A stretch of DNA of 64,000 bases from Peptococcaceae bacterium 1109 (GTDB lineage Bacteria; Bacillota; Limnochordia; Darwinibacteriales; Darwinibacteriaceae), in the NCBI GenBank assembly GCA_001028815.1, contig LDJB01000001.1:308707-372706 (forward strand). Reading direction: 5' to 3'. Position 1 is the first letter of the stretch. Each line of letters starts with the position of its first letter. The notes beneath the pieces are model-generated. The model worked only from the letters and a program-made list of their open reading frames with translations. It was not told the DNA's origin and searched no databases. Shown here one piece after another: positions 1-64,000 of the stretch. The position numbers and the translations under genes were made by a program.

Positions 1-1
1 C

Positions 2-511
2 GCGGCCATCGCCGATTGGGAATACGATCCCCCATATACTATGTATAACCTCAGGGGATCGCCCCTGGCCATCCTGGAGTTTATCACAGGCCCCTATTTC
101 AGCGCAAAATGGGACGGACGGCTGATAGGGTTTTACTGCTACGGCCAAGCCGCCCGGGTCAAGCACAGGGACAGTGACCGCTACTACAAGGATACTACCT
201 TCCTTGATATCGGCTTGGGGATGCACCCAGATGTGTGCGGGAAGGGCTACGGCCTTGGTTTTCTGAACTGTGGCCTCGCCTTTGGCCGGGCACATTTTGG
301 TGCCGCGCGCTTTCGGCTTACCGCGGTATCGAGCAATGCCCGGGCCATCAAGGTGTATCAACGTGCGGGTTTTCGCGAAATCGGGCGTTTCGAACGAAAG
401 GGGCTTGTTGAGCCCATGGAGTTCGTGGTCATGACCCTTGATCCTGCTCGAGAAGGCGCCTGGCAGCCTCAAGGAGATCGGCCCGATTGTTCAGGCGCGG
501 ATCATCTATAA
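2..511 (+). CDS. GNAT-family N-acetyltransferase, 5' end outside the window
   Basis: Acetyl-CoA-dependent N-acetyltransferase of the RimI-like GNAT fold; substrate unknown. The frame is open to the left edge, and residues before the first in-frame ATG (position 41) read IADWEYDPPYTMYNL, the W-Y-x-PPY pattern typical near the N-terminus of this subfamily, so the true start lies upstream. The acetyl-CoA loop is seen as CGKGYG, followed by the C-terminal block VYQRAGFREIGRF. The 3' end overlaps the convergent cca gene by about 83 bp, so the last roughly 20 residues may be a poorly conserved tail. Confidence 0.8.
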   Translation, partial: AAIADWEYDPPYTMYNLRGSPLAILEFITGPYFSAKWDGRLIGFYCYGQAARVKHRDSDRYYKDTTFLDIGLGMHPDVCGKGYGLGFLNCGLAFGRAHFGAARFRLTAVSSNARAIKVYQRAGFREIGRFERKGLVEPMEFVVMTLDPAREGAWQPQGDRPDCSGADHL

Positions 512-1781
512 CCATGTCTAGTAGCCCCTGGATGATTCTCCCCACAATGGGCCCTGGTGTAACGCCGAGTTCCGCCATGAGATCGTGCCCGTCCACGGCC
601 AACTGAGCGGTTTTTAAGGGAGCATTCTGGGACAGCACTTCTTGGACTCGGCTGCGGATCCCTTGGAGGAACCTGACTGCTTGAACAGGATCGAAGTACA
701 TGCCTGCGATATCCGCTTGGCGGAGTGCGATAAGGTCAAAGATGTGGCTTTCGCCAACTTTAGCGATCATGCGCCGTACAGCCCGGTCGGGCATCTGGGG
801 CTGCATCGGGTACATATGATGGCGGACCAGGTGCACCACCTTGGCCGTTAGCTGATTACTGAAGCGGAGCCGCCTTAAGATCTGTTCCGCAAGCTTTGCA
901 CCTAGTTCCTCATGGCCGCGAAAGCCCGCACCGCCGTTCTTGTCCAATGCAAGAGGTTTACCCACATCGTGGAGGAGGGCAGCCCAGCGCAGATGGAGTT
1001 CGGCGGGAATGTGCTGCGCGGCTGAGATTGAGTGCCCCAGCACATCAAAGCGGTGCTGCTTCCCTTGGGCGATGTGGGCACAGGCAGCCAGTTCGGGAAT
1101 CACTGCTTGGAGGAGGCCGGTGGAATAGAACAGTTCGAACGCTGACATGAGGTGATCTCCCAAGAGGAGCTTCCCTAGTTCTTGCCCCATCCGTTCCGGG
1201 CTTACGAGCGTAATCAGGTTCGGCTGGATGCTCTGGGCCGTCTTTCTTGCCACCCTAAACCCTAGGACAGCTTGAAAGCGGATCAAGCGCAGCATGCGGA
1301 GAGGATCTTCTTGGAACCGTTCATTGGGGTCCCCCACACATGCGAGGACCCGCCTCCTAAGGTGAAGCCGGCCTCGGAAAGGATCGGCCAGTCTGCGGCT
1401 AATTGGGTCATAGGCCATGGCATTGACGGTGAAATCCCGCCTGGCCAGGTCAAGGCGGATATCCGTGGTGAACTGGACAGCATCAGGGTGGCGGCGGTCG
1501 CTGTAACCTGTCTCTTGCCGCATGGTAGTGACCTCAATGGGGCGGCCCTCCCACATAACCGTGATCGTGCCAAATTCCCGGCCAGTGGGTACGGTGTTGG
1601 GGAACAGCCTTTCCACCTCTTCAGGCAGGGCATCGGTTGTAACATCCCAATCGTGCGGCTCTTTCCCGAGAAGGGCATCCCGAAGGGCACCGCCCACCAC
1701 ATAGCACTGAAAGCCCGCCCCGTGAAGGGTGCGGCACAGGTTCATAATGGAGCTGGGAAGTGGCACTCGCACATCCATCAT
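429..1781 (-). CDS. cca: CCA tRNA nucleotidyltransferase with HD domain
   Basis: Adds or repairs the 3'-CCA end of tRNAs from CTP and ATP in the cytoplasm. The class II nucleotidyltransferase signature is clear: GGALRD at residues 30-35 and the metal-binding DWD at 44-46, then the RRDFTVNAMAYD block near 114-125. A C-terminal HD domain follows (LLHDVGKP, HD at 271-272), as in the bacterial CCA enzymes that carry a phosphohydrolase domain. The length of 450 residues is normal. Transcribed divergently from thrS with about 130 bp between them. It could be one half of a split CC-/A-adding pair, which the sequence alone does not exclude. Confidence 0.93.
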   Translation of the reverse strand: MMDVRVPLPSSIMNLCRTLHGAGFQCYVVGGALRDALLGKEPHDWDVTTDALPEEVERLFPNTVPTGREFGTITVMWEGRPIEVTTMRQETGYSDRRHPDAVQFTTDIRLDLARRDFTVNAMAYDPISRRLADPFRGRLHLRRRVLACVGDPNERFQEDPLRMLRLIRFQAVLGFRVARKTAQSIQPNLITLVSPERMGQELGKLLLGDHLMSAFELFYSTGLLQAVIPELAACAHIAQGKQHRFDVLGHSISAAQHIPAELHLRWAALLHDVGKPLALDKNGGAGFRGHEELGAKLAEQILRRLRFSNQLTAKVVHLVRHHMYPMQPQMPDRAVRRMIAKVGESHIFDLIALRQADIAGMYFDPVQAVRFLQGIRSRVQEVLSQNAPLKTAQLAVDGHDLMAELGVTPGPIVGRIIQGLLDMVIDDPRLNNRADLLEAARRLLEQDQGS

Positions 1782-1830
1782 CCTTTCGTTTCCAGGAGTT
1801 CGCCGCTCACCGATGAATTCCTATGATTGC

Positions 1831-1870
1831 GCAGGATTATTGCCCGTTGGCGGGAATATTAGAGGATAAT
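1831..1870 (+). other. Recurrent intergenic motif, copy 1 (upstream of thrS)
   Basis: GCAGGATTATTGCCCG followed by TTGGCGGGAATATTAGAGG lies between cca and thrS. Similar AGGA...CC...GCGAA/GGAAT...A-rich strings occur at about 36910 and 47027. A TTGCCC at 1840 and GATAAT at 1865 (19-bp spacer) inside it could serve as a poor promoter for thrS. Function unknown. Confidence 0.35.
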
Positions 1871-1910
1871 CGAGACAACTCTCCGCTAGCTTACCAAGGA
1901 GGATTACTGC

Positions 1911-3851
1911 ATGTCAATTAGAGTCACTCTCAAAGACGGAGCAGCACTGGAGTTTGCTCCGGGAGTTACTGTGCAAGAAGTTGCAGCACAGATCAGTAAG
2001 CGGTTGGAAAAAGAAGCCTTGATTGGGGAAGTGGATGGAGAACCCCGAGACCTGAGCTTCCCCATAAACAGTGATGCGGTAGTGCACATCCTGACCTTTG
2101 CCGATCCTCGTGGCAGAGATGCATTCCGCCATACAAGTTCCCACATTTTGGCTCAGGCTGTCTTGCGCTTGTTCCCCGAAGCCAAGCTCGGGATTGGGCC
2201 TGCCATTGACAGTGGGTTCTACTATGATTTTGATGTTCCTCGCCCCTTCACTCCTGAGGACTTGGTAAAGATCGAGGAGGAGATGGGGAAAATCGTCGCG
2301 GCAGACTATGCCATCCAGTCTTTTGCCCTTCCCCGAGATGAAGCCATCGCTTTCATGGAGGAGCGGAACCAACCCTACAAGGTTGAGCTCATTCAGGATC
2401 TTCCTGAGGATGCCGTTATTACCTTCTACAAGCAAGGTGAGTTTGTAGACCTTTGTGCGGGCCCACACCTTTCTTCCACAGGCCAGGTCAAAGCGTTCAA
2501 ACTCCTGCAAGCCGCGGGCGCTTACTGGCGGGGCAGCGAAAAAAACAAAATGCTCCAGCGGATCTACGGCACGTCCTTCCCCAAGAAGGGCCAACTCGAT
2601 GAGTACCTGGCTCAGCTAGAGGAAGCGAAGCGGCGGGATCACAACAAACTCGGCCGGGAGCTTGAGCTTTTTACCACGGTGGATGTGGTGGGCCAAGGCC
2701 TGCCCCTCTTGATGCCCAAAGGCGCTAAGGTCTTCCAGATCCTGCAGCGCTTTGTGGAGGATGAAGAGGAGCGCAGGGGGTATCAAATCACCAAGACTCC
2801 CTTCATGGCTAAGAAAGATCTGTACGAAATCTCAGGACATTGGGATCACTACCGGGACGGGATGTTCATCATCGGCGATGAAGACAAAGGTGATGAGCTG
2901 CTTGCCCTTCGCCCCATGACCTGCCCCTTCCAGTTTATGATCTACAAGTCTAAGCTGCGCAGCTACCGTGATCTTCCCCTGCGCTACAGCGAGACTTCCA
3001 CGCTGTTCCGCAATGAAGCTTCTGGGGAGATGCACGGCCTGATCCGCTTGCGACAGTTTACCATATCGGAAGGGCACATCATCTGCATGCCAGAACAGCT
3101 AGAAGATGAGTTCCGCAAGGTGATCGACCTTATTGACTATATCTTGGACGTGCTCGGCCTGAGAGAGGACATCTGGTTTAGGTTCTCTAAATGGGATCCT
3201 AATGATAAGGGCAAGTACATCGATCAGCCGGAAGCTTGGGAACACGCGCAGCGCAGTATGAAGGCCATCCTTGATAGACTAGGTTTAGACTACGAGGAAG
3301 CAGAAGGGGAGGCGGCATTCTACGGCCCGAAGCTAGACATTCAATCCCGCAATGTGCACGGCAAGGAAGATACGATCATCACTGTGCAAATCGACTTCGC
3401 CCTGCCGGAGCGTTTTGATCTGTCCTATGTAGACCAAGATGGTACCAAGAAGCGGCCCCTGGTAATCCATCGGACCTCTGTGGGCTGTTACGAAAGAACC
3501 CTTGCCATGCTCATTGAGAAGTATGCGGGAGCTCTGCCCACCTGGCTGGCCCCGGTCCAGGTCAGGCTTCTGCCTATCAGCGACGCCCACCTAGAGTACA
3601 CTGCAGGGCTCTTGGAGAAGCTGAGGGCGGGTGGATTTAGAGCTGAAGTGGATAAGCGGAACGAGAAAATCGGGTACAAGATCAGAGAAGGCCGCCTGGA
3701 GAGAATCCCCTACCTTTTGATCGTGGGCGATAAAGAAGTGGATGAGGGCGCGGTGAGCGTGCGTTCCCGCAAGGAAGGTGACCTGGGGCCCATGGCTTTT
3801 GCCGACTTTATGCAGAAGCTTGGGGATGAGGTTGCCTCTCGGGTGCGGTGA
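1911..3851 (+). CDS. thrS: Threonyl-tRNA synthetase
   Basis: Class II aminoacyl-tRNA synthetase charging tRNA-Thr. Domain order is normal: TGS domain (about 1-60), editing domain with the HTSSHI HxxxH motif near 73 and CAGPHL, the catalytic core with RPMTCPFQF and HRTSVGCYER, and a C-terminal anticodon-binding domain beginning around LAPVQVRLLP. At 646 residues it is full length. The start is fixed by AAGGAGG about 7 nt before the ATG. The 129-bp leader is too short for a T-box and no specifier loop was recognised. The stop overlaps the sfsA start (GTGA). Confidence 0.97.
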   Translation: MSIRVTLKDGAALEFAPGVTVQEVAAQISKRLEKEALIGEVDGEPRDLSFPINSDAVVHILTFADPRGRDAFRHTSSHILAQAVLRLFPEAKLGIGPAIDSGFYYDFDVPRPFTPEDLVKIEEEMGKIVAADYAIQSFALPRDEAIAFMEERNQPYKVELIQDLPEDAVITFYKQGEFVDLCAGPHLSSTGQVKAFKLLQAAGAYWRGSEKNKMLQRIYGTSFPKKGQLDEYLAQLEEAKRRDHNKLGRELELFTTVDVVGQGLPLLMPKGAKVFQILQRFVEDEEERRGYQITKTPFMAKKDLYEISGHWDHYRDGMFIIGDEDKGDELLALRPMTCPFQFMIYKSKLRSYRDLPLRYSETSTLFRNEASGEMHGLIRLRQFTISEGHIICMPEQLEDEFRKVIDLIDYILDVLGLREDIWFRFSKWDPNDKGKYIDQPEAWEHAQRSMKAILDRLGLDYEEAEGEAAFYGPKLDIQSRNVHGKEDTIITVQIDFALPERFDLSYVDQDGTKKRPLVIHRTSVGCYERTLAMLIEKYAGALPTWLAPVQVRLLPISDAHLEYTAGLLEKLRAGGFRAEVDKRNEKIGYKIREGRLERIPYLLIVGDKEVDEGAVSVRSRKEGDLGPMAFADFMQKLGDEVASRVR

Positions 3852-4609
3852 CAATGATCGCGATACCCTTTGGCACTCTGCATAAGGCGGCCTTTCTAGG
3901 CCGCCCGAACCGCTTTCTCCTGCGCTGTGCTTTGGAAGAGAGTGGGGAAGAGGTGGAGGTGCACCTCGCGGACCCAGGAAGGCTCCGGGAACTTCTGTTT
4001 CCTGGCGCCCCCGTGTGGCTGCGCCGGAGTGATAACCCACGGCGGCGGACACAGTGGTCCGCTGTCTTAGGCCAAGATCCACATACGAAGAACTTGGTAT
4101 CCCTGCAGTCTGTGCTCGTGAATGACTTGGTACACCGAGCCCTAGCCCAGGGAGCCTTGGACGAGTTTGGCCAGTGGCCCCTGCTAAGGAGTGAGTACAC
4201 CAGGGCATCATCCCGCTGGGATTTCCTTTTGGGAAGCCCCCAGGGCAAGCAACTGCTCTTGGAAGTGAAGAGCGTCACCTTAGTTGAAGACCAGGTGGCA
4301 CTCTTCCCTGATGCAGTGACAGCCCGAGGCCGGAGGCACGTGTTAGAACTTGCGTCCTTACAGCAATTGGGGGAGTTTGAGACTGCGGTGCTGTTTGTGG
4401 CCCAGCGCTCCGATGCGCTGCGGTTTGCTCCGCAGGAAGCGATTGATCCCGCGTTCAGCGAAGCCCTGCGCTTTGCCTTCAACCAAGGTGTGAAGGTGTA
4501 TGCCCGGTCATGCCAGGTCAGCCTGGAGAAGATCGTCCTAGGGCATCCTCTGCCCGTCTGTCTCACCAAGGAGGGAGAATATGACACCGGATGTGTTTCG
4601 CCAGACTGA
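3848..4609 (+). CDS. sfsA: DNA/RNA nuclease SfsA family protein
   Basis: SfsA-family protein, first named for its effect on sugar fermentation in E. coli and now assigned a PD-(D/E)XK-type nuclease fold. Visible family blocks are GRPNRFL near the N-terminus, HLADPGRLRELL, and the nuclease-like core WDFLL...LLLEVKSVTL...ALFPDAVTARGRRH. The GTG start overlaps the thrS stop by 4 bp; an ATG two codons later is an alternative. The 3' end overlaps the next gene by 29 bp, so thrS, sfsA and the HAD gene look translationally coupled. The biological role is poorly defined in any organism. Confidence 0.9.
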   Translation: MTMIAIPFGTLHKAAFLGRPNRFLLRCALEESGEEVEVHLADPGRLRELLFPGAPVWLRRSDNPRRRTQWSAVLGQDPHTKNLVSLQSVLVNDLVHRALAQGALDEFGQWPLLRSEYTRASSRWDFLLGSPQGKQLLLEVKSVTLVEDQVALFPDAVTARGRRHVLELASLQQLGEFETAVLFVAQRSDALRFAPQEAIDPAFSEALRFAFNQGVKVYARSCQVSLEKIVLGHPLPVCLTKEGEYDTGCVSPD

Positions 4610-5546
4610 AATTGCTGTTATCTGGGATTTCGACAAAACTCTCATTCCAGGGTACATGCAAGAACCCTTGTTCCGCCACTATGAAGTGGATGGCCAAGCT
4701 TTCTGGCGGGAGGTTCAGGCGCTCCCGAGTTATCTGAGGCGCCATGGTGCGGAGTTGGTTTCGGAGGACAGTATATACCTGAACCATATCCTCACCTATG
4801 TGAGGGCAGGTAAGTTTGCTGGTTTGAGCAATGCTCTCCTTCGGGAGTTGGGCAAGGAGCTGAAGTTTTACCCAGGCTTGCCCAGGTTCTTTGCCGCGCT
4901 GAAGGAGCACATTAGTAATAATTCTGTGTTTCAAAGGCACGATATTCGCGTAGAGCACTACATTGTCAGCACCGGGCTGCGGCAGATGATCTTGGGCAGC
5001 AGCATTGCGCCCTATGTGGATGGGGTGTGGGGGTGTGAGTTTGTTGAACACTTGCCAGGGCCCGGCTTCTTGCAGAGTGGGGAGGAAGGGACGTCCCAGC
5101 CCCGGGTTATCCAGGACATTGCCTATGTTTTGGACAACACGACCAAGACTAGGGCGATATTCGAGATCAATAAGGGTGTGAACAAGTTCCCGGAAATAGA
5201 TGTAAACAGTAATATCCCCAGAGAGGATCGGCGCATCCCCTTTCACAACATGATCTATATCGCAGATGGGCCTAGTGATGTGCCGGTGTTTTCCCTCGTT
5301 AACCAGAATGGCGGCAGGACTTTTGCCGTATATGAGAGTGGGTCCCAGCAAGGGTTTGCCCAGGCCGTGGAGCTTCAGCGGCAGGGTAGAGTACACGCTT
5401 TTGGTGAGGCCAACTACGAGCCGAGCACTCTGACTTATATGTGGATTATGCACGCGGTAGAGGACATTGCCAGTAAGATAGTGAAGAGAAGAGAAGAGGC
5501 GCTGCAGACGAAGCTTGGGCGACCGCCTCGCCACCTTGGGGATTAG
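4581..5546 (+). CDS. HAD-superfamily hydrolase, about 320 residues
   Basis: Cytoplasmic phosphatase-type protein of the haloacid dehalogenase superfamily. Motif I is DFDKTL (residues about 17-22), and late in the protein YIADGPSDVPVFSLV matches the acidic motif IV. The long helical insert between them (EALPSYL through FYPGLPRFF) is the cap. The substrate cannot be told from sequence; the family is widespread and mostly annotated as hypothetical HAD hydrolase. It begins inside the end of sfsA and ends 10 bp before the kinase-like gene. Confidence 0.85.
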   Translation: MTPDVFRQTEIAVIWDFDKTLIPGYMQEPLFRHYEVDGQAFWREVQALPSYLRRHGAELVSEDSIYLNHILTYVRAGKFAGLSNALLRELGKELKFYPGLPRFFAALKEHISNNSVFQRHDIRVEHYIVSTGLRQMILGSSIAPYVDGVWGCEFVEHLPGPGFLQSGEEGTSQPRVIQDIAYVLDNTTKTRAIFEINKGVNKFPEIDVNSNIPREDRRIPFHNMIYIADGPSDVPVFSLVNQNGGRTFAVYESGSQQGFAQAVELQRQGRVHAFGEANYEPSTLTYMWIMHAVEDIASKIVKRREEALQTKLGRPPRHLGD

Positions 5547-5556
5547 GGGGATTGGA

Positions 5557-6507
5557 ATGCGTGCTGTCCTTGGAAAATGGGGTAAACAGTTTGAGGAAGC
5601 AGTACTGCATCAGGTAACCGCTAAAGTCTGGCGGGTGGAAGCGGGTAGTGAAGCTTACACACTCAAACGCCGAGCTGATCATGCCACAGTGTGGTCGGAG
5701 TACAACCTTCTCGCATGGCTGAAAAGCCGCGGGCTGCCCGTACTGCCGCCTATGCTCAGTGTGGACAAGGTGCCTTGGGTTCACCATGGGGGGGAGATCT
5801 ATGTCCTCTATCCGTATGTCCAGGGTTCGCCTGGCGAAGGGGTCTGCCCCACAGATCTGGGAAAGGCGAGGAGCTTAGGTGCATTCCTAGCCAGGCTTCA
5901 CGGAGCTATGGCCGAGTATCCCAAGGCCGATGAGTTCCCTAGGCAAAACCTGTATGGAGAAGTAATCTCCTGGGCTTGGCCCACCGCACGCAAGTGCCTT
6001 AGCGGCCATCTCCGCGGCCGCTTGGAGGATATCGGGGAGAGTATCGCGCAGTTTTCCAACCTCTATGAAGGCTTGCCGCGGCAGCTCATCCACAGGGATG
6101 CCCACCCTGGCAACGTTGTCTTTGAGGGCGATGACGTTGTGGGCATGCTGGATTTTACCATGGTCAGGACTGAAGCACGGATTTTCGACGTGTGTTACTG
6201 CGCTACCGCAGTCTTATCTAACTGCTTCCCCAAGGGGCCCATCAGGGAGAGCTGGGATCTCTTTGTGCAAGAGCTGCTTCGCAGCTATGTGGAAATCCAG
6301 CCCTTGGACAGGTCAGAAGGATACGCCTTTGTGTATATGGCCTACCTGATCCAAGTGTTGTTTGCCGCCTATTACTTTGACTTAGGCCTCGATGACCAGG
6401 CGTCGGAGAATATCGCCGTATTGACATGGCTCTATGACCGGCAGAGCGCCTTAGAATCACTGATTGATAGGGTTATCAGAGACAGGGAGCGTGGGTTGGA
6501 TGACTAA
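5557..6507 (+). CDS. Aminoglycoside phosphotransferase/CotS-like kinase
   Basis: Protein kinase-like fold of the APH/choline kinase/CotS group, a small-molecule phosphotransferase of unknown substrate. The catalytic loop is HRDAHPGNVVF (HRD at residues 179-181) followed by MLDFTMVRTE carrying the metal-binding Asp. The N-terminal lobe has a candidate ATP-binding Lys in YTLKRR. CotS-like paralogues are common in spore formers and some are coat proteins, but this neighbourhood does not decide it. The ATG at 5557 has GGGGGATT upstream and matches where homology seems to begin; an in-frame upstream start at 5515 would overlap the HAD gene. Its stop overlaps gnd by 8 bp. Confidence 0.85.
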   Translation: MRAVLGKWGKQFEEAVLHQVTAKVWRVEAGSEAYTLKRRADHATVWSEYNLLAWLKSRGLPVLPPMLSVDKVPWVHHGGEIYVLYPYVQGSPGEGVCPTDLGKARSLGAFLARLHGAMAEYPKADEFPRQNLYGEVISWAWPTARKCLSGHLRGRLEDIGESIAQFSNLYEGLPRQLIHRDAHPGNVVFEGDDVVGMLDFTMVRTEARIFDVCYCATAVLSNCFPKGPIRESWDLFVQELLRSYVEIQPLDRSEGYAFVYMAYLIQVLFAAYYFDLGLDDQASENIAVLTWLYDRQSALESLIDRVIRDRERGLDD

Positions 6508-7939
6508 AGCGGATATTGGACTTATTGGACTGGCTGTCATGGGGGAAAACCTGGTGCTGAACATGGCGAGTAAGGGTTTTACAACCGCAGTCTTTAACCG
6601 CACCACTGCGAAGGTAGATGCCTTCTTGCAGGGCAGAGCTAAGGGCCTGCCCATTGTGGGTACATACTCCCTGCAGGAGTTGGCCCAAGCCCTGAAAAGA
6701 CCCAGAAAGATCATGCTCATGGTGAAGGCGGGCCAACCGGTGGACAATATCCTGCAGGACTTAGTGGAGTTCCTCGAGCCAGGAGATATCATAATTGACG
6801 GCGGCAACTCCTTGTATACAGATACATCCCGCCGGGTTCAAGAGATTAAGCAGCGCGGGATTCATTTTGTTGGTGCGGGAGTATCAGGCGGAGAGGAAGG
6901 TGCTCTTCACGGGCCAAGTATTATGCCAGGCGGAGCCCGGGAGGCTTGGGATGAGGTCAAGCCCGTGTTGCAGGCCATCGCCGCTCAGGTTGAGGGGGAC
7001 CCCTGCTGTGAGTGGATCGGCCCTGAGGGAGCGGGCCATTTTGTGAAGATGGTTCACAATGGCATCGAGTATGCTGATATGCAGTTGATTGGGGAAGCTT
7101 ACTTCCTGATGAAGCATGCCCTGGGCCTTGCTCCCAAGGAGATGCAGGCTGTTTTCCAGGAGTGGAACAGGGGCGAGCTGGAGAGCTACCTGATTGAGAT
7201 CACCGCAAGTATAATGGGCAAGGTGGATGCAGATACGGGCACGCCCTTGGTGGAGCTCATCTGCGACGCCGCAGGGCAAAAGGGTACGGGAAAATGGACC
7301 AGCCAGGTGGCCTTGGACCTGGGAGTCTCTGCGCCCACCATCGTGGAAGCGGTAATGGCCAGGATTATTTCTGGTGCACGGGGGCAGCGGGCCCAGGCCC
7401 AAACAGTGTTCCCGGCGCCATCAAGAACAGCCAGGTTGGAGCGGGAAGAGTTCATTGAAGCCATCCGTTCTGCGCTGTTTGCTTCTAAGATCTGCGCCTA
7501 TGCTCAAGGGTTTGATATTCTGCAGCAAGCTTCAAATGAGTACGGCTGGAATCTCCAGCCAGGAGTCTTGGCCATGATCTGGCGCGGTGGATGCATTATC
7601 AGAGCCCAGTTCTTACACCGTATCAAAGACGTTTACGATGAAGATCCAAAGCTTGTGAACCTGCTGTTTGCACCGTATTTCGCCCAAGCGGTGGCTGGGG
7701 CTGAGGAGAAGTGGCGGAAAGTAGTCAGCACCGCCGTGGAGCTGGGCCTCCCAGTGCCTGCCTTTTCCTCCGCCTTAGCCTACTTTGACGCCCTCCGCAC
7801 AGGCCAGCTGTGGACTAATCTTGTCCAGGCACAGCGGGACTATTTCGGCGCCCACACTTACCAGCGCACTGACAAGCCAGGGACATTCCACACCAACTGG
7901 CAAGCTTTGGAGGAAGAAGTGGAAAGTGTGCCGGTGTAG
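6500..7939 (+). CDS. gnd: 6-phosphogluconate dehydrogenase, decarboxylating
   Basis: Oxidises 6-phosphogluconate to ribulose-5-phosphate and CO2 with NAD(P)+, in the oxidative pentose phosphate pathway. Visible are the dinucleotide site GLAVMGENLVLNMA at the N-terminus, GAGVSGGEEGALHGPSIM, the catalytic block VKMVHNGIEYADMQ (Lys, Asn, Glu), and the C-terminal TDKPGTFHTNW tail that reaches into the partner subunit. The 479 residues fit the long, dimeric class. I chose the ATG at 6500 (MTKADIGLIG); more upstream starts lie within the kinase gene. Confidence 0.95.
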   Translation: MTKADIGLIGLAVMGENLVLNMASKGFTTAVFNRTTAKVDAFLQGRAKGLPIVGTYSLQELAQALKRPRKIMLMVKAGQPVDNILQDLVEFLEPGDIIIDGGNSLYTDTSRRVQEIKQRGIHFVGAGVSGGEEGALHGPSIMPGGAREAWDEVKPVLQAIAAQVEGDPCCEWIGPEGAGHFVKMVHNGIEYADMQLIGEAYFLMKHALGLAPKEMQAVFQEWNRGELESYLIEITASIMGKVDADTGTPLVELICDAAGQKGTGKWTSQVALDLGVSAPTIVEAVMARIISGARGQRAQAQTVFPAPSRTARLEREEFIEAIRSALFASKICAYAQGFDILQQASNEYGWNLQPGVLAMIWRGGCIIRAQFLHRIKDVYDEDPKLVNLLFAPYFAQAVAGAEEKWRKVVSTAVELGLPVPAFSSALAYFDALRTGQLWTNLVQAQRDYFGAHTYQRTDKPGTFHTNWQALEEEVESVPV

Positions 7940-8009
7940 TCGAGAACGGCAGGGATTATCTGCTTTTATGAGAATAGAGAAGTGATAAGTTTGAGGAGTT
8001 GATCCAGCC

Positions 8010-9680
8010 ATGAACAAACCACTTAGCCCTAGTCCTTCTAATTTCATCCGCACTATTATCGATGGGGACTTAGAGTCAGGCAAGCACAAAACCATCGTGA
8101 CGCGCTTCCCGCCTGAGCCCAACGGCTACCTGCATATCGGGCATGCTAAGTCCATTTGCTTAAACTTTGGCTTGGCTCGGGATTACGGCGGCCGGTGCCA
8201 CTTGCGTTTTGATGACACCAACCCCACCCGGGATTATGAAGATTACATGGAGAGCATCAAGGAGGATGTGCGCTGGCTCGGCTTTGACTGGGGCGAGCAC
8301 CTGTATTACGCCTCGGACTACTTTGATCAGCTCTATGAGTTCGCCATTGAGCTGATCAAGCAGGGCAAGGCCTATGTGTGCAGCCTGACCCAAGATGAGA
8401 TCCGGGAGTACCGTGGCACCCTTACAGAGCCGGGGCGAGAAAGTCCGTATCGCAATCGCTCAGTAGAAGAGAATCTTGATCTTTTTGAACGGATGCGCAA
8501 GGGTGAGTTTGCCGATGGAGAGCACGTGCTCCGGGCGAAGATCGATATGGCGTCCCCTAATGTGGTGATGCGGGATCCAATTTTGTACCGCATCCGCCAT
8601 GTGAGCCATCCTCGGACAGGGGATAAATGGTGCATCTATCCCATGTACGACTTCACTCATTGCTTGTCTGATGCTCTCGAAGGAATTACTCATTCCATTT
8701 GCACCCTTGAGTTTGAGAACAACCGGCCTTTGTATGAGTGGATCTTGGAGCAGGTATTCCCTGAGCCCCATCCTCAGCAAATCGAGTTCGCTCGCCTCAA
8801 TCTGAACTACACGGTTATGAGCAAGCGCAAACTGCTGCGCCTGGTGGAATCAGGGGTCGTTAACGGGTGGGATGACCCGCGCCTGCCGACTATCTCAGGT
8901 TTGCGGCGGCGGGGCTATACCCCTGAGGCCATCCGAGACTTTGCTGAACGTATTGGCGTGGCCAAAGCCAACAGCGTGGTTGACTATGCCCTATTGGAGC
9001 ACTGCCTCAGGGACGACCTCAACGAACGGGCAGAGCGCACGATGGCAGTCCTGCGGCCCTTGAAGGTCGTTATCACCAACTACCCAGAAGGCCAGGTGGA
9101 GTATCTCGAAGGAGTGAACAATCCGCAAGATCCTGCAGCGGGCACGAGGCAGATCCCCTTTACCAGGGAGATCTATATTGAGCGGGAAGACTTTGAGGAA
9201 GATCCGCCGAAGAAGTTCTTCCGCTTGGCCCCAGGGCGGGAAGTGCGCCTCAGATTCGCCTACTTCATCAAGTGCACTGATGTTATCAAGGATGAGATGG
9301 GCAACATCATAGAAGTGCACTGCACCTATGACCCAGAAACCAAGGGCGGTTCGGCTCCGGATGGGCGGAAGGTGAAGGGTACCATTCACTGGGTATCTGC
9401 GGAGCATTCGCTCCCAGCAGAAGTACGGGTGTATGACCACCTCTTTACTACAGAAGACCCCAATGAAGGGGAACTCCTTGAAAACATCAACCCCAATTCC
9501 TTAGAGATTATCACTGACGCCAGGGTGGAACCACGCATGCGGTCTGCCAAGCCTTTTGATCGGTTCCAATTTGAGCGGCTAGGTTATTTCTGTGTGGATC
9601 CTGATACCACCGAAGACCGCCTCGTGTTCAATCGCACAGTCCCCCTGCGGGATACATGGGCGAAGGTACAGAAAAGCTAA
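8010..9680 (+). CDS. glnS: Glutaminyl-tRNA synthetase
   Basis: Class I synthetase that charges tRNA-Gln directly with glutamine. The HIGH motif is in [15 protein letters not shown] (residues about 32-46) and the KMSKS-equivalent is VMSKRKLL. The beta-barrel anticodon-binding region follows ([21 protein letters not shown]). At 556 residues it matches the E. coli enzyme length. Many Bacillota lack GlnRS and use non-discriminating GluRS plus GatCAB, so its presence is a lineage clue. Followed by a strong terminator. Confidence 0.95.
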
Positions 9681-9691
9681 TTCCAACCAAC

Positions 9692-9722
9692 AAAAAACTG
9701 GGAGCGAGGCTCCCAGTTTTTT
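9692..9722. terminator. Bidirectional terminator after glnS
   Basis: Nine-base-pair stem ACTGGGAGC/GCTCCCAGT with loop GAG, flanked by A6 on the left and T6 on the right, so it can serve both glnS and the convergent gene ending at 9724. Confidence 0.92.
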
Positions 9723-9723
9723 G

Positions 9724-10389
9724 CTACATGATGATGTCCAGAATTTCTTCTATCAAGGCAACGGCTTCAGGGGTATCTGCTTGTTTGCTCAGGATCTCCT
9801 CAGGGGTGAGTTCTGCCTGCCAGTAGAGGCGGTTGGAACCGGCGTTGTTACTGATCACTGCCCCTTCGAGGGACATGCCGGCGAAGATGCCCCTGCTCAT
9901 GGAATAGCTGTAGATGGAAGCGGCCAACTCGATGTCTGTGCCCGCCTCCGCAGAGCGGCCCACCGGGCCCGCAGCCACTGAGAGGCTGCCGCCTAAGGTT
10001 ACGGTGCCGTCCCGCAGGTTGTTGATGCCCCGTTCGTTAGTGATCACCAGCACTAAGCTTGTTGATTGAATCCCCACCTGAATGCCGTAGGACAGCCCTT
10101 TTATGTCAAGGAAGTACGGGCCGTACCACAGGTTTGTGTCCGGATCCCGCCGCAAGAGCAGCCCTTCTCCGTACCTTCCCCCCAGCCCCAGGCCAACCCG
10201 GATCACATCAGGAAAGATGGCTACGCCGTAGGCATTGTTCAACAGATACTTCAGAGGGGCATTGTCCGGCTGTGCCGCTATCTCTCGCAGCACCATGGTA
10301 GCATCACTGATGAGCGAATCGGGTGACTTCGCCTCGGCACTGTGGGAAAAGGCGAGGACTACCGCGAGGATGAGCCCAACGATTTTCAT
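9724..10389 (-). CDS. Secreted SYLF-domain (YSC84-like) lipid-binding protein
   Basis: The signal peptide is MKIVGLILAVVLAFSHSAEA, so the product is exported. The mature part is a SYLF/YSC84 domain: LLNNAYGVAIFPDVIRVGLGLGGRYGEG..., then GLSYGIQVGIQSTSLVLVITN and SLEGAVISNN. In eukaryotes this domain binds phosphoinositides; bacterial members are secreted or envelope proteins, mostly in Gram-negatives, with unclear roles. The ATG at 10389 follows GGAGGGA on the reverse strand; an upstream extension of 11 codons lacks support. Convergent with glnS and divergent from cwlD. Confidence 0.85.
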   Translation of the reverse strand: MKIVGLILAVVLAFSHSAEAKSPDSLISDATMVLREIAAQPDNAPLKYLLNNAYGVAIFPDVIRVGLGLGGRYGEGLLLRRDPDTNLWYGPYFLDIKGLSYGIQVGIQSTSLVLVITNERGINNLRDGTVTLGGSLSVAAGPVGRSAEAGTDIELAASIYSYSMSRGIFAGMSLEGAVISNNAGSNRLYWQAELTPEEILSKQADTPEAVALIEEILDIIM

Positions 10390-10426
10390 GTAAATCCCTC
10401 CTGAAATTCTAGTCACTCCCAAAGCA

Positions 10427-10454
10427 GAATATATATGGAATATGTTTCGTACAA
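10427..10454 (+). promoter_or_regulatory. Possible sporulation-type promoter upstream of cwlD
   Basis: GAATATAT, 13 bp, then CGTACAAG resembles the sigma-E pattern (-35 around ATA, -10 around CATACA). The match is partial. Confidence 0.25.
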
Positions 10455-10466
10455 GGGGGAGCGTTT

Positions 10467-11198
10467 ATGCCGCGTCCTTTCTTTTTGGTCTTAACGCGCC
10501 GCTGGATCTGGGCTGGTGTTGTCTTTTTGGCAGGCCTCGTTGTCCTTGCCATCTACGGGTCCTTTCCTTTGGCAGTGTTTACGTTGAATGCCCTGCCGAG
10601 TGAGATCCTCTACGACGTGATGCTTGACCCGGGCCACGGAGGCATCGATCCTGGGGGGATCGGAAGGGACGAGATTTACGAGAAGCACTTTACCCTCGAT
10701 ATTTCCCTGCGCATGCAGAGTATTCTGGAAAATGCCGGCCTAAAAGTAGGCCTAACCCGGGACAGCGATCGGGATGTCAGTCACTTGGTCAAAGACGGGA
10801 CGCGGCACCGGCGAGACCTTCTCGGCCGGTTCAAGCTCATGAACCAGGCCCGGGTTGGCATGAGCATCCACACCAATGCGGCTCGTTCTAGCACGGAGCG
10901 GGGAGCCATCGTGTTTTATATGAAAGGCTCATACATTGACCAGATTTACGCCCATCTAACCTTTGATGAGCTGGAGAGGGTGCAGGAGATGAACCACGAT
11001 CGGATTATCCCCAGAGACACTCTCTTGCTCCTGAAGGCGAAGCCTCCCGTCCTCCTGGTGGAGATTGGCTTTATTACTAACGAAGAAGACCTGCAAAAAC
11101 TCTTGGATGAACGCTTTCGAGAAAACGTGGCGCAAGCCCTCAGCCGGGCTATTCTCAAGTTCCTTACCTGGTGGGAAGGGGAGCAAAGCGAAGCCTAA
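10467..11198 (+). CDS. cwlD: N-acetylmuramoyl-L-alanine amidase, CwlD-like
   Basis: Amidase_3 zinc amidase that cleaves the lactyl-peptide bond of peptidoglycan. An N-terminal membrane segment (about residues 12-35) anchors or exports it. Zinc and catalytic motifs are present: DPGHGGIDPG with the first His, EKHFTLDIS with Glu, SIHTNAA with the second His, and LLVEIGFITNEED with the catalytic Glu. The 243-residue size, single catalytic domain and absence of SPOR or SH3 repeats fit CwlD, which works with PdaA to make muramic-delta-lactam in spore cortex. Another single-domain amidase is possible. RBS GGGGGAG precedes the ATG. Confidence 0.82.
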   Translation: MPRPFFLVLTRRWIWAGVVFLAGLVVLAIYGSFPLAVFTLNALPSEILYDVMLDPGHGGIDPGGIGRDEIYEKHFTLDISLRMQSILENAGLKVGLTRDSDRDVSHLVKDGTRHRRDLLGRFKLMNQARVGMSIHTNAARSSTERGAIVFYMKGSYIDQIYAHLTFDELERVQEMNHDRIIPRDTLLLLKAKPPVLLVEIGFITNEEDLQKLLDERFRENVAQALSRAILKFLTWWEGEQSEA

Positions 11199-11902
11199 AG
11201 CTGCGCGACCATACCCATCACTACTTGATTTAGGGCACGGATAACCTCCGCCAGATAAGCATCGAAATCTGCGGGCGCAGTATCATCTGCTTGGTCTGAC
11301 ATGGCCCGAAGGATGACAAAGGGGACTTGATTCTGATAAGCCGTATGGGCAATGGCACTACCTTCCATTTCCACACAGAGCGCCTCGGGGAAATGGCGGA
11401 GGATGGATTGCTTTTGCTCACTGCCAGCTACAAACTGGTCTCCAGAAACGATCAAACCCGTGTGAACCCGGCTCTCACCCAGTACGTTTGTGCCGTGCTG
11501 AAGGGCAAGGTGGACAAGTCTCTCATCAGCAGCAAAGGTGCTCGTGGAGAGGCCTGGGATTACTCCCTTAGGGTAACCGAAAAAAATCACATCAAAATCG
11601 TGGTACATTGCTGCATTAGACACCACTAAATCTCCGATCTTGACTCCGGGTTGGAGAGCTCCCGCAACGCCGCTGTTGATTACCGCGGCGATGGGAAAGT
11701 GGTCAATGAGGTACTGGGTACACAATGCCGCATTGACTTTGCCAATGCCGCAACGGGCAAGGAGCACGGGAACCTCCCCAAACATCCCTGTGTACAGCGG
11801 GAAGTCCATCCCTTTTGTGGGGACTTCCTCAACATCCTGCAGCCTTTCCCGAAGTCCAGCGACTTCCACATCCATTGCTCCGATTACCGCTGTATACTGC
11901 AT
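11195..11902 (-). CDS. mtnN: 5'-methylthioadenosine/S-adenosylhomocysteine nucleosidase
   Basis: Hydrolyses MTA and SAH to adenine plus the thioribose, recycling SAM by-products. The match to the E. coli enzyme is clear along the length: IGAMDVEV (E13 equals the E. coli E12), GIGKVNAAL, the VINSGVAGALQP block, VEMEGSAIA (nucleoside-binding Met and Glu) and MSDQAD with the catalytic Asp. The 235 residues are normal. The 3' end overlaps convergent cwlD by 4 bp. Confidence 0.95.
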   Translation of the reverse strand: MQYTAVIGAMDVEVAGLRERLQDVEEVPTKGMDFPLYTGMFGEVPVLLARCGIGKVNAALCTQYLIDHFPIAAVINSGVAGALQPGVKIGDLVVSNAAMYHDFDVIFFGYPKGVIPGLSTSTFAADERLVHLALQHGTNVLGESRVHTGLIVSGDQFVAGSEQKQSILRHFPEALCVEMEGSAIAHTAYQNQVPFVILRAMSDQADDTAPADFDAYLAEVIRALNQVVMGMVAQL

Positions 11903-11963
11903 ACCATCACCTCGACTGCCTATATTATAACCGATTGGCTGCCCGAGGGGGAAGGTGATTCCC

Positions 11964-11991
11964 GTTACCCTGTCGTAATTTATGGGGTAAC
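11964..11991. promoter_or_regulatory. Inverted repeat upstream of pgi
   Basis: GTTACCC (11964-11970) and GGGTAAC (11985-11991) form perfect 7-bp arms around 14 bp between divergent mtnN and pgi. It could be an operator or a leader hairpin. No named regulator site was recognised. Confidence 0.35.
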
Positions 11992-12029
11992 CTATTCTGA
12001 ATCTTGTTGAACAGAAAGGAGTCTCAGTA

Positions 12030-13397
12030 TTGAAGCAACTACTTTTCGACTATACACATGCCCGGCAGTTCGTGAAGGAGCACGAGATCAGCCGTTTAGA
12101 GCCCGAAGTTGGCCTTGCCCACGCTCGGCTGCATCAAGGCACAGGGGCGGGCAGTGATTTCTTAGGCTGGGTGGACCTTCCTGAAAACTATGATAGAGAC
12201 GAATTCAGCCGCATTAAGCAAGCCGCGGCCCGTATCCGGGAGGACTCCGAGGTTTTGGTGGTGATCGGGATTGGCGGCTCATACCTGGGAGCCCGGGCGG
12301 TAATCGACGCCTTATCCCACTCCTTTTACAATATGCTCCCCAACACACAGCGGAGCGCTCCTCAGGTTCTCTTTGCGGGCAATGCCATCAGTGGAACCTA
12401 CCTCCACGATCTTTTAGAGGTTATCGGGGACAGAGACTTTTCCGTCAACGTGATCTCCAAATCTGGTACCACCACCGAGCCTGCCATCGCTTTTAGGATC
12501 TTCCGGGACCTGTTAGAAAAGCGCTACGGGAAAGAAGGAGCGCGCAAACGGATCTATGCTACCACTGACAAGGCCAAAGGGGCTCTTCTAAGCCTTGCGG
12601 AAGCGGAAGGTTATGAGCGCTTCGTAATCCCTGATGACGTAGGTGGACGCTACTCTGTTTTGACCGCAGTGGGACTCTTGCCCATTGCAGTGGCCGGTAT
12701 TGACATTGATGAGCTCATGGCTGGGGCGGCCGCCGCGCGTCGTTGGTACGGGGAAGCAGATCTGGACAAGAACGCAGCCTACCGCTACGCGGCGCTTCGG
12801 AACATCTTGTACCGCAAGGGCAAGCTTATTGAGATCCTGGTGAGCTACGAGCCAGCCTTACAGTACTTTGCTGAGTGGTGGAAACAGCTCTTTGGGGAGA
12901 GCGAAGGAAAAGACCAACGGGGCCTCTACCCTGCTAGCGTCATCTTCTCTACAGATCTTCATTCCCTTGGCCAGTTCATCCAAGATGGAATGCGGAACCT
13001 CTTTGAGACGGTGGTGTGGGTCGACAAACCCCGCTGTGATCTGGAGGTCCCCAGTGATGCAGAAAACCTGGACGGCCTCAATTACCTGGCAGGAGCGGGC
13101 CTCTCCCATGTGAATTACCAAGCGTTTCAAGGGACCCTCCTTGCCCATGCGGATGGGGGGGTACCCAACCTAGTGGTGAGAGTGCCTGAGCTGACGCCCT
13201 TCTACGTAGGGGCCTTGATTTACTTCTTTGAGAAGGCCTGCGGGATCAGCGGCTACCTTCTTGGAGTAAACCCCTTTGATCAGCCTGGGGTGGAGGCTTA
13301 CAAGCGCAACATGTTTGCTCTGTTGGGGAAAGCGGGATTTGAGGAGCAGCGCCTTGCCCTGCTCAAGAGACTAGGTGGTGATCTTGGTGGCAAGTAA
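12030..13397 (+). CDS. pgi: Glucose-6-phosphate isomerase
   Basis: Interconverts glucose-6-phosphate and fructose-6-phosphate. Family blocks: [35 protein letters not shown] (phosphate-binding SGTTTE), [14 protein letters not shown], and the active-site Glu region in [14 protein letters not shown]. Its 455 residues match the shorter Bacillus/thermophile-type PGI rather than the 550-residue enterobacterial form. The start codon is TTG at 12030 behind GAAAGGAG. Overlaps manA, so both are likely co-transcribed. Confidence 0.95.
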
Positions 13398-14319
13398 ACC
13401 TGCCCTTTATCCCTTGACGTTTCACCCTGTGTACAAGGAAAAGATCTGGGGAGGACGTAAATTTGCACAGCTCTTTGGCCGTGAGCTCCCTCCGGAGCCC
13501 ATTGGGGAGAGTTGGGATGTGGCTGCCCATCCCAACGGGATGAGTGTGGTGGACCGGGGTGAGCTTCAGGGGATGACCCTTGGGGAAGTGTTGCAGGCTT
13601 ACGGGACTGATTTGGTCGGAGGGGAGGAGCACTTAGAGAAGTTCCCCCTGTTGTTTAAGTTTATTGATGCCGCGGACGACCTTTCTGTGCAGGTCCACCC
13701 CGATGATGCCTATGCTGCGGCTCACGAAGGTGATGAGTTGGGCAAGACCGAGCTGTGGTATGTGGTTCACAGCGAACCAGGCGGCGCTATCATCTGGGGC
13801 ACAAAGCCTGGCGTCACCAAGGCTGATTTCGCCAGAGCGCTGGAGGCTGGGGGGGAAGCAGTCTTAGATTGCTTAAACCGCGTTGAGGTGAAAGCGGGAG
13901 ACATCTTTCCCATGTCTGCTGGGATGGTGCATGCCCTCCTTAAGGGCGTGGTGGTGGCAGAGATCCAGCAAAACTCTGATACCACCTACCGGGTCTACGA
14001 CTGGGATCGAGGCAGGGAGCTGCACATTGAAAAGGCTCTAGACGTCATTGACTTTTCCCCTGAGTCCCGGTCTTTTAACTATCAATATGCCCGGTGCGCA
14101 AAGTATTTCGAGCTCCATGTGGTTACTGCGCCCAAGGCCCAGGCAGTTGACCTGGAAGGCAGCTTCCACCTTCTCACGGCAATCACAGAGCCAGTAGCTT
14201 TAGCATGGGCTGGCGGGAACCTGGATCTGGCTCCTGGCCAGAGTTGCCTTATCCCTGCATGTCTCAGCAGCTATGAGGTATCCAGCGCAGGAGTGTGTTT
14301 GCTGAGTCATCTTCCGTAA
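13387..14319 (+). CDS. manA: Mannose-6-phosphate isomerase, class I
   Basis: Zinc enzyme interconverting mannose-6-phosphate and fructose-6-phosphate, fitting its position directly after pgi. The zinc-binding cupin motif QVHPDDAYA and the second half [10 protein letters not shown]...[18 protein letters not shown] are typical of the Bacillus ManA type (about 315 residues). Start choice is uncertain: GTG at 13387 has AGGTGG upstream and gives [12 protein letters not shown] at 13375 is four codons earlier. Both lie inside the end of pgi. Confidence 0.92.
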
Positions 14320-14332
14320 AGGGTGGACGGAA

Positions 14333-14857
14333 GTGCGAATTCTATGGGGATTGATCATGTTAGTTCCAGCATCGGTGGGGCTGTGGCAATTGGTGCAACA
14401 GCCCCTCAGTTGGAAGTGGGGCGCAGTCCTTATGGCCTTCTGCGCTTTAATTGTGTTGGGAATCAAGAGTTCCTATGTCCGGGAGCGCTGCCTAGGTTCT
14501 TCCGCAGACTTCCTCTGGTCGAGCTTATCTGCGGCAGGAGGTGCCTTGGCTACATATGCTTTGGCCCAGTATACACCCTTAGGTTCTGTGGCTGCTTCAG
14601 GAGTGGTGGGTATTTGTGCGGGGCAGTTCCTCGCTAAAGGCAAACTCGATTTCCCTGCCTATGCTGGCGCCTTCGTGGGGATGAGTTCACCTTTAGTGCT
14701 TGCCAGTCTGCCGGAGGTGGCCCTTGCTGGCTTGCTTACAGGTATTATCTACGAGGCAGTCCATGGCGTCTTTGATGGGGTAGGCGGGCGCCTAGGCACC
14801 ATGGCCGCGGCAGCGGTGCTCCTTACGGTGCTTCTCTTTGGCGGGGGGTGTTTGTAA
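14333..14857 (+). CDS. Small integral membrane protein, paralogue of the next gene
   Basis: Not recognised. A 174-residue hydrophobic protein with about five predicted membrane segments. Its C-terminal half (AYAGAFVGMSS through GVGGRLGTMAAAAVL) aligns with the C-terminal half of the following gene, including an exact shared VGGRLG followed by an Ala/Leu-rich helix, so the two genes look like a tandem duplication. GTG start at 14333. The stop overlaps the next gene's ATG (TAATG), so translation is probably coupled. It sits between manA and the znuABC operon; a transport role is only a guess. Confidence 0.7.
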   Translation: MRILWGLIMLVPASVGLWQLVQQPLSWKWGAVLMAFCALIVLGIKSSYVRERCLGSSADFLWSSLSAAGGALATYALAQYTPLGSVAASGVVGICAGQFLAKGKLDFPAYAGAFVGMSSPLVLASLPEVALAGLLTGIIYEAVHGVFDGVGGRLGTMAAAAVLLTVLLFGGGCL

Positions 14858-15267
14858 TGCTGATCCCAAGCGTGGTCAGTGGGGTATCTGCTGGTTTGGG
14901 TGGATTTGCCCTCCGCAAACACTGGCGCCTGTCCAGCGTACAGGCTTCTGCCATTGTTGCCCTTGTGGCTGGACTGAGCTTACCCTATGTGCACGGGGAA
15001 GGGACGTACTTGGCAGCTGTATGCACCTGTGCATCTTACGCCGCAATGAGTTCGGAAGAGACCATCGGTAGGCCCTCCCAGATGGCGATAGTGAGCGGCC
15101 TTTCAGGGTTGATCATGTATATTGCTCAGAACTGCTTAGTGGGGGTAGGGGGCCGACTAGGAAGCTGTGCCGCTTTAGCAGTTCTGGCCTTTGCAGGATG
15201 GCAGTTTGCCGTCCGGGTATTCCAGTCACGCTGGGGAAGCCTGCGGCCGGAACACTCAGCGAAATAA
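14857..15267 (+). CDS. Small integral membrane protein, second of a paralogous pair
   Basis: Not recognised. 136 residues with about four hydrophobic segments, a CVGVGGRLG-type motif (visible as NCLVGVGGRLGSCAAL) and a short basic tail. Its similarity to the upstream protein covers the last about 70 residues. ATG at 14857 overlaps the upstream stop; a GTG at 14848 is also in frame. The pair may form a heteromeric membrane complex; no catalytic or binding motif beyond GGRLG can be named. Confidence 0.7.
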   Translation: MLIPSVVSGVSAGLGGFALRKHWRLSSVQASAIVALVAGLSLPYVHGEGTYLAAVCTCASYAAMSSEETIGRPSQMAIVSGLSGLIMYIAQNCLVGVGGRLGSCAALAVLAFAGWQFAVRVFQSRWGSLRPEHSAK

Positions 15268-15292
15268 TCCTGTTCTCAGGCCCCGTAAGGAA

Positions 15293-15318
15293 CCGCTGCC
15301 AGTTGCGCAGCGGCCTTT
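15293..15318 (+). terminator. Possible weak terminator before znuA
   Basis: CCGCTGC/GCAGCGG 7-bp stem with a 7-nt loop, followed by CCTTTG rather than a clean T run. It may only be a hairpin in the intergenic region. Confidence 0.35.
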
Positions 15319-15365
15319 GCTGTTTACGGAAGAAATCCGCAGTGATATAGTAGTATTGCAAGGGG

Positions 15366-16262
15366 GTGTCAGTGATTCGGAGAACAGCAGTTTTGATCGT
15401 CATCCTTTGCCTTGTGGGAGCAATCCCAGGGGCAGCCGCAGGGGAAACGCTCAAGGTAGGCGCTTCCTTTGCCATTATCGCGGATTTTGCCCAGCAGGTT
15501 GGAGGGGATCAGGTTGAGGTCGTATCCCTAGTACCTGCCTTGGCAGATCCCCATTCCTGGGAGCCCACCCCGCAGGATGCCCGGGCCGTCGCGGCTTTTG
15601 ATATCCTGTTTGTAAACGGCGAAGGCTATGAAGAGTGGCTGTGGGATTTGGTCTCTAGTGCTTCCAGCCCCGGGCTTCCCATTGTGGAGCTTTCTGTTGG
15701 CTTGGAGCCGCTGCCTGGGCCAAGCCACAGTGTTCACCACCATGCACACGATCCCCACTTTTGGTTAAGTGTGCCCAACGCGGTGCACTATGTGGAACGC
15801 ATCACTCTGGCTTTGATGGAACTTGATCCTGCACATGCCCAGGCTTACCGGGAAAGGGCCAATGCTTACCAAGAGCAGTTGTGGGAACTGGACCGCTGGC
15901 TCCTGGATGAGCTGGCTCTGATCCCTGAAGAAAACCGCATGTTGGTTACTTATCACAACGCTTTCGCCTATTTCGCAGAGCGCTACGGCTTTACAACCGC
16001 AGAGTTCTTGGTGAATCACCCCGATCGGGAACCAACAGCGCAGGACATGGTGAACCTAATCAGGCTCTTGAGAGGCGTTTCCCGGCCTGTGGTTTTTGCT
16101 GAACCCCAGTTCGGTGTAGGCCAGCGCTACGTCAAGAGTATCGCCGGGGAGATCGGCGGCGAAGTGCACGTGCTTTACAGTGCTACATTGACTTCTGAAA
16201 TCCCCTCATATATAGACCTGATGCGTTACAACGGCCAGGTCCTGCTGGAGGCCCTGCGATGA
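15366..16262 (+). CDS. znuA: Zinc/manganese ABC transporter substrate-binding protein
   Basis: Cluster A-I metal-binding lipoprotein or periplasmic protein. A signal peptide precedes VGASFAIIADFAQQVGGD. Metal ligands are visible: DPHSWEPTPQD, the His-rich loop around residues 120-130 (HSVHHHAHDPHFWL) and TYHNAFAYFAERYGF. The His-rich loop favours zinc over manganese. I see no lipobox Cys near the signal peptide end (GAAAGETL), unusual for a Gram-positive and compatible with a soluble periplasmic protein. GTG start; overlaps znuC by 4 bp. Confidence 0.9.
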   Translation: MSVIRRTAVLIVILCLVGAIPGAAAGETLKVGASFAIIADFAQQVGGDQVEVVSLVPALADPHSWEPTPQDARAVAAFDILFVNGEGYEEWLWDLVSSASSPGLPIVELSVGLEPLPGPSHSVHHHAHDPHFWLSVPNAVHYVERITLALMELDPAHAQAYRERANAYQEQLWELDRWLLDELALIPEENRMLVTYHNAFAYFAERYGFTTAEFLVNHPDREPTAQDMVNLIRLLRGVSRPVVFAEPQFGVGQRYVKSIAGEIGGEVHVLYSATLTSEIPSYIDLMRYNGQVLLEALR

Positions 16263-17029
16263 CAAGCAAACAGATTTCCGGCGCAATTGAGATTAAGAAC
16301 CTGACCGCAGGATACAGCCAAGTACCAGTGATCGAGAATGTTGATTGGCGCCTTGCCCCCGGATCCCTTGCAGCAGTGATCGGGCCGAACGGCGGCGGTA
16401 AGTCTACCTTGCTCAAGGCATTGGTAGGTTTGGTGAGGCCGTTTTCCGGTAGTGTGCGCATCTTTGGGGAGGCTCCCAAGACCGCCCGGCGACGCATCGC
16501 ATATCTTGCCCAGGCGGAAGAGGTAGATTGGGATTTTCCCATCAGTGTCTGGGATGTTGTGCTGCAGGGGCGCTGGCTTAGACGGGGCCTATGGGGAAGG
16601 CTCACCGCAGATGACCGAGAGAGGGTACACGCAGCCTTAGCTCAGTTCCATGTGGAAAGCCTGGCCCGGGAGCAGATCGGATCCTTGAGCGGCGGCCAGC
16701 GCCAAAGGGTGTTCTTGGCCCGCGCTGTAGCGCAGGAAGCAGATATTATCCTTTTGGATGAGCCTAATACAGGGCTAGATGCCCGGGCACAGCACGAGCT
16801 CGCGGAGACGTTTACCAGCCTGAGAAAGGAAGGGCGCACCATAGTGGTGGCCACCCATGATATGGACTGCTTGACAGAGTGCTTCGACCAGGTTCTCGCA
16901 CTGAAGAATCAGGTAGTGGCTGTGGGAAGCCCCCGGGATGTACTCACCGGTGACATGCTCACAGCGCTTTTTTCCAGGCATTTTCCCTCCATACGGGATA
17001 CTGGCGAGGTGGTTATCCATGAGCCTTGA
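16259..17029 (+). CDS. znuC: Metal ABC transporter ATP-binding protein
   Basis: ATPase subunit of the metal importer. Walker A GPNGGGKSTLL, signature SLSGGQRQRVFLARA, Walker B DIILLDEPNTGLD and the switch His in VVATHDMD are all present. 256 residues is normal. ATG overlaps the znuA stop (ATGA) and the 3' end overlaps znuB by 11 bp, so the three subunits are translationally coupled. Confidence 0.95.
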   Translation: MTSKQISGAIEIKNLTAGYSQVPVIENVDWRLAPGSLAAVIGPNGGGKSTLLKALVGLVRPFSGSVRIFGEAPKTARRRIAYLAQAEEVDWDFPISVWDVVLQGRWLRRGLWGRLTADDRERVHAALAQFHVESLAREQIGSLSGGQRQRVFLARAVAQEADIILLDEPNTGLDARAQHELAETFTSLRKEGRTIVVATHDMDCLTECFDQVLALKNQVVAVGSPRDVLTGDMLTALFSRHFPSIRDTGEVVIHEP

Positions 17030-17867
17030 GACATTACTAGAGCCGTTTCGGTTTTCGTTCATGATCAGAGCTTTCCTTGGTACAGGGATCATCGCTGTAA
17101 TCGCCGCCATCGTGGGAACGTTTGTGGTACTCAAGGGTTTGGCTTTCATGGGTGATGCCATCGCCCATACCGCATTTACAGGCAGTGCAGTGGCGCTGCT
17201 TTTAGGCGTTAACCTGTACGCAGGCGCCATGGCCTTTGCCCTCATGACCGCATTGGGGGTTGTGACTCTCACAAGGGTAAGCCGAGTAAAGAACGATACG
17301 GCTTTGGCCATACTCTTTACGGGCTTCTTTGCTGTGGGCGTGATAGTCTTGTCCGTCATGCCAGGCTTTGCTGGGGACCTTAGCAGCCTGCTCTTAGGTT
17401 CAGTCATGGCCATACAGGTGAATGAGATCTACATCATCGCAGTTACTGCCTTGGCCATCATCCTGCTGATGCTTGCCTTCTTTCCCCGGTTTGTCATGGT
17501 ATCTTTTGATCCAGTGGGCGCAGAGGCCGCAGGCTTCCCAGTGGCCTTTGTACAAAGCGTACTCTTGATCAGCGTTGCCGCAGCGATTGTCATCTCCATC
17601 CAAGCCGTCGGGGTTGTGCTGGTAGTTGCGCTCCTCATTACTCCAGCTGCCGCGGGGTCCTTGATTACGAAGCGCATCATCCCCTTGATGCTTACGGCTG
17701 CAGCCATTGGGCTGTTTTCTGCCGTTACAGGCCTTTACATATCCTATTACCTGGCAGCTCCGCCAGGGGCTACTGTGGTGGTAGTTGCAACTAGCATCTT
17801 TGCTGTGATCTTGCTCGGAACCAAGCTCAATCATTGGTTGGGGAAAAGGAGGACAAGCAGTGGATAA
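17019..17867 (+). CDS. znuB: Metal ABC transporter permease
   Basis: ABC-3 family membrane permease with about eight hydrophobic segments. The N-terminal MIRAFLGTGIIAVIAAIVGTF and GDAIAHTAFTGSA (the conserved GD-x-SH-like block of this family) identify it. 282 residues from the ATG at 17019, which overlaps the end of znuC. No Zur-like operator was identified upstream of the operon. Confidence 0.93.
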   Translation: MSLETLLEPFRFSFMIRAFLGTGIIAVIAAIVGTFVVLKGLAFMGDAIAHTAFTGSAVALLLGVNLYAGAMAFALMTALGVVTLTRVSRVKNDTALAILFTGFFAVGVIVLSVMPGFAGDLSSLLLGSVMAIQVNEIYIIAVTALAIILLMLAFFPRFVMVSFDPVGAEAAGFPVAFVQSVLLISVAAAIVISIQAVGVVLVVALLITPAAAGSLITKRIIPLMLTAAAIGLFSAVTGLYISYYLAAPPGATVVVVATSIFAVILLGTKLNHWLGKRRTSSG

Positions 17868-18579
17868 ACGTACCGTTGTAGTAACCGGAGGCAAGCGGGG
17901 GATTGGTGCCGCGATTTGCGCGGCCTTTCTGGAAAGGGGCTGCCAAGTGGTTGCGGTGGACAAGAACTTCGCCGGAGGCCTAGCTCGGGATGGTGAGCGT
18001 GAGGGGCTGTATACATATCAGGCGGACATTTCACAGCCGCTAGAGGTAGCTTCCTTTGCCCAGACCATGGAGGAGCTGGGCCCCATCCACGTCCTGGTGA
18101 ACAACGCAGGCTATGGGATTACCAAACCCCTTGAGGAGCTTACGGTAGATGAGTGGGATGCAGTGCTCAACACCAACCTCAGGGGTGCCTTCTTAATGGT
18201 CAAGTACACCTTGCCCCTCTTAAAGCAGGGGAAAGGGAGTGTTATCAACATCGCCTCTACCCGTGCTTTCATGTCTGAGCCTAATACAGAAGCCTATTCT
18301 GCCTCAAAAGGGGGCATTGTAGCCTTAACCCATGCCTTAGCCGCATCCTTAGGGCAGTTTGGCATCCGGGTGAACTGCATCAGCCCAGGGTGGATCGAAA
18401 CAAACCCCGAGGCGGTGCTTACTCTTGAAGATCACAGCCAGCACTTGGTGGGGCGCGTTGGTGTCCCGGGGGATATTGCCCAAGCTTGCGTGTACCTAGC
18501 TTCTCCAGAGGCTGGGTTTATTACGGGCACTAACTTAACCATCGATGGGGGCATGACGGTGAAGATGATCTATGTCTAA
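17860..18579 (+). CDS. Short-chain dehydrogenase/reductase
   Basis: Classical SDR with NAD(P)-binding TGGKRGIG (residues 9-16), the NNAGYG structural motif, catalytic Ser near IASTRA and YSASKGG (Tyr-x3-Lys). 239 residues; substrate unknown. It ends in the usual ITGTNLTIDGGM. GTG start at 17860 behind AAAAGGAGGA, overlapping znuB by 8 bp, so it is expressed with the zinc transporter, though no functional link is evident. Its stop overlaps the next gene. Confidence 0.88.
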   Translation: MDKRTVVVTGGKRGIGAAICAAFLERGCQVVAVDKNFAGGLARDGEREGLYTYQADISQPLEVASFAQTMEELGPIHVLVNNAGYGITKPLEELTVDEWDAVLNTNLRGAFLMVKYTLPLLKQGKGSVINIASTRAFMSEPNTEAYSASKGGIVALTHALAASLGQFGIRVNCISPGWIETNPEAVLTLEDHSQHLVGRVGVPGDIAQACVYLASPEAGFITGTNLTIDGGMTVKMIYV

Positions 18580-19483
18580 GAGCGTAAGGAACCGCTTAGT
18601 AACAGTAGTCCAACCTCATGAAGAGGGGATGATGGTAAAGGATATCATCTACGGCCGGTTGAGCCTCAGTCGGGGAATGCTGCGTCGCATGAAGCAAGGG
18701 GGAGGAGTGTTCCTCAACGGCAAGCGGGATTTCATAACTCGCCGGGTCAAGGCCGGTGACGAAATCGAGGTAGTGTTCTTTGACGAGCAGACTAACCTGG
18801 TAGGTGAGAGAATTCCCCTACAGGTTGTCTATGAAGATGATTTCCTTATGGCCGTCAACAAACCCCCAGGGATGCCGGTCCATCCTACAGGGGCTTATAC
18901 CAGCGGTACGCTGGCGAACGGGGTGGCATATCACTATGCCCAGCAGGGCTTGTCGACTAAGGTACGGTTGGTGCACCGTTTGGATAAAGACACTTCCGGT
19001 TTGGTGTTGGTGGCCAAGGAACCGTATACTCTAGAGCGCTTGATTAGGCAGCGGGCGGAAGGCCGCCTGAGAAGGGAGTACTTGGCCATTGTGGTTGGGC
19101 GGCTGCCGCAACCAGCAGGTACAATTACCTATCCCATCGGCCTAATTGAGGGATGGGGAGTCCGCCGGGGGCACGATCCCCAGGGTAAAGCAGCCCACAC
19201 AGAATACAGGGTGGTGCGCCAGGGAAAGGATTGGTCCTTGGTGCGAGTGACCTTGGGAACAGGCCGGACCCATCAAATTCGGGTGCACATGGAGGCGATC
19301 GGCCATCCCCTCGTAGGTGACCCCATGTATGGCAGGGAGGCCGAGGGGTTCTCCCGCCAAGCTCTCCATGCTTGGCGCCTTGAGTTTACGCACCCCCGCA
19401 CCGGGAAAGGGGTACGCCTTAGGGTTCCTCTCCCCGACGATATGCTCCAACTCTTAAAGCAGGAAAATTTGATGTTAATGTAA
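18572..19483 (+). CDS. RluA-family RNA pseudouridine synthase
   Basis: Converts uridine to pseudouridine in rRNA or tRNA. An S4-like N-terminal region (LSRGMLRRMKQGGGVFLNGK) precedes the catalytic motif HRLDKDTSGLVLV (catalytic Asp), and later GRTHQIRVHMEAIGHPLVGDPMYG is typical of the RluA/C/D group. 303 residues. Which site is modified cannot be assigned. Overlaps the SDR gene by 8 bp. Confidence 0.92.
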   Translation: MSKSVRNRLVTVVQPHEEGMMVKDIIYGRLSLSRGMLRRMKQGGGVFLNGKRDFITRRVKAGDEIEVVFFDEQTNLVGERIPLQVVYEDDFLMAVNKPPGMPVHPTGAYTSGTLANGVAYHYAQQGLSTKVRLVHRLDKDTSGLVLVAKEPYTLERLIRQRAEGRLRREYLAIVVGRLPQPAGTITYPIGLIEGWGVRRGHDPQGKAAHTEYRVVRQGKDWSLVRVTLGTGRTHQIRVHMEAIGHPLVGDPMYGREAEGFSRQALHAWRLEFTHPRTGKGVRLRVPLPDDMLQLLKQENLMLM

Positions 19484-19500
19484 AATATAAGGGGCAGGAG

Positions 19501-19938
19501 ATGAAACAAGTGGCGCTGCAAGTTAACTCAGCAATGGTAAGAAACGGCGCTCTAAAGGGCATCAAGGTCACTCTGGAGTTGGGGAAGATTGTGGTCCCCA
19601 CAACCATTGTTGTGACCGTGCTGCGGGCTAGCGGCGTGCTGGATGCCGTGGCCGCAACTTGCGCTCCCCTGATGGGCCTGTTCGGTTTATCTGGTGATGC
19701 GGCATTGGTTCTGATCAGCGGCTATTTCGTCAATCTATACGCAGCTACTGGAAGTATTCTTGCTCTAGGGCTCGCACCCCGAGAAATCACAATCCTCGCA
19801 ATCATGCTGGGATTTGCCCACTCCCTGTTGGTAGAGATCGCCGTGAGCCGCAGGGCTGGAAGCCCCATTCCGGCCATTCTTTCTCTTAGGCTGGGTGCTT
19901 CACTGTGCGCGGGGCTGATCTTTGGGAGGATGCTCTAA
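19501..19938 (+). CDS. Nucleoside-recognition (gate) domain membrane protein A
   Basis: 145-residue membrane protein that appears to be half of a gate-domain transporter-like pair, comparable with the SpmA/SpmB and YjiG/YjiH arrangements in which two small proteins are encoded together. Hydrophobic segments include IVVPTTIVVTVLRASGVL and the GLFGLSGDAALVLISGYFVN block typical of the domain. The substrate is unknown and nucleosides are not proven. AGGAG precedes the ATG. Its TAA overlaps the next ATG. Confidence 0.72.
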   Translation: MKQVALQVNSAMVRNGALKGIKVTLELGKIVVPTTIVVTVLRASGVLDAVAATCAPLMGLFGLSGDAALVLISGYFVNLYAATGSILALGLAPREITILAIMLGFAHSLLVEIAVSRRAGSPIPAILSLRLGASLCAGLIFGRML

Positions 19939-20405
19939 TGGGAATTATGTGGGAAGGGTTGGTCCAGGGGCTTTCAGGAGTGTGGGTCATTGCCCGGATA
20001 GTGATTCCCTTGATGATTTTGCTGGAAATTGCCGGTGCCAACCGCATCTTGGAACGGCTCAATGGGATCATGGCAAGAATGTTCCGGTGGATCGGTTTGA
20101 CTGAAGAGGGTGCCTTTCCCGTTGTTGTGGCCGTTTTTTTTGGCTTGAGTTTCGGCTCCGGGGTGATTATCTCTCACCTGGATGAGGGGAAGGTCAGCCC
20201 ACGGGAAGTGAGGATTATCGGGGTGTTCATGGCGCTGTGCCATGCTTTGGTGGAGGATACAGCCATTTTCCTGGCTGTGGGCGTACCGCTGTTCTTCCTG
20301 CTAGTACCTCGCTTGGCAGCTGCGTACTTGTGCTGTTGGGGTTTGCACCGCTTTATGGTTTGGCGAGAGAGGCGTGAGTTCCAAGGAAAGGCCGTAAATG
20401 GCTGA
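19938..20405 (+). CDS. Nucleoside-recognition (gate) domain membrane protein B
   Basis: 155-residue partner of the preceding protein, with VIARIVIPLMILLEIAGANRILERLN, a common start of this family, then FPVVVAVFFGLSFGSGVII and CHALVEDTAIFLAVG. Start-stop overlap (TAATG) with the upstream gene implies 1:1 expression. In spore formers similar pairs (SpmA/SpmB) affect core dehydration, but these are shorter and the assignment is not firm. Confidence 0.72.
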   Translation: MGIMWEGLVQGLSGVWVIARIVIPLMILLEIAGANRILERLNGIMARMFRWIGLTEEGAFPVVVAVFFGLSFGSGVIISHLDEGKVSPREVRIIGVFMALCHALVEDTAIFLAVGVPLFFLLVPRLAAAYLCCWGLHRFMVWRERREFQGKAVNG

Positions 20406-20416
20406 GGAGGCTGCTT

Positions 20417-21100
20417 GTGCGGAAATCTGTGGTTATTGCTGTTATATTGCTGTTATTGGCATCTGTTGAGGCCAGTGCCTTGCACCTTGCAGGGGAACTG
20501 GTGTACCTAGGCTCGATAGAGTCACAGTACCATGTGGGGGAGCTGGGGGGAGCAGGGGGTAGCCTTACTTTGCTGGATCTAGGTATTGCCCAGGTGAGCG
20601 TGGAACTCCGGGTTCTAGGAAGCGCCGGCTTGGATTACCTGCCTAGGCTCTACCTAAGGCGCATCCCTGCTCAACCTGTAAGTGAGGCTGTGTTCTTGTT
20701 GAGTGATGCCTTGGTCGCGGTCAGCGCGGCCTGGCCCCTGTCTGACGATATGCGCTTAGCTATTCGAGCTGGGGTAGGTGATGTGGCTTATATAGGAGCT
20801 AAACCAGGCGAAGCCCTTTCCTATAACATCTATCGGGGCCTGCGGGTAAAGGGGGAACTGCGCAAGGGGATCATGCCCAGCGCTGAGCTTTTTGCCAATG
20901 TAGAATACGGCCCCCACTTAGCCAATGCCTACGGTACGCATGATCAGTCTTCAGCAAACTGGCGGGGGGTGGAACTGGGCGTTCAGGCGAACATTCTCCT
21001 GGGAACCTTGCGAGGCGGGATGCGGGTGAACTACTTGCGGGAGTCCCACGACAGTCATAGGTTTGCCGGTGTGTTTCTTAGCGGCGGCGTTGGATTCTAA
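20417..21100 (+). CDS. Secreted protein resembling an outer-membrane beta-barrel
   Basis: Not recognised by family. A signal peptide (MRKSVVIAVILLLLASVEASA) is followed by about 205 residues of alternating polar/hydrophobic strands with many Gly and Tyr, for example VSVELRVLGSAGL, AELFANVEYGP, WRGVELGVQANIL and LRGGMRVNYL. The last residues are FAGVFLSGGVGF, ending in Phe as in barrels inserted by the BAM machine. That would imply an outer membrane. GTG start at 20417 after GAGGAGG. An alternative is an ordinary secreted beta-sandwich. Confidence 0.7.
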   Translation: MRKSVVIAVILLLLASVEASALHLAGELVYLGSIESQYHVGELGGAGGSLTLLDLGIAQVSVELRVLGSAGLDYLPRLYLRRIPAQPVSEAVFLLSDALVAVSAAWPLSDDMRLAIRAGVGDVAYIGAKPGEALSYNIYRGLRVKGELRKGIMPSAELFANVEYGPHLANAYGTHDQSSANWRGVELGVQANILLGTLRGGMRVNYLRESHDSHRFAGVFLSGGVGF

Positions 21101-21125
21101 GGCAAAGCGCGAGGAGGTTGAATCC

Positions 21126-22400
21126 ATGCTTCATATGAACAGCAGCGAGCAAGGCGGCACAAGTATGCTAAAGGTGACCCTAGAGGTTATGCACCGGGCA
21201 GCTGATCGGCTCGGGTTAGACCAATCCATCCGGAACGTGATCAGCAAGCCACAACGCATCCTGAGCGTGGCGGTGCCTGTGAGGATGGATGATGGCAGTG
21301 TGAAAGTGTTTGACGGCTACCGGGTGCAGCACAGCCTGGCCCGAGGGCCTGCCAAGGGCGGGATTCGTTTCCATCCGGAAGTGACGATGGATGAAGTTGT
21401 GGCGCTGGCTATGAACATGACCTGGAAGTGCGCAGTGGTGGACATCCCCTACGGCGGCGCTAAGGGCGGCGTGGTGGTAGACCCCAGGCAGCTCTCTGTA
21501 GGAGAACTGGAGAGGCTTACCCGGCGCTTTACCAGCGAGATCAGTATTATCATCGGGCCGGAGAAAGATATTCCTGCTCCCGATGTGAACACGAACCCCC
21601 AGATAATGGCCTGGGTCATGGACACCTACAGCATGCACATGGGTTACTCCGTCCCTTCTGTGGTCACCGGCAAACCCATTGAGATCGGTGGCTCCTTGGG
21701 TAGGGTGGATGCTACGGGGCGGGGCTGCGTTTACACCATCGTGGAGCTTGCGAAACGGATCGGCCTCAAACTGGAAGGGGCTACCGCGGCTGTGCAAGGG
21801 TTCGGCAACGTCGGTTCCCATGCGGCCCTGATTCTCCAGGAGATGGGCTGTAGAGTGATTGCAGTAAGCGATGTGCACGGGGCTTTGTATAACGAAAAGG
21901 GACTGGACTGCCGGGCGATTAAGGAAGTAGCGGCTAGGACCGGCAGCATCCTGGATTATCAAGGTGAGGCAGAGCAAATCCCCAGAGAGCAGGCTTTAGA
22001 AGTACCGGTGGACATCTTGGTCCCTGCTGCTTTAGAAAACCAAATCCATGCTGGCAATGCCCGCCGGATTCGAGCTAAGATCGTCGCGGAAGGGGCAAAC
22101 GGCCCGACTACCAATGAAGCTGATGAGATACTCCGCAATCAGGGGACTATCATTATCCCAGACATTTTGGCCAATGCAGGCGGAGTAACCGTGTCATACT
22201 TCGAGTGGGTGCAAGGCCTGCAAAGCCTGAGCTGGACCGCGAAACAGGTCGCGGCGGAGCTGGAGCGGCGCATGGCAACCAGCTTTAACCAAGTATACGA
22301 TCGGGCCGAGCGGGAAGAAGTTGACCTCCGTACAGCGGCTTACCTTATTGCCATTGAACGGGTGGCACAAGCCATCAAACTCCGGGGGATTTACCCATAA
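21126..22400 (+). CDS. gdhA: Glutamate dehydrogenase (Glu/Leu/Phe/Val dehydrogenase family)
   Basis: Interconverts glutamate and 2-oxoglutarate plus ammonia with NAD(P). Motifs: GPAKGGIRFHPEV, the catalytic-Lys block MTWKCAVVDIPYGGAKGG, PAPDVNTNPQIMAW and the Rossmann GFGNVGSHAA. 425 residues from the ATG at 21126, chosen because GAGGAGG lies 8 nt upstream; a longer frame would overlap the barrel gene. Close to the catabolic GudB/RocG or thermophile GDH type. Ends before a terminator. Confidence 0.93.
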   Translation: MLHMNSSEQGGTSMLKVTLEVMHRAADRLGLDQSIRNVISKPQRILSVAVPVRMDDGSVKVFDGYRVQHSLARGPAKGGIRFHPEVTMDEVVALAMNMTWKCAVVDIPYGGAKGGVVVDPRQLSVGELERLTRRFTSEISIIIGPEKDIPAPDVNTNPQIMAWVMDTYSMHMGYSVPSVVTGKPIEIGGSLGRVDATGRGCVYTIVELAKRIGLKLEGATAAVQGFGNVGSHAALILQEMGCRVIAVSDVHGALYNEKGLDCRAIKEVAARTGSILDYQGEAEQIPREQALEVPVDILVPAALENQIHAGNARRIRAKIVAEGANGPTTNEADEILRNQGTIIIPDILANAGGVTVSYFEWVQGLQSLSWTAKQVAAELERRMATSFNQVYDRAEREEVDLRTAAYLIAIERVAQAIKLRGIYP

Positions 22401-22430
22401 AAAGAAGGGAGCGCGCAGCGCTCCTTTTTT
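22401..22430 (+). terminator. Terminator after gdhA
   Basis: GGAGCGC/GCGCTCC stem with a GCA loop (22408-22424) followed by T6. Confidence 0.9.
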
Positions 22431-22475
22431 GTCTGCAGAACGAACCAATCCACGTTCATTCTGTAACAGCCTCTC

Positions 22476-23762
22476 TTAGTTTACGGGTAGTGCCTCTAAG
22501 GCAGCGATTCTCCACCCAGTGGGATCAGGCATAAGCCTCAGGCTGACCGCGACGTGGGTCCGGGGCGAGTGCCTGATTAGGATCAAGAGGCGGAACTGGT
22601 GAGGCTCAACCACAAATACCTCCCAAGGTTCTGCTGTGTTGAGATCCATGAGCAGCTTAACTGCTGCTGCCCGCTCTTGGGGATCGGTGATGCCCACAAG
22701 CTCCTCGATGTGGGGGGCGCTGCCTGTTGCCACTGCCCTCTGCAGTTGGTCCGCAAACCCCCTGAGGGAATCCAGGAGGGCTTGGGGCGCTGAAGGCGTG
22801 TGGGGATGCATTGAGAATTCCGTCAGCACCCATGAGCCCAGGCCATCCCCAGCCCAGTGCATCTCTGTGTCGTACAGAGGTTGGCCACGGCTAAAGATGG
22901 TCGCTTCCACATATCCTTCGGCACCTTCCACCACAAGTGTCCGGATCTGGCTCTCCACAGGCAGAATTTGCTGTGGTGCTGCGGTGAAGTAGTCAACCAA
23001 ACCATCGGCTTGCAACTCCTGCCCCACAAGCTCCCTAAGCAATGCTTCATCCCTCTGGGAGATGGCCGTGTCCAAGCGTAGGACCAGGTTGCTCACCTCG
23101 TCGTAGAGGGCATCAGGAATAACTGTAAGAGCTACCTCCTGCTGAGATGGGGAAGGTAAAGGTAAAGGTTCGGGCTCTAGCTCTAGCTCTGGCTCTGGTT
23201 CCGATGGGAGCAAGGGGGAATGCTCTACTTCTGGCTCCACTGGTTGGAGAGCTAGGTCAAGCTCCCATTCCATCTCAGAGTCGCGGCTTAGAACGACCGT
23301 GGGGTATCCTGGGTTGTATACCTCTAGGCGGTACCAGCCTTCAGGAACGATCAACTCCAGTTCCGGTTCGGCAGTTGGTATGGAAAACTCCGGGAACCAC
23401 AGCCTATCCCTGTCGAGGATGAGGGGGTCTTCTGCCCCATAGTCAACAAATCCTTCATAGCCCAGGTAAAGCATCTTCTCACTGCCGTAATCGTTAAGGC
23501 GTACCGTGACTAGCGTGCCTAGTAGGCCCCGGTCTACAGTGTAATCCGCGATCCCCTCTGTCCACAATGCTGTGATCTGGGCATTGGGGAAGAGGCGCAG
23601 AGAAAACCGGGGAGAGGTGGGCGCAATGGCCAGTTCCCCCTCAACTCTCAAGAAATTACTTTCTGGCAGAAGAAATGCTTGGATCTGGGCATGGACTTGA
23701 CCCGCAGCGCAAAAAAGTGCTGCAACAATCAAAAGCCCAGCTAGAAAGCGGGGCCTCCGCAT
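22476..23762 (-). CDS. Secreted protein with a Pro/Glu-rich linker
   Basis: Not recognised. The signal peptide MRRPRFLAGLLIVAALFCAAG...HA is followed by an N-terminal beta-rich region (about 25-170) ending in a PEGA-like segment, VPEGWYRLEVYNPGY. A low-complexity linker of repeated Glu-Pro/Leu (about 175-210, PSEPEPELELEPEPLPLPSP) leads to a C-terminal half with two repeats of similar layout: helices LVLRLDTAISQRDEALL and DQLQRAVATGSAPHIEEL, each followed by strands. The layout suggests two NTF2-like or SnoaL-like domains, which is only inference. It lies 12 bp downstream of the GNAT gene, probably in one transcript. Confidence 0.75.
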   Translation of the reverse strand: MRRPRFLAGLLIVAALFCAAGQVHAQIQAFLLPESNFLRVEGELAIAPTSPRFSLRLFPNAQITALWTEGIADYTVDRGLLGTLVTVRLNDYGSEKMLYLGYEGFVDYGAEDPLILDRDRLWFPEFSIPTAEPELELIVPEGWYRLEVYNPGYPTVVLSRDSEMEWELDLALQPVEPEVEHSPLLPSEPEPELELEPEPLPLPSPSQQEVALTVIPDALYDEVSNLVLRLDTAISQRDEALLRELVGQELQADGLVDYFTAAPQQILPVESQIRTLVVEGAEGYVEATIFSRGQPLYDTEMHWAGDGLGSWVLTEFSMHPHTPSAPQALLDSLRGFADQLQRAVATGSAPHIEELVGITDPQERAAAVKLLMDLNTAEPWEVFVVEPHQFRLLILIRHSPRTHVAVSLRLMPDPTGWRIAALEALPVN

Positions 23763-23774
23763 TCCGATTCCCCC

Positions 23775-24203
23775 TTATGTTAAGGCTCGGCGCATCTGAC
23801 GATGGGGAATGCCCGCATCGTCGAAGACGTCTCCTTCTGGGACGAACCCGAGGCGCTCGTAGAATCCTATCGCTTGGAGCTGTGCTCCCAAGATTGCCTC
23901 CGTAAAGCCGCGCTTGCCCGCCCATTCCAGCATGGCCTCCATGAGGCGGTATCCAACCCTCATCCCGCGGTACTGGGGCAAGACGGCCACCCGGCCAACC
24001 TTCGCAACGGTACCCCGAGGCACAATCCGGCCGGTGCCAATGATCTCACCATCGGAGAACGCCCCAAAGTGGACTGCTTCTGCGTCGAGGTGGTCATGCT
24101 CTTCTTCTACAGGTACCTTCTGCTCCTCCACGAAAACTTTCATGCGCACCGCGAGGGCAAGCTCAAACTCGGACTGAGCCAGGGGGCGGCAGATGATCTC
24201 CAC
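23775..24203 (-). CDS. GNAT-family acetyltransferase (ElaA/YjcF-like)
   Basis: 142-residue acetyl-CoA N-acyltransferase. It begins with the ElaA/YjcF pattern RMKVFVEEQKVPVEEEHDHLD and has the acetyl-CoA site RVAVLPQYRGMRVGYRLM followed by FYERLGFVPEG. The substrate is unknown. The first gene of a two-gene reverse-strand unit with the secreted protein; divergent from the aminotransferase fusion gene. Confidence 0.88.
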   Translation of the reverse strand: MEIICRPLAQSEFELALAVRMKVFVEEQKVPVEEEHDHLDAEAVHFGAFSDGEIIGTGRIVPRGTVAKVGRVAVLPQYRGMRVGYRLMEAMLEWAGKRGFTEAILGAQLQAIGFYERLGFVPEGDVFDDAGIPHRQMRRALT

Positions 24204-24281
24204 GGTAGTTTTCCCTCGTTTCCCATATATTAGTCTAAGCCGATCATAGCTTATTTACCCGCTGATGTCCACAATGCCCGA

Positions 24282-24310
24282 TTGTATTTCCCCTGGGAAA
24301 TTGGTATAAT
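24282..24310 (+). promoter_or_regulatory. Promoter with palindromic operator candidate for the fusion gene
   Basis: TTGTAT (24282-24287), 17-bp spacer, TATAAT (24305-24310). The spacer holds a perfect 7-bp inverted repeat ATTTCCC-CT-GGGAAAT (24286-24301), positioned to block RNA polymerase if bound. Just downstream, GTGCACA and GTGTACA form a second imperfect repeat. The palindrome position suggests a dedicated repressor. Confidence 0.68.
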
Positions 24311-24356
24311 AAGACATGTGCACAGTTTTGTGTACAGAACCTCAGGGGGGTAAATC

Positions 24357-26987
24357 ATGCATCCGTATATTAAGTATGTTAACCCGCATCTCGGCCAGCG
24401 CTTAGTCCAAATCGGGCTTGACAAACGCTTTGTGCGGGGATGTGGTAGTCTGTTGTACGACGCAAATGGCGTAGAGTACCTCGACTGTATTGCCGCCTAT
24501 GGTGCCCTGCCCTTCGGGTATAACCCACCCCAGATCTGGGAGGCGGTGAATGCGGTCCAAGGGAACTTAGAGCCCAGCTTTATCCAGCCTTCCATGCTGG
24601 AGGCAGCGGGAGCACTAGCTGAGGCGCTGGTGAAATCTGCTCCCCAGGGCATGGCCTATGTTACCTTTGTTAACAGCGGCGCGGAAGCTGTAGAAGCTGC
24701 CTTCAAGCTCTGTAGGGCCAAGACGGGCCGCATGGGTATCCTTTCCACGAAGAACAGTTTCCACGGCAAGACCCTGGGTGCCCTTTCAGCCACGGGTAAC
24801 CCTTCGTATCAAAGGGCCTTTGGAGCCCCGCTGCCGGGATTTGCCCACATCCCCTACGGTGATGTGGATGCTCTCCGAGAGTACCTCGAGCAGCATGGAG
24901 AAGAAACGGCAGCCCTTATCGTAGAGCCCATTCAGGGTGAAGGGGGCATTGTGGAACCGCCCCCAGGTTACCTGCGCCAGGTTAAGGAAGTCTGCAGCGA
25001 GTACGGTGTACTTACTATTTTTGACGAAATCCAGACGGGCCTAGGCCGCACAGGTACATTGTTTGCCTGTGAGCGGGAGGGAGTGTCCCCCGATGTGCTG
25101 GTCATCGCCAAGGCGCTAGGCGGAGGCTTGGTACCTGTTGGCGCCGTGCTCTGCACCGCGGATGTTTACACCGAGGAGTTCGGCCACAAGCACTCCTCCA
25201 CCTTCGCTGGGAATACCTTGGCCTGCAGGGTGGGGCTCAAGGTAATGGAGATCCTTACAGAAAACGACCAAGCCCTGATCAAGGAAGTCAAGGCTAAGGG
25301 TGAGCGGTTAAAGGGCATCCTCTTGGATGTGGCTGCCCGCTACCCTCAGGTTATCCGAGGGATCCGGGGCCAAGGGTTGATGCTGGGGGTAGATTTTGGA
25401 CACGATAGATCTCTGTACCCCGAGAGCCTCCTCGGCGTATTAGCAGAGCAGGAGTTCCTTACTCCTCTGGTTGCTTCGTACCTGCTGAACACCGAACGCG
25501 TCCGGGTAGCCCCGACCCTCAACGGCGCCAGCGTGATCCGGATCGAACCACCCCTCAATATTACGGAGGAGCAGATCGATCGGATCGGGGAGGCGGTGGA
25601 ACGGGTAGCAAGTATGCTAGCTCAGAGGAACACCGCCAACTTCCTAGGCCACTTAATTGGCTACCAGCCCACAGAGGTCGATGTTACTGGAGGCCCGGCT
25701 CTAAAAGAAAAGCCAGATGTACTCCCTGAGCCTGGGGATGGGCGCTTTGCTTTTCTGGTCCATCCGGTGGACCTATCTAACTACAGTGATTTCGACGAGA
25801 GCTTGTCGGTCTTCTCCGAGGCCCAGCTGGAGGATTTGAGCTCTCGCTGGAATGATCTGGTGGAGCCCTTCGTAGTAGGGAGTGCCCGGATTGTGAGCGA
25901 GGCCGGCGCCTCAGCGTATGGAGACTTCATCTGCCTGCCCCGCACCGCAGAGGAACTTTTGGCCATGGATAAACCACAGGCTATTGCTGAGATCAAAGCC
26001 GCGGTGGACTTGGCAGTTGAGCGCGGGGCTAAGCTGGTTGGCCTCGGGGCTTATACCTCCGTTGTGACAATGGGTGGGCGTTCGCTGCTGCCGTATGTTG
26101 ACGTCGCCCTTACAACAGGCAACAGCTATACAGTGGTGTCAGGCGTGGAGGCGGTGACAACAGCCGCTCGGCAAGTAGAAGTGCCCCTCGAACAGAGCAC
26201 TGCTGCAGTTGTAGGGGCAGGAGGGGCTATCGGAAAGGCTTTATCCACCTTGTTAGCTGAACACGTCCGGAAGCTGATTCTTATCGGCAACCCTCGTAAC
26301 CCGGAGAAGAGCAGGTTCCGGTTGCAGAAGGTAGTAGTGCAGATCTTGCAGCACCTGCAAAGCATGGCGGCGAACGGACATAGCTTTGCTCCTGGCACTC
26401 TTGGCGACTATGTCACCACGATGCCATGGCTGCCCGAGCCTGAGGCAGATTTCAGCCAGTGGCTGGCTGCCGCGGAAAAAGCCCTAGACGAGGGGGCCCC
26501 CATCGTCCTTACCACTGATGCGGCGAAGCACATCCCCAGTGCGGATGTGATCGTAGCTGCCACCAGCAGCCCCGAAGCACTGATTCAACCCAATATGCTC
26601 AAGTGGGGAGCGGTGGTGTGCGATATGTCCCGGCCCGCCAATGTAAGCCGCGATGTACAAGAGCAGCGCCCTGATGTGCTGGTCATTGATGGAGGCGTTG
26701 TGGAAGTCCCCAACCACCCTGACCTGGGATGGAACTTCGGCTTTGAGCAAGGCCAAGCCTATGCGTGCATGTCAGAGACCATGATGCTCGCTTTGGAACA
26801 GCGTTATGAAAACGCTAGCCTGGGAGCAGATCTGAACATGGAGCACATCCAGTATGTGCGGGAGTTGGCTCAAACCCATGGCTTTAGACTTGCTGGCCTG
26901 CGGAGTTTCGACAGGCCCATCACCGAAGAAGCGTGTGCCAAGGCAAAGCAGCTCCGCCTCGCGGGGAAAATGGTCCAAGATGCATAA
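24357..26987 (+). CDS. Fused class III aminotransferase and acyl-ACP-reductase-like enzyme
   Basis: Two enzymes in one 876-residue chain. Residues about 1-430 are a class III PLP aminotransferase: [24 protein letters not shown] (D223) and the PLP lysine K252 in [14 protein letters not shown]. Residues about 465-860 match cyanobacterial long-chain acyl-ACP reductase (AAR): GAYTSVV, the TTGNSYTV block (586-593), Rossmann GAGGAIG (620-626), VIDGGVVE, and [10 protein letters not shown] with Cys804 at the position of the AAR thioester cysteine. Known chemistry of the halves predicts acyl-ACP/CoA to aldehyde to amine, so a fatty or other long-chain amine may be the product. I know of no characterised protein with this fusion. 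It starts the accessory run 24.3-33.7 kb behind its own promoter. Confidence 0.85.
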
Positions 26988-27044
26988 CAGGGGGCACGGG
27001 CACATAGAATCAGGTTGAAACACAGTGCGGGGGGATAGGTCGCC

Positions 27045-27788
27045 ATGGGACAATTGCGTGTCGCGGTGGCAGGCGGTACCGGGAGGACTGGAAGAGAGAT
27101 TGTCCGATACCTAAACGCCGAAGAAGGCATTGCTGTAGTTGGGGTAGTGGCTCGGTCCCTTGCTGGTAAGTCCATGTCAGTGGTTTTGCCAGACCTGATG
27201 CGCGATATCCCGATTTTCCACGATTTTGCCGAACTTTGTGCAGTTAATCCCCCCCACATTTTAGTGGACTTCACCACCCCTGAGGTGGCGAAGCGCCACT
27301 TTTACATGTGCTTGGAACGTCGGATTCATCCGATTATCGGAACTACCGGCTTTAGTGATGTTGAGTTAACTGAGTTTGCTGAGGCGTGCCTGGGGGCGCG
27401 CCTAGGGGGAGCAGTGATCCCGAACTTCTCCATAGGTGCCCTGGCCTTGCGTAAAGCGGTCCACGTGGTGGCAGGGCTCATGGGCGATGTGGCATTGCTT
27501 GAATCATATCCCCGTTCCAAGCTGGACATACCGTCTGGCACCTCCCAGCGGCTGGCGGCGATGCTCAACGGTTACCCCGGGCATCTAGGCAAAGAGATCC
27601 CGATCCACAGTGTGCGCCTAGATGGGGTCCTGCCTCAGCAGGAGGTGAGGTTTGGGGGAGAGGGAGAGATGATTGCCATTTCACACCTGGTCAGTGACCG
27701 CCTCTGTTTTGGCCGGGGTGTGGTCTTAGCGGTAAAGAACATCTCCCGTTTCCCCATGCTAGTCCAGGATCTGGACTGTTTTATCTAA
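27045..27788 (+). CDS. Dihydrodipicolinate-reductase-like protein lacking catalytic His
   Basis: DapB fold: N-terminal NAD(P) motif VAGGTGRTGREI, VDFTTPE, GTTGF, and the C-terminal GEGEMIAISH block. The DapB signature HHxxKxDAPSGT appears here as ESYPRSKLDIPSGT (residues 153-166). The Lys and the PSGT substrate loop are kept, but both active-site histidines are Ser154 and Tyr155. Canonical activity on dihydrodipicolinate is therefore doubtful, and a related imine or aldehyde-derived substrate is conceivable given the upstream fusion gene. No dapA is adjacent. dapF lies further downstream in the same run. Confidence 0.8.
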   Translation: MGQLRVAVAGGTGRTGREIVRYLNAEEGIAVVGVVARSLAGKSMSVVLPDLMRDIPIFHDFAELCAVNPPHILVDFTTPEVAKRHFYMCLERRIHPIIGTTGFSDVELTEFAEACLGARLGGAVIPNFSIGALALRKAVHVVAGLMGDVALLESYPRSKLDIPSGTSQRLAAMLNGYPGHLGKEIPIHSVRLDGVLPQQEVRFGGEGEMIAISHLVSDRLCFGRGVVLAVKNISRFPMLVQDLDCFI

Positions 27789-27810
27789 CCGGGGCCCGCC
27801 CCCGGTTTCT
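27787..27810 (+). terminator. Possible terminator after the DapB-like gene
   Basis: AACCGGGG/CCCCGGTT 8-bp stem (27787-27794 with 27800-27807) followed by a short TTTCT. The stem is strong and the T tract poor. Confidence 0.5.
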
Positions 27811-27908
27811 TGCTGTTTGCACCAATGGCAGGAAGTAGTAGAGGCTGCGGAGAATTACCTCCGACGACCCGGCTTCTGGCGCAAGGATATGTAAAAGGAG
27901 GACTGCAA

Positions 27909-29192
27909 TTGAAACTTGCTCTCTATGGAGGCGAACCGGTACGCACACGTCCGTGGGTATCGAAGTTTATCGGCGGCGAAGAGTTGGGGCAGGAGGAGCG
28001 GGAGCGGGTTCTGCGGGTTTTGGAGAAGAAGCGGATTTTCCGTTATCTCCCTGAAGGCCTGGAAGATTCTGAGACGGCCCAACTGGAAAGGGAATACGCC
28101 CAATTCGTGGGCACAAAATATGCATTGGCGGTCAATTCAGGTACATCTGCGTTGATTTGCGCTCTGATCGGGGCGGGAGTGGGCCCTGGGGACGAGGTTA
28201 TCATCCCTGCTTACACGTGGGTAACCACTGCTTGCGCGGTGGTCGCGGTGGGAGCAGTCCCCGTACTGTGCGAGATCGACCACTCCCTTACCCTCGATCC
28301 AGAAGATATGGCAGCCAAGATAACTCCCCGAACGAAGGCAATCATTGCCGTACATATGCGGGGCATGTCTTGCGACATGGAGCGGATCATGGCCGCGGCA
28401 AGGCTCCATAACCTGAAAGTGATCGAGGATGTTGCTCAAGCCAATGGGGGCAGCTACAAAGGGAAACCTTTAGGGAGCTTCGGCGATGTGGGTTGTTTCA
28501 GCCTGCAGCAGTCTAAGGTGATCACTACTGGTGAAGGGGGCATGCTGGTCACTGATTCGGAGGAGATTTGGCAGCGGGCTGTGATCTATCACGATGGCGC
28601 GATGTACCAGTTTCGCTTTACTGAGCGGAAAGTGCCGGCCTTCGCGGGCCAGAATTACCGCTTAACAGAACTGCAGGCCGCGTTGTCCCTGGGCCAAATC
28701 GCAAAGATGCCTGCCTTAATCCAGAAGATCCGGGACGTCAAGGTGCGAGCCTTGAAAGCCCTCGAGGGTCAGGACGGCATCCATTTTTCTCCGGCCTTTG
28801 GCAGTGAACGTGATCTAGGAGTTAGTTTGGTGTTTTACACCGAGGCTCATGAGCAGGCTAAATTCTTGGAAGAGGCCATAACCGCGGAAGGGATACCCGC
28901 GCAGCGTATCTACGATCCTGCCGGTAAAGACCAGCACGTGTATGTGAACTGGGAGTTTCTCATGAACAAGCAAGACCCTTGGGGAGGCCATTTTCCATGG
29001 GATCAAGCGTTTTACCAGGGTAGTGTGGAGTATGGCTTGGAGACGTGCCCCAGGACACTTGACCTTCTGGCCCGGGCAGTCCAAGTGCGGCTCAATCACC
29101 TGATTACGGATGAGGACTTGGCTGACTTGCGGGAAGCAGTGGCTAAAGCTGTGGCGGCTATGCCTGCAGAGGAGTGCAGGGATGGAAGGTAG
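27909..29192 (+). CDS. DegT/DnrJ/EryC1/StrS-family aminotransferase
   Basis: PLP aminotransferase of the type acting on keto-sugars, cyclitols or related natural-product intermediates. VNSGTSALICAL, PAYTWVTTACAV, IEDVAQANGGSY (D174) and SLQQSKVITTGEGG with the PLP lysine K203 are present. 427 residues from the TTG at 27909, which has AAAGGAGG 8 nt upstream; a longer in-frame extension has no such support. The context (fusion aminotransferase, DapB-like protein, exporter) suggests a small-molecule pathway. The 3' end overlaps the MATE gene. Confidence 0.88.
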   Translation: MKLALYGGEPVRTRPWVSKFIGGEELGQEERERVLRVLEKKRIFRYLPEGLEDSETAQLEREYAQFVGTKYALAVNSGTSALICALIGAGVGPGDEVIIPAYTWVTTACAVVAVGAVPVLCEIDHSLTLDPEDMAAKITPRTKAIIAVHMRGMSCDMERIMAAARLHNLKVIEDVAQANGGSYKGKPLGSFGDVGCFSLQQSKVITTGEGGMLVTDSEEIWQRAVIYHDGAMYQFRFTERKVPAFAGQNYRLTELQAALSLGQIAKMPALIQKIRDVKVRALKALEGQDGIHFSPAFGSERDLGVSLVFYTEAHEQAKFLEEAITAEGIPAQRIYDPAGKDQHVYVNWEFLMNKQDPWGGHFPWDQAFYQGSVEYGLETCPRTLDLLARAVQVRLNHLITDEDLADLREAVAKAVAAMPAEECRDGR

Positions 29193-30540
29193 CATGGAAC
29201 CAAGCCGCCGCGCCCTGGGAGTGCAGCTGGCCAAGCTGGCTGCTCCCATGGTGCTTTCTAACCTAGCCTATACCTTGCTGGGAGTACTGGATACGCTGTT
29301 CTTAGGACGGGTGAGCACTGCGGCTGTGGGCGCAATCGGTGTTGCCGGCAGCCTGTTTCTCGCCTTTGCCCTGTTGTTTCGAGGGCTGATTCAGGGGACT
29401 CTCCCTTACGTGGCCCGGATGTATGGAAGCCAGCGCCCGCGAGAGGCAGGGAAGTATCTGAAGCACTTTGCTCTTCTCTCGCTTTTGGTGAGCCCGCTTG
29501 TGGCTTTGTTCCCGGGGGCGGTACAATACTATTTCCGCATCCTCCGCCCCCATCCAGAAGTTGCTGTACTCGCAGCGGTGTACATCAATATCCGTTTCTT
29601 GGAACTGCCCTTTTCTCTGCTGAACAGTGCTATCGGCAGTTTCCTGATCGGGGTGGGGAACGCCAAGGCACCCATGTGGCTGGCCTGGATTTCGGTGGCG
29701 GTAAACGCCGCTGCAAACTACGTCTTGATATTCGGCAAGCTTGGCCTACCAGCCATGGGGGTTGCTGGGGCTGCCTGGGGTACGGTCGTGGCTGTCTTTG
29801 CTCAGCTAGTTTTAGGCATCTTTGTAGTAGTACGGGGGTATTGGCGCGACTACCACTTGGGGGAATGGACATGGCCTACATGGCAAGACCTGGTGGCCAT
29901 GGTTAAGGTAGGCCTTCCTATGGGAGTGACCGATGCGGTAGAACTTACCGCCTTCTCCACCTTTTTCACGCTTATTTCCCGCCTGGGCACGGTCGAGCTT
30001 GCGGCCAGCCAGATTGCGAATCAGATCGCGGCTTTTGCATTCATGCCAGGCTTTGCTTTCGGACAAGCCACTGGATCTTTAGTAGGACGCTATCTGGGAG
30101 CAGGTAAGCAGGATACTGCGGAGGCAGTAGGGTACCACGGTGCAGTGCTGGGTATAACGGCCATGGGCTTTGTTGGAATTGGGTTCTGGCTGTTTGCCCC
30201 AATGTTGGGAAGGATGTTTACCGCAGATCAGGAAGTAATCCAAATGACCGCCCTCTTGCTAAAGGTAATGGCTTTCTATCAGGTGTTCGATGCTGCGAAT
30301 ATTGTATTTCGCGGTGCGCTCAACGGAGCGGGAGACACTCGGTTTACTATGGCGGTTGCTGTTGGGGCATCTGCATTGGTCTTCATTCCCGCGGTATACT
30401 TCCTTGCCTTTATGCTGGATCTCCGCCTCCTCGGTGCCTGGCTGGGCTGTATGGTGTATCTCGTAACTCTCGCATTTGTGTGCTTCGTTCGCTTCCGGCG
30501 AGGTCATTGGAAGTCTATTCGCCTGGGTACCGCCAAGTAG
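29182..30540 (+). CDS. MATE-family efflux transporter
   Basis: Multidrug and toxic-compound extrusion protein, 452 residues with about 12 hydrophobic segments arranged as two six-helix halves. The N-terminal LAAPMVLSNLAYTLLGVLDTLFLGR is the usual MATE opening, and GVGNAKAPMW and LNGAGDTRFTM are conserved loop motifs of the two halves. Probably Na+- or H+-driven export. Its overlap with the DegT gene suggests it exports the product made by the neighbouring enzymes. The start at 29182 follows GAGGAG; an ATG four codons later is possible. Confidence 0.9.
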   Translation: MEGSMEPSRRALGVQLAKLAAPMVLSNLAYTLLGVLDTLFLGRVSTAAVGAIGVAGSLFLAFALLFRGLIQGTLPYVARMYGSQRPREAGKYLKHFALLSLLVSPLVALFPGAVQYYFRILRPHPEVAVLAAVYINIRFLELPFSLLNSAIGSFLIGVGNAKAPMWLAWISVAVNAAANYVLIFGKLGLPAMGVAGAAWGTVVAVFAQLVLGIFVVVRGYWRDYHLGEWTWPTWQDLVAMVKVGLPMGVTDAVELTAFSTFFTLISRLGTVELAASQIANQIAAFAFMPGFAFGQATGSLVGRYLGAGKQDTAEAVGYHGAVLGITAMGFVGIGFWLFAPMLGRMFTADQEVIQMTALLLKVMAFYQVFDAANIVFRGALNGAGDTRFTMAVAVGASALVFIPAVYFLAFMLDLRLLGAWLGCMVYLVTLAFVCFVRFRRGHWKSIRLGTAK

Positions 30541-30577
30541 CTGCGCTTGTCTTGACTTTAGAGAAAGGGGAAACGTA

Positions 30578-32179
30578 ATGCGCTTTGATCCCATGTTTTA
30601 TCCCTATCCTTCCCGGCGGATGGTCAGTGTGGCCAACCGAGGGATGGTAGCCACCTCCCAATCCCTGGCTGCCCAGGCAGGACTGGACATGCTGAAACTT
30701 GGCGGGAACGCAGTGGATGCAGCTGTGGCCACTGCCGCGGCGCTAACGGTGGTGGAACCCACCTCCAACGGGCTGGGGGGAGATGCCTTCGCGATTGTCG
30801 CCATAGAGGGCAAGCTGTATGGCTTGAACTCCAGCGGGCCCGCTCCCCGGAGTCTAGCTGCTCATGATGTGTTAGCCAAGGGGCACGCGGAGATGCCTAA
30901 GTACGGCTGGTTCCCAGTTACAGTACCTGGGGCGGTGGCAGGTTGGATTGCGCTTTGGCGGCGCTTTGGCACTCTCCCTTTAAAGGAACTTCTCCGGCCC
31001 GCCATTTCATACGCCGCAGAGGGATATCCTGTAACGCCAGTCTTGGCAGAAGGCTGGAAGGCTGCCTATCGGGTATATTCGGCCCAGGGAAGCGAGGCCG
31101 CAGAGTGGTTTCGGGTTTTTGCCCCTCAGGGACGACCACCTGCTTGCGGGGAAATCTGGCGTTCCCCGGACCACGCCCGCACCCTGCAGCTCATCGCGGA
31201 CACGGAAGGAGAAGCGTTCTACCGAGGCGAGCTTGCGGAGGCTATTCACCGCCATGCTCAGGAAACCGGTGGCTTCTTGCAGTACGAAGATCTGGCTGCC
31301 TTTCAGCCCGAATGGGTTGAGCCTCTATCGGTGCGGTACCACGGCTACGACGTCTGGGAACTACCCCCTAACGGCCAAGGCTTGGTGGCCCTGATAGCTC
31401 TTGGGATCCTGGACGCCTGGGAGTTCCACAGCAAGGACGCGGTGGAGACTTACCACCGGCAGATTGAGGCCCTTAAGCTGGCCATGACAGTGGGGAAAAG
31501 GGTAATCACCGAGCGAGGAGAAATGCCTGTGGAGCCGGAGATGCTGCTTGAGCCCGAGTACCTGGCAAGGCTGCGGAGCCGCATAGGCCATGTGGCTCAG
31601 GAGCCGGAAGCGGTAATCCCTGAGGATCATGGGACAGTGTATCTGGCAGCTGCGGATGGAGACGGCAACATGATCTCCTTCATTCAAAGTAACTACATGG
31701 GCTTCGGATCTGGCATTGTGGTACCTGGCACTGGCATTGCCCTGCAGAACCGCGGCGCAGGCTTCTCCCTACGGGAAGGGGATGCCAACTACCTCAAGCC
31801 AGGGAAGCGAAGCTATCATACGATTATCCCAGGCTTCTTAACGAAGGATGGCCGGCCCATTGGCCCCTTCGGAGTGATGGGCGGCTTCATGCAGCCTCAG
31901 GGACATTTGCAGGTGATCATGAACGCGGTGGATTTTCAGCTTAATCCCCAGGCCGCCTTGGATGCACCTCGCTGGCAGTGGATTGCGGGAAACACCGTAG
32001 AACTGGAACAAACAGTCCCGGCCCACATAAAGGCGGCGCTGGCCCGGATAGGCCACAAGGTCACCATCCCGCTAAGCAATGCAGGCTTTGGGAGAGGGCA
32101 GATCATCTGGCGGGACAGCGAGGGAGTGCTCATGGGTGGTACGGAGCCTCGGGCCGATGGTGCAGTCGCGGTCTGGTAG
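30578..32179 (+). CDS. ggt: Gamma-glutamyltransferase family protein
   Basis: Ntn-hydrolase that cleaves or transfers gamma-glutamyl groups after autoprocessing. NAVDAAVATAAALTVVEP, GLGGDAFAIV and the processing site before Thr353 in DHGTVYLAAADGDGNMIS mark the family. The small subunit follows with QSNYMGFGSGIVVPGTGI. 533 residues is the usual length. No signal peptide is visible at the chosen ATG (30578, AAAGGGGAAA upstream), so it may act in the cytoplasm, unlike secreted GGTs. It could also belong to the GGT-like acylase branch. Confidence 0.88.
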   Translation: MRFDPMFYPYPSRRMVSVANRGMVATSQSLAAQAGLDMLKLGGNAVDAAVATAAALTVVEPTSNGLGGDAFAIVAIEGKLYGLNSSGPAPRSLAAHDVLAKGHAEMPKYGWFPVTVPGAVAGWIALWRRFGTLPLKELLRPAISYAAEGYPVTPVLAEGWKAAYRVYSAQGSEAAEWFRVFAPQGRPPACGEIWRSPDHARTLQLIADTEGEAFYRGELAEAIHRHAQETGGFLQYEDLAAFQPEWVEPLSVRYHGYDVWELPPNGQGLVALIALGILDAWEFHSKDAVETYHRQIEALKLAMTVGKRVITERGEMPVEPEMLLEPEYLARLRSRIGHVAQEPEAVIPEDHGTVYLAAADGDGNMISFIQSNYMGFGSGIVVPGTGIALQNRGAGFSLREGDANYLKPGKRSYHTIIPGFLTKDGRPIGPFGVMGGFMQPQGHLQVIMNAVDFQLNPQAALDAPRWQWIAGNTVELEQTVPAHIKAALARIGHKVTIPLSNAGFGRGQIIWRDSEGVLMGGTEPRADGAVAVW

Positions 32180-32192
32180 AGGGGGGCGGAAG

Positions 32193-32999
32193 ATGCGGTT
32201 TTGGAAGTATCATGGGATTGGGAATGATTTCATCCTAGTGGAAGACTTCCTAGGAAACCTACTGGACTGCGCCCCTGCTCTGGCAGAAGCTCTCTGCCAT
32301 CGCAACTTCGGCATCGGAGGAGATGGCCTTGTGCTCATCACCCAGGACCAAGGCCTGTACACCATGCGCATTTTTAACCCCGATGGGACCGAGGCGGAGA
32401 TGTGCGGAAACGCCATCCGGTGTGTAGCCGATCACCTCTTTGTCCAGGGGTATGCCGCAGGAGAAACCTTGTACATCGACACTCTCAGCGGAGTGAAAGA
32501 GATTAGCCGTGTAGGGGATCTCTATGCGGTAGATATGGGAGAACCGCAGTTTAGCGGGGCTGACTTGCCCTCAGGGGGGGCCCAGGCTGTGGAAACCTCT
32601 CGCGGAAGTTTGCAGGTTTACCCCGTCTCCATGGGAAATCCTCACGGCGTGGTGTTCGTGGATGATCTGCCCGCAGTGGATTTCAGCCGTCTCGGCCCTG
32701 TGCTGGAGAAGCACCCCATGTGGCCTGCCCATGCCAACATCGAGTTTGTGGGCGTACAGCACGCTACCGCACTGCAGGTGAAGGTGTGGGAGCGAGGAGC
32801 TGGGCCAACTCTGGCTTGCGGTACGGGGGCATGCGCAGCGGCGGTGTGGGCTGCCAGGCTTGGCCTGGCGGAGCGGCAAGTAACAGTGCAGCTTCCAGGA
32901 GGACACCTCCAGATCCGCTGGGAAGATAACAATCATGTGTGGATGATTGGCCCTGCTGTAAGAGTCTTTGAAGGTTACTACCATAATAACATCTCTTGA
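32193..32999 (+). CDS. dapF: Diaminopimelate epimerase
   Basis: Converts LL- to meso-diaminopimelate for lysine and peptidoglycan by a two-cysteine, PLP-independent mechanism. Both cysteine motifs are intact: AEMCGNAIRC (C71) and LACGTGACAAA (C209). 268 residues from the ATG at 32193, preceded by GGGGGGCGGA. No other lysine-pathway gene is adjacent apart from the divergent DapB-like protein, so it may have been recruited here by rearrangement. Confidence 0.94.
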   Translation: MRFWKYHGIGNDFILVEDFLGNLLDCAPALAEALCHRNFGIGGDGLVLITQDQGLYTMRIFNPDGTEAEMCGNAIRCVADHLFVQGYAAGETLYIDTLSGVKEISRVGDLYAVDMGEPQFSGADLPSGGAQAVETSRGSLQVYPVSMGNPHGVVFVDDLPAVDFSRLGPVLEKHPMWPAHANIEFVGVQHATALQVKVWERGAGPTLACGTGACAAAVWAARLGLAERQVTVQLPGGHLQIRWEDNNHVWMIGPAVRVFEGYYHNNIS

Positions 33000-33016
33000 A
33001 AAGGTGGCGAGAAGGC

Positions 33017-33736
33017 ATGTATGTATTAGCGCATCGCGGGTATTCAGGGAAGGCACCAGAAAACACAATGGCCGCATTCAAGCTGGCACTTGAGGCGGAC
33101 GCAGATGGCTTGGAACTTGATGTTCACATTACGAAGGATGGACGAGTGGTGGTCATTCACGATGACACCCTGGAGCGCACCACAGACGGGCGGGGACGGG
33201 TGGAGGAACAGACCTACGCAGAACTAGCACAGCTGGATGCGGGGAGCTGGTTTGGGGAAGAGTTTAAAGGGGAGCGCTTGCCCACGTTGGATGAAGTCTG
33301 TGAGCTGCTTAAAGGCACTGACAAGATTTTCAATGTGGAACTCAAGGCAGGCGTGAACTTCAAAGAGCTAACGGAAAAAGTGGCAGAACTGATAGTTGCT
33401 TACGATCTGGTCCCAAACACCATCATTTCATCCTTCAATCACTATGCTTTAGCGTACATGAAGCAAGTTAACGCCGACATCCGCACGGGTATCCTGTACA
33501 GTTCTGCGCTGTATCAACCGTGGGAGTACGCAAGGCTGGTGGGGGCCACCGCACTCCATCCCAGCCATAAGACAGTGGTTCCCTTCATCGCCCAGGGAGC
33601 CCGGGAGAACGGCATGATGGTCAACCCCTATACAGTAGATGAGCCGCACGATGTGCGCCGCATGGTAGAGGCTGGGGTAGACAGCATCATCACTAACCAG
33701 GTAACGCGGGTGAAGGATCTGCTCCAGCAAGGTTAA
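33017..33736 (+). CDS. Glycerophosphodiester phosphodiesterase
   Basis: Hydrolyses glycerophosphodiesters to glycerol-3-phosphate and an alcohol. The GDPD TIM-barrel signature is clear: LAHRGYSGKAPENT (catalytic His), GLELDVHITKDG and VIHDDTLERTTDG. Later, FNVELKAG and the C-terminal VDSIITNQV complete the fold. 239 residues with no signal peptide, so probably cytoplasmic (YqiK/UgpQ type). ATG at 33017 with AAAGGTGG upstream; a TTG seven codons earlier is less likely. Confidence 0.92.
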   Translation: MYVLAHRGYSGKAPENTMAAFKLALEADADGLELDVHITKDGRVVVIHDDTLERTTDGRGRVEEQTYAELAQLDAGSWFGEEFKGERLPTLDEVCELLKGTDKIFNVELKAGVNFKELTEKVAELIVAYDLVPNTIISSFNHYALAYMKQVNADIRTGILYSSALYQPWEYARLVGATALHPSHKTVVPFIAQGARENGMMVNPYTVDEPHDVRRMVEAGVDSIITNQVTRVKDLLQQG

Positions 33737-33746
33737 GTAAAAGCAA

Positions 33747-33772
33747 AGCAGCCTGCCTCAGGGCAGGCTGCT
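33747..33772. terminator. Convergent hairpin terminator between GDPD and the M42 operon
   Basis: Perfect 11-bp stem AGCAGCCTGCC/GGCAGGCTGCT with loop TCAG. No long T run follows on either strand, but its place between convergent units supports a terminator role. Confidence 0.7.
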
Positions 33773-33785
33773 GTCGTTCCAGCGC

Positions 33786-34787
33786 TTAGATCAGTTCTGA
33801 TAGGTCAGCTGTGGCAACTGCCTTTACCAAGTCAACACAGGCCTGGACGTCTCGGATATCGACCATCTCCGAAGCTGTGTGGACGTAGCGGCAGGGGATG
33901 GAAATGGTGCCCGCCAGGATACCTTCACGGGTGAGGTGGATCGCGCCTGCATCGGTGCCTCCCCGTTCTAGCACTTCAAACTGGTGGGGGATGCTGTTGT
34001 CCTCGGCCAGTTTGGTGAGGAAAGCCTTGACTTTAGGGTGAGTGATCATGGAGGAGTCCTTCACCTTAATGGCTGCACCTTTGCCCAGGGAAACCTCCAT
34101 GCGGGGCCCTTCTGGCACGTCGCCGGTGAGGGTAACGTCAAGGGCGATGCCCAGGTCTGGGTTGATGGTGTAAGCGGAGGTGCGGGCTCCCCGGAGGCCC
34201 ACTTCTTCTTGGGACGAGAACACAAAGTACAGGGTATTGGGGGACTCCTGCAGAGCTTTTATAGCCTCCACCAATATGGCACAGCCGATGCGGTCGTCCA
34301 TGCTCTTGCCAATCAGCCGGTTGCCCAAATCGGTGAATTCCCGGTGAATGATCCCGAACTCGCCGATCCGGACTTTTTGCTCCGCATCTTCTTTTGATTC
34401 AGCACCGATATCGATGTAAAGCTTATCCAGAGTAAGGTCCTTTAGTTCACCTTTTTCACGGTAAATGACCCCGATGGTACCGCTTTCAAATCGCACTCTG
34501 TTGCCCACCAGGGTTTCAGTGTACAGCCCGCCTACATTTGTGAAGCGCAAGAAGCCTTTGTCGTCGATGTGGGTGACCACGATGCCGATTTCATCCCCGT
34601 GGGCGGAGAACATAATCTTCTTTCCTTCGGGAGAGAACCCGCGCTTTACAGCGATGAGGTTACCCATCACATCGGTGGAGATCTCGTCTACATATTCCTT
34701 GATCATCTCGGCAATAAGTTCTCTCACGGGCCCTTCATAACCTGAAGGGCCGAAGGCCTCGGTTAACGTACGAATTACATCTTTCAT
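33786..34787 (-). CDS. M42-family metallopeptidase, third of three in tandem
   Basis: Dinuclear-zinc aminopeptidase of the M42 (FrvX/TET) family; members form cytoplasmic dodecameric shells that trim peptides. Metal-ligand blocks: SAHGDEIGIVVTHI, DDRIGCAIL, the catalytic Glu pair in SQEEVGLRGAR, and GGTDAGAIH. HGDE replaces the HMDE of its neighbours. 333 residues. Its ATG overlaps the preceding gene's stop by 4 bp. Peptide specificity cannot be read from sequence. Confidence 0.92.
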   Translation of the reverse strand: MKDVIRTLTEAFGPSGYEGPVRELIAEMIKEYVDEISTDVMGNLIAVKRGFSPEGKKIMFSAHGDEIGIVVTHIDDKGFLRFTNVGGLYTETLVGNRVRFESGTIGVIYREKGELKDLTLDKLYIDIGAESKEDAEQKVRIGEFGIIHREFTDLGNRLIGKSMDDRIGCAILVEAIKALQESPNTLYFVFSSQEEVGLRGARTSAYTINPDLGIALDVTLTGDVPEGPRMEVSLGKGAAIKVKDSSMITHPKVKAFLTKLAEDNSIPHQFEVLERGGTDAGAIHLTREGILAGTISIPCRYVHTASEMVDIRDVQACVDLVKAVATADLSELI

Positions 34788-35809
34788 TGCTTGCCCTCCC
34801 TTTCATGGAGACTGAGGAGATATGTTTTGGCCAGCTTCAGGGCACTTTCAAAGTCCTGTTTGCTCATGACAGAAGCCGCGGAGTGAATGTAGCGGCAAGG
34901 TACCGCGATCACCGCAGCTTTTGTGCCTCCCGCGGTGAGCTGAATCTGCCCCGCATCTGTTCCGCCGGTGTTGGTGCGCCGTATCTGGTACGGAATGCTG
35001 TGCTGTTCAGCAAGATCGATTAACTCCCGCACCAAGGAAGGATGGGGAATCACCGTCCGATCCATCACTGTAAGGGCGGGGCCCTTGCCTACACTGGTGG
35101 CATGCAGGTGGGTACCTGTCCCTGGGACATCAGAAGCGGTTGTCCCTTCTAGGACCAATGCCACATCGGGCTGAACTTGATAGGCCGCTACCCCAGCCCC
35201 CCTGAGGCCCACCTCTTCCTGGACGGTAAACACACCATACAAGGGGAACTCGTAGTTTTCCTTAAGAATTTCGATGAGGAGGGCACAGCCCACTCGATCA
35301 TCTAAGGCTTTCGCTTTCACTTTATCTTGGCCGAACTCTTCATATTTCGTGGCAAAATAGGCGCAGTCCCCTAGCTTAACCAGTTTTTCTGCCTCATCCT
35401 GGTTTTTCGCCCCAATATCAATGAGGAGCTCGTCTATGCCCATCGGGCGCTGCCTTTCTTCAGGCTTCTGCAGATGAATGGGCTTGCTCCCAATCACGCC
35501 GGGTATCTTCTTCTCGCCGATCAGCACAGTCTTGGCTACTAAAACCCTGGGGTCAATGCCGCCGATAGGTCGGAAGCGGAGGTACCCGTTCTTCTCAATG
35601 CCCAAGATCATGAGAGCCACTTCGTCCATGTGGGCAGCTAGCATCACCTTCGGCCCCGCAGCGGACGGATTCTTCACCGCAATCAAGTTGCCTAAGGCAT
35701 CGGTCCGGATTTCATCCACATATGGCTCAATCTCAGAGCGGATCAGGTCGCGGACTTCGCCTTCCTGGCCGGGAGCACCGCATGCTTCAGTTAGTTTTTT
35801 CAAAAGCAC
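34784..35809 (-). CDS. M42-family metallopeptidase, second of three in tandem
   Basis: Zinc aminopeptidase with AAHMDEVALMI, DDRVGCALLIE, TVQEEVGLRGAG and GGTDAGQIQ. 341 residues. Overlaps the upstream paralogue by 10 bp and the downstream one by 4 bp, so the three are co-translated. Sequence divergence between the three is high, implying different specificities rather than recent duplication. Confidence 0.92.
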   Translation of the reverse strand: MLLKKLTEACGAPGQEGEVRDLIRSEIEPYVDEIRTDALGNLIAVKNPSAAGPKVMLAAHMDEVALMILGIEKNGYLRFRPIGGIDPRVLVAKTVLIGEKKIPGVIGSKPIHLQKPEERQRPMGIDELLIDIGAKNQDEAEKLVKLGDCAYFATKYEEFGQDKVKAKALDDRVGCALLIEILKENYEFPLYGVFTVQEEVGLRGAGVAAYQVQPDVALVLEGTTASDVPGTGTHLHATSVGKGPALTVMDRTVIPHPSLVRELIDLAEQHSIPYQIRRTNTGGTDAGQIQLTAGGTKAAVIAVPCRYIHSAASVMSKQDFESALKLAKTYLLSLHEREGKQ

Positions 35810-36861
35810 GTTAATCCCTCCACAAACTCGTTATCCAGTCCGGCGATGAACAGGGCCATGAGGCGGCCTGTGTTCTTTACATCGTCGTAGTCCAAAGTTT
35901 CAATGGGAGTATGCATGTAGCGCAATGGAATCGACAGGAGAATGGTGGGAATACCTGCCTGGGTGACCTGGATCGCATAAGCATCTGTCCCACCAGGGTA
36001 GGGCGAAGGGTCTAAAGAATAAGGGATGCGCCATTCCTTCGCCGTATCTACCATGCGCTTGTGGAGCACAGGATGAACGTGAGGCCCCAGTCCAATTCCT
36101 GGGCCGCTGCTAAGTTTGATGGTCTGAAACTCCGGCAGGCCTGGTGAATCGCCGAAGCCCACATCGATGGCAATGCCGATATCTGGCACGATACCATAAG
36201 TACTAGTGATGGCGCCTCGTAGCCCAACTTCTTCTTGGACCGTGGCTACGCCGTAGACCTCTGCCGAGAAGTTCAGGCGGTCAAGGGCTTTGAAGCATTC
36301 CAGAATAGCCGCGACGCCGGCCCGGTCATCAAAGGCCTTGCCAGCTAGGAAACTACTCTGCAGGGCCCATGCCTGTTGGTTGATGGTGGCCAGGTCGCCA
36401 ACGCTTACTTGCCCCTGAAGGGCTTCAGCGCTGTCAAAGCCCACATCAATAAAAAGATCCTCCAGCTTGACGGCCTGCTTTTGTTCATCCGGTTGCTGGA
36501 CGTGAGGTGGCTTTGCCCCGATCACGCCCCGCAGTGAAGTGCGGCCGTGAACCGTAACCTCTTGGCCCAGAAGTACCCTTTGGTCAAAGCCGCCGATGGT
36601 ACTGAAACGGAGGAAACCTTCTTTTTCAATCTTGGTGATGATTAAGCCTATTTCGTCCATGTGCGCTGCCAGCATCACACGGGGTACTTTTTCCCCTGGC
36701 TGTGCCTTACCGCGCTTTAGCATTATCAGGTTGCCTAGGGTATCTTGGCGAAACTCATCTACCCAAGGGCATGCCTCTTGGATCTGGGCAGCTATTTTGT
36801 CTTCATAGCCTGATACGCCAGAGTTCGAGGTCATTTCCTGGAACAACTGCTTGATCTCCAT
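35800..36861 (-). CDS. M42-family metallopeptidase, first of three in tandem
   Basis: First gene of the peptidase operon, 353 residues. Motifs: AAHMDEIGLIITKI, DDRAGVAAILEC, TVQEEVGLRGAI and GGTDAYAIQ. GGAGGGA lies upstream of the ATG on the reverse strand. The three paralogues face away from tldD-tldE, giving a block of five peptidase genes. Confidence 0.92.
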   Translation of the reverse strand: MEIKQLFQEMTSNSGVSGYEDKIAAQIQEACPWVDEFRQDTLGNLIMLKRGKAQPGEKVPRVMLAAHMDEIGLIITKIEKEGFLRFSTIGGFDQRVLLGQEVTVHGRTSLRGVIGAKPPHVQQPDEQKQAVKLEDLFIDVGFDSAEALQGQVSVGDLATINQQAWALQSSFLAGKAFDDRAGVAAILECFKALDRLNFSAEVYGVATVQEEVGLRGAITSTYGIVPDIGIAIDVGFGDSPGLPEFQTIKLSSGPGIGLGPHVHPVLHKRMVDTAKEWRIPYSLDPSPYPGGTDAYAIQVTQAGIPTILLSIPLRYMHTPIETLDYDDVKNTGRLMALFIAGLDNEFVEGLTCF

Positions 36862-36909
36862 GGGCGTCCCTCCTTGTGCGTAATTAGGTCTAATATTTCT
36901 TGTCTAACA

Positions 36910-36945
36910 AAGGAAAACCCTTCCAACGAAGCGAAATACTAAGGA
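36910..36945 (+). other. Recurrent intergenic motif, copy 2
   Basis: AAAGGAAAACCCTTCC then AACGAAGCGAAATACTAAGG, read on the plus strand between the M42 operon and tldD. It shares the AGGA / CC / GCGAA / TAAGG spacing with the copies at 1831 and 47027. Function unknown. Confidence 0.4.
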
Positions 36946-36950
36946 TATTC

Positions 36951-37136
36951 TCAGTAGCGTTTCGCGGTGCGGTTCATGATATTCACCTGGGTTTTGGTGA
37001 GCTGTTCACATTCGTGGATGCTGGAAATTAAGTCTCCGTGTTTTTTGGGATGGAGTTCTTTGAGGCTTTCTTCCAGGATTTCCTGGAAGTCCCCGAGGTG
37101 CCTGAGAATACGCCAGATGATGTCTTGTGGTTCCAC
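36951..37136 (-). CDS. Small hypothetical protein, 61 residues
   Basis: Not recognised. GTG at 37136 with AAAGGTGTGGGAG upstream gives an acidic-basic helical protein (FQEILEESLKELHPKKHGDLISSIHECEQL). It lies 90 bp upstream of the M42 operon on the same strand, and the divergent tldD begins 60 bp away on the other side. The good ribosome-binding site and helix-like composition support it; the short length and intergenic position argue caution. If it is not real, 36862-37196 contains only the motif above and divergent promoters. Confidence 0.5.
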   Translation of the reverse strand: MEPQDIIWRILRHLGDFQEILEESLKELHPKKHGDLISSIHECEQLTKTQVNIMNRTAKRY

Positions 37137-37196
37137 AGCTCCCACACCTTTCTTTCGATAGATGGTCAAATTATAACACATCAAGGGGGTATTTGC

Positions 37197-38588
37197 TTGC
37201 TGTTGGAAAGTACGATTCTTCAGGTTCTAGCTGCCGCACTCTCCACAGGCGGCGATTTTGCAGAGATCTTTGCGGAAGACACTTCCACAACCTCTATCAA
37301 TATGATCAATGGCAAGGTTGAAGAGGGGGTATTGGGGAGAGACTTCGGTGTGGGTATCCGCATTTTTCAAGGAACCCGCAGTGTATACGCGTACACAAAC
37401 GATCTGAGCCCAGCAAACCTCATCAGTGTAGCCCAGGAAGCCGCCGCGGCCCTTCCTGGGAGCTCACCGCAGGAGACGTTGGTATTGGAGCGCAGTACTG
37501 TGCCTAATGCGCACCTCGTCAAAATCAGGCCTAGTGACGTGTCCCAGGCACGAAAAGTGGAAGTGATGCGGGAAGCCCATGCAGGGGCCCAGGGTACCGA
37601 TCCATTGATCAGCCAGGTGGCCGTGCGCTACCACGATAGTCACCAGCAGATCTTGGTGGCTAACTCTGAAGGCCTCTTGACCGAGGATCAGAGGGTACGG
37701 ACCCGCTTGGCAGTGCAAGCGGTGGCCACCAAGGGGAGTGAAAAGCAGTCAGGGTTCTACGGGCCTGGGCGGCACATGGGGTTTGAGATGTTTGAACTAA
37801 TCAATCCTCGAGAGGCGGGCAAGAGGGCCGCCCAGATCGCGGCTACCATGATCCACGCCGACTACGCACCTAGCGGCCGCTATCCTGTGGTAATCCACAA
37901 CGAGTTTGGAGGAGTAATCTTCCACGAAGCTTGCGGCCATGGGTTAGAGGCCACCAGCGTGGCCAAGGGGACCTCAGTGTTTGCCGGGAAGCTAGGGGAG
38001 AAGGTAGCCAGTGAGCTGGTGACCGCTATCGATGATGGCAGTATCCCTAACGCCTGGGGTTCGCAGAATATCGATGATGAAGGAACACCTACTCGGAGGA
38101 ATGTCTTGATCGAAAAGGGTGTCCTGAAAGGCTATATGATAGATAAGCTCAACGGCCGGCGCATGGGCATGGCACCCACAGGCAACGCCCGCCGCCAGTC
38201 CTACAGGTTCGCCCCCACATCGCGGATGACTAACACCTTTATCGATGGAGGAACCTCAACGGTGGAGGAAATCATCGGGAATACAGAATGGGGCCTCTTT
38301 GCTAAGACCATGGGCGGTGGATCTGTGAACCCCACTACCGGCGAGTTCAACTTTGCGGTAATGGAAGGGTATCTCATCGAGAATGGCCAGATTACCAAGC
38401 CGGTGCGGGGCGCCACGCTGATTGGGCAAGGCAGCGAAATTCTTAAGAAGATCGATATGGTGGCCAACAATCTTGCCAGGGGGCAGGGAATGTGCGGGTC
38501 AATCAGCGGCTCTATCCCCGCGGACGTGGGCCAGCCTACGATTCGGGTTGCAGAGATCACAGTGGGCGGCCGGAAGGGGGGCAACTAA
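37197..38588 (+). CDS. tldD: TldD metalloprotease subunit
   Basis: One half of the TldD/TldE heterodimeric metalloprotease, which degrades unfolded peptides and in some bacteria matures microcins or other RiPPs. The HExxxH-type metal site is HEACGHGLEA, and SYRFAPTSRMTNTFIDGG is the conserved downstream block. 463 residues from the TTG at 37197 with AAGGGGG 8 nt upstream; a long in-frame upstream extension lies over the divergent small ORF and has no support. Followed 3 bp later by tldE. Confidence 0.93.
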   Translation: MLLESTILQVLAAALSTGGDFAEIFAEDTSTTSINMINGKVEEGVLGRDFGVGIRIFQGTRSVYAYTNDLSPANLISVAQEAAAALPGSSPQETLVLERSTVPNAHLVKIRPSDVSQARKVEVMREAHAGAQGTDPLISQVAVRYHDSHQQILVANSEGLLTEDQRVRTRLAVQAVATKGSEKQSGFYGPGRHMGFEMFELINPREAGKRAAQIAATMIHADYAPSGRYPVVIHNEFGGVIFHEACGHGLEATSVAKGTSVFAGKLGEKVASELVTAIDDGSIPNAWGSQNIDDEGTPTRRNVLIEKGVLKGYMIDKLNGRRMGMAPTGNARRQSYRFAPTSRMTNTFIDGGTSTVEEIIGNTEWGLFAKTMGGGSVNPTTGEFNFAVMEGYLIENGQITKPVRGATLIGQGSEILKKIDMVANNLARGQGMCGSISGSIPADVGQPTIRVAEITVGGRKGGN

Positions 38589-38591
38589 CAG

Positions 38592-39947
38592 ATGGATCTG
38601 AGAGAGTTTAAGGAGCGGTTATTTGCTTTGGGAAGCGCGGCTGGATTGGGGGACATGGAGATCTATGCAGCGCGCACCAAGGAACTGGAAGTGAGGATTT
38701 TCAAATCAGAAGTGGACGACTACAGCCTTAGCGACGTCGTAGGAGTGGGTTTTCGGGCCCAGTACGGCGGGAAGGTGGGGTATGCCTTTACGGAACGCAT
38801 GGACGAAGCGTCCTTGCAGTTCCTCGTGGAGGCTGCTAAGGCAAACGCCCAGATTATTGACAGCGACGATGAGATCGAGTTCTTCCCCGGATCGCCTGCG
38901 TATCCAGAGGTAGAAACGTATAACGCAGCTTTGGATGACCTCTCCTCAGAGGAGTACATCGATGCAGCCCTGCGCCTTGAACAGGCAGCGTTGGCCGCTG
39001 ACTCGAGAGTGGATTTGGTCAACTGGGCCTTAACGGGCTACTACAGCGAAGAAGTGTTTATGGCAAATACAAAAGGGCTGGAGCAAAGCTACCGCAAGAA
39101 CTTCGCAGTCGGCTATGTGTCTGCAGTTGTGAAGGACAAAGACCAGATCAAGACCGGCCACAGGTTCAGGTGCGTCTTTGATTGGGACGAACTGAAGCCG
39201 GGAGAACTGGCTAGGGAAGCCGCGGAGGAAGGGGCCTCCCTCTTGGATGCTGATACGGTCCCCTCTGGTGACTACCGCATCATACTTCGCCGAGATGTAG
39301 CCCGGGATATCCTTGCCACCTTCGCTGGGGTGTTCTCCGCAGAGGCAGTGCAAAAGGGGCTCTCCCTCTTAGGAGATAAGCTGGGCACCAAGATCGCAGC
39401 AGGCCATGTAACCCTTACTGACAATCCCCTGCTGCCAAAGGCAGGCGGTTCCCGTCCCTTCGATGGAGAAGGCGTTGCAGTTCAAGCAACCACTGTGATT
39501 AAGGATGGTCAGCTCACAAACTTCTTGCACAACCTCAAGACTGCCAAGAAGGCCGGAGTAGAAACTACAGGAAACGCTAATCGCGGATCGTATAAATCAC
39601 CTGTTGGCATCGCACCCACCAACTTCTATTTTGAGCCCGGCACTGCGTCCTTTGATGAGTTGGTGAAGGAGCTTCATCAGGGCTTGATCATCATTGATGT
39701 CCAAGGCCTCCATTCGGGGGCGAACCCTGTCTCTGGTGACTTTTCTCTGGGAGCCTATGGCTACTTGGTGGAGGGTGGCCGCATCGCCCGAGCCGTAGAC
39801 CAAATCACCGTTTCTGGAAACTTCTTCACGTTGCTCCAGGATGTAGCGGCTGTGGGAACTGATCTGGAGTTCGGTGCCCCAGGCGGTGGTGGCAATATCG
39901 GTAGCCCATCGCTGCTCATCAAGTCGTTGGCTGTAGCTGGCAAGTAG
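38592..39947 (+). CDS. tldE: TldE/PmbA metalloprotease subunit
   Basis: Partner subunit of TldD, without the metal-binding motif, as is normal for PmbA. DMEIYAARTKELEVRIFKSEVD and VGVGFRAQYGGKVGYAFTE near the N-terminus and the C-terminal GSFSLGAYGYLVEGGRI-like block (here GDFSLGAYGYLVEGG) mark the family. 451 residues. In one operon with tldD. No RiPP precursor was seen nearby. Confidence 0.93.
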   Translation: MDLREFKERLFALGSAAGLGDMEIYAARTKELEVRIFKSEVDDYSLSDVVGVGFRAQYGGKVGYAFTERMDEASLQFLVEAAKANAQIIDSDDEIEFFPGSPAYPEVETYNAALDDLSSEEYIDAALRLEQAALAADSRVDLVNWALTGYYSEEVFMANTKGLEQSYRKNFAVGYVSAVVKDKDQIKTGHRFRCVFDWDELKPGELAREAAEEGASLLDADTVPSGDYRIILRRDVARDILATFAGVFSAEAVQKGLSLLGDKLGTKIAAGHVTLTDNPLLPKAGGSRPFDGEGVAVQATTVIKDGQLTNFLHNLKTAKKAGVETTGNANRGSYKSPVGIAPTNFYFEPGTASFDELVKELHQGLIIIDVQGLHSGANPVSGDFSLGAYGYLVEGGRIARAVDQITVSGNFFTLLQDVAAVGTDLEFGAPGGGGNIGSPSLLIKSLAVAGK

Positions 39948-39957
39948 GAGGAAGCCG

Positions 39958-40473
39958 ATGCAGTTTTCAACCCGTACAGTGACAAACCTCAGCCTCTTAA
40001 CTGCAGTCTCAATCGTCCTAACCCGGGTGTTTGCTGTGGCGGTGCCTATTAGCGGGCATACGGTCTTGCGCCTCAGTTTTGGTGAAATCCCCGTTATGCT
40101 CGCGGGTGTGCTGTTTGGCCCCTTGCCAGGTGCGCTGACGGGGGCAGCCGCGGACTTGATTGGATACTTCATCAATCCCTTTGGGGGTCCGTTCTTCCCG
40201 GGATTCACCATAAGCGCTGCCCTGACCGGCCTTTTGGCCGGGTTAATGCTGGGCAGGGCAAAGAGCTACACTTGGAAGCAGATGGGCATGATGGTGGCGG
40301 TGAATGACCTACTAACCAGCGTTGTGCTGAATACCATCTGGCTCGTCATGCTGTATCAGCTTGATGCCCGGATTGTACTGCCCACCCGGATCGCAGCCCG
40401 GTTGGTGACTATCCCTATCTACACTGTCGTATTGGTACTCATTGCCCAGGCGTACCGAAAATACAGCAGATAA
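39958..40473 (+). CDS. folT: Folate-family ECF transporter S component
   Basis: Substrate-binding membrane subunit of an energy-coupling factor vitamin importer. It has six hydrophobic segments; the pattern RLSFGEIPVMLAGVLFGPLPGALTGAAADLIGYFINP is typical of the FolT family. 171 residues. The shared ECF module (EcfA/A'/T) is not here, as in group II systems. 10 bp after tldE behind AGGAGG, so co-transcribed with it. Confidence 0.85.
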   Translation: MQFSTRTVTNLSLLTAVSIVLTRVFAVAVPISGHTVLRLSFGEIPVMLAGVLFGPLPGALTGAAADLIGYFINPFGGPFFPGFTISAALTGLLAGLMLGRAKSYTWKQMGMMVAVNDLLTSVVLNTIWLVMLYQLDARIVLPTRIAARLVTIPIYTVVLVLIAQAYRKYSR

Positions 40474-40512
40474 AACAGAGCGGCAGGGCCACAAGGCTCT
40501 GCCGCTCTGTTT
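40473..40512. terminator. Bidirectional terminator between folT and the SleB-like gene
   Basis: AAACAGAGCGGCAG pairs with CTGCCGCTCTGTTT (14 bp; 40473-40486 with 40499-40512). It is flanked by A- and T-rich ends overlapping both stop codons. Confidence 0.88.
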
Positions 40513-41203
40513 AGTACCGAAAGAAACGGTGGTTGCCGATGACCGCGGTCACCTTTTGAGACCACACCCACTTGTCTCTGGTTTTGGCCGGGTTGAAGAA
40601 TCCCGTTGCACCGTTGGTGGGGTCTACTCCCGCCAGTGCCTCATAAGCCGCTGCGAAACTCTGGGGAGTAGGGGGCAGATTAATGCGTCCATCTGCCACT
40701 GGGGAGTATTGGTAGCGGCCGCTGAGCTTCTGATAGACCACTCCCGGGATGTCCTGTGGATAGCGGGGACTTGCTGTGCGGTTCAGAATTGTAGCTGCTA
40801 CCGCCACTTGACCCTTGTGGGATTCTCCTTCCGCTTCTGCCCGGGTGATCTGGGCTAAGAGGTGGACTTCCTCTTGGGAAAACTGGGGATCGAGCATGAT
40901 GCCTAAGGGTCTGGTGCCACGATCAACGTTCAGGGCGAATGTTTTGGGCTGTCGGTAAGGGCCAGTGACGGTTATGGAGTACCTGCCTGGCGCCAGCCTC
41001 AGCTGGAACTGCCCTTGGGAAATGGGAGCTCTTTGCTCTCCTACGGTAATGGTGCCACCGTGGAGGGGTATATCAGACTCAGCACACAGGACAGTGCCTG
41101 TGACCTCTACCGTGTTCTCGCCCCGTACCACAGGTGTCAGGCTGAGGCTTGCCCCAAGCAAGGCCACCAACACGACCAGGGATAGATACGAAGTTTTGCT
41201 CAT
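40511..41203 (-). CDS. Secreted cell wall hydrolase, SleB/CwlJ family
   Basis: The signal peptide (LSLVVLVALLGASLSLTPVVRG) is followed by a small carboxypeptidase-regulatory-like beta domain (about 30-100, TVEVTGTVLCAESDIPLHGG) and the Hydrolase_2 domain: ITRAEAEGESHKGQVAVAA with the catalytic Glu, then PDIPGVVYQ-like YPQDIPGVVY and YQYSPVADG. SleB-type enzymes are spore cortex lytic transglycosylases in germination, though this architecture (beta domain rather than a PG-binding domain) also occurs in non-germination hydrolases. ATG at 41203 with AAGGAG upstream; an ATG five codons earlier is also possible. Confidence 0.86.
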   Translation of the reverse strand: MSKTSYLSLVVLVALLGASLSLTPVVRGENTVEVTGTVLCAESDIPLHGGTITVGEQRAPISQGQFQLRLAPGRYSITVTGPYRQPKTFALNVDRGTRPLGIMLDPQFSQEEVHLLAQITRAEAEGESHKGQVAVAATILNRTASPRYPQDIPGVVYQKLSGRYQYSPVADGRINLPPTPQSFAAAYEALAGVDPTNGATGFFNPAKTRDKWVWSQKVTAVIGNHRFFRY

Positions 41204-41374
41204 CTGTCTCTCCTTCATGGTGTTTCTATGCCGCTGCCAGTGTAGCACTCTCTGACCAGCAGTGTCAAACCTTCTTGCCCAGGTATCTTGTTCCAAGCCC
41301 AGCTAGGAGCCCTTGATTTTGGCTTACGACTATGTTACTATATTTCCAAAAGTGAAGATGGAGTGATAGCTTCC

Positions 41375-41605
41375 ATGGAAGTTGACCCGCCTGATTGGTG
41401 GAAACGCTGGCAGTTGAGAATGCTGAAACGCTGGCCAATGGAACCTCGGAAAAAGATCAAGCGCATCATGCTGTTGGGTGATGAATACGCACAGCACGGC
41501 GAAGAGGAGCTCGCCCAGGAATGTTACCGTTTGTCCCTGGAGATTGCAGAAGAGTCTCGTGCGGTCCACCTGCGCAAAAAGCTGGAGCAGCGCTTTCAAC
41601 CTTAG
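41375..41605 (+). CDS. Small basic hypothetical protein, 76 residues
   Basis: Not recognised. The Trp/Arg-rich N-terminus (WWKRWQLRMLKRWPMEPRKK) leads to a TPR-like helix pair (LLGDEYAQHGEEELAQECYRLSLEIAEES). GATGGAG lies about 12 nt upstream of the ATG, and a perfect terminator follows the stop, which supports a real gene. Confidence 0.68.
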   Translation: MEVDPPDWWKRWQLRMLKRWPMEPRKKIKRIMLLGDEYAQHGEEELAQECYRLSLEIAEESRAVHLRKKLEQRFQP

Positions 41606-41625
41606 TGAAGAACTAAGGTTTTTTT
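41598..41625 (+). terminator. Terminator after the 76-residue gene
   Basis: AACCTTAGT/ACTAAGGTT 9-bp stem with loop GAAGA followed by T7. Confidence 0.9.
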
Positions 41626-41646
41626 GTATCCATGAAAGTGTTTTTT

Positions 41647-41688
41647 TTCACAATTATACTTGATTTTGTTTGTGAAGAAGAGTACAAT
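41647..41688 (+). promoter_or_regulatory. Promoter and possible operator of the ArsR gene
   Basis: TTGATT (41660-41665), 17-bp spacer, TACAAT (41683-41688). An inverted repeat TTCACAA (41647-41653) / TTGTGAA (41670-41676) overlaps the -35 region and fits autorepression by the downstream ArsR-type regulator. Confidence 0.65.
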
Positions 41689-41742
41689 CGAGGTGAAAGT
41701 GGATTAGTATCGGGCATGAATAAGCACAGGAGGATTAGATAA

Positions 41743-42039
41743 ATGGGACAAACTGAGATCTCAGCTCGCCGCTTCCATTTGTTGTCAGATCCCATTCGTC
41801 TCAAGATTATTCTGCTGCTGAGAGATGGGGAAATGTGTGTAGGCGATCTGGCTGAGACTTTAGGCTTGAGTCAGCCTAAGGTGTCGTACCATTTGAAGCT
41901 CATGCATACGGAGAACTTGTTGCAGAGAAGGACAGAGGGTACCTGGAGCTATTATTCACTGACCACCGATGTAAGAGACTGGGTTAAGAAAGAAGTGGAT
42001 GATTTACTGAGTATCGCCCCGGTGGCGCATAGTAACTAG
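41743..42039 (+). CDS. ArsR/SmtB-family transcriptional regulator
   Basis: 98-residue winged-helix repressor. The order is SDPIRLKIILLLRDGEMCVGDLAETLGLSQPKVSYHLKLMHTENLL, covering the helix-turn-helix (SQPKVSYHLKLM). Only one Cys remains of the ELCVCDL metal site of ArsR, so the ligand is probably not arsenite by that mechanism. AGGAGG precedes the ATG. A terminator separates it from the ECF gene, so the target may be its own promoter or the downstream transporter. Confidence 0.9.
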   Translation: MGQTEISARRFHLLSDPIRLKIILLLRDGEMCVGDLAETLGLSQPKVSYHLKLMHTENLLQRRTEGTWSYYSLTTDVRDWVKKEVDDLLSIAPVAHSN

Positions 42040-42043
42040 CGAG

Positions 42044-42070
42044 GTCACGCACACACAGCGTGACTTTTTT
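42044..42070 (+). terminator. Terminator after the ArsR gene
   Basis: GTCACGC/GCGTGAC 7-bp stem with a 7-nt loop and T6. Confidence 0.88.
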
Positions 42071-42136
42071 ATTGCAGGGATAGTGCCAGGAACTGGCGAA
42101 GTATCAGAACCTGTATCCAAAGGAAGGGGTTCTGTT

Positions 42137-42598
42137 GTGAGAAGATTGACTCGCCTTGCTCTGTTGACGTCTTTGACTGCCGTTATAACGATGGCTGTGA
42201 ACATTCCCCTTCCCCATGTGAAGGGGTATATCAATATTGGCGACAGCGTCATCCTCCTCACGGGCCTCCTCTTAGGGCCTGGGGCAGGGGCGGTGGTGGG
42301 AGGAGTAGGGTCTGCCATGGCGGACCTCATCTTAGGCTATCCTCACTGGGCCGGGTGGACATTGGCCATCAAAGGGCTGGAAGGGTTCCTCGCAGGACGC
42401 TTGGGGAAGCGCCCCTTTGTGGGTGCTCTAGCTGGAGTAGGAGCCATGGCTGGGGGCTATTTTGTCGCTGGCTGCCTGATGTACGGCAGTGTGGCGCCAG
42501 CTTTGGCGCAGCTGCCCTTTGACCTGATTCAAGGAGGAATCAGCTGTATGGCGGCCCTGACCGTCCGCGGGGTGCTCAAGAGCTATCTGCAGAGCTGA
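42137..42598 (+). CDS. ECF transporter S component, substrate unassigned
   Basis: 153-residue six-helix membrane protein. LALLTSLTAVITMAVNIPLP and GYINIGDSVILLTGLLLGPGAGAVVGGVGSAMADLI match the HmpT/DUF1393-like S components of ECF vitamin importers, with the conserved NIGD and the GxGSAxAD segment. The substrate is not predictable; a pyrimidine or thiamine precursor is possible. GTG at 42137 behind AGGAAGGGG; longer upstream in-frame starts lack this. Confidence 0.8.
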   Translation: MRRLTRLALLTSLTAVITMAVNIPLPHVKGYINIGDSVILLTGLLLGPGAGAVVGGVGSAMADLILGYPHWAGWTLAIKGLEGFLAGRLGKRPFVGALAGVGAMAGGYFVAGCLMYGSVAPALAQLPFDLIQGGISCMAALTVRGVLKSYLQS

Positions 42599-42612
42599 TC
42601 ACGGGGGACATA

Positions 42613-42641
42613 CACATTTTCCCGCACCGGCTCATAAAATA
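42613..42641 (+). promoter_or_regulatory. Sigma-K-type promoter candidate upstream of split sigK
   Basis: CACA (42613-42616), 16 bp, CATAAAATA (42633-42641) fits the published sigma-K pattern mACm-N16-17-CATAnnnTA, with the -10 end 29 bp upstream of the ATG. It would give the autoregulation seen in B. subtilis. Sigma-E shares the -10 half. Confidence 0.55.
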
Positions 42642-42670
42642 GCAAGCTAGGAAACTCGGGAGGTGGCTGC

Positions 42671-43069
42671 ATGTCCCCGCTAGCGATGGTGATTTTTCAC
42701 TGGCTGTTTCACGGCATAGGAGTACTGGCTTCGTATATTACCAACAGTAGTGTCTTTCCACAACCTCTCACACCAGAAGAAGAAGCGGAGCTTCTTGCAC
42801 GAAAAATGGAGGGGGACGAAGAAGCCCGCAACATCCTCATCGAGCGCAATTTGCGCTTGGTGGCTCACATCGTGAAGAAGTTTGATAACACAGGGGAAGA
42901 CACAGAAGACCTGATCTCTATCGGGACCATAGGATTGATCAAGGCGATAAACACCTTTGATCCAAGAAAGAACACCCGCCTGGCTACTTACGCCGCTCGG
43001 TGCATTGAAAATGAGATTTCAATGTCAAAGGCTACTGCCCCTAGGGATGTTCTGGCAGCTGCCTGGTGA
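42671..43069 (+). CDS. sigK: Sigma-K, N-terminal part, interrupted by the skin element
   Basis: The first 118 codons (to 43024) encode the N-terminal part of the mother-cell sporulation sigma factor; the remaining 14 codons before TGA at 43069 come from the inserted element. It begins with a hydrophobic pro-sequence. [16 protein letters not shown] aligns with the B. subtilis SpoIVFB cleavage region VSYVKNNAFPQPL, and the Ser21-Tyr22 cleavage position is the same. Region 2 follows: [54 protein letters not shown] at 42671 with GGGAGGTGG upstream. Joined to 44645-44983 after excision it makes 230 residues. Confidence 0.93.
43003..43024 (+). repeat. attL-side direct repeat of the skin element
   Basis: A 22-bp sequence starting CATTGAAAATGA and ending TTTCAATG matches 17 of 22 positions of the repeat at 44623-44644. 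The predicted crossover dinucleotide TG is at 43023-43024. Confidence 0.75.
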
Positions 43070-43703
43070 GGCTCTTGAAGGACGCCTGATCCAAGCTAGG
43101 AATTACGATGTTCGCTTCGTGGAGAATTTGGGAGCTGCCTACCCCCACTGTAAACATCCCAGCCCGTCGGCCTGCCTCGATGCCCGCCGCGGCATCCTCA
43201 AATACCACGCATTTTTCCGGCGCCACCTTTAGAACCTGGGCCGCGAGGGAGAATACCTCCGGGTCAGGCTTTGCTTTGGAAACCAAGGTGCCGTCTACAA
43301 TAAAGTCAAAATAGCCTGTTAGATGCAGCCTGTCCAGAATAAGGCGGGCATTTTTGCTGGCAGAACCCAAGGCGATTTGAACACCCTCGGCTTTCACCTC
43401 TTGAAGGAACTCTAGGGCACCAGGGAGGATCTCCGATTCATCCATGGCGGAGATGTACTCCACATACCAGCGGTTTTTCTTCTCCGCAAGCTGCTCCTTT
43501 TCGGCCAAGCTCTTTTCCAGGCCCCCCACTTCCAGCAGGATTTCTAAAGAACGCATGCGGCTTACGCCCTTGAGGCGTTCGTTGTGCTCTTCGCTGAAAT
43601 GGAAGCCAAGTTCAGCTGCAAGGCGCTTCCATGCTTGGTAGTGGTACTTCGCGGTATCCACCAGCACACCATCTAAATCAAATATGGCTAACTCAAGTTT
43701 CAT
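43041..43703 (-). CDS. pgmB: Beta-phosphoglucomutase-like HAD protein inside the skin element
   Basis: 220-residue HAD phosphomutase. [21 protein letters not shown] holds motif I with both Asp residues, and [18 protein letters not shown] is the diagnostic cap sequence of beta-phosphoglucomutases. LGSASKNA and [17 protein letters not shown] are motifs II and IV. It would convert beta-glucose-1-phosphate to glucose-6-phosphate; no maltose or trehalose phosphorylase is nearby. ATG at 43703 with GGAGG-like AAGGAGGC upstream. The stop is only 16 bp from the left crossover point, so it fills the element up to its edge. Confidence 0.9.
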
Positions 43704-43787
43704 GACAAGCCTCCTTCCTGTGCTATTATAACATGGAATTGCCAGGGTAAGCATAGATTGCCAGTAAAGGGGAAAGGAGGATCACAA

Positions 43788-44642
43788 CTGATCGGCATCT
43801 ATGTGCGGGTGAGCACCGAGGATCAGGCGGTGCGGGGCTACAGCATTCCCGGGCAGATCAGGGAATGCAAGGCCTTGGCGGGCCAGAAGCCAGCCATCAT
43901 CTTTGCCGATGAGGGCCTCTCTGGGGACAGCCTCGATCGGCCCGCCCTGGCCAAGCTGAGGCAGGCTGTACGGGAAGGGAAAATCAAGGAAGTGATCTGT
44001 TTAGACCCTGATCGCCTCTCTCGCAAGCTTCTCAATCAGCTGCTCCTTACAGACGAGTTCGACCGCCATGGAGTACGGTTGCGCTTCGTAAACGGGGATT
44101 ACAGCAAGACGCCTGAAGGGACGCTGTTTTATGCCCTGCGGGGAGCCATCTCAGAGTTTGAGAAAGCAAAGATCACCGAGCGCATGTGCCGAGGGCGGCG
44201 GGAAAAGGCTAAGCAGGGCAAGGTTTTACGGGACTTCCAGATATACGGGTACGACTACGACAAAGAACGGGAAACACTACGCATCAACCAGGCGGAGGCA
44301 GAGGTTGTCCAGGAAATCTTCCAGCGTTTTCTCAACCCACCTCCTGGAGCAGCGGGGCTGTCCGGTATCGCCCGGTGGTTGAATGAACGGGGAATCCCTA
44401 CCAAACGTGGTGCCAAGAAGTGGCACCGGCAGGTGATCAGGCAGATACTCACCAACCCTACCTATGTAGGGCGGTTCTACCACAACAAGTGGGCCGCCAC
44501 GCCCCAGGGAGTCAGGTTGCGTCCCAAGGAAGAGTGGATCCTAGTGCCCTGCCCCCCGATCATTGACGAGAGCACCTTTGAGCAGGTGCAGGCCTGTTTT
44601 GGAAAGGCGCTCCAGAACGCGTCAGTGAAACTGAAATTTTGA
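43788..44642 (+). CDS. spoIVCA: Serine recombinase of the skin element, short form (SpoIVCA-like)
   Basis: Site-specific recombinase expected to excise the element in the mother cell. The resolvase domain (about 1-140) has YVRVSTEDQ with the nucleophile Ser9, LDPDRLSRK with active-site Arg, and GAISEFEKAKITERM; a recombinase domain follows (about 160-255, GIARWLNERGIPTKRG...PTYVGRFYHNKW). The chain ends after about 284 residues, whereas SpoIVCA is about 500: the zinc-ribbon and coiled-coil part is missing. GGAAAGGAGG lies 7 nt before a CTG at 43788, giving MIGIYVRVST; a TTG at 43758 has no good RBS. The TGA stop (44640-44642) directly precedes the right crossover TG. Confidence 0.87.
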   Translation: MIGIYVRVSTEDQAVRGYSIPGQIRECKALAGQKPAIIFADEGLSGDSLDRPALAKLRQAVREGKIKEVICLDPDRLSRKLLNQLLLTDEFDRHGVRLRFVNGDYSKTPEGTLFYALRGAISEFEKAKITERMCRGRREKAKQGKVLRDFQIYGYDYDKERETLRINQAEAEVVQEIFQRFLNPPPGAAGLSGIARWLNERGIPTKRGAKKWHRQVIRQILTNPTYVGRFYHNKWAATPQGVRLRPKEEWILVPCPPIIDESTFEQVQACFGKALQNASVKLKF

Positions 44643-44644
44643 TG
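44623..44644 (+). repeat. attR-side direct repeat of the skin element
   Basis: A 22-bp sequence starting CAGTGAAACTGA and ending ATTTTGATG, overlapping the recombinase stop codon and the start of the sigK C-terminal part. Predicted crossover TG at 44643-44644. 17 of 22 positions match the left copy. Confidence 0.75.
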
Positions 44645-44983
44645 CAGCTCCGGGCCACAAAACGCTCTCGCCACGATGTGATGCTCTATGATTCCATTGG
44701 TGCTGATCGGGAGGGCAACGAGATCAGCTTGATTGACATCCTCAGCACTGAAGGAGACGATGTTCTAGAACGGGTTCAACTCAAGGTAGATCAGGCTCAG
44801 CTGAAGGAGAAGTTTGCCTGCCTCTCTAAACGGGAACGCCTGGTTTTGGAACTCCGCTATGGGCTGGGGGATAGGGAGCGGCAGACACAGCGTCAGATCA
44901 GCCGTCTCTTAGGTATCTCCCGTTCCTACGTTTCACGCATCGAGAAACGTGCTCTGAGCAAACTCCAAGGGGAAATGTGCTAA
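44645..44983 (+). CDS. sigK: Sigma-K, C-terminal part
   Basis: Carries regions 3 and 4 of sigma-K: QLRATKRSRHDVMLYDSIGADREGNEISLIDIL, then LSKRERLVLELRYGLGDRERQTQRQISRLLGISRSYVSRIEKRAL, which includes the helix-turn-helix for the -35 element. It has no start codon or RBS of its own for a functional sigma factor; the first in-frame ATG (44642) is the junction codon. It becomes functional only when joined to 42671-43024. The reading frame is intact, so sigK is not a simple pseudogene. Confidence 0.93.
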   Translation, partial: QLRATKRSRHDVMLYDSIGADREGNEISLIDILSTEGDDVLERVQLKVDQAQLKEKFACLSKRERLVLELRYGLGDRERQTQRQISRLLGISRSYVSRIEKRALSKLQGEMC

Positions 44984-44987
44984 AAGT

Positions 44988-45024
44988 AGGAGGGGCCTCT
45001 ACTGCCTTTGGGGCCTCTCCTTTT
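44988..45024 (+). terminator. Terminator after sigK
   Basis: AGGAGGGGCC (44988-44997) pairs with GGCCTCTCCT (45012-45021) with one G-T pair, followed by TTTT. Confidence 0.6.
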
Positions 45025-45040
45025 CTCCCTTTGGCGTTCG

Positions 45041-45049
45041 TGTTATAAT
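45041..45049 (+). promoter_or_regulatory. Extended -10 promoter for yqeG
   Basis: TGTTATAAT (TGnTATAAT), 33 bp upstream of the yqeG ATG. No clear -35. Confidence 0.45.
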
Positions 45050-45081
45050 TAAACAAGATCACAGCCGAGTGAGGGACAAGC

Positions 45082-45621
45082 ATGCGACAACTTGTGCCTG
45101 ATCAAGTACTCTCCAGCGTCCTAGACATCGACCTTGTGGCCCTGAAAGGCCGAGGGATCAAGGGTTTGCTGATCGACCTCGATAATACCATTGTCCGCTG
45201 GGGAGAATCTTACATGGAGCCGGTGTTCGCGAGCTGGATTCGCAAAGCCCGCCAGGCGGGGTTTGAAGTCTGCCTCGTGTCCAACGCTATGCCTTCCCGG
45301 GTAGAGGCCTTTGCCAGCAAGCTCAGCGTCCCCAGCGTCAGTCAAGCCATGAAGCCTTTGGGCCGGGCTTTTCGAAGGGCCCTGGAGGTCTTGGGGCTTA
45401 ACGCCCAGGAAGTTGCGGTGATCGGGGATCAGCTATTTACAGATGTGTACGGCGGCAACCGCCTGGGCCTGTATACAATCCTCATCAATCCTCTCAGCAC
45501 ACGGGAACTGCGATCGACGCGCCTTATGCGCAGATTAGAACGGCGACTGTTCAAGACTATGGCCAAACGCGGTTTGGTCAGCCCCGCAGTCTTGGGGATT
45601 CGCGGAAAAAGGGGGCATTAG
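45082..45621 (+). CDS. yqeG: YqeG-family HAD IIIA-type phosphatase
   Basis: 179-residue HAD phosphatase. LLIDLDNTIVRWGE is motif I, CLVSNAM motif II, and VAVIGDQLFTDVYGGN the acidic motif. The family sits next to yqeH in Bacillota and is close to mitochondrial GEP4-type phosphatidylglycerophosphate phosphatases, a role plausible but unproven here. 3 bp before yqeH. Confidence 0.93.
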   Translation: MRQLVPDQVLSSVLDIDLVALKGRGIKGLLIDLDNTIVRWGESYMEPVFASWIRKARQAGFEVCLVSNAMPSRVEAFASKLSVPSVSQAMKPLGRAFRRALEVLGLNAQEVAVIGDQLFTDVYGGNRLGLYTILINPLSTRELRSTRLMRRLERRLFKTMAKRGLVSPAVLGIRGKRGH

Positions 45622-45624
45622 TCC

Positions 45625-46719
45625 ATGACCAAACGCTGCCGCGGGTGCGGTGCAAACTTGCAGACGGAAAATCCTGGAGAATACGGTTACATACCCCCCA
45701 AAAGGCTGGGGGAAACAGATGATGATGATCTGGTTTGCCAGCGCTGTTTTCGGATCATCCACTACAACAAAGATGAACTAGGGCCTGTCTTAGCCACAGC
45801 TTCTAGCCAAGCTCTTGAGGAAGGTGTAGCCTGGTCAGATCATGTGGCCCTGGTGGTTGACCTTCTGGACTTCGACGCAGGGCTCCCCAGTGCTTTGCTG
45901 GAGTCGGTGTCCGCGCGGCCCCTGCTTGTGGTCGCTAATAAGCAGGACCTTCTTCCGAAGAAAACCACCGCTGCTGAGGTTGCCTTGTGGGCTAAAAACC
46001 GCCTGCGCCAGCTGGGGGTAGAGGCGGAAGTGCAGGTTGTGAGCGCGCTAAACGGGTTTGGGTTTGCGGGGCTAGCACAGTGGATAGAGGCCCGCCAGCC
46101 CAAGCTGCTCTTTGCTGGCGTAACCAATGTGGGGAAGTCTCACGTCTTGTCCCGCCTGTTAGGGATGCGCCTTGGGCGGAAGCAGCAGTACGCGGTGAAG
46201 CCCACCGTTTCAGCCTATCCAGGTACAACGGTGTCCTGGTCGCGGTGGTGGTTAAGCGGTGGCATCGAGCTTGCCGATTCTCCTGGATTCGTCCCTGAGG
46301 GCCGGCTCAGCGATATGCTGTGCCCTGCTTGTGCCCGGGAGTTAATTCCCAGCCGCACCCTTAGCTCCAAGCTTTACCCAATCGCTCCAGGCCAGATGAT
46401 GCACATCCCTGGCAGGGCAACGGTGGTGTGCCAAGAAAGCACGCCTGGTGCGCTGTTGATCGGGTATTGCGGGTCCGGTGTCAGCTGGGAGAAATCCAGC
46501 GAGCGGCATCTGGCGAAATGGACCCGGGAATTTGACGGCCACTGCCCCATCCAAAACTGGGAAGAACACACAGTTACCGTGCCGCGCAACTGCGACCTGA
46601 TCATCCACGGGCTGGGATGGATTTCCGCTCGAAAAGGGGAGTATAAGCTGAAAGGCTATCTCCCAGCGGGCACTAAGTTTTCCCTGCGCCCCTGCCTCAT
46701 TGGGCCAAAACAGCAATAA
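45625..46719 (+). CDS. yqeH: Ribosome biogenesis GTPase YqeH
   Basis: Circularly permuted GTPase acting in 30S subunit assembly. An N-terminal zinc finger (CRGCGANLQ...CQRCFRI) is followed by permuted G motifs: ANKQDLL (G4) first, then GVTNVGKSHVL (G1) and DSPGF (G3). The C-terminal half holds the treble-clef RNA-binding region. 364 residues, full length. Same yqeG-yqeH order as B. subtilis. Confidence 0.95.
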   Translation: MTKRCRGCGANLQTENPGEYGYIPPKRLGETDDDDLVCQRCFRIIHYNKDELGPVLATASSQALEEGVAWSDHVALVVDLLDFDAGLPSALLESVSARPLLVVANKQDLLPKKTTAAEVALWAKNRLRQLGVEAEVQVVSALNGFGFAGLAQWIEARQPKLLFAGVTNVGKSHVLSRLLGMRLGRKQQYAVKPTVSAYPGTTVSWSRWWLSGGIELADSPGFVPEGRLSDMLCPACARELIPSRTLSSKLYPIAPGQMMHIPGRATVVCQESTPGALLIGYCGSGVSWEKSSERHLAKWTREFDGHCPIQNWEEHTVTVPRNCDLIIHGLGWISARKGEYKLKGYLPAGTKFSLRPCLIGPKQQ

Positions 46720-46787
46720 TTTAGAATAACTCCCCCTCGTCCCGTGCATACTCTGATCAACACAGGAGAAAGCACGGAGGGACGATC

Positions 46788-46982
46788 ATGCAAGCATACG
46801 TTTACCAGGCTTCCTTGGAGTATCAGTCGAGCGTGGAGATGTTGGAGTCTATTCGAGAGACGGTTCAGCGCCTCAGGGCAGAAAACCCTGAACTGCGCCG
46901 TTATGAGTTGGCTGATGTGGGACTGAAGCGGGCTAAAGATGTGGTGAATGTAACTCTGTTTTTCAGGCCGAGTGTTTCCTAA
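46788..46982 (+). CDS. Small hypothetical protein, 64 residues
   Basis: Not recognised. MQAYVYQASLEYQSSVEMLE opens a mixed strand-helix protein ending VVNVTLFFRPSVS. GGAGGG precedes the ATG and a clean terminator follows the stop, so it is very likely a real monocistronic or end-of-operon gene. Confidence 0.7.
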   Translation: MQAYVYQASLEYQSSVEMLESIRETVQRLRAENPELRRYELADVGLKRAKDVVNVTLFFRPSVS

Positions 46983-46983
46983 C

Positions 46984-47004
46984 ACCCCTTCTCAGGGGTT
47001 TTTT
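46984..47004 (+). terminator. Terminator after the 64-residue gene
   Basis: ACCCC/GGGGT stem with loop TTCTCA followed by T6. Confidence 0.85.
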
Positions 47005-47026
47005 CTTGTAGATAAGGAAGGCGGGG

Positions 47027-47058
47027 AGGAATTTTCCAGCGAAGGGAGAAAGGGAACC
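47027..47058 (+). other. Recurrent intergenic motif, copy 3 (upstream of pepP)
   Basis: GAGGAATTTTCCAGCGAAGG followed by GAGAAAGG, similar in layout to the copies at 1831 and 36910. It lies 30 bp before the pepP ATG. Confidence 0.35.
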
Positions 47059-47087
47059 GGTGATAGGCTTGGCAGAGGGGGATACAT

Positions 47088-48152
47088 ATGAATAACACCA
47101 TCGAACGGATCATGCGGAAAGTGCGGGAACAGGGAGCACAGGCACTGCTGGTGGCCAGCCCCCCGAACCGGCGCTACCTCACTGGCTTTCGTGGCTCAGC
47201 GGGAACGGTTTGGATCTCTGACAAGCGCAGAGCCTTCCTCACCGATTTTCGTTATGTTGAGCAAGCGAAGGGGCAGTGCCCTGGCTGGGAGATCATCCAG
47301 TATGACGAGGTGGACAAGGCCATTGCGGACCTCATAGCTGAGGAGAGCGTCGACGCCATTGCCATTGAAGCCGCGCATGTTACCATCAGCCAGTTAAGGG
47401 GATGGCAGGAAGCATTCTCCGCTCAGATTGTGGAGACTAAGGGTCTCGTTGAAGCAGAGCGCATGGTAAAGACAGCAGAGGAGATTGAGAAGGTCAAGAA
47501 GGCCGCTTCCATTGCAGACCATGCCTTTGCCCAAGTACTGCCCCAGCTGCGCCCAGGCGTTTCAGAACGGGAGATCGCATTGGAACTTGAGTTTACCATG
47601 CGTAAAGCGGGAGCCAGCGGCGTATCTTTTAGGCCCATAGTCGCGGCAGGTGCCCGCTCGGCGCTTCCCCACGCTGAACCTGGGGACCGGCTGCTGTCTC
47701 ATGGTGATTTTGTAGTGCTGGATTTCGGCTGTGTATTTGAGGGGTATTGCTCTGACATGACGCGGACTGTGGTGGTAGGTGAGCCCACAGAGCAGCACCT
47801 GCTCATCTATGATCTGGTCCTCAGAGCTCAGCTTGAAGCTCTAGAAGCGGTAAAACCAGGAGTGACAGGGAAAGCTGTAGACACGGTAGCCCGGAGCATT
47901 ATCGAAGAGGGTGGCTATGGGCAGTATTTCGGCCACGGCTTAGGCCATAGTGTGGGCTTAGAGATCCACGAACAGCCTCGCCTCTCTCAGAAGGATGAAA
48001 CAGTACTGGAGCCGGGCATGATTGTCACGGTGGAACCAGGGATCTATCTGCCCGATTTTGGAGGAGTCCGCATAGAAGACCTGGTCTTGGTAACCGAGGA
48101 TGGCTGCAGCATTCTATCGTCCACCTTCAAGGAGCTCTACGTGGTAGAATAA
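47088..48152 (+). CDS. pepP: Xaa-Pro aminopeptidase, M24 family (YqhT-like)
   Basis: Removes N-terminal residues preceding proline. A creatinase-like N-terminal domain (about 1-130) is followed by the pita-bread catalytic domain with metal ligands in [23 protein letters not shown] (two Asp), [17 protein letters not shown] (His) and TVEPGIY plus [11 protein letters not shown] (two Glu). 354 residues. Located directly before efp as in B. subtilis yqhT-efp; EF-P acts on polyproline translation, a neat but unproven link. Confidence 0.94.
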
Positions 48153-48178
48153 AGCTTTTATCGGGAGGAAAGTTAAGT

Positions 48179-48736
48179 ATGATTTCAGTGAACGATCTTC
48201 GCACAGGATTGACGATTGAGCTTGATGGTGAGATATACTCTGTCGTGGACTTTCTCCACGTTAAGCCTGGGAAGGGTGCGGCATTTGTTCGGACAAAGCT
48301 GAAGAACCTCCGCAGCGGGACTACTCAGGAAGTTACCTTCCGAGCAGGAGAACGCGTTGCCCGGGCCCATATTGAGACCAGGCAAATGCAGTATTTATAC
48401 AACACCGGCAACGAGTACAACTTCATGGATATGGAGACATACGATCAGGTTACTCTCTCAACTGAGGATTTAGGTGATGCGCCCAAGTATTTGCTTGAGA
48501 ACATGACAATTGGGATTCAGTTCTATCAAAATCAAGCCATTGGCGTGGACTTGCCCACCACTGTAAACCTCAAGGTAGTATCTACCGAACCTGGATTCAA
48601 GGGTGATACAGCGACCGGTGCCACCAAGCCGGCTGTTTTGGAGACTGGGATAACCGTTCAGGTACCGCTCTTTATTGAGCAAGGGGATGTATTGAAGATT
48701 GACACCAGGACAGGGGAGTATCTCTCCCGGGCTTAA
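48179..48736 (+). CDS. efp: Elongation factor P
   Basis: Binds stalled ribosomes and promotes peptide bond formation at consecutive prolines. KOW-like N-terminal domain with the modification loop [15 protein letters not shown]: the tip residue is in PGKGAAF, so a lysine is at or near the modified position. Then two OB domains, ending [16 protein letters not shown]. 185 residues. No modification enzyme gene is nearby. Confidence 0.96.
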
Positions 48737-48761
48737 CATTTTCTGAAGGAGGGCGCATTTT

Positions 48762-49208
48762 ATGGAAACCATCAGGGAAAAGGTTGCTTATCTCAAGGGT
48801 ATGTTAGATGCGGAACCGAAGATGGACGAAGAACGCCTCAGGTTCCTGTTCGAAAAGATCTTGGCCTTAATGGACCAAATTTCCGATGAGCTAGATGCTG
48901 TCTCCTCTGCTCAGGCTGAGTTGGAGGATTACGTTGCCGAGATCGACTTGGATCTTGCCGCTCTAGAAGATGACTTCTTCGCAGAAGAGGACGAACATCG
49001 CTGTGCATGCCACCATGACCATGATGACATGGTGCAGATGGAATGCCCGGAGTGCGGCGAAGAGGTGGAGTTTGAAGAGGACTTCCTCTACGACGATGAT
49101 GTGCAAATCACGTGTCCTAGCTGTGGTGCCACAGTGTACGACAGCGAGGATGTGGACGATGATGACCTGTTTGAGGAAGATTTTGATGGACCGGAGGACG
49201 AGGACTGA
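48762..49208 (+). CDS. CD1247-type protein with zinc ribbon and acidic tail
   Basis: Helical N-terminus (about 1-70; METIREKVAYLKGMLDAEP) as in the CD1247 N-terminal domain family of clostridia. A zinc ribbon follows (CPECGEEVEF, then CPSCGATVYD), and the C-terminus is very acidic. An additional CACHHDHDD stretch could bind metal. 148 residues; function unknown. It follows efp behind AAGGAGG and ends before a strong terminator. Confidence 0.82.
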   Translation: METIREKVAYLKGMLDAEPKMDEERLRFLFEKILALMDQISDELDAVSSAQAELEDYVAEIDLDLAALEDDFFAEEDEHRCACHHDHDDMVQMECPECGEEVEFEEDFLYDDDVQITCPSCGATVYDSEDVDDDDLFEEDFDGPEDED

Positions 49209-49232
49209 TCTCCGGAGGGTTTCCCTCTGTAG

Positions 49233-49263
49233 GCTGACATCCATTTGGATGTCAGCTTTTTTT
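49233..49263 (+). terminator. Terminator before the spoIIIA operon
   Basis: GCTGACATCC/GGATGTCAGC 10-bp stem, loop ATTT, followed by T7. Confidence 0.93.
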
Positions 49264-49323
49264 GTGCATTCCTAGTCCCAGAAGGACATAGAATTGAACA
49301 AGCATCTGAAGGGGGGGAAGGGA

Positions 49324-50217
49324 ATGTTTCAGTTTCTCGCCCCGCATCTTAGGGAGATCTTGGAGAGAAGCTCCCCCTCGGACTGGGAAGAAGTACGTCT
49401 CCGGGTCAATCAGCCGCTAGTGGTGAAGGGCCGCACCGGCTACTGCTTCCTGAGCCCTTTAGGAAGAGTCGTGCCGAAAGATGAAGCGTATCGTCCCACA
49501 CCTGAAGACCTAGCCCGCACAGTTCAGATTCTCACCAATAGTTCCTGGTATGCCTGGGAAGATGAGATTCGCCGGGGTTACCTTACGATCCCCGGCGGAC
49601 ACCGAGTGGGTATCTGCGGGCGAGCGGTGTTGGATGGGGGGAAAGTTAAAACCGTGAAGTCCGTTTCGTCCTTGAGCATACGGCTGGCAAGGGCCGTTCC
49701 AGGCTGCGCAGACAGCCTCATGCCCCACATTTGCCCAAAGGGGAGGGAAGTCCTGTCCACCCTGGTCATTTCTCCCCCGGGCTGCGGCAAGACCACCCTT
49801 CTCCGGGATCTTGCCCGCCAGATTTCCCAACGGGGATTCCAGGTGGTGGTCATTGATGAACGCTCTGAGATTGCCGCGTGTTACCAAGGAAGTGCCCAAC
49901 TTGATGTGGGCCCTCAAACGGACGTACTGGACGGGTACCCAAAGGCCGAAGGAGTGGCAGTTGCGGTGCGAGCCCTATCCCCTCAGGTGGTTGTTACTGA
50001 TGAAATCGGCCACCCCGATGATGGGGCTGCTCTCGCGGAATTAGCCCGCTCCGGAGTAAAGGTGCTTGCGTCCTGCCACGGCGACTCGCTGGCGCAGGTG
50101 AAGGCAAGGAGTTGGGCCCGGGACAGCTTGCCTGTTTTCCAGTTAGCTGTGGTTCTGTCTCGGCGCAGTGGGCCAGGCACCGTTGAACAAGTTCTAAGTT
50201 TACGGTCTGGCACATAG
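49324..50217 (+). CDS. spoIIIAA: Stage III sporulation protein AA, secretion-type ATPase
   Basis: Cytoplasmic ATPase of the SpoIIIA-SpoIIQ channel connecting mother cell and forespore. Walker A SPPGCGKTTLL, Walker B-like VVVIDERSEI and VVVTDEIGHPDD are those of type II/IV secretion ATPases. 297 residues from the ATG at 49324, preceded by GGGGGGGAAGGG; a TTG at 49294 with AAGGA upstream is an alternative. First gene of the eight-gene operon. Confidence 0.94.
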   Translation: MFQFLAPHLREILERSSPSDWEEVRLRVNQPLVVKGRTGYCFLSPLGRVVPKDEAYRPTPEDLARTVQILTNSSWYAWEDEIRRGYLTIPGGHRVGICGRAVLDGGKVKTVKSVSSLSIRLARAVPGCADSLMPHICPKGREVLSTLVISPPGCGKTTLLRDLARQISQRGFQVVVIDERSEIAACYQGSAQLDVGPQTDVLDGYPKAEGVAVAVRALSPQVVVTDEIGHPDDGAALAELARSGVKVLASCHGDSLAQVKARSWARDSLPVFQLAVVLSRRSGPGTVEQVLSLRSGT

Positions 50218-50243
50218 GATGAATTGGACAGGGGTGAGGGGAT

Positions 50244-50756
50244 ATGCAGTTCATCGGTGCGGCCCTGATCATGCTTGCTTGCGGCATGATGGGCTTGACG
50301 GTGGCCCGCAGCTATGTTTCTCAAGCGGAGAACATTAAACAACTCATCACCATGCTCCAGCTCTTGGAAACAGAGATCGGCTATGCCCGGACCGCTCTCC
50401 CCGAGGCATGCAGGCGCATCAGCGCTCAGCTTCCAGGTGCAGTAGACAGTTTTCTCACTGCGGTCTTGGAGCACATCCATGCCCATCCTGGGGAGGCCTT
50501 TGGCGATGGGTGGCACGCTGGCTTAGGGCGCCTCGGTGCCTGGGGGCTGCCAGCTGTTGTCCTAAACGACTTGACAGTCCTAGGTGAAGCACTGGGGGTG
50601 AGCGATGTGGAGGACCAGCGGCGACACTTGCAGGTAACCCGTTTGCGGTTGGAAGACGCTTATCGCCAGGCTGAGCAGGAGTGGCGTACCAACTGGAAGC
50701 TCTGGAGCTACTTAGGGTTTGCCGCGGGCCTCTTGATTCTCCTACTGATTTTCTGA
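50244..50756 (+). CDS. spoIIIAB: Stage III sporulation protein AB
   Basis: Membrane component of the feeding-tube channel, GspF-like. A hydrophobic helix at each end (MQFIGAALIMLACGMMGLTVA and SYLGFAAGLLILLLIF) flanks a helical cytoplasmic domain. LLETEIGYARTALPEA is the typical block. 170 residues. Confidence 0.92.
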   Translation: MQFIGAALIMLACGMMGLTVARSYVSQAENIKQLITMLQLLETEIGYARTALPEACRRISAQLPGAVDSFLTAVLEHIHAHPGEAFGDGWHAGLGRLGAWGLPAVVLNDLTVLGEALGVSDVEDQRRHLQVTRLRLEDAYRQAEQEWRTNWKLWSYLGFAAGLLILLLIF

Positions 50757-50774
50757 GCATTGGGGGCGACTGCA

Positions 50775-50972
50775 GTGACTGATCTCACTCCCATCTACAG
50801 GATCGCAGGCCTTGGAATCCTCGTGGCAGTGCTCAACATCTTTTTGGTGCAGGCTGACCGAAAGGAACAGGCCCAGATGTTGAGCCTTGCCGGAGTGATC
50901 ATCGTCCTTTTGTGGCTTGTACAGATGGTGGCACAGCTCTTTGAAAACGTGGAAGCAGTCTTCCGCTGGTAA
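50775..50972 (+). CDS. spoIIIAC: Stage III sporulation protein AC
   Basis: Two-helix membrane protein of 65 residues (YRIAGLGILVAVLNIFLVQA and MLSLAGVIIVLLWLVQMV), with the usual QADRKEQAQML cytoplasmic link. GTG at 50775 fits the family length; a TTG at 50760 would add five residues. Confidence 0.9.
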   Translation: MTDLTPIYRIAGLGILVAVLNIFLVQADRKEQAQMLSLAGVIIVLLWLVQMVAQLFENVEAVFRW

Positions 50973-50983
50973 GGGGTGGTAGC

Positions 50984-51376
50984 ATGCTGTGGCTGCCGGT
51001 GGCGGCGGGGATCGCGATGGTTCTCACAGCAATCCAATCCGAACTCCGGGAAGAGCATCCAGCTTGGGCCGTGGTTACTGCTCTTTCCTTCATGGTAGTG
51101 GTGTCACTGGCCCTCCTACCCCGCCTTGAAGGGGTGGTGGCTGTCTTTACCGAGATGGCCGAGACGGCCAATGTCAGCTCCATCTATCTCGCTCCCGTAC
51201 TGAAAGCCATTGCCGTGGCGTACATTACGTCCTTTGGTGTCCAGCTCAGCCGGGAGGCAGGTGAAGAAACCATCGCGACCACCATCGAGCTTGCAGGTAA
51301 GGTGGTGATTCTCTTGGTGGCTGTCCCTCTGATCCAAGCCATCTTTTCCACCTTATTGGCTCTGCTAGACTACTAG
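50984..51376 (+). CDS. spoIIIAD: Stage III sporulation protein AD
   Basis: 130-residue membrane protein with four hydrophobic segments, related to SpoIIIAC. IYLAPVLKAIAVAYITSFGVQLSREAGEETIAT is the conserved core. GGGGTGG precedes the ATG. Confidence 0.92.
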   Translation: MLWLPVAAGIAMVLTAIQSELREEHPAWAVVTALSFMVVVSLALLPRLEGVVAVFTEMAETANVSSIYLAPVLKAIAVAYITSFGVQLSREAGEETIATTIELAGKVVILLVAVPLIQAIFSTLLALLDY

Positions 51377-51379
51377 CGG

Positions 51380-52549
51380 GTGAAAAACATGAAGAGGACA
51401 ACGTATGCGTCCGTTATTTTTCTTTTGCTACTGGCTCTGTGCCTGAGAAACGCTCACGGGGCACCGCTGGAAGAGTCTATCGCAGCGCAGCTCGAGGAGC
51501 TCGGCCTGGAAGGCCTGATGGGCTACAGTGAGCTCGTGGACCCTGATTTCCGAGCTTATCTCCCGAAGCTAGACCTTAAAGGTATCTTGGCTGGGGGAGA
51601 GGGCGGTGCTGGAGTAGGCGAGCTGTTCCGCCAGCTTCTAGCTTTGCTGCTCCAGGAAGTTGTGGTCAGCTTGGCTCTCCTAAGGCAGCTTGTGGTGGTA
51701 GCCGCGCTTTCTGCCCTCCTCACCCAGTTAGGTGGCTCCTTCGGGGAAACGGCGGTCATTAACTTGGCCAAAGCCATCTGTTTTCTGGTGATCATTATCT
51801 TGGGCTTGCAGAGCTGCCGGGCCGCGCTGGCACTAGCCGCGGATACGATCGACAAGATGGTGTCTTTCATGTATGCCATCCTTCCCATGCTGGCATCGCT
51901 CCTCGCTGCCGCCGGTGGGGTCACATCCGCGGTGATCTTCCACCCAGTGCTTGTAGCCATGGTGGGCGCTGTAGCCTCGACCGTGAGATATGTATTACTA
52001 CCCTTGATCTTTGGCGGAGCGGTGATTGGTCTGCTAGCCCACTTTTCCACAGAACTGCCCCTTTCCCGCTTGGCGGGCCTGGCCAGGCAGGTGACCGTGA
52101 CCTTGATGGGGCTGCTTTTTGTAGTGTTTTCAGGAGTAATGGCAGTCCGGGGAGCCATTTCCCCAATCGCTGATGGGATCGGTATCCGAACGGCAAAGTT
52201 CTTGACCAAGACCTTTGTGCCCGTTGTAGGCGGCATGTTTTCCGACGCAGTGGAGGTGGTGGCGGGAGGTTCCCTGCTCATCAAGAACGCGGTGGGCGCT
52301 TTCGGACTGGCAATGGTGTTTTTCTTAATGGCGGTGCCGGTGCTGAAACTGTGGGCAGTGGTGCTCATCTACAAGGCGGTGAATGCGGTAACTCAACCGA
52401 TCGTGGACGAGCGCGTTGTGGCGGCCATTGCCAGCTTGGAACACAGCCTTACGTTAGTACTTGCCGCCCTTGCTACCGCCGGCTTAATGTTTTTCCTTGT
52501 CATCACGGTCCTTGTGGGCCTGGGTAACTTGACCGCCGTGTTGAGGTGA
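51380..52549 (+). CDS. spoIIIAE: Stage III sporulation protein AE
   Basis: Largest membrane subunit, 389 residues. Signal-like N-terminus, an amphipathic region, then about eight membrane helices, as in a permease-like channel protein. Family block LYKAVNAVTQPIVDERVVAAI (here IYKAVNAVTQPIVDER) is present. GTG at 51380; an ATG three codons later is possible and neither has a strong RBS, suggesting coupling to spoIIIAD, which ends 3 bp upstream. Confidence 0.93.
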   Translation: MKNMKRTTYASVIFLLLLALCLRNAHGAPLEESIAAQLEELGLEGLMGYSELVDPDFRAYLPKLDLKGILAGGEGGAGVGELFRQLLALLLQEVVVSLALLRQLVVVAALSALLTQLGGSFGETAVINLAKAICFLVIIILGLQSCRAALALAADTIDKMVSFMYAILPMLASLLAAAGGVTSAVIFHPVLVAMVGAVASTVRYVLLPLIFGGAVIGLLAHFSTELPLSRLAGLARQVTVTLMGLLFVVFSGVMAVRGAISPIADGIGIRTAKFLTKTFVPVVGGMFSDAVEVVAGGSLLIKNAVGAFGLAMVFFLMAVPVLKLWAVVLIYKAVNAVTQPIVDERVVAAIASLEHSLTLVLAALATAGLMFFLVITVLVGLGNLTAVLR

Positions 52550-52553
52550 GTTT

Positions 52554-53063
52554 ATGGAACAGCTCCGGTCATGGTTGAAAACAGTCACTGGCCTCGTGAT
52601 CATCCTTGGCGTCTTGGAAACACTGCTCCCTGATGCGGGTGGGGTAAAGGGATTCGCGAAGCTTGTGTTTGGTCTAGCACTGATGGCTGCAATTCTGCAA
52701 CCGGTCTTGGCCCTAGTTTCACTGGACTGGGCGGTGGTGGCTCCGCCAGAGACGGGAGTGGGGCAGGATAACTGGCTTGCCACCGCCGAGAGGCTGCAGG
52801 CTAAGGGCGCGGCCCCCCTGCTCGCGGCAGTGGAGGATTCTGCTGCCCGGCAGCTTCAAAGCCTTCTCCTAACAGTGGATGGGGTAGAAGAGGCCTTGGT
52901 GGAGCTTACACCGGGCTCAGGTCAGATGGAGGAAGCAACGGTGGTGGTCCAGGGGTCAGGGGAGATCGCTCCGCGAATCCGGAGAATTGCCGCATACTAC
53001 CTTGACATCCCAGAAAGCAAGGTCAAGGTAAGAATCACGTCGAAGGGGGAGCCTGGTGAGTAA
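52554..53063 (+). CDS. spoIIIAF: Stage III sporulation protein AF
   Basis: Two N-terminal membrane helices (VTGLVIILGVLETLLP and LVFGLALMAAILQPVLAL), then a soluble ring-building-motif domain with VEEALVELTPG and an IPESKVKVRI ending. 169 residues. Overlaps spoIIIAG by 8 bp. Confidence 0.9.
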   Translation: MEQLRSWLKTVTGLVIILGVLETLLPDAGGVKGFAKLVFGLALMAAILQPVLALVSLDWAVVAPPETGVGQDNWLATAERLQAKGAAPLLAAVEDSAARQLQSLLLTVDGVEEALVELTPGSGQMEEATVVVQGSGEIAPRIRRIAAYYLDIPESKVKVRITSKGEPGE

Positions 53064-53583
53064 GTTCTTGGAACGTCTAACCGACAGACAGAAGAAGCTC
53101 CTGAGCTGGCTGTCTCTTGCAGTACTGGTTGGTGTAGGCCTGTTTCTGATCCAGCCCGGCGGCACTCCTGAAAAGCCTTTCTCTTCCAGCCCCGCGGCCT
53201 TACCTGAATCCCCCCATCCCTTTGCGGCAGAAGCCCGGTATCTGGAGTCACGCCTTGAGGAACTCCTCAGCGCGGTTGCTGGAGTGCGCCGGGCACAGGT
53301 GTTTGTTACCCTGGAACGGGGGACCCGCCTGAGGCTTGCGGAGGAACTGACCGTGGAAGAACAGGGAGGGGTGGAGAGGCGGCGTACTTCGTCCCCGGCG
53401 CTGCTCCGCAGCGGGCAGTCAGAAGAACCCATAGTTCTAGAAGTGGATTGGCCTGCAGTGCAAGGCGTCCTGGTGGTGGCAGATGGGGCAGAAGACCCGG
53501 AACTGCGGTTTCGCATCGCCCAGGCGGTTCAGACGGTGCTACAGATCGAGATGTATCGCATTGAGGTTTTGCCGAGAAATTAG
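53056..53583 (+). CDS. spoIIIAG: Stage III sporulation protein AG
   Basis: One membrane helix (LSWLSLAVLVGVGLFLI) followed by a ring-building-motif domain that forms a large oligomeric ring in the channel. YLESRLEELLSAVAGVRRAQVFVTLERG and GVLVVADGAEDPELRFRIAQAVQ are the family blocks. GTG start. 175 residues, slightly short because the linker after the membrane helix is compact. Confidence 0.92.
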   Translation: MSKFLERLTDRQKKLLSWLSLAVLVGVGLFLIQPGGTPEKPFSSSPAALPESPHPFAAEARYLESRLEELLSAVAGVRRAQVFVTLERGTRLRLAEELTVEEQGGVERRRTSSPALLRSGQSEEPIVLEVDWPAVQGVLVVADGAEDPELRFRIAQAVQTVLQIEMYRIEVLPRN

Positions 53584-53597
53584 GAGGAGTGAGGTAA

Positions 53598-54182
53598 ATG
53601 GCGAGGTTTTACGTCCTAAAGGGCAGGCGGATTTTGTGGAACATACTTGTGGTGGCTGCTGCAGTTGCATTGCTGGCCTACGTGTTTAATGTGGAGGAAC
53701 AAGAGGTGCCCGAGGCAGAAGTGGAGCCAGTAGAGGTTCACGACACCGCAGCGGTTATGGCAAGTCTAGAAGAAAGCGAACCCCTAGAACTCGCGGACCA
53801 GGCAGAGTACGTCACTGTCAAGCCTGTGCCCACAAAGTTTACAGAGTACCGCATGGAGCGGGAGCGGGTCCGCAGCCGTCAGATGGAGCTCTTGCAGAAC
53901 GTAGCCTATGATCAAGCGGTGGACCCGGAAAAGCGCTTCGCTGCCCATGGGGAGCTGCAGGCACTCATCGCCACTATGGCCCTGGAAGCTGAAATTGAGA
54001 ACCTCCTCAAGGCGAAAGGCTACATCGATGGGGTGGCAATCCTAGACGAGGGCTCCGCTATCATAGTGGTGCCCGTGAGGCTTATTCGAGAAGAGGCAGC
54101 CCAAATTGGGGAGCTTGTCAACCGCTTAACGGGTATTCGGTTTGAGCACATTACTATTGTGGACGAACCCTTTACCGTATAG
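53598..54182 (+). CDS. spoIIIAH: Stage III sporulation protein AH
   Basis: Forms the mother-cell side of the channel by binding forespore SpoIIQ. Single N-terminal membrane helix (ILVVAAAVALLAYVF), a Glu/Pro-rich linker, then the YscJ-like domain with AEIENLLKAKGYIDGVAILDEGSAIIVVP. 194 residues. AGGAGTGAGG precedes the ATG. Confidence 0.93.
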   Translation: MARFYVLKGRRILWNILVVAAAVALLAYVFNVEEQEVPEAEVEPVEVHDTAAVMASLEESEPLELADQAEYVTVKPVPTKFTEYRMERERVRSRQMELLQNVAYDQAVDPEKRFAAHGELQALIATMALEAEIENLLKAKGYIDGVAILDEGSAIIVVPVRLIREEAAQIGELVNRLTGIRFEHITIVDEPFTV

Positions 54183-54238
54183 AGGAATCTCCTGCGCAAT
54201 GTCGAACATTAAAAAAATCACATCACCGGAGGTACTCT

Positions 54239-54679
54239 ATGGATTTACGAGATATCAAGGACTTGCTCGCGGTCGTAGATGCTGCGCAGATCGCGGAGCT
54301 CGAAATCGAGCAAGGAGATTTTAAGATCAGGATCCGCAAGTTTGGGGTGGCCGGCGAGCCGGTGGTGGCGGCTGCTCCTCCAGTCCGGAGCTCAGCACCA
54401 GAGCCTGCTGAAGTTCAGCCCACACTGCCCGTAAACGTGGTGGAAGTTGTGGCACCCATGGTTGGGACCTTCTACCGGGCTCCTGCCCCAGATGCCGACC
54501 CCTACGTGAAGATAGGGGATACTGTGGAGCCTGGGCAGGTTTTGCTTATTATCGAAGCCATGAAGATGATGAACGAGATTGAGTCGGAGTGTCGCGGCAA
54601 GGTAGTGGAGATTCTTGTGGAGAACGGCGCCCCGGTGGAATACGGGCAACCCCTCATGCGCGTTCAGCTTGCGGAGTAG
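54239..54679 (+). CDS. accB: Biotin carboxyl carrier protein of acetyl-CoA carboxylase
   Basis: Carries biotin for malonyl-CoA synthesis. The N-terminal domain is followed by an Ala/Pro linker (about 45-70) and the biotinyl domain with biotinylation lysine in EAMKMMNEIES. APMVGTFYRAPAPDADPYVKIGD is the conserved lead-in. 146 residues. Directly downstream of spoIIIAH, the same arrangement as in B. subtilis. Confidence 0.95.
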   Translation: MDLRDIKDLLAVVDAAQIAELEIEQGDFKIRIRKFGVAGEPVVAAAPPVRSSAPEPAEVQPTLPVNVVEVVAPMVGTFYRAPAPDADPYVKIGDTVEPGQVLLIIEAMKMMNEIESECRGKVVEILVENGAPVEYGQPLMRVQLAE

Positions 54680-54691
54680 GAGGGGCAGTTG

Positions 54692-56038
54692 ATGCAAAGG
54701 GTATTAGTGGCGAACCGGGGAGAAATTGCCCTGCGGATTATTCGCGCTTGCAGAGAGTTGAACATTGAGAGTATTGCCATCTTCTCGGAAGCAGATCGGG
54801 ATTCGCTCCATGTGAAGTATGCCGATCGGGCGGTATGTGTGGGCCCTGCCCCCTCATCCCAGAGCTATCTCAACCTCCAAAACATCATCTCCGCGGCGGT
54901 GGTGCACGGGGCTGATGCGGTCCATCCGGGGTACGGCTACTTGAGTGAACAGCCCCTGTTCGCGGAGATGTGTGAAGCCCACAATCTCATCTTTATTGGG
55001 CCCAGCCCAGAGCAGATTGAGCTTTTGGGGGACAAGGCCCGGGCAAAGGCTGTTATGGCAGAGGCTGGGGTGCCGGTCATTCCCGGTAGTGAAGGGCCAA
55101 TTGAGTCTGATGCGGAGCTAATTAAGATCGCGGAAGAAATTGGCTATCCTGTGATTATTAAAGCCGCCGCCGGTGGCGGAGGCCGGGGCATGCGCCTCGT
55201 TTGGAAGGCAGAAGACCTCCTCCAGCAGAGTAAGATTGCTAGGGCGGAAGCCGCGGCCGCGTTCGGAAACGATCAGATCTACTTGGAGAAGTATTTCGTC
55301 AATCCCCGCCACATAGAAGTGCAGGTTGTCGCGGATCACCATGGCAATGTGGTCCATCTCGGCGAGCGGGAGTGTTCCCTCCAGCGCCGCCATCAGAAGC
55401 TTTTGGAAGAGTGCCCCTCACCCGCGGTCAGCGACGAGCTGCGGGAACGTTTAGGTGCCGCTGCGGTTCAAGGTGCCAAGGCCGTTGGCTACCGCAACGT
55501 GGGGACGGTGGAGTTTCTCTTAGATGCACAGGGTGAGTTCTATTTCATGGAGATGAACACCCGCATCCAGGTGGAACATCCAGTGACGGAGATGGTGTAC
55601 GGGATCGACCTTGTGAAGGAACAGCTGCGCATCGCGGCAGGGGAAGAGCTAGGCTATGACCAGTCAGGGATAGGTGCCTATGGACATGCCATGGAGTGCC
55701 GGATCATCGCGGAGGCTATCGGGAAAGAGTCCCGCCCGTCTCCAGGCACGATTACGCGGCTGCAGGTGCCAGGGGGATGCGGTGTGCGCTGGGACAGCCA
55801 TGTCTACCAAGGGTACACTGTGCCCCCTTACTATGATTCCATGTTCGGCAAGCTGATTGCATGGGGGACTGACCGGGACGAGGCCATCAGCCGAATGGAG
55901 CGGGCCTTGGAGGAGCTGGTAATAGAGGGCATTGAGACGTCAGTGCCGTTTCACCGCAAGGTTTTGCAGCATCCCCGCTTTCGGAAAGGGGACTTTTCCA
56001 CCAGTTTCGTAGATGAACTGCTCAGTGAACAAAGTTGA
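54692..56038 (+). CDS. accC: Acetyl-CoA carboxylase, biotin carboxylase subunit
   Basis: ATP-grasp enzyme carboxylating BCCP biotin. VANRGEIALRIIRACRELNI opens the domain, AAAGGGGRGMRLV is the glycine-rich ATP loop, and MEMNTRIQVEHPVTEMV holds the catalytic block. 448 residues from the ATG at 54692 (AGGAGGGG 7 nt upstream); an adjacent TTG at 54689 is less likely. 12 bp after accB. Confidence 0.96.
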   Translation: MQRVLVANRGEIALRIIRACRELNIESIAIFSEADRDSLHVKYADRAVCVGPAPSSQSYLNLQNIISAAVVHGADAVHPGYGYLSEQPLFAEMCEAHNLIFIGPSPEQIELLGDKARAKAVMAEAGVPVIPGSEGPIESDAELIKIAEEIGYPVIIKAAAGGGGRGMRLVWKAEDLLQQSKIARAEAAAAFGNDQIYLEKYFVNPRHIEVQVVADHHGNVVHLGERECSLQRRHQKLLEECPSPAVSDELRERLGAAAVQGAKAVGYRNVGTVEFLLDAQGEFYFMEMNTRIQVEHPVTEMVYGIDLVKEQLRIAAGEELGYDQSGIGAYGHAMECRIIAEAIGKESRPSPGTITRLQVPGGCGVRWDSHVYQGYTVPPYYDSMFGKLIAWGTDRDEAISRMERALEELVIEGIETSVPFHRKVLQHPRFRKGDFSTSFVDELLSEQS

Positions 56039-56066
56039 GCCGTTTGTGGTACGTTCCGATCTCCTC

Positions 56067-56075
56067 TGGTATAAT
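56067..56075 (+). promoter_or_regulatory. Extended -10 promoter upstream of the Asp23-family gene
   Basis: TGGTATAAT (TGnTATAAT), 20 bp upstream of the ATG at 56096. The -35 region is poor. Confidence 0.5.
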
Positions 56076-56095
56076 ATGCATAAGGAGGTGCTCAC

Positions 56096-56506
56096 ATGGC
56101 AGAACAAGAACGTCGGACTGAGTTGGGTGACTTGAAAATCGCTGATGAAGTAGTAGGGATCATCGCGGGCCTAGCGGCAACGGAAATCCCCGGTGTAGCA
56201 GGCATGAGCGGGGGAATTGCGGGCGGCATCGCCGAGATGTTGGGTCACCGCAATCTCTCCAAAGGCGTCAAGGTCGAAGTGGGCCAATCTGAGTGCGCCG
56301 TAGATTTGTACATTATTATTGAGTACGGATACAACATACCTGAAGTGGCGCAGCAGATTCAAGAAAATGTGAAGCGCACCATCGAAGTGATGACTGGGCT
56401 TAAGGTGGTGGAAGTTAACCTGCACGTTTTGGGCGTACACTTCCCGCCGGAGAAGAAGGCGGAAGAACCGGCCCCACCAAAGCCGGCCCCTTCCCGGGTG
56501 AAGTAA
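56096..56506 (+). CDS. Asp23/Gls24-family envelope stress protein (YqhY-like)
   Basis: 136-residue Asp23 protein of the type encoded between accC and nusB in Bacillota; in B. subtilis YqhY affects acetyl-CoA carboxylase activity. Blocks: IADEVVGIIAGLAATEIPGVAGMSG and VGQSECAVDLYIIIEYGYNIPEVAQQIQENVK. The Lys/Pro-rich tail is variable. AAGGAGG lies upstream, and it begins a new transcription start near 56080. It binds the membrane anchor encoded next. Confidence 0.92.
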   Translation: MAEQERRTELGDLKIADEVVGIIAGLAATEIPGVAGMSGGIAGGIAEMLGHRNLSKGVKVEVGQSECAVDLYIIIEYGYNIPEVAQQIQENVKRTIEVMTGLKVVEVNLHVLGVHFPPEKKAEEPAPPKPAPSRVK

Positions 56507-56507
56507 A

Positions 56508-57026
56508 ATGACGGGATTGGATCAAGTTGTCTTAGGCTTCACTGCCCTGGTTTTGGTGGTGCTCGGCGCCTTGGCAGCTGCGGCCAGCTTTGGCTTTCCC
56601 GCCGCGCTCCACTGGCTCAGCGCACCCCAAGGCTGGGTGGAAGGGCTTCTAATCCTCGCGGTTTTCGTCCTTCTCGCTGCTTACTTGGTGACAATTCTGC
56701 TGCGGCAGAAAGGCGAACCAGCCGTCGTCCATCAGGCAGAACTGGGAACGGTGCGGATTTTGGTGACTACAATCAAAGGCCTTGTGGCAAAGCGGGCCCG
56801 AGAGGTAGAGGGCGTTAAGGACGCTCTGGTGACGGTTTTGCACACAGAGCCGCTGCAGCTCCGGGTTGAACTGGAGATTCTTCCAGACTTTAACGTGCCC
56901 CGCCTGGCGGAGGAACTGCAGGCGCAGGTGAAGGATTACCTCGCGGATACGATGGGGATCGCAGTGTCCGCGGTGGAAGTCTTGGTGCGGGGCATTGGCG
57001 GTTCTGCCAAACCACGGGTGTCTTGA
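56508..57026 (+). CDS. amaP: Alkaline shock response membrane anchor AmaP
   Basis: Two N-terminal membrane helices, then an Asp23-like cytoplasmic domain that recruits Asp23 to the membrane. AELGTVRILVTTIKGLVAKRAREVEGVKDA and DTMGIAVSAVEVLVRGI are recognisable. 172 residues. Separated by 1 bp from the Asp23 gene. Confidence 0.85.
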   Translation: MTGLDQVVLGFTALVLVVLGALAAAASFGFPAALHWLSAPQGWVEGLLILAVFVLLAAYLVTILLRQKGEPAVVHQAELGTVRILVTTIKGLVAKRAREVEGVKDALVTVLHTEPLQLRVELEILPDFNVPRLAEELQAQVKDYLADTMGIAVSAVEVLVRGIGGSAKPRVS

Positions 57027-57043
57027 GTTGGGGTGAGTTGCTT

Positions 57044-57451
57044 TTGAGTAGACGGCTGGCGCGCCAGGTGGCGTTCCAAACACTGTTTCAAATTGATCTA
57101 GGACAATGTGATGGGGAAGAAGCGCTCCAGCAGCGATTAGCAGAAATTGAGCTGGATGATGCCAACGCTGGTTATGTGGAAGAAGTAGTCAGGGGGGTAT
57201 GCCGCTACCTCAATGCCCTTGATGCCCAAATCAGTGAGGTAGCCAAGGATTGGAAGGTACACCGCCTTGGGGCGGTGGATCGCAACATCTTGCGGTTGGC
57301 CATCTACGAGATCGTGTTCCGGGATGATGTTCCCGTACCTGTCTCGGTGAATGAGGCGGTGGAGTTGGCCAAGCTGTTTGGGGATGAAGATTCACCCCGA
57401 TTCATCAATGGCGTCCTGGGGACGGTAGTGAGAACCGGTGGCTTTGCATGA
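57044..57451 (+). CDS. nusB: Transcription antitermination factor NusB
   Basis: Helical RNA-binding protein that works with NusE on boxA for rRNA antitermination. MSRRLARQVAFQTLFQIDLGQ is the normal N-terminus; VDRNILRLAIYEIVF and VSVNEAVELAKLFGDEDSPRFINGVLG are the family blocks. The TTG at 57044 with GGGGTGAG upstream gives the expected start and 135 residues. Overlaps amaP slightly if the earlier TTG is used. The stop overlaps the next gene. Confidence 0.94.
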   Translation: MSRRLARQVAFQTLFQIDLGQCDGEEALQQRLAEIELDDANAGYVEEVVRGVCRYLNALDAQISEVAKDWKVHRLGAVDRNILRLAIYEIVFRDDVPVPVSVNEAVELAKLFGDEDSPRFINGVLGTVVRTGGFA

Positions 57452-58407
57452 GTCTCTACCTGGGAGTTGATACCAGTGCCTATACCACCTCCCTGTGTTT
57501 GGTAAGTTCTACTGGGGAAGTGGTGGGAGAAGTCCGGAAGGTCCTCACTGTGCCCCATGGCCAACAGGGGCTGCGCCAGTCTGAGGCAGTATTTCAGCAT
57601 ATCCAGAATCTGCCCACCTTGGCCAAGGATCTCCGAGAGCAGTTGGGGCATGGTTGGAAGGTGGCCGCGGTTGCCGCAAGCACCGCACCCCGTCCCCAGC
57701 CCGGTTCGTACATGCCCGTGTTTGTACCAGGATCGAGCTTTGGGTTGGCATACGCGCACATGGCTGGAGTCCCCTTTTACGAGCTGAGCCATCAGGAGAA
57801 CCACATTCTCAGCGGCATGCACACAAGTGGCATGCCCTCTTCCTCACGGTTTATCGCGATCCACCTTTCTGGGGGAACCACAGAACTGATGGAAGTGGCA
57901 GCAGGTGATGGAGGGCGGATGGGCATATCCATCCTTGGGGCCACCGGCGACCTGCACGCGGGGCAGTTTGTGGACCGGGTAGGGGTGGCGCTAGGCCTTC
58001 CCTTTCCTGCAGGGCCTGCTTTGGAGAAACTTGCCCTCGGGAGCGATGGGGCAGTTACTGTACCCGCGGTGCACAAACACGGCCAGCTGAGTTTCTCCGG
58101 CCCTTTGACCGCTCTTTTAGCTCATGCAGGCAAGGCGGAGCCAGGAGCAATTGCCCGGGGCTGCCTTGAGTGCATTGGGCGCGCGTTGATCAAGTGGATT
58201 AGGTGGGCAGAAGCTGAGACGAGGTGCACGGAGCTTCTGCTTGTGGGTGGGGTTGCTGCGAACCAGCTGATCAGAGAGATGCTTTCTGCAAGGCTGCCCC
58301 ACTGGAAACTGTATTTTGCTCCGCCCAGATACAGCACTGATAATGCTCTGGGGGCGGCGCTGTATGCCCGACAGGCTCACAGCCTCAGCTTTCATGGGCA
58401 GAATTGA
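57448..58407 (+). CDS. TsaD-like (Kae1/Gcp-fold) protein, paralogue of unknown role
   Basis: ASKHA-fold protein related to the tRNA t6A enzyme TsaD. YLGVDTSAYTTSLCLV is the phosphate-1 loop, and SHQENH (H115, H119) occupies the place of the HxExH metal site. SGGTTEL and VGGVAANQLIREML follow. 319 residues, shorter than TsaD (about 340), and its position between nusB and xseA, where B. subtilis has folD, differs from true tsaD. It is probably a clostridial paralogue annotated as O-sialoglycoprotein endopeptidase; whether it can make t6A is unknown. Confidence 0.83.
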   Translation: MSLYLGVDTSAYTTSLCLVSSTGEVVGEVRKVLTVPHGQQGLRQSEAVFQHIQNLPTLAKDLREQLGHGWKVAAVAASTAPRPQPGSYMPVFVPGSSFGLAYAHMAGVPFYELSHQENHILSGMHTSGMPSSSRFIAIHLSGGTTELMEVAAGDGGRMGISILGATGDLHAGQFVDRVGVALGLPFPAGPALEKLALGSDGAVTVPAVHKHGQLSFSGPLTALLAHAGKAEPGAIARGCLECIGRALIKWIRWAEAETRCTELLLVGGVAANQLIREMLSARLPHWKLYFAPPRYSTDNALGAALYARQAHSLSFHGQN

Positions 58408-58443
58408 AGCCGGGTGACCGGCTTTCTTCATTGGGGGTAAGGC

Positions 58444-59640
58444 ATGCACATCCTAGAGGTTAGGGAACTAACGGACAAGATTAAGGCAGCGCTGGACAAG
58501 CCTGAACTGCAGAATGTGGCAGTGACTGGTGAGGTCTCCAACTTTAAGCACCACACGTCGGGGCACATGTATTTTTCCCTGAAAGACGAAACCAGCCGCA
58601 TCAGGGCAGTGATGTTCCGCAGCCGTAACCGGAGCCTGAACTTCGTCCCCCAGGACGGAGACATGGTGGTCGCGGTGGGCTCGGTGGGGGTATACGAGTT
58701 CAGCGGCGATTATCAGCTGTACGTGGACTGGCTTTTCCCCGCAGGAGCCGGGGCCCTTGCCATCGCATTTGAACAGCTGAAGAGCAAGCTGGAACAGGAA
58801 GGGTTGTTTGACCGCGCCCACAAACGGCAGCTGCCATTCTTACCCAGGACGGTTGCGGTCATCACTTCGCCAACAGGGGCCGCTGTCCGGGATATCATTA
58901 GCGTGGCGCGGCGGCGCCATCCCGGCATTAATCTCTTGGTTATACCGGCCCTAGTCCAGGGTGCAGATGCCCCTGCCTCTTTGGTGCGGGGCCTGGAATT
59001 GGCTGCTGTGCAACCTGATGTAGATGTGGTGATTATCGGCCGAGGCGGAGGTTCATTTGAAGATTTGGCCGTATTCAACGATGAAGGTTTGGCAAGGGCT
59101 ATTGTCCACTGTCCCAAGCCAGTTATTTCCGCGGTGGGGCATGAAACCGATGTGACCATTGCTGACTTCGTGGCAGATGTGCGGGCCCCGACGCCATCTG
59201 CAGCGGCGGAGCTGGCGGTGCCTAGCTACCTGGATTTGGCGGAACGTGTTAAGTATCTGGAAAGCAGCCTCCAGCGCCAAGTATTAGATAGAATTAAGCA
59301 TGGGCGCCGGTACCTTGCTCAGTTGGAACGGTCTGGTGCCCTTCGGCGGCCGGGGGAACGCCTCCGCCCACTACGCATGCGCGTGGATGAACTGTGGACG
59401 CGCTTGGTGAGCATCGCAGGCCAGCAGGTGGAAGGGGGGCGCAAAGCTCGGGACGTTCTCGTGGCAAAGCTGGATGCCTTAAGCCCCCTGACCACATTAG
59501 CCCGGGGGTATGCTATCTGTCAGGACAGCACTGGCCGCGTGGTTACCAGTTATGAGCAGGTCCAGCCTGGCCAGGAACTCACTGTTCGCCTTAAACAGGG
59601 CCGGTTAGCTTGCAGCGTGCTGAAGGGGGAAGAGAAGTGA
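58444..59640 (+). CDS. xseA: Exodeoxyribonuclease VII large subunit
   Basis: Processive single-strand DNA exonuclease. N-terminal OB domain ([24 protein letters not shown]), catalytic core with [12 protein letters not shown] and [32 protein letters not shown], then the long helical region. 398 residues. The stop overlaps xseB. Confidence 0.95.
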
Positions 59641-59870
59641 AAGACTTGAAGTTCGAAGAAGCCTTGGCTAAATTGGAGGAGATTGTCCGGCAGCTTGAAA
59701 CAGGGGAGCTTCCTCTGGAGGATTCACTCAAGCTGTTTGAGTCGGGCGTGGCCCTGGCCAGGCTGTGCAGCAAGAAACTGGATGAAGCTGAGGGTAAGAT
59801 TCAGATCCTCCTCAGCGAAGATGGGGAGCCCACCAGGGAAGAGTTTGCCGTGGAGGAAGATGCCCTGTGA
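59637..59870 (+). CDS. xseB: Exodeoxyribonuclease VII small subunit
   Basis: Helical partner of Xse[35 protein letters not shown] is the family signature. GTG at 59637 behind GGGGGAAG gives 77 residues. Overlaps both neighbours by 4 bp. Confidence 0.93.
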
Positions 59871-60763
59871 CGAAAGGACTTTTGGCAGAAAGGGCCCGAG
59901 AGATAGAAGCTCTCTTAGACGAGGTGCTTCCCCCTGCTAATGCTGGGCCAGTACCCATCCATGAAGCTATGCGCTACGCTGTCCTGGGGGGCGGCAAGCG
60001 CCTCCGGGCTATCATGGCAGTAGCTGCCTGCGAAAGCGTGGGGGGCGTGGGAAAGCAGGCCTTGGGCCTAGCCGCAGCCATGGAGATGATACACGCTTAC
60101 TCCTTAGTCCACGATGATTTGCCCTGCATGGACGATGACGATTTCCGTAGGGGCAAACCTACAGTACACCGTAAGTACGGAGAAGCGGTAGCCGTCTTAG
60201 TTGGGGATGCCCTCTTAACCGAAGCCTTTGCGGAGCTTGCCCGCATGCCGGAGAAGTACGGGGTGGATCACCACACGACCGTTGCTGTCATGGGGGAATT
60301 GGCCTTTGCCAGCGGCTCGCACGGCATGGTGGGAGGGCAGGTCGCTGACATCCTAGGTGCCCAGAAGGCCGAGGCGGCAGATCAGGCTGTACTGCTCCAC
60401 TACATTCACAGTCATAAGACTGGTGCGCTGTTTAAGGCTGCACTGCGGTGCGGTGGACTCATTGGCGGGGCTAGCCCTGATCAGCTCGGAACCCTGACGG
60501 AGTTCGGCGAACACTTTGGCCTCGCTTTTCAGATCACCGATGATATCCTCGATGAAGTAGGTGAAGCGGAGGCCCTGGGCAAGGCTGTTGGACGAGACCG
60601 GGAGATGGGCAAGCTCACGTATCCGAGCCTGTTTGGGCTGGAAAAGGCAAGGGCGATGGCTCAGGAAAGCGCCGCGAAGTGCTTGGCGGCCTTGGAAGGA
60701 CTTCCCGTCAGGAGCCAGGTTCTCCAGGAACTGGCCTTGATGGTGGCAGAGCGGGATCATTAA
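59867..60763 (+). CDS. ispA: Polyprenyl (farnesyl/geranyl) diphosphate synthase
   Basis: Builds the C15 isoprenoid precursor. First Asp-rich motif in [18 protein letters not shown], second in [29 protein letters not shown] is the substrate-binding block. 298 residues. GTG start overlapping xseB. In the same block as dxs, so it supplies the isoprenoid pathway. Confidence 0.94.
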
Positions 60764-60777
60764 AGGAGAGGGCGGAG

Positions 60778-61356
60778 TTGTCTAATCGCTGGCGTACAGT
60801 GTCAATCTTGACCCTGACCACTTTTGTGCTGTCCATAGTGCTGAACTTGGGCAGCAACAGCTTAATGGCAGTCATGCCTTTATATTCAAGCTTAGTTCTC
60901 TTGGTGTTAATCATCTTTATGGGCATCGCCTTCGACGTGATTGGGGTGGCTGCGGCTGCTGGACGGGAAACGCCCTTTCACGCCATGGCATCGAACCGGG
61001 TGCGGGGCGCGCGGGAAGGTATCTGGCTGGTGCGGAACGCGGACCAGGTCTCGGTATTCTGTAACGATGTGGTGGGCGATATCGGCGGGACACTCAGCGG
61101 CGCGGTAGGGGCTAGTATTGTGTTCCAGCTGTCCAGGCGGGGTTTCCCCCTTCCCGAAACCATCCTCAGCACGGTTATGATTGCCGTGGTGGCCGCGCTC
61201 ACCGTGGGCGGTAAAGCGATGGCCAAGTCTTTTGCAATTTCGCGTTCCGTTGATATCCTTTTGATCGCTGGTAAGGTTCTCCACGCCTTGGGTAAGCTGG
61301 GGTTTGACTTCGGCCATAGCAAGCCTCGGAAGGGTAAGTCCAGGAAGGGGCGGTGA
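60778..61356 (+). CDS. oapA: OLE-associated membrane protein OapA (CNNM/DUF21-related)
   Basis: 192-residue protein with an N-terminal helix (LTLTTFVLSIVLNLGSNSL), a second (LYSSLVLLVLIIFMGIAFDVIGVAAAA), a central block PFHAMASNRVRGAREGIWLVRNADQVSVFCNDVVGDIGG, two further hydrophobic stretches and a basic tail (SKPRKGKSRKGR) suited to RNA contact. The family is related to the DUF21/CNNM magnesium-transporter domain. OapA is known to bind OLE RNA and place it at the membrane; here it lies between ispA and a candidate OLE RNA. TTG start at 60778 with AAAGGAG upstream. Confidence 0.86.
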   Translation: MSNRWRTVSILTLTTFVLSIVLNLGSNSLMAVMPLYSSLVLLVLIIFMGIAFDVIGVAAAAGRETPFHAMASNRVRGAREGIWLVRNADQVSVFCNDVVGDIGGTLSGAVGASIVFQLSRRGFPLPETILSTVMIAVVAALTVGGKAMAKSFAISRSVDILLIAGKVLHALGKLGFDFGHSKPRKGKSRKGR

Positions 61357-61369
61357 CCGGGGTGGTCCC

Positions 61370-61399
61370 TTGCGTTGCCAAGCTGCCCTGTGCTATAAT
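61370..61399 (+). promoter_or_regulatory. Promoter for the OLE RNA
   Basis: TTGCGT (61370-61375), 18-bp spacer, TATAAT (61394-61399) with the extended TGC before it (TGCTATAAT). Transcription would start near 61406, at the beginning of the structured non-coding region. Confidence 0.65.
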
Positions 61400-61406
61400 A
61401 GCATCG

Positions 61407-62030
61407 AAAAAAGGCGAATGGCGCAGTATTCTAGTCGCCACCTGAGTGTCGAAGACGGGCCTAAAAATCCGTTAAGGGCACATCGATGAAGTCTCTGGTG
61501 GTGGCCTTCGACGCCCAGTCGGGGGCTGCTGCTGGGGGTTAAGGTGGAAGGGGAACCTACAATGGCATGTAGGGGTACCCTCCCACCACGGAGACCCAAA
61601 TGCGTGGGGCCGCGGAGAACGTTGCCCTACGGTTTGGGACTGAACCTGCACGCGATGCGCAGTCGCAGCTTAGATGTACATTAGTGTGGTGTGCAGCGTA
61701 GCCTGCCTTGAGTGGTATTGGGGGATAGGGCTTGTAAGACAGGACCCTTGTGGCCAGAGGCGAATGTTGACTATCGCAAGATAGGGGCCCTTGAAACCAA
61801 TAGTGCAAAAGAGGCTAGACATTCACGGATGGCGCCGAGGAAAACTCCTAGACTGTTTCGCTCGCGATGGCATTTTGAGGATTACGGTGTGGACTAAGTG
61901 GTAATCCAGCCTCGTCTTTGGCGACAAAGCGAAAAGGCCGGAAAAGGGGAACCGCCAGCTGCGGCGACGGGCTGGAAGGCCTTTGGGAAAACCTGCTGGA
62001 CCTAAGCCACAATCTTTACTCAAAGTGCTG
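61407..62030 (+). ncRNA. ole: OLE RNA (ornate, large, extremophilic)
   Basis: About 620 nt without a credible gene, in the family's known ispA/oapA/dxs neighbourhood and of the right length. Several long-range pairings can be read: GGCGA 61413 with TCGCC 61435; GTCGAAG 61448-61454 with CTTCGAC 61506-61512; CCTACA 61556 with TGTAGG 61568 inside GGTGG 61543/CCACC 61583; GGATTAC 61879 with GTAATCC 61901; and an 11-nt match TCCAGCCTCGTC 61905 with GACGGGCTGGA 61966. OLE RNP sits at the membrane with OapA and affects growth under ethanol, cold and magnesium stress in Bacillus halodurans. Ends are approximate. Confidence 0.86.
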
Positions 62031-62071
62031 CCATTTGCCTTTCTCTACATATTAAGGTATAGGCCGTTGGT

Positions 62072-62104
62072 AGTAACAGTAAGTGTGGGTTACTCCCTTT
62101 TTTT
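62072..62104 (+). terminator. Terminator or attenuator between OLE RNA and dxs
   Basis: AGTAAC (62072-62077) pairs with GTTACT (62089-62094), then CCC and T7. It lies about 90 bp before the dxs ATG, so it may end the OLE transcript or attenuate readthrough into dxs. The region 62105-62196 shows only a modest RBS (AAAGAGGT) before the ATG. Confidence 0.6.
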
Positions 62105-62196
62105 TATCCAAGAGAGGCGACTTCAATGTGGATTGGAGATAATGTTAGTGGTTTTTTCGGTTGACACGATGACTAAGTCCAAAAAGAGGTATTGGG

Positions 62197-64000
62197 ATGC
62201 TGTATAGACTGCTGAATCGAATTAACCATCCCGCAGATCTGCACAGGCTCAGTTCAGAGGAACTTGTGGAACTGGCAGAAGAGATCAGGCACCTGATCAT
62301 CTCCACAGTGGAGCGGACTGGCGGGCACCTTGGGGCAAACTTGGGCGTAGTTGAACTAACCATCGCCCTCCATTCTGTGCTATCCAGCCCCCGAGACCGC
62401 ATCATCTGGGACGTGGGCCACCAGTGCTATACCCATAAGATCCTTACCGGACGGTTCCATCAGTTTGCCACCCTTCGCCAGTGGCACGGGATCTCCGGGT
62501 TTCCCCGGCCTTCTGAGAGTGAACACGACCATTTCGGCGCAGGGCACAGCTCCACAGCTATTTCAGCCGCGGCGGGCATGGCAATCGCCCGGGACTTGAA
62601 AGGTGAGGACTACAGCGTTGTGGCCGTGGTGGGGGACGGAGCATTGACTGGTGGAATGGCCTTTGAAGCTCTAAACCATATTGGCTCTCTTGGGAAAGAC
62701 ATTGTAGTCATTTTGAACGATAATGAGATGTCCATTGCCAACAACGTTGGTGCCTTAAGCGACTACTTGAGCCGCTTGCGCCTGGACCCCAAGTTGTACA
62801 GAGCCAGGGGGAAGCTGTCCAGCCTCATCAGCAAGATCCCTGCCATCGGCAGCCCCATGTCTAGGCTGACTCACAGCGTAAAAGAGGCTCTGAAAAGCAT
62901 GCTCCCTGGCCAGCTCTTTGAAGAGCTGGGGTTTACTTACTCAGGCCCCTTTGACGGACACAACATCAATCAACTGCGCAAGGCCATCAGGGACGGCATC
63001 GCGCGCCGGGGCCCGGTCCTCATCCATGTACACACTCAGAAGGGGAAAGGTTACGGCCCCGCGGAAAGGAACCCCACTAAGTTTCACGGTGTGGGGCCCG
63101 CTGCTGTACCTGTCCCAGATAAGACTGTGACCTTCAGCGAGGTATTCGGGGCCACACTGCTCGAGCTTGGCAAGAGAGATGAATCTATTGTGGCCGTCAC
63201 CGCCGCGATGAAGGATGGCACGGGCTTAGGGGAGTTTGCTCAAGCTTTTCCCAGCCGTTTCTTTGATGTGGGGATTGCAGAACAACATGCGTTGACACTA
63301 TCCGCAGGCATGGCTGCTTCAGGGTTGAAACCAGTGGCTGCCATCTACTCCACTTTTCTTCAGCGAGGCTACGACCAGATCATCCATGACATCTGCTTGC
63401 AGAATCTGCCGGTAGTGATCGCGGTGGATCGGGCGGGGGTTGTAGGTGATGATGGGCCTACGCACCACGGTGTGTTTGACCTAAGCTTTTTGCGCCATGT
63501 TCCCGGCCTTACTCTCCTTGCTCCCAGCACAGGGCAAGAGCTGGCGGATATGCTCGCCTGGGCCTTGGGGAGCAGCGGGCCCGTTGCAATCCGCTATCCC
63601 AGGGCCCGTACAGCCGCGCCCAGCGGAATCTACAGCGCAAATTACGATCCCACTCGGTCAGTGGAACTCCGTACTGGGCGTGACTGCGTGATCTTCGCGG
63701 TGGGCCCCTTAGTCTACGAAGCACTGGCAGCAGCAGAGATGTTATATCCCCAGATTGACTGCAGCGTGGTGGATGTCCGTTCCATCAAGCCGCTAGACAG
63801 CGCCACCATCCTGCGCCTAGCACGGCTGACAGGGAATGTGGTAACGGTGGAAGATAACGTGCTGGCTGGAGGATTTGGAGGCGGCGTTCTTGAACTGTTA
63901 ACTAGCGAACCGGGGGTTGCGGTGAGCCGCATCGGATATCCTGACGCGTTCGTTCCTCAAGGCCCCATTGAGCGCCTCTGGGAGGAATACGGTTTGTCAG
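62197..64000 (+). CDS. dxs: 1-deoxy-D-xylulose-5-phosphate synthase, 3' end outside window
   Basis: Thiamine-diphosphate enzyme joining pyruvate and glyceraldehyde-3-phosphate, the first step of the MEP isoprenoid pathway. TGGHLGANLGVVELT, WDVGHQCYTHKILTGR, the ThDP motif GDGALTGGMAFEALN, and IAEQHALTLSAGMA are present. 601 codons are visible and the frame is still open at 64000; the family is about 620-635 residues, so only the end is missing. ATG at 62197. It follows the OLE RNA. Confidence 0.97.
   Translation, partial: MLYRLLNRINHPADLHRLSSEELVELAEEIRHLIISTVERTGGHLGANLGVVELTIALHSVLSSPRDRIIWDVGHQCYTHKILTGRFHQFATLRQWHGISGFPRPSESEHDHFGAGHSSTAISAAAGMAIARDLKGEDYSVVAVVGDGALTGGMAFEALNHIGSLGKDIVVILNDNEMSIANNVGALSDYLSRLRLDPKLYRARGKLSSLISKIPAIGSPMSRLTHSVKEALKSMLPGQLFEELGFTYSGPFDGHNINQLRKAIRDGIARRGPVLIHVHTQKGKGYGPAERNPTKFHGVGPAAVPVPDKTVTFSEVFGATLLELGKRDESIVAVTAAMKDGTGLGEFAQAFPSRFFDVGIAEQHALTLSAGMAASGLKPVAAIYSTFLQRGYDQIIHDICLQNLPVVIAVDRAGVVGDDGPTHHGVFDLSFLRHVPGLTLLAPSTGQELADMLAWALGSSGPVAIRYPRARTAAPSGIYSANYDPTRSVELRTGRDCVIFAVGPLVYEALAAAEMLYPQIDCSVVDVRSIKPLDSATILRLARLTGNVVTVEDNVLAGGFGGGVLELLTSEPGVAVSRIGYPDAFVPQGPIERLWEEYGLS

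Follow-up and report, generated by a model that had tools for sequence, protein, structure and literature searches.

OLE RNA is among the largest bacterial noncoding RNAs, and its function is, to our knowledge, unsolved. The closest described system is that of Halalkalibacterium halodurans, whose OLE (RF01071) is accompanied by OapA, OapB, OapC and bS21. The mature RNA of this organism is about 630 nt long and is "presumably posttranscriptionally processed" from a longer operon transcript (PMC9723947), the gene most often found immediately downstream of ole is oapA (PMC12265935), and the way in which the OLE 3' end and the OLE:OapA ratio are set has so far been guesswork (PMC9723947). The locus described here lies in a window of 64,000 nt from Peptococcaceae bacterium 1109, this being the whole stretch of DNA that was analysed. 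It shares with the H. halodurans system a full-length covariance-model match, an adjacent oapA, an own promoter, the ispA/dxs/xse/nusB neighbourhood and homologues of OapB and OapC, but it differs in that oapA lies upstream and not downstream of ole, and in that a proposed terminator stands free behind ole.

The OLE RNA gene at 61402-62050 (+) is genuine and belongs to the already known OLE family. The first-pass annotation had read about 620 nt of non-coding sequence as OLE RNA and had let this reading stand or fall with a covariance-model search; the Rfam search returned RF01071 at 469.4 bits (E 2.9e-135), with an untruncated match that spans positions 1-616 of the 616 in the model and is the sole Rfam match above the gathering score within 50000-64000. 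The genome carries one copy. OLE RNA was found in 21 of the 23 genomes of the family and in 284 of 398 genomes sampled across the phylum, and in none of 14 control genomes. A short match in one genome (G018) was considered as a variant OLE and rejected, as a contig end cuts the match. One family member that is 94% complete (G021) gave no OLE match, which may reflect either a loss or an assembly gap.

The promoter and the neighbourhood of the gene also agree with what the first-pass annotation had proposed. An extended -10 element, TGcTATAAT, is found at 61391-61399 with TTGCGT 18 nt upstream, so that the ole promoter occupies 61370-61399 (+), and the layout of TTGC, 18 nt and TGnTATAAT precedes ole in 18/18 compared family members; simple sigma-70 and terminator scans of the locus gave nothing useful. 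Upstream lie accB, accC and nusB (these three assigned by eye from translations), a TsaD-like protein, xseA, xseB and ispA, the farnesyl diphosphate synthase gene (59867-60763, +; NCBIfam FPPsyn, 328 bits, above the cut-off), and downstream lies dxs (62197-63999, +; TIGR00204, 735 bits), which extends beyond the window end. The TsaD/Kae1-like protein (57448-58407, +) scores 117.8 of 207.8 bits, well under the TsaD subfamily cut-off, and is a divergent paralogue in the OLE neighbourhood.

The open reading frame at 60778-61356 (+) starts with TTG, is preceded by a Shine-Dalgarno sequence (AAAGGAGAG) adjoining the ispA stop codon, and encodes OapA, the OLE-associated membrane protein A, with 192 aa. 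This assignment, made earlier from a DUF21/CNNM-like appearance and a basic tail, is borne out as follows: a profile of OapA homologues (A1) retrieves the ole-adjacent oapA genes throughout the phylum, tblastn across relatives agrees with it, and CNNM/CorC transmembrane-domain structures are the top six solved-structure matches in a fold search with a model that draws on 66 homologues (pLDDT 90.6). The protein is a four-helix CNNM-like membrane protein with a basic C-terminal tail, and its Pfam CNNM match is below the cut-off (12.2 of 28.4 bits). Profile matches occur in 289/398 genomes, nearly the same ones that have OLE; one genome of the same class (G353) has OLE without an OapA match, by possible loss or an assembly gap. 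All known core parts of the OLE ribonucleoprotein are encoded in the genome. OapB, which the first-pass annotation had proposed to look for, is a KOW protein of 95 aa whose gene lies between map and infA and whose best PDB match is 7k9b, OLE-associated protein B (E 2e-6), above archaeal L14e; the OapC (YbxF) candidate, L7Ae-like and encoded between rpoC and rpsL, has YbxF and its L7Ae-like relative as best PDB matches (E about 3e-16); bS21 is encoded as well.

The order ispA-oapA-ole-dxs had been treated as ordinary, yet nearly all other OLE loci have ole and oapA the other way round. When the 398 genomes were searched for ole and for oapA, positions of both genes were listed for 88; in 87 of these oapA lies directly downstream of ole, with a gap of 10 to 231 nt, and the lone exception is the genome of the window. 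Two further family genomes, of which one belongs to the same genus and the other to a different one, also have the order oapA-ole, and in a set of named genomes 76 loci are ole-oapA versus 2 oapA-ole, the two being these same relatives. Since oapA is downstream of ole in nearly all sampled loci, the order in the window is a rare derived one, which judging by the sampled genomes is found in one small clade only. The swapped order in turn points to a stop signal of ole that would be hidden inside the oapA coding sequence in most relatives.

Neither the reversed order nor the hairpin with a U-tract at 62069-62105 (+) behind ole was remarked on by the first-pass annotation. The stem of this hairpin, GGTAGTAAC / GTTACTCCC, has 8 pairs of 9 with one mismatch, a loop of 11 and then T8, and it matches a hairpin at oapA codons 25-45 of the relatives. 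All three swapped genomes share AGTAACAG...GTTACTCC(C/G)T8 in the noncoding DNA downstream of ole. The motif at 62069-62105 is unique in the 2.7-Mb genome and appeared in 0 of 20000 shuffles of the spacer. A consensus terminator scan lists none at this position, the loop limit of the scan being 8 and the loop of the hairpin 11. The hairpin folds weakly (-6.8 kcal/mol, no better than shuffles), and because it is weak alone, termination at this putative ole terminator may be partial.

Relatives that keep the usual order have almost identical words in the oapA frame: GGT AGT AAC AGC at codons 25-28 and GTG TTA CTA CTT TTT ATT at codons 40-45, which form the hairpin GUAGUAACA/UGUUACUAC followed by UUUUUAUU. 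When 17 usual-order family genomes (OapA mean identity 71%) were compared with only synonymous sites scored, identity at these ten codons was 0.99 versus 0.41 elsewhere (Mann-Whitney p 2e-7). Amino-acid-matched codons elsewhere in oapA also average 0.41, thus the conservation is not due to residue type. In Bacillales (n=13 genomes) the most constrained stretch of the gene is codons 16-27, where GCCGUUAUCACAUUUGUGUUAGCGGC-UAUUUUUU is found with small differences and synonymous identity is 0.91 versus 0.46 (p 5e-7). In the group of Alicyclobacillus and relatives the hairpin of some members is UGGUGGUGUGUUUGACACAGCCACCA-UUUUUUU at codons 25-33, and that of other members is shifted; synonymous identity at the hairpin codons of this group is 0.60 versus 0.36 (p 0.001). 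The terminator-like hairpins are strong in Bacillales and Alicyclobacillus, and the calculated fold of GCCGUUAUCACAUUUGUGUUAGCGGC-UAUUUUUU is -14.1 kcal/mol (z -5.7). The nested hairpin of a family example folds with -19.4 kcal/mol (z -3.3); the loop of the family hairpin, 36 nt, is long for a terminator.

In synonymous-codon shuffles of 52 thinned loci the hairpin-plus-U-tract score has a mean z of 0.81 in the first 270 nt of oapA and of 0.03 in nt 280-550 of the same genes; the p-values of single genes are individually weak, and the argument is the comparison between genomes. Some lineages, for example L045-L048 and several Clostridia, have no convincing hairpin. Strict column-wise covariation was rejected as a proof of the family hairpin, because in the neighbouring genomes L072, L076 and L112 the pairing register is displaced by one codon.

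An element that belongs to ole and not to oapA should be expected to follow ole once the two genes part, and several natural separations bear on this. The three swapped genomes keep the hairpin and T8 behind ole, and the U-tract is gone from their oapA. Where ole and oapA stand 342 to 1148 nt apart (four loci), the spacer has a hairpin and U-tract in every case. One unlinked ole (L143) is followed, 8 nt past its end, by an ordinary terminator (GGCCCUUGAUAGUAAACUACCAAGGGCU-UUUAC), and no such hairpin is seen in the oapA of the same genome (L093), which lacks an adjacent ole. Overall, the terminator-like hairpin is enriched in 0/8 displaced oapA genes (swapped, unlinked or more than 300 nt from ole) versus 41/99 adjacent ones (Fisher p 0.018; score difference p 0.001). 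Since the displaced genes are only eight, three of them close relatives from one clade, we regard this sequence comparison as supportive rather than decisive. The unlinked ole (L143:47-688, on contig C85 of G420) lies beside a Phage_Mu_F head protein gene and a scaffold-like ORF; it was either relocated in or next to a prophage, or the metagenome contig is chimeric.

Taken from these comparisons, it is probable that ole is equipped with a promoter and an intrinsic terminator of its own, that the terminator is nested in oapA in most lineages, and that the swap came about by duplication and decay. The locus would make the OLE ribonucleoprotein, with OLE RNA transcribed from its extended -10 promoter and, by analogy with H. 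halodurans, anchored at the membrane by OapA, while the genes of OapB, OapC and bS21 lie elsewhere in the genome. In most relatives ole and oapA are so close that the inferred intrinsic terminator ending the ole unit would fall within the oapA frame. Such a terminator could act inside a reading frame, given that the RNA polymerase of Bacillus subtilis outruns the ribosomes (runaway transcription, PMC13323073). Most transcripts from the ole promoter would then terminate in the oapA frame, giving a precursor of OLE from which everything beyond the structured 3' end would be trimmed; such trimming must be assumed, as termination at this place predicts an RNA longer than the mature OLE of about 630 nt. 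A minority of read-through transcripts, together with the larger operon, would provide the oapA mRNA. More speculatively, ribosomes that initiate on oapA could open the hairpin and in this way adjust the level of OLE to that of OapA. That the two codes overlap in this manner, with termination or its prevention by ribosomes setting the OLE:OapA ratio and perhaps linking it to translation, is a possibility we offer tentatively.

In the swapped clade, oapA would have been copied to the upstream side of ole, and the old downstream copy would have decayed to an eroded fragment retaining the hairpin and a longer U-tract; the upstream copy, now presumably translated from the ispA operon, would have lost the U-tract of the terminator. 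The motif behind ole encodes, as read from the sequence, an in-frame GSNS...LL.FF remnant, whose protein-level similarity is by itself marginal. The survival of this remnant makes duplication of oapA upstream and decay of the downstream copy the scenario that seems to explain the swap best.

Alternatively, the conserved hairpin within oapA might act, rather than as a terminator, as an RNA element at which 3' processing takes place or the OLE ribonucleoprotein binds, for example in autogenous control of oapA translation. Conservation extends, even in the noncoding remnant, to nucleotides flanking the stem (AG of AGTAACAG), the long loop of the family hairpin itself folds, and the presumed processing of OLE from a longer operon transcript (PMC9723947) would suit such an element. 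However, the hairpins of the three lineages are unrelated in sequence, their common feature being only a stem with a U-tract after it; in the swapped clade the U-tract lengthened to T8 behind ole and vanished from oapA; and the unlinked ole is followed by an ordinary terminator. We therefore consider a processing or binding element unlikely. Still less credible, and already disfavoured, is the notion that a constraint on the protein, or the codon bias of a transmembrane helix, accounts for the conserved codons, with the hairpin arms being incidental: the region does encode hydrophobic residues with U-rich codons, but the scoring of synonymous sites only, the contrast of 0.99 with amino-acid-matched codons, the persistence of the same motif in noncoding DNA of the swapped clade and the lack of the motif in oapA genes away from ole all speak against it. 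That the oapA-ole order is an assembly artefact is highly improbable, for although at least the two named genomes with this order are metagenome-assembled, it recurs with matching junctions in three genomes of two genera whose OLE RNAs are 88-93% identical to each other and whose loci are enclosed by contigs of between 27 kb and 1.1 Mb.

A terminator of ole nested in oapA resembles the ORF-internal 3' ends and premature terminators of Escherichia coli (PMC7815308) in that a 3' end lies within a reading frame; it differs from them in that the signal would serve the gene of a noncoding RNA lying upstream, and in that such signals, unrelated in sequence, are found in several lineages. The searched open-licence full texts of the OLE literature mention no terminator of ole, and within this scope the novelty of the nested terminator is provisional. 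If the proposal is true, it would answer how the OLE 3' end and the OLE:OapA ratio are set. Deletions or point mutations in the first ~30 codons of oapA may then alter OLE RNA itself, a point that matters for the knock-out strains already made. In the swapped clade the two codes, the ole terminator and oapA, would be naturally separated.

The modeled OapA resembles the transmembrane domain of the CNNM/CorC/MpfA magnesium transporters, but it has none of their cytosolic CBS or CorC domains. MpfA has been reported to be anticorrelated with OLE RNA, and about 2,800 genomes with OLE have been reported (PMC11332333). The genome also encodes, at G000:C1:921609-922148 (L027), a protein with a full CNNM domain (open frame of 421 aa, 187 bits), a candidate that is possibly MpfA-like.
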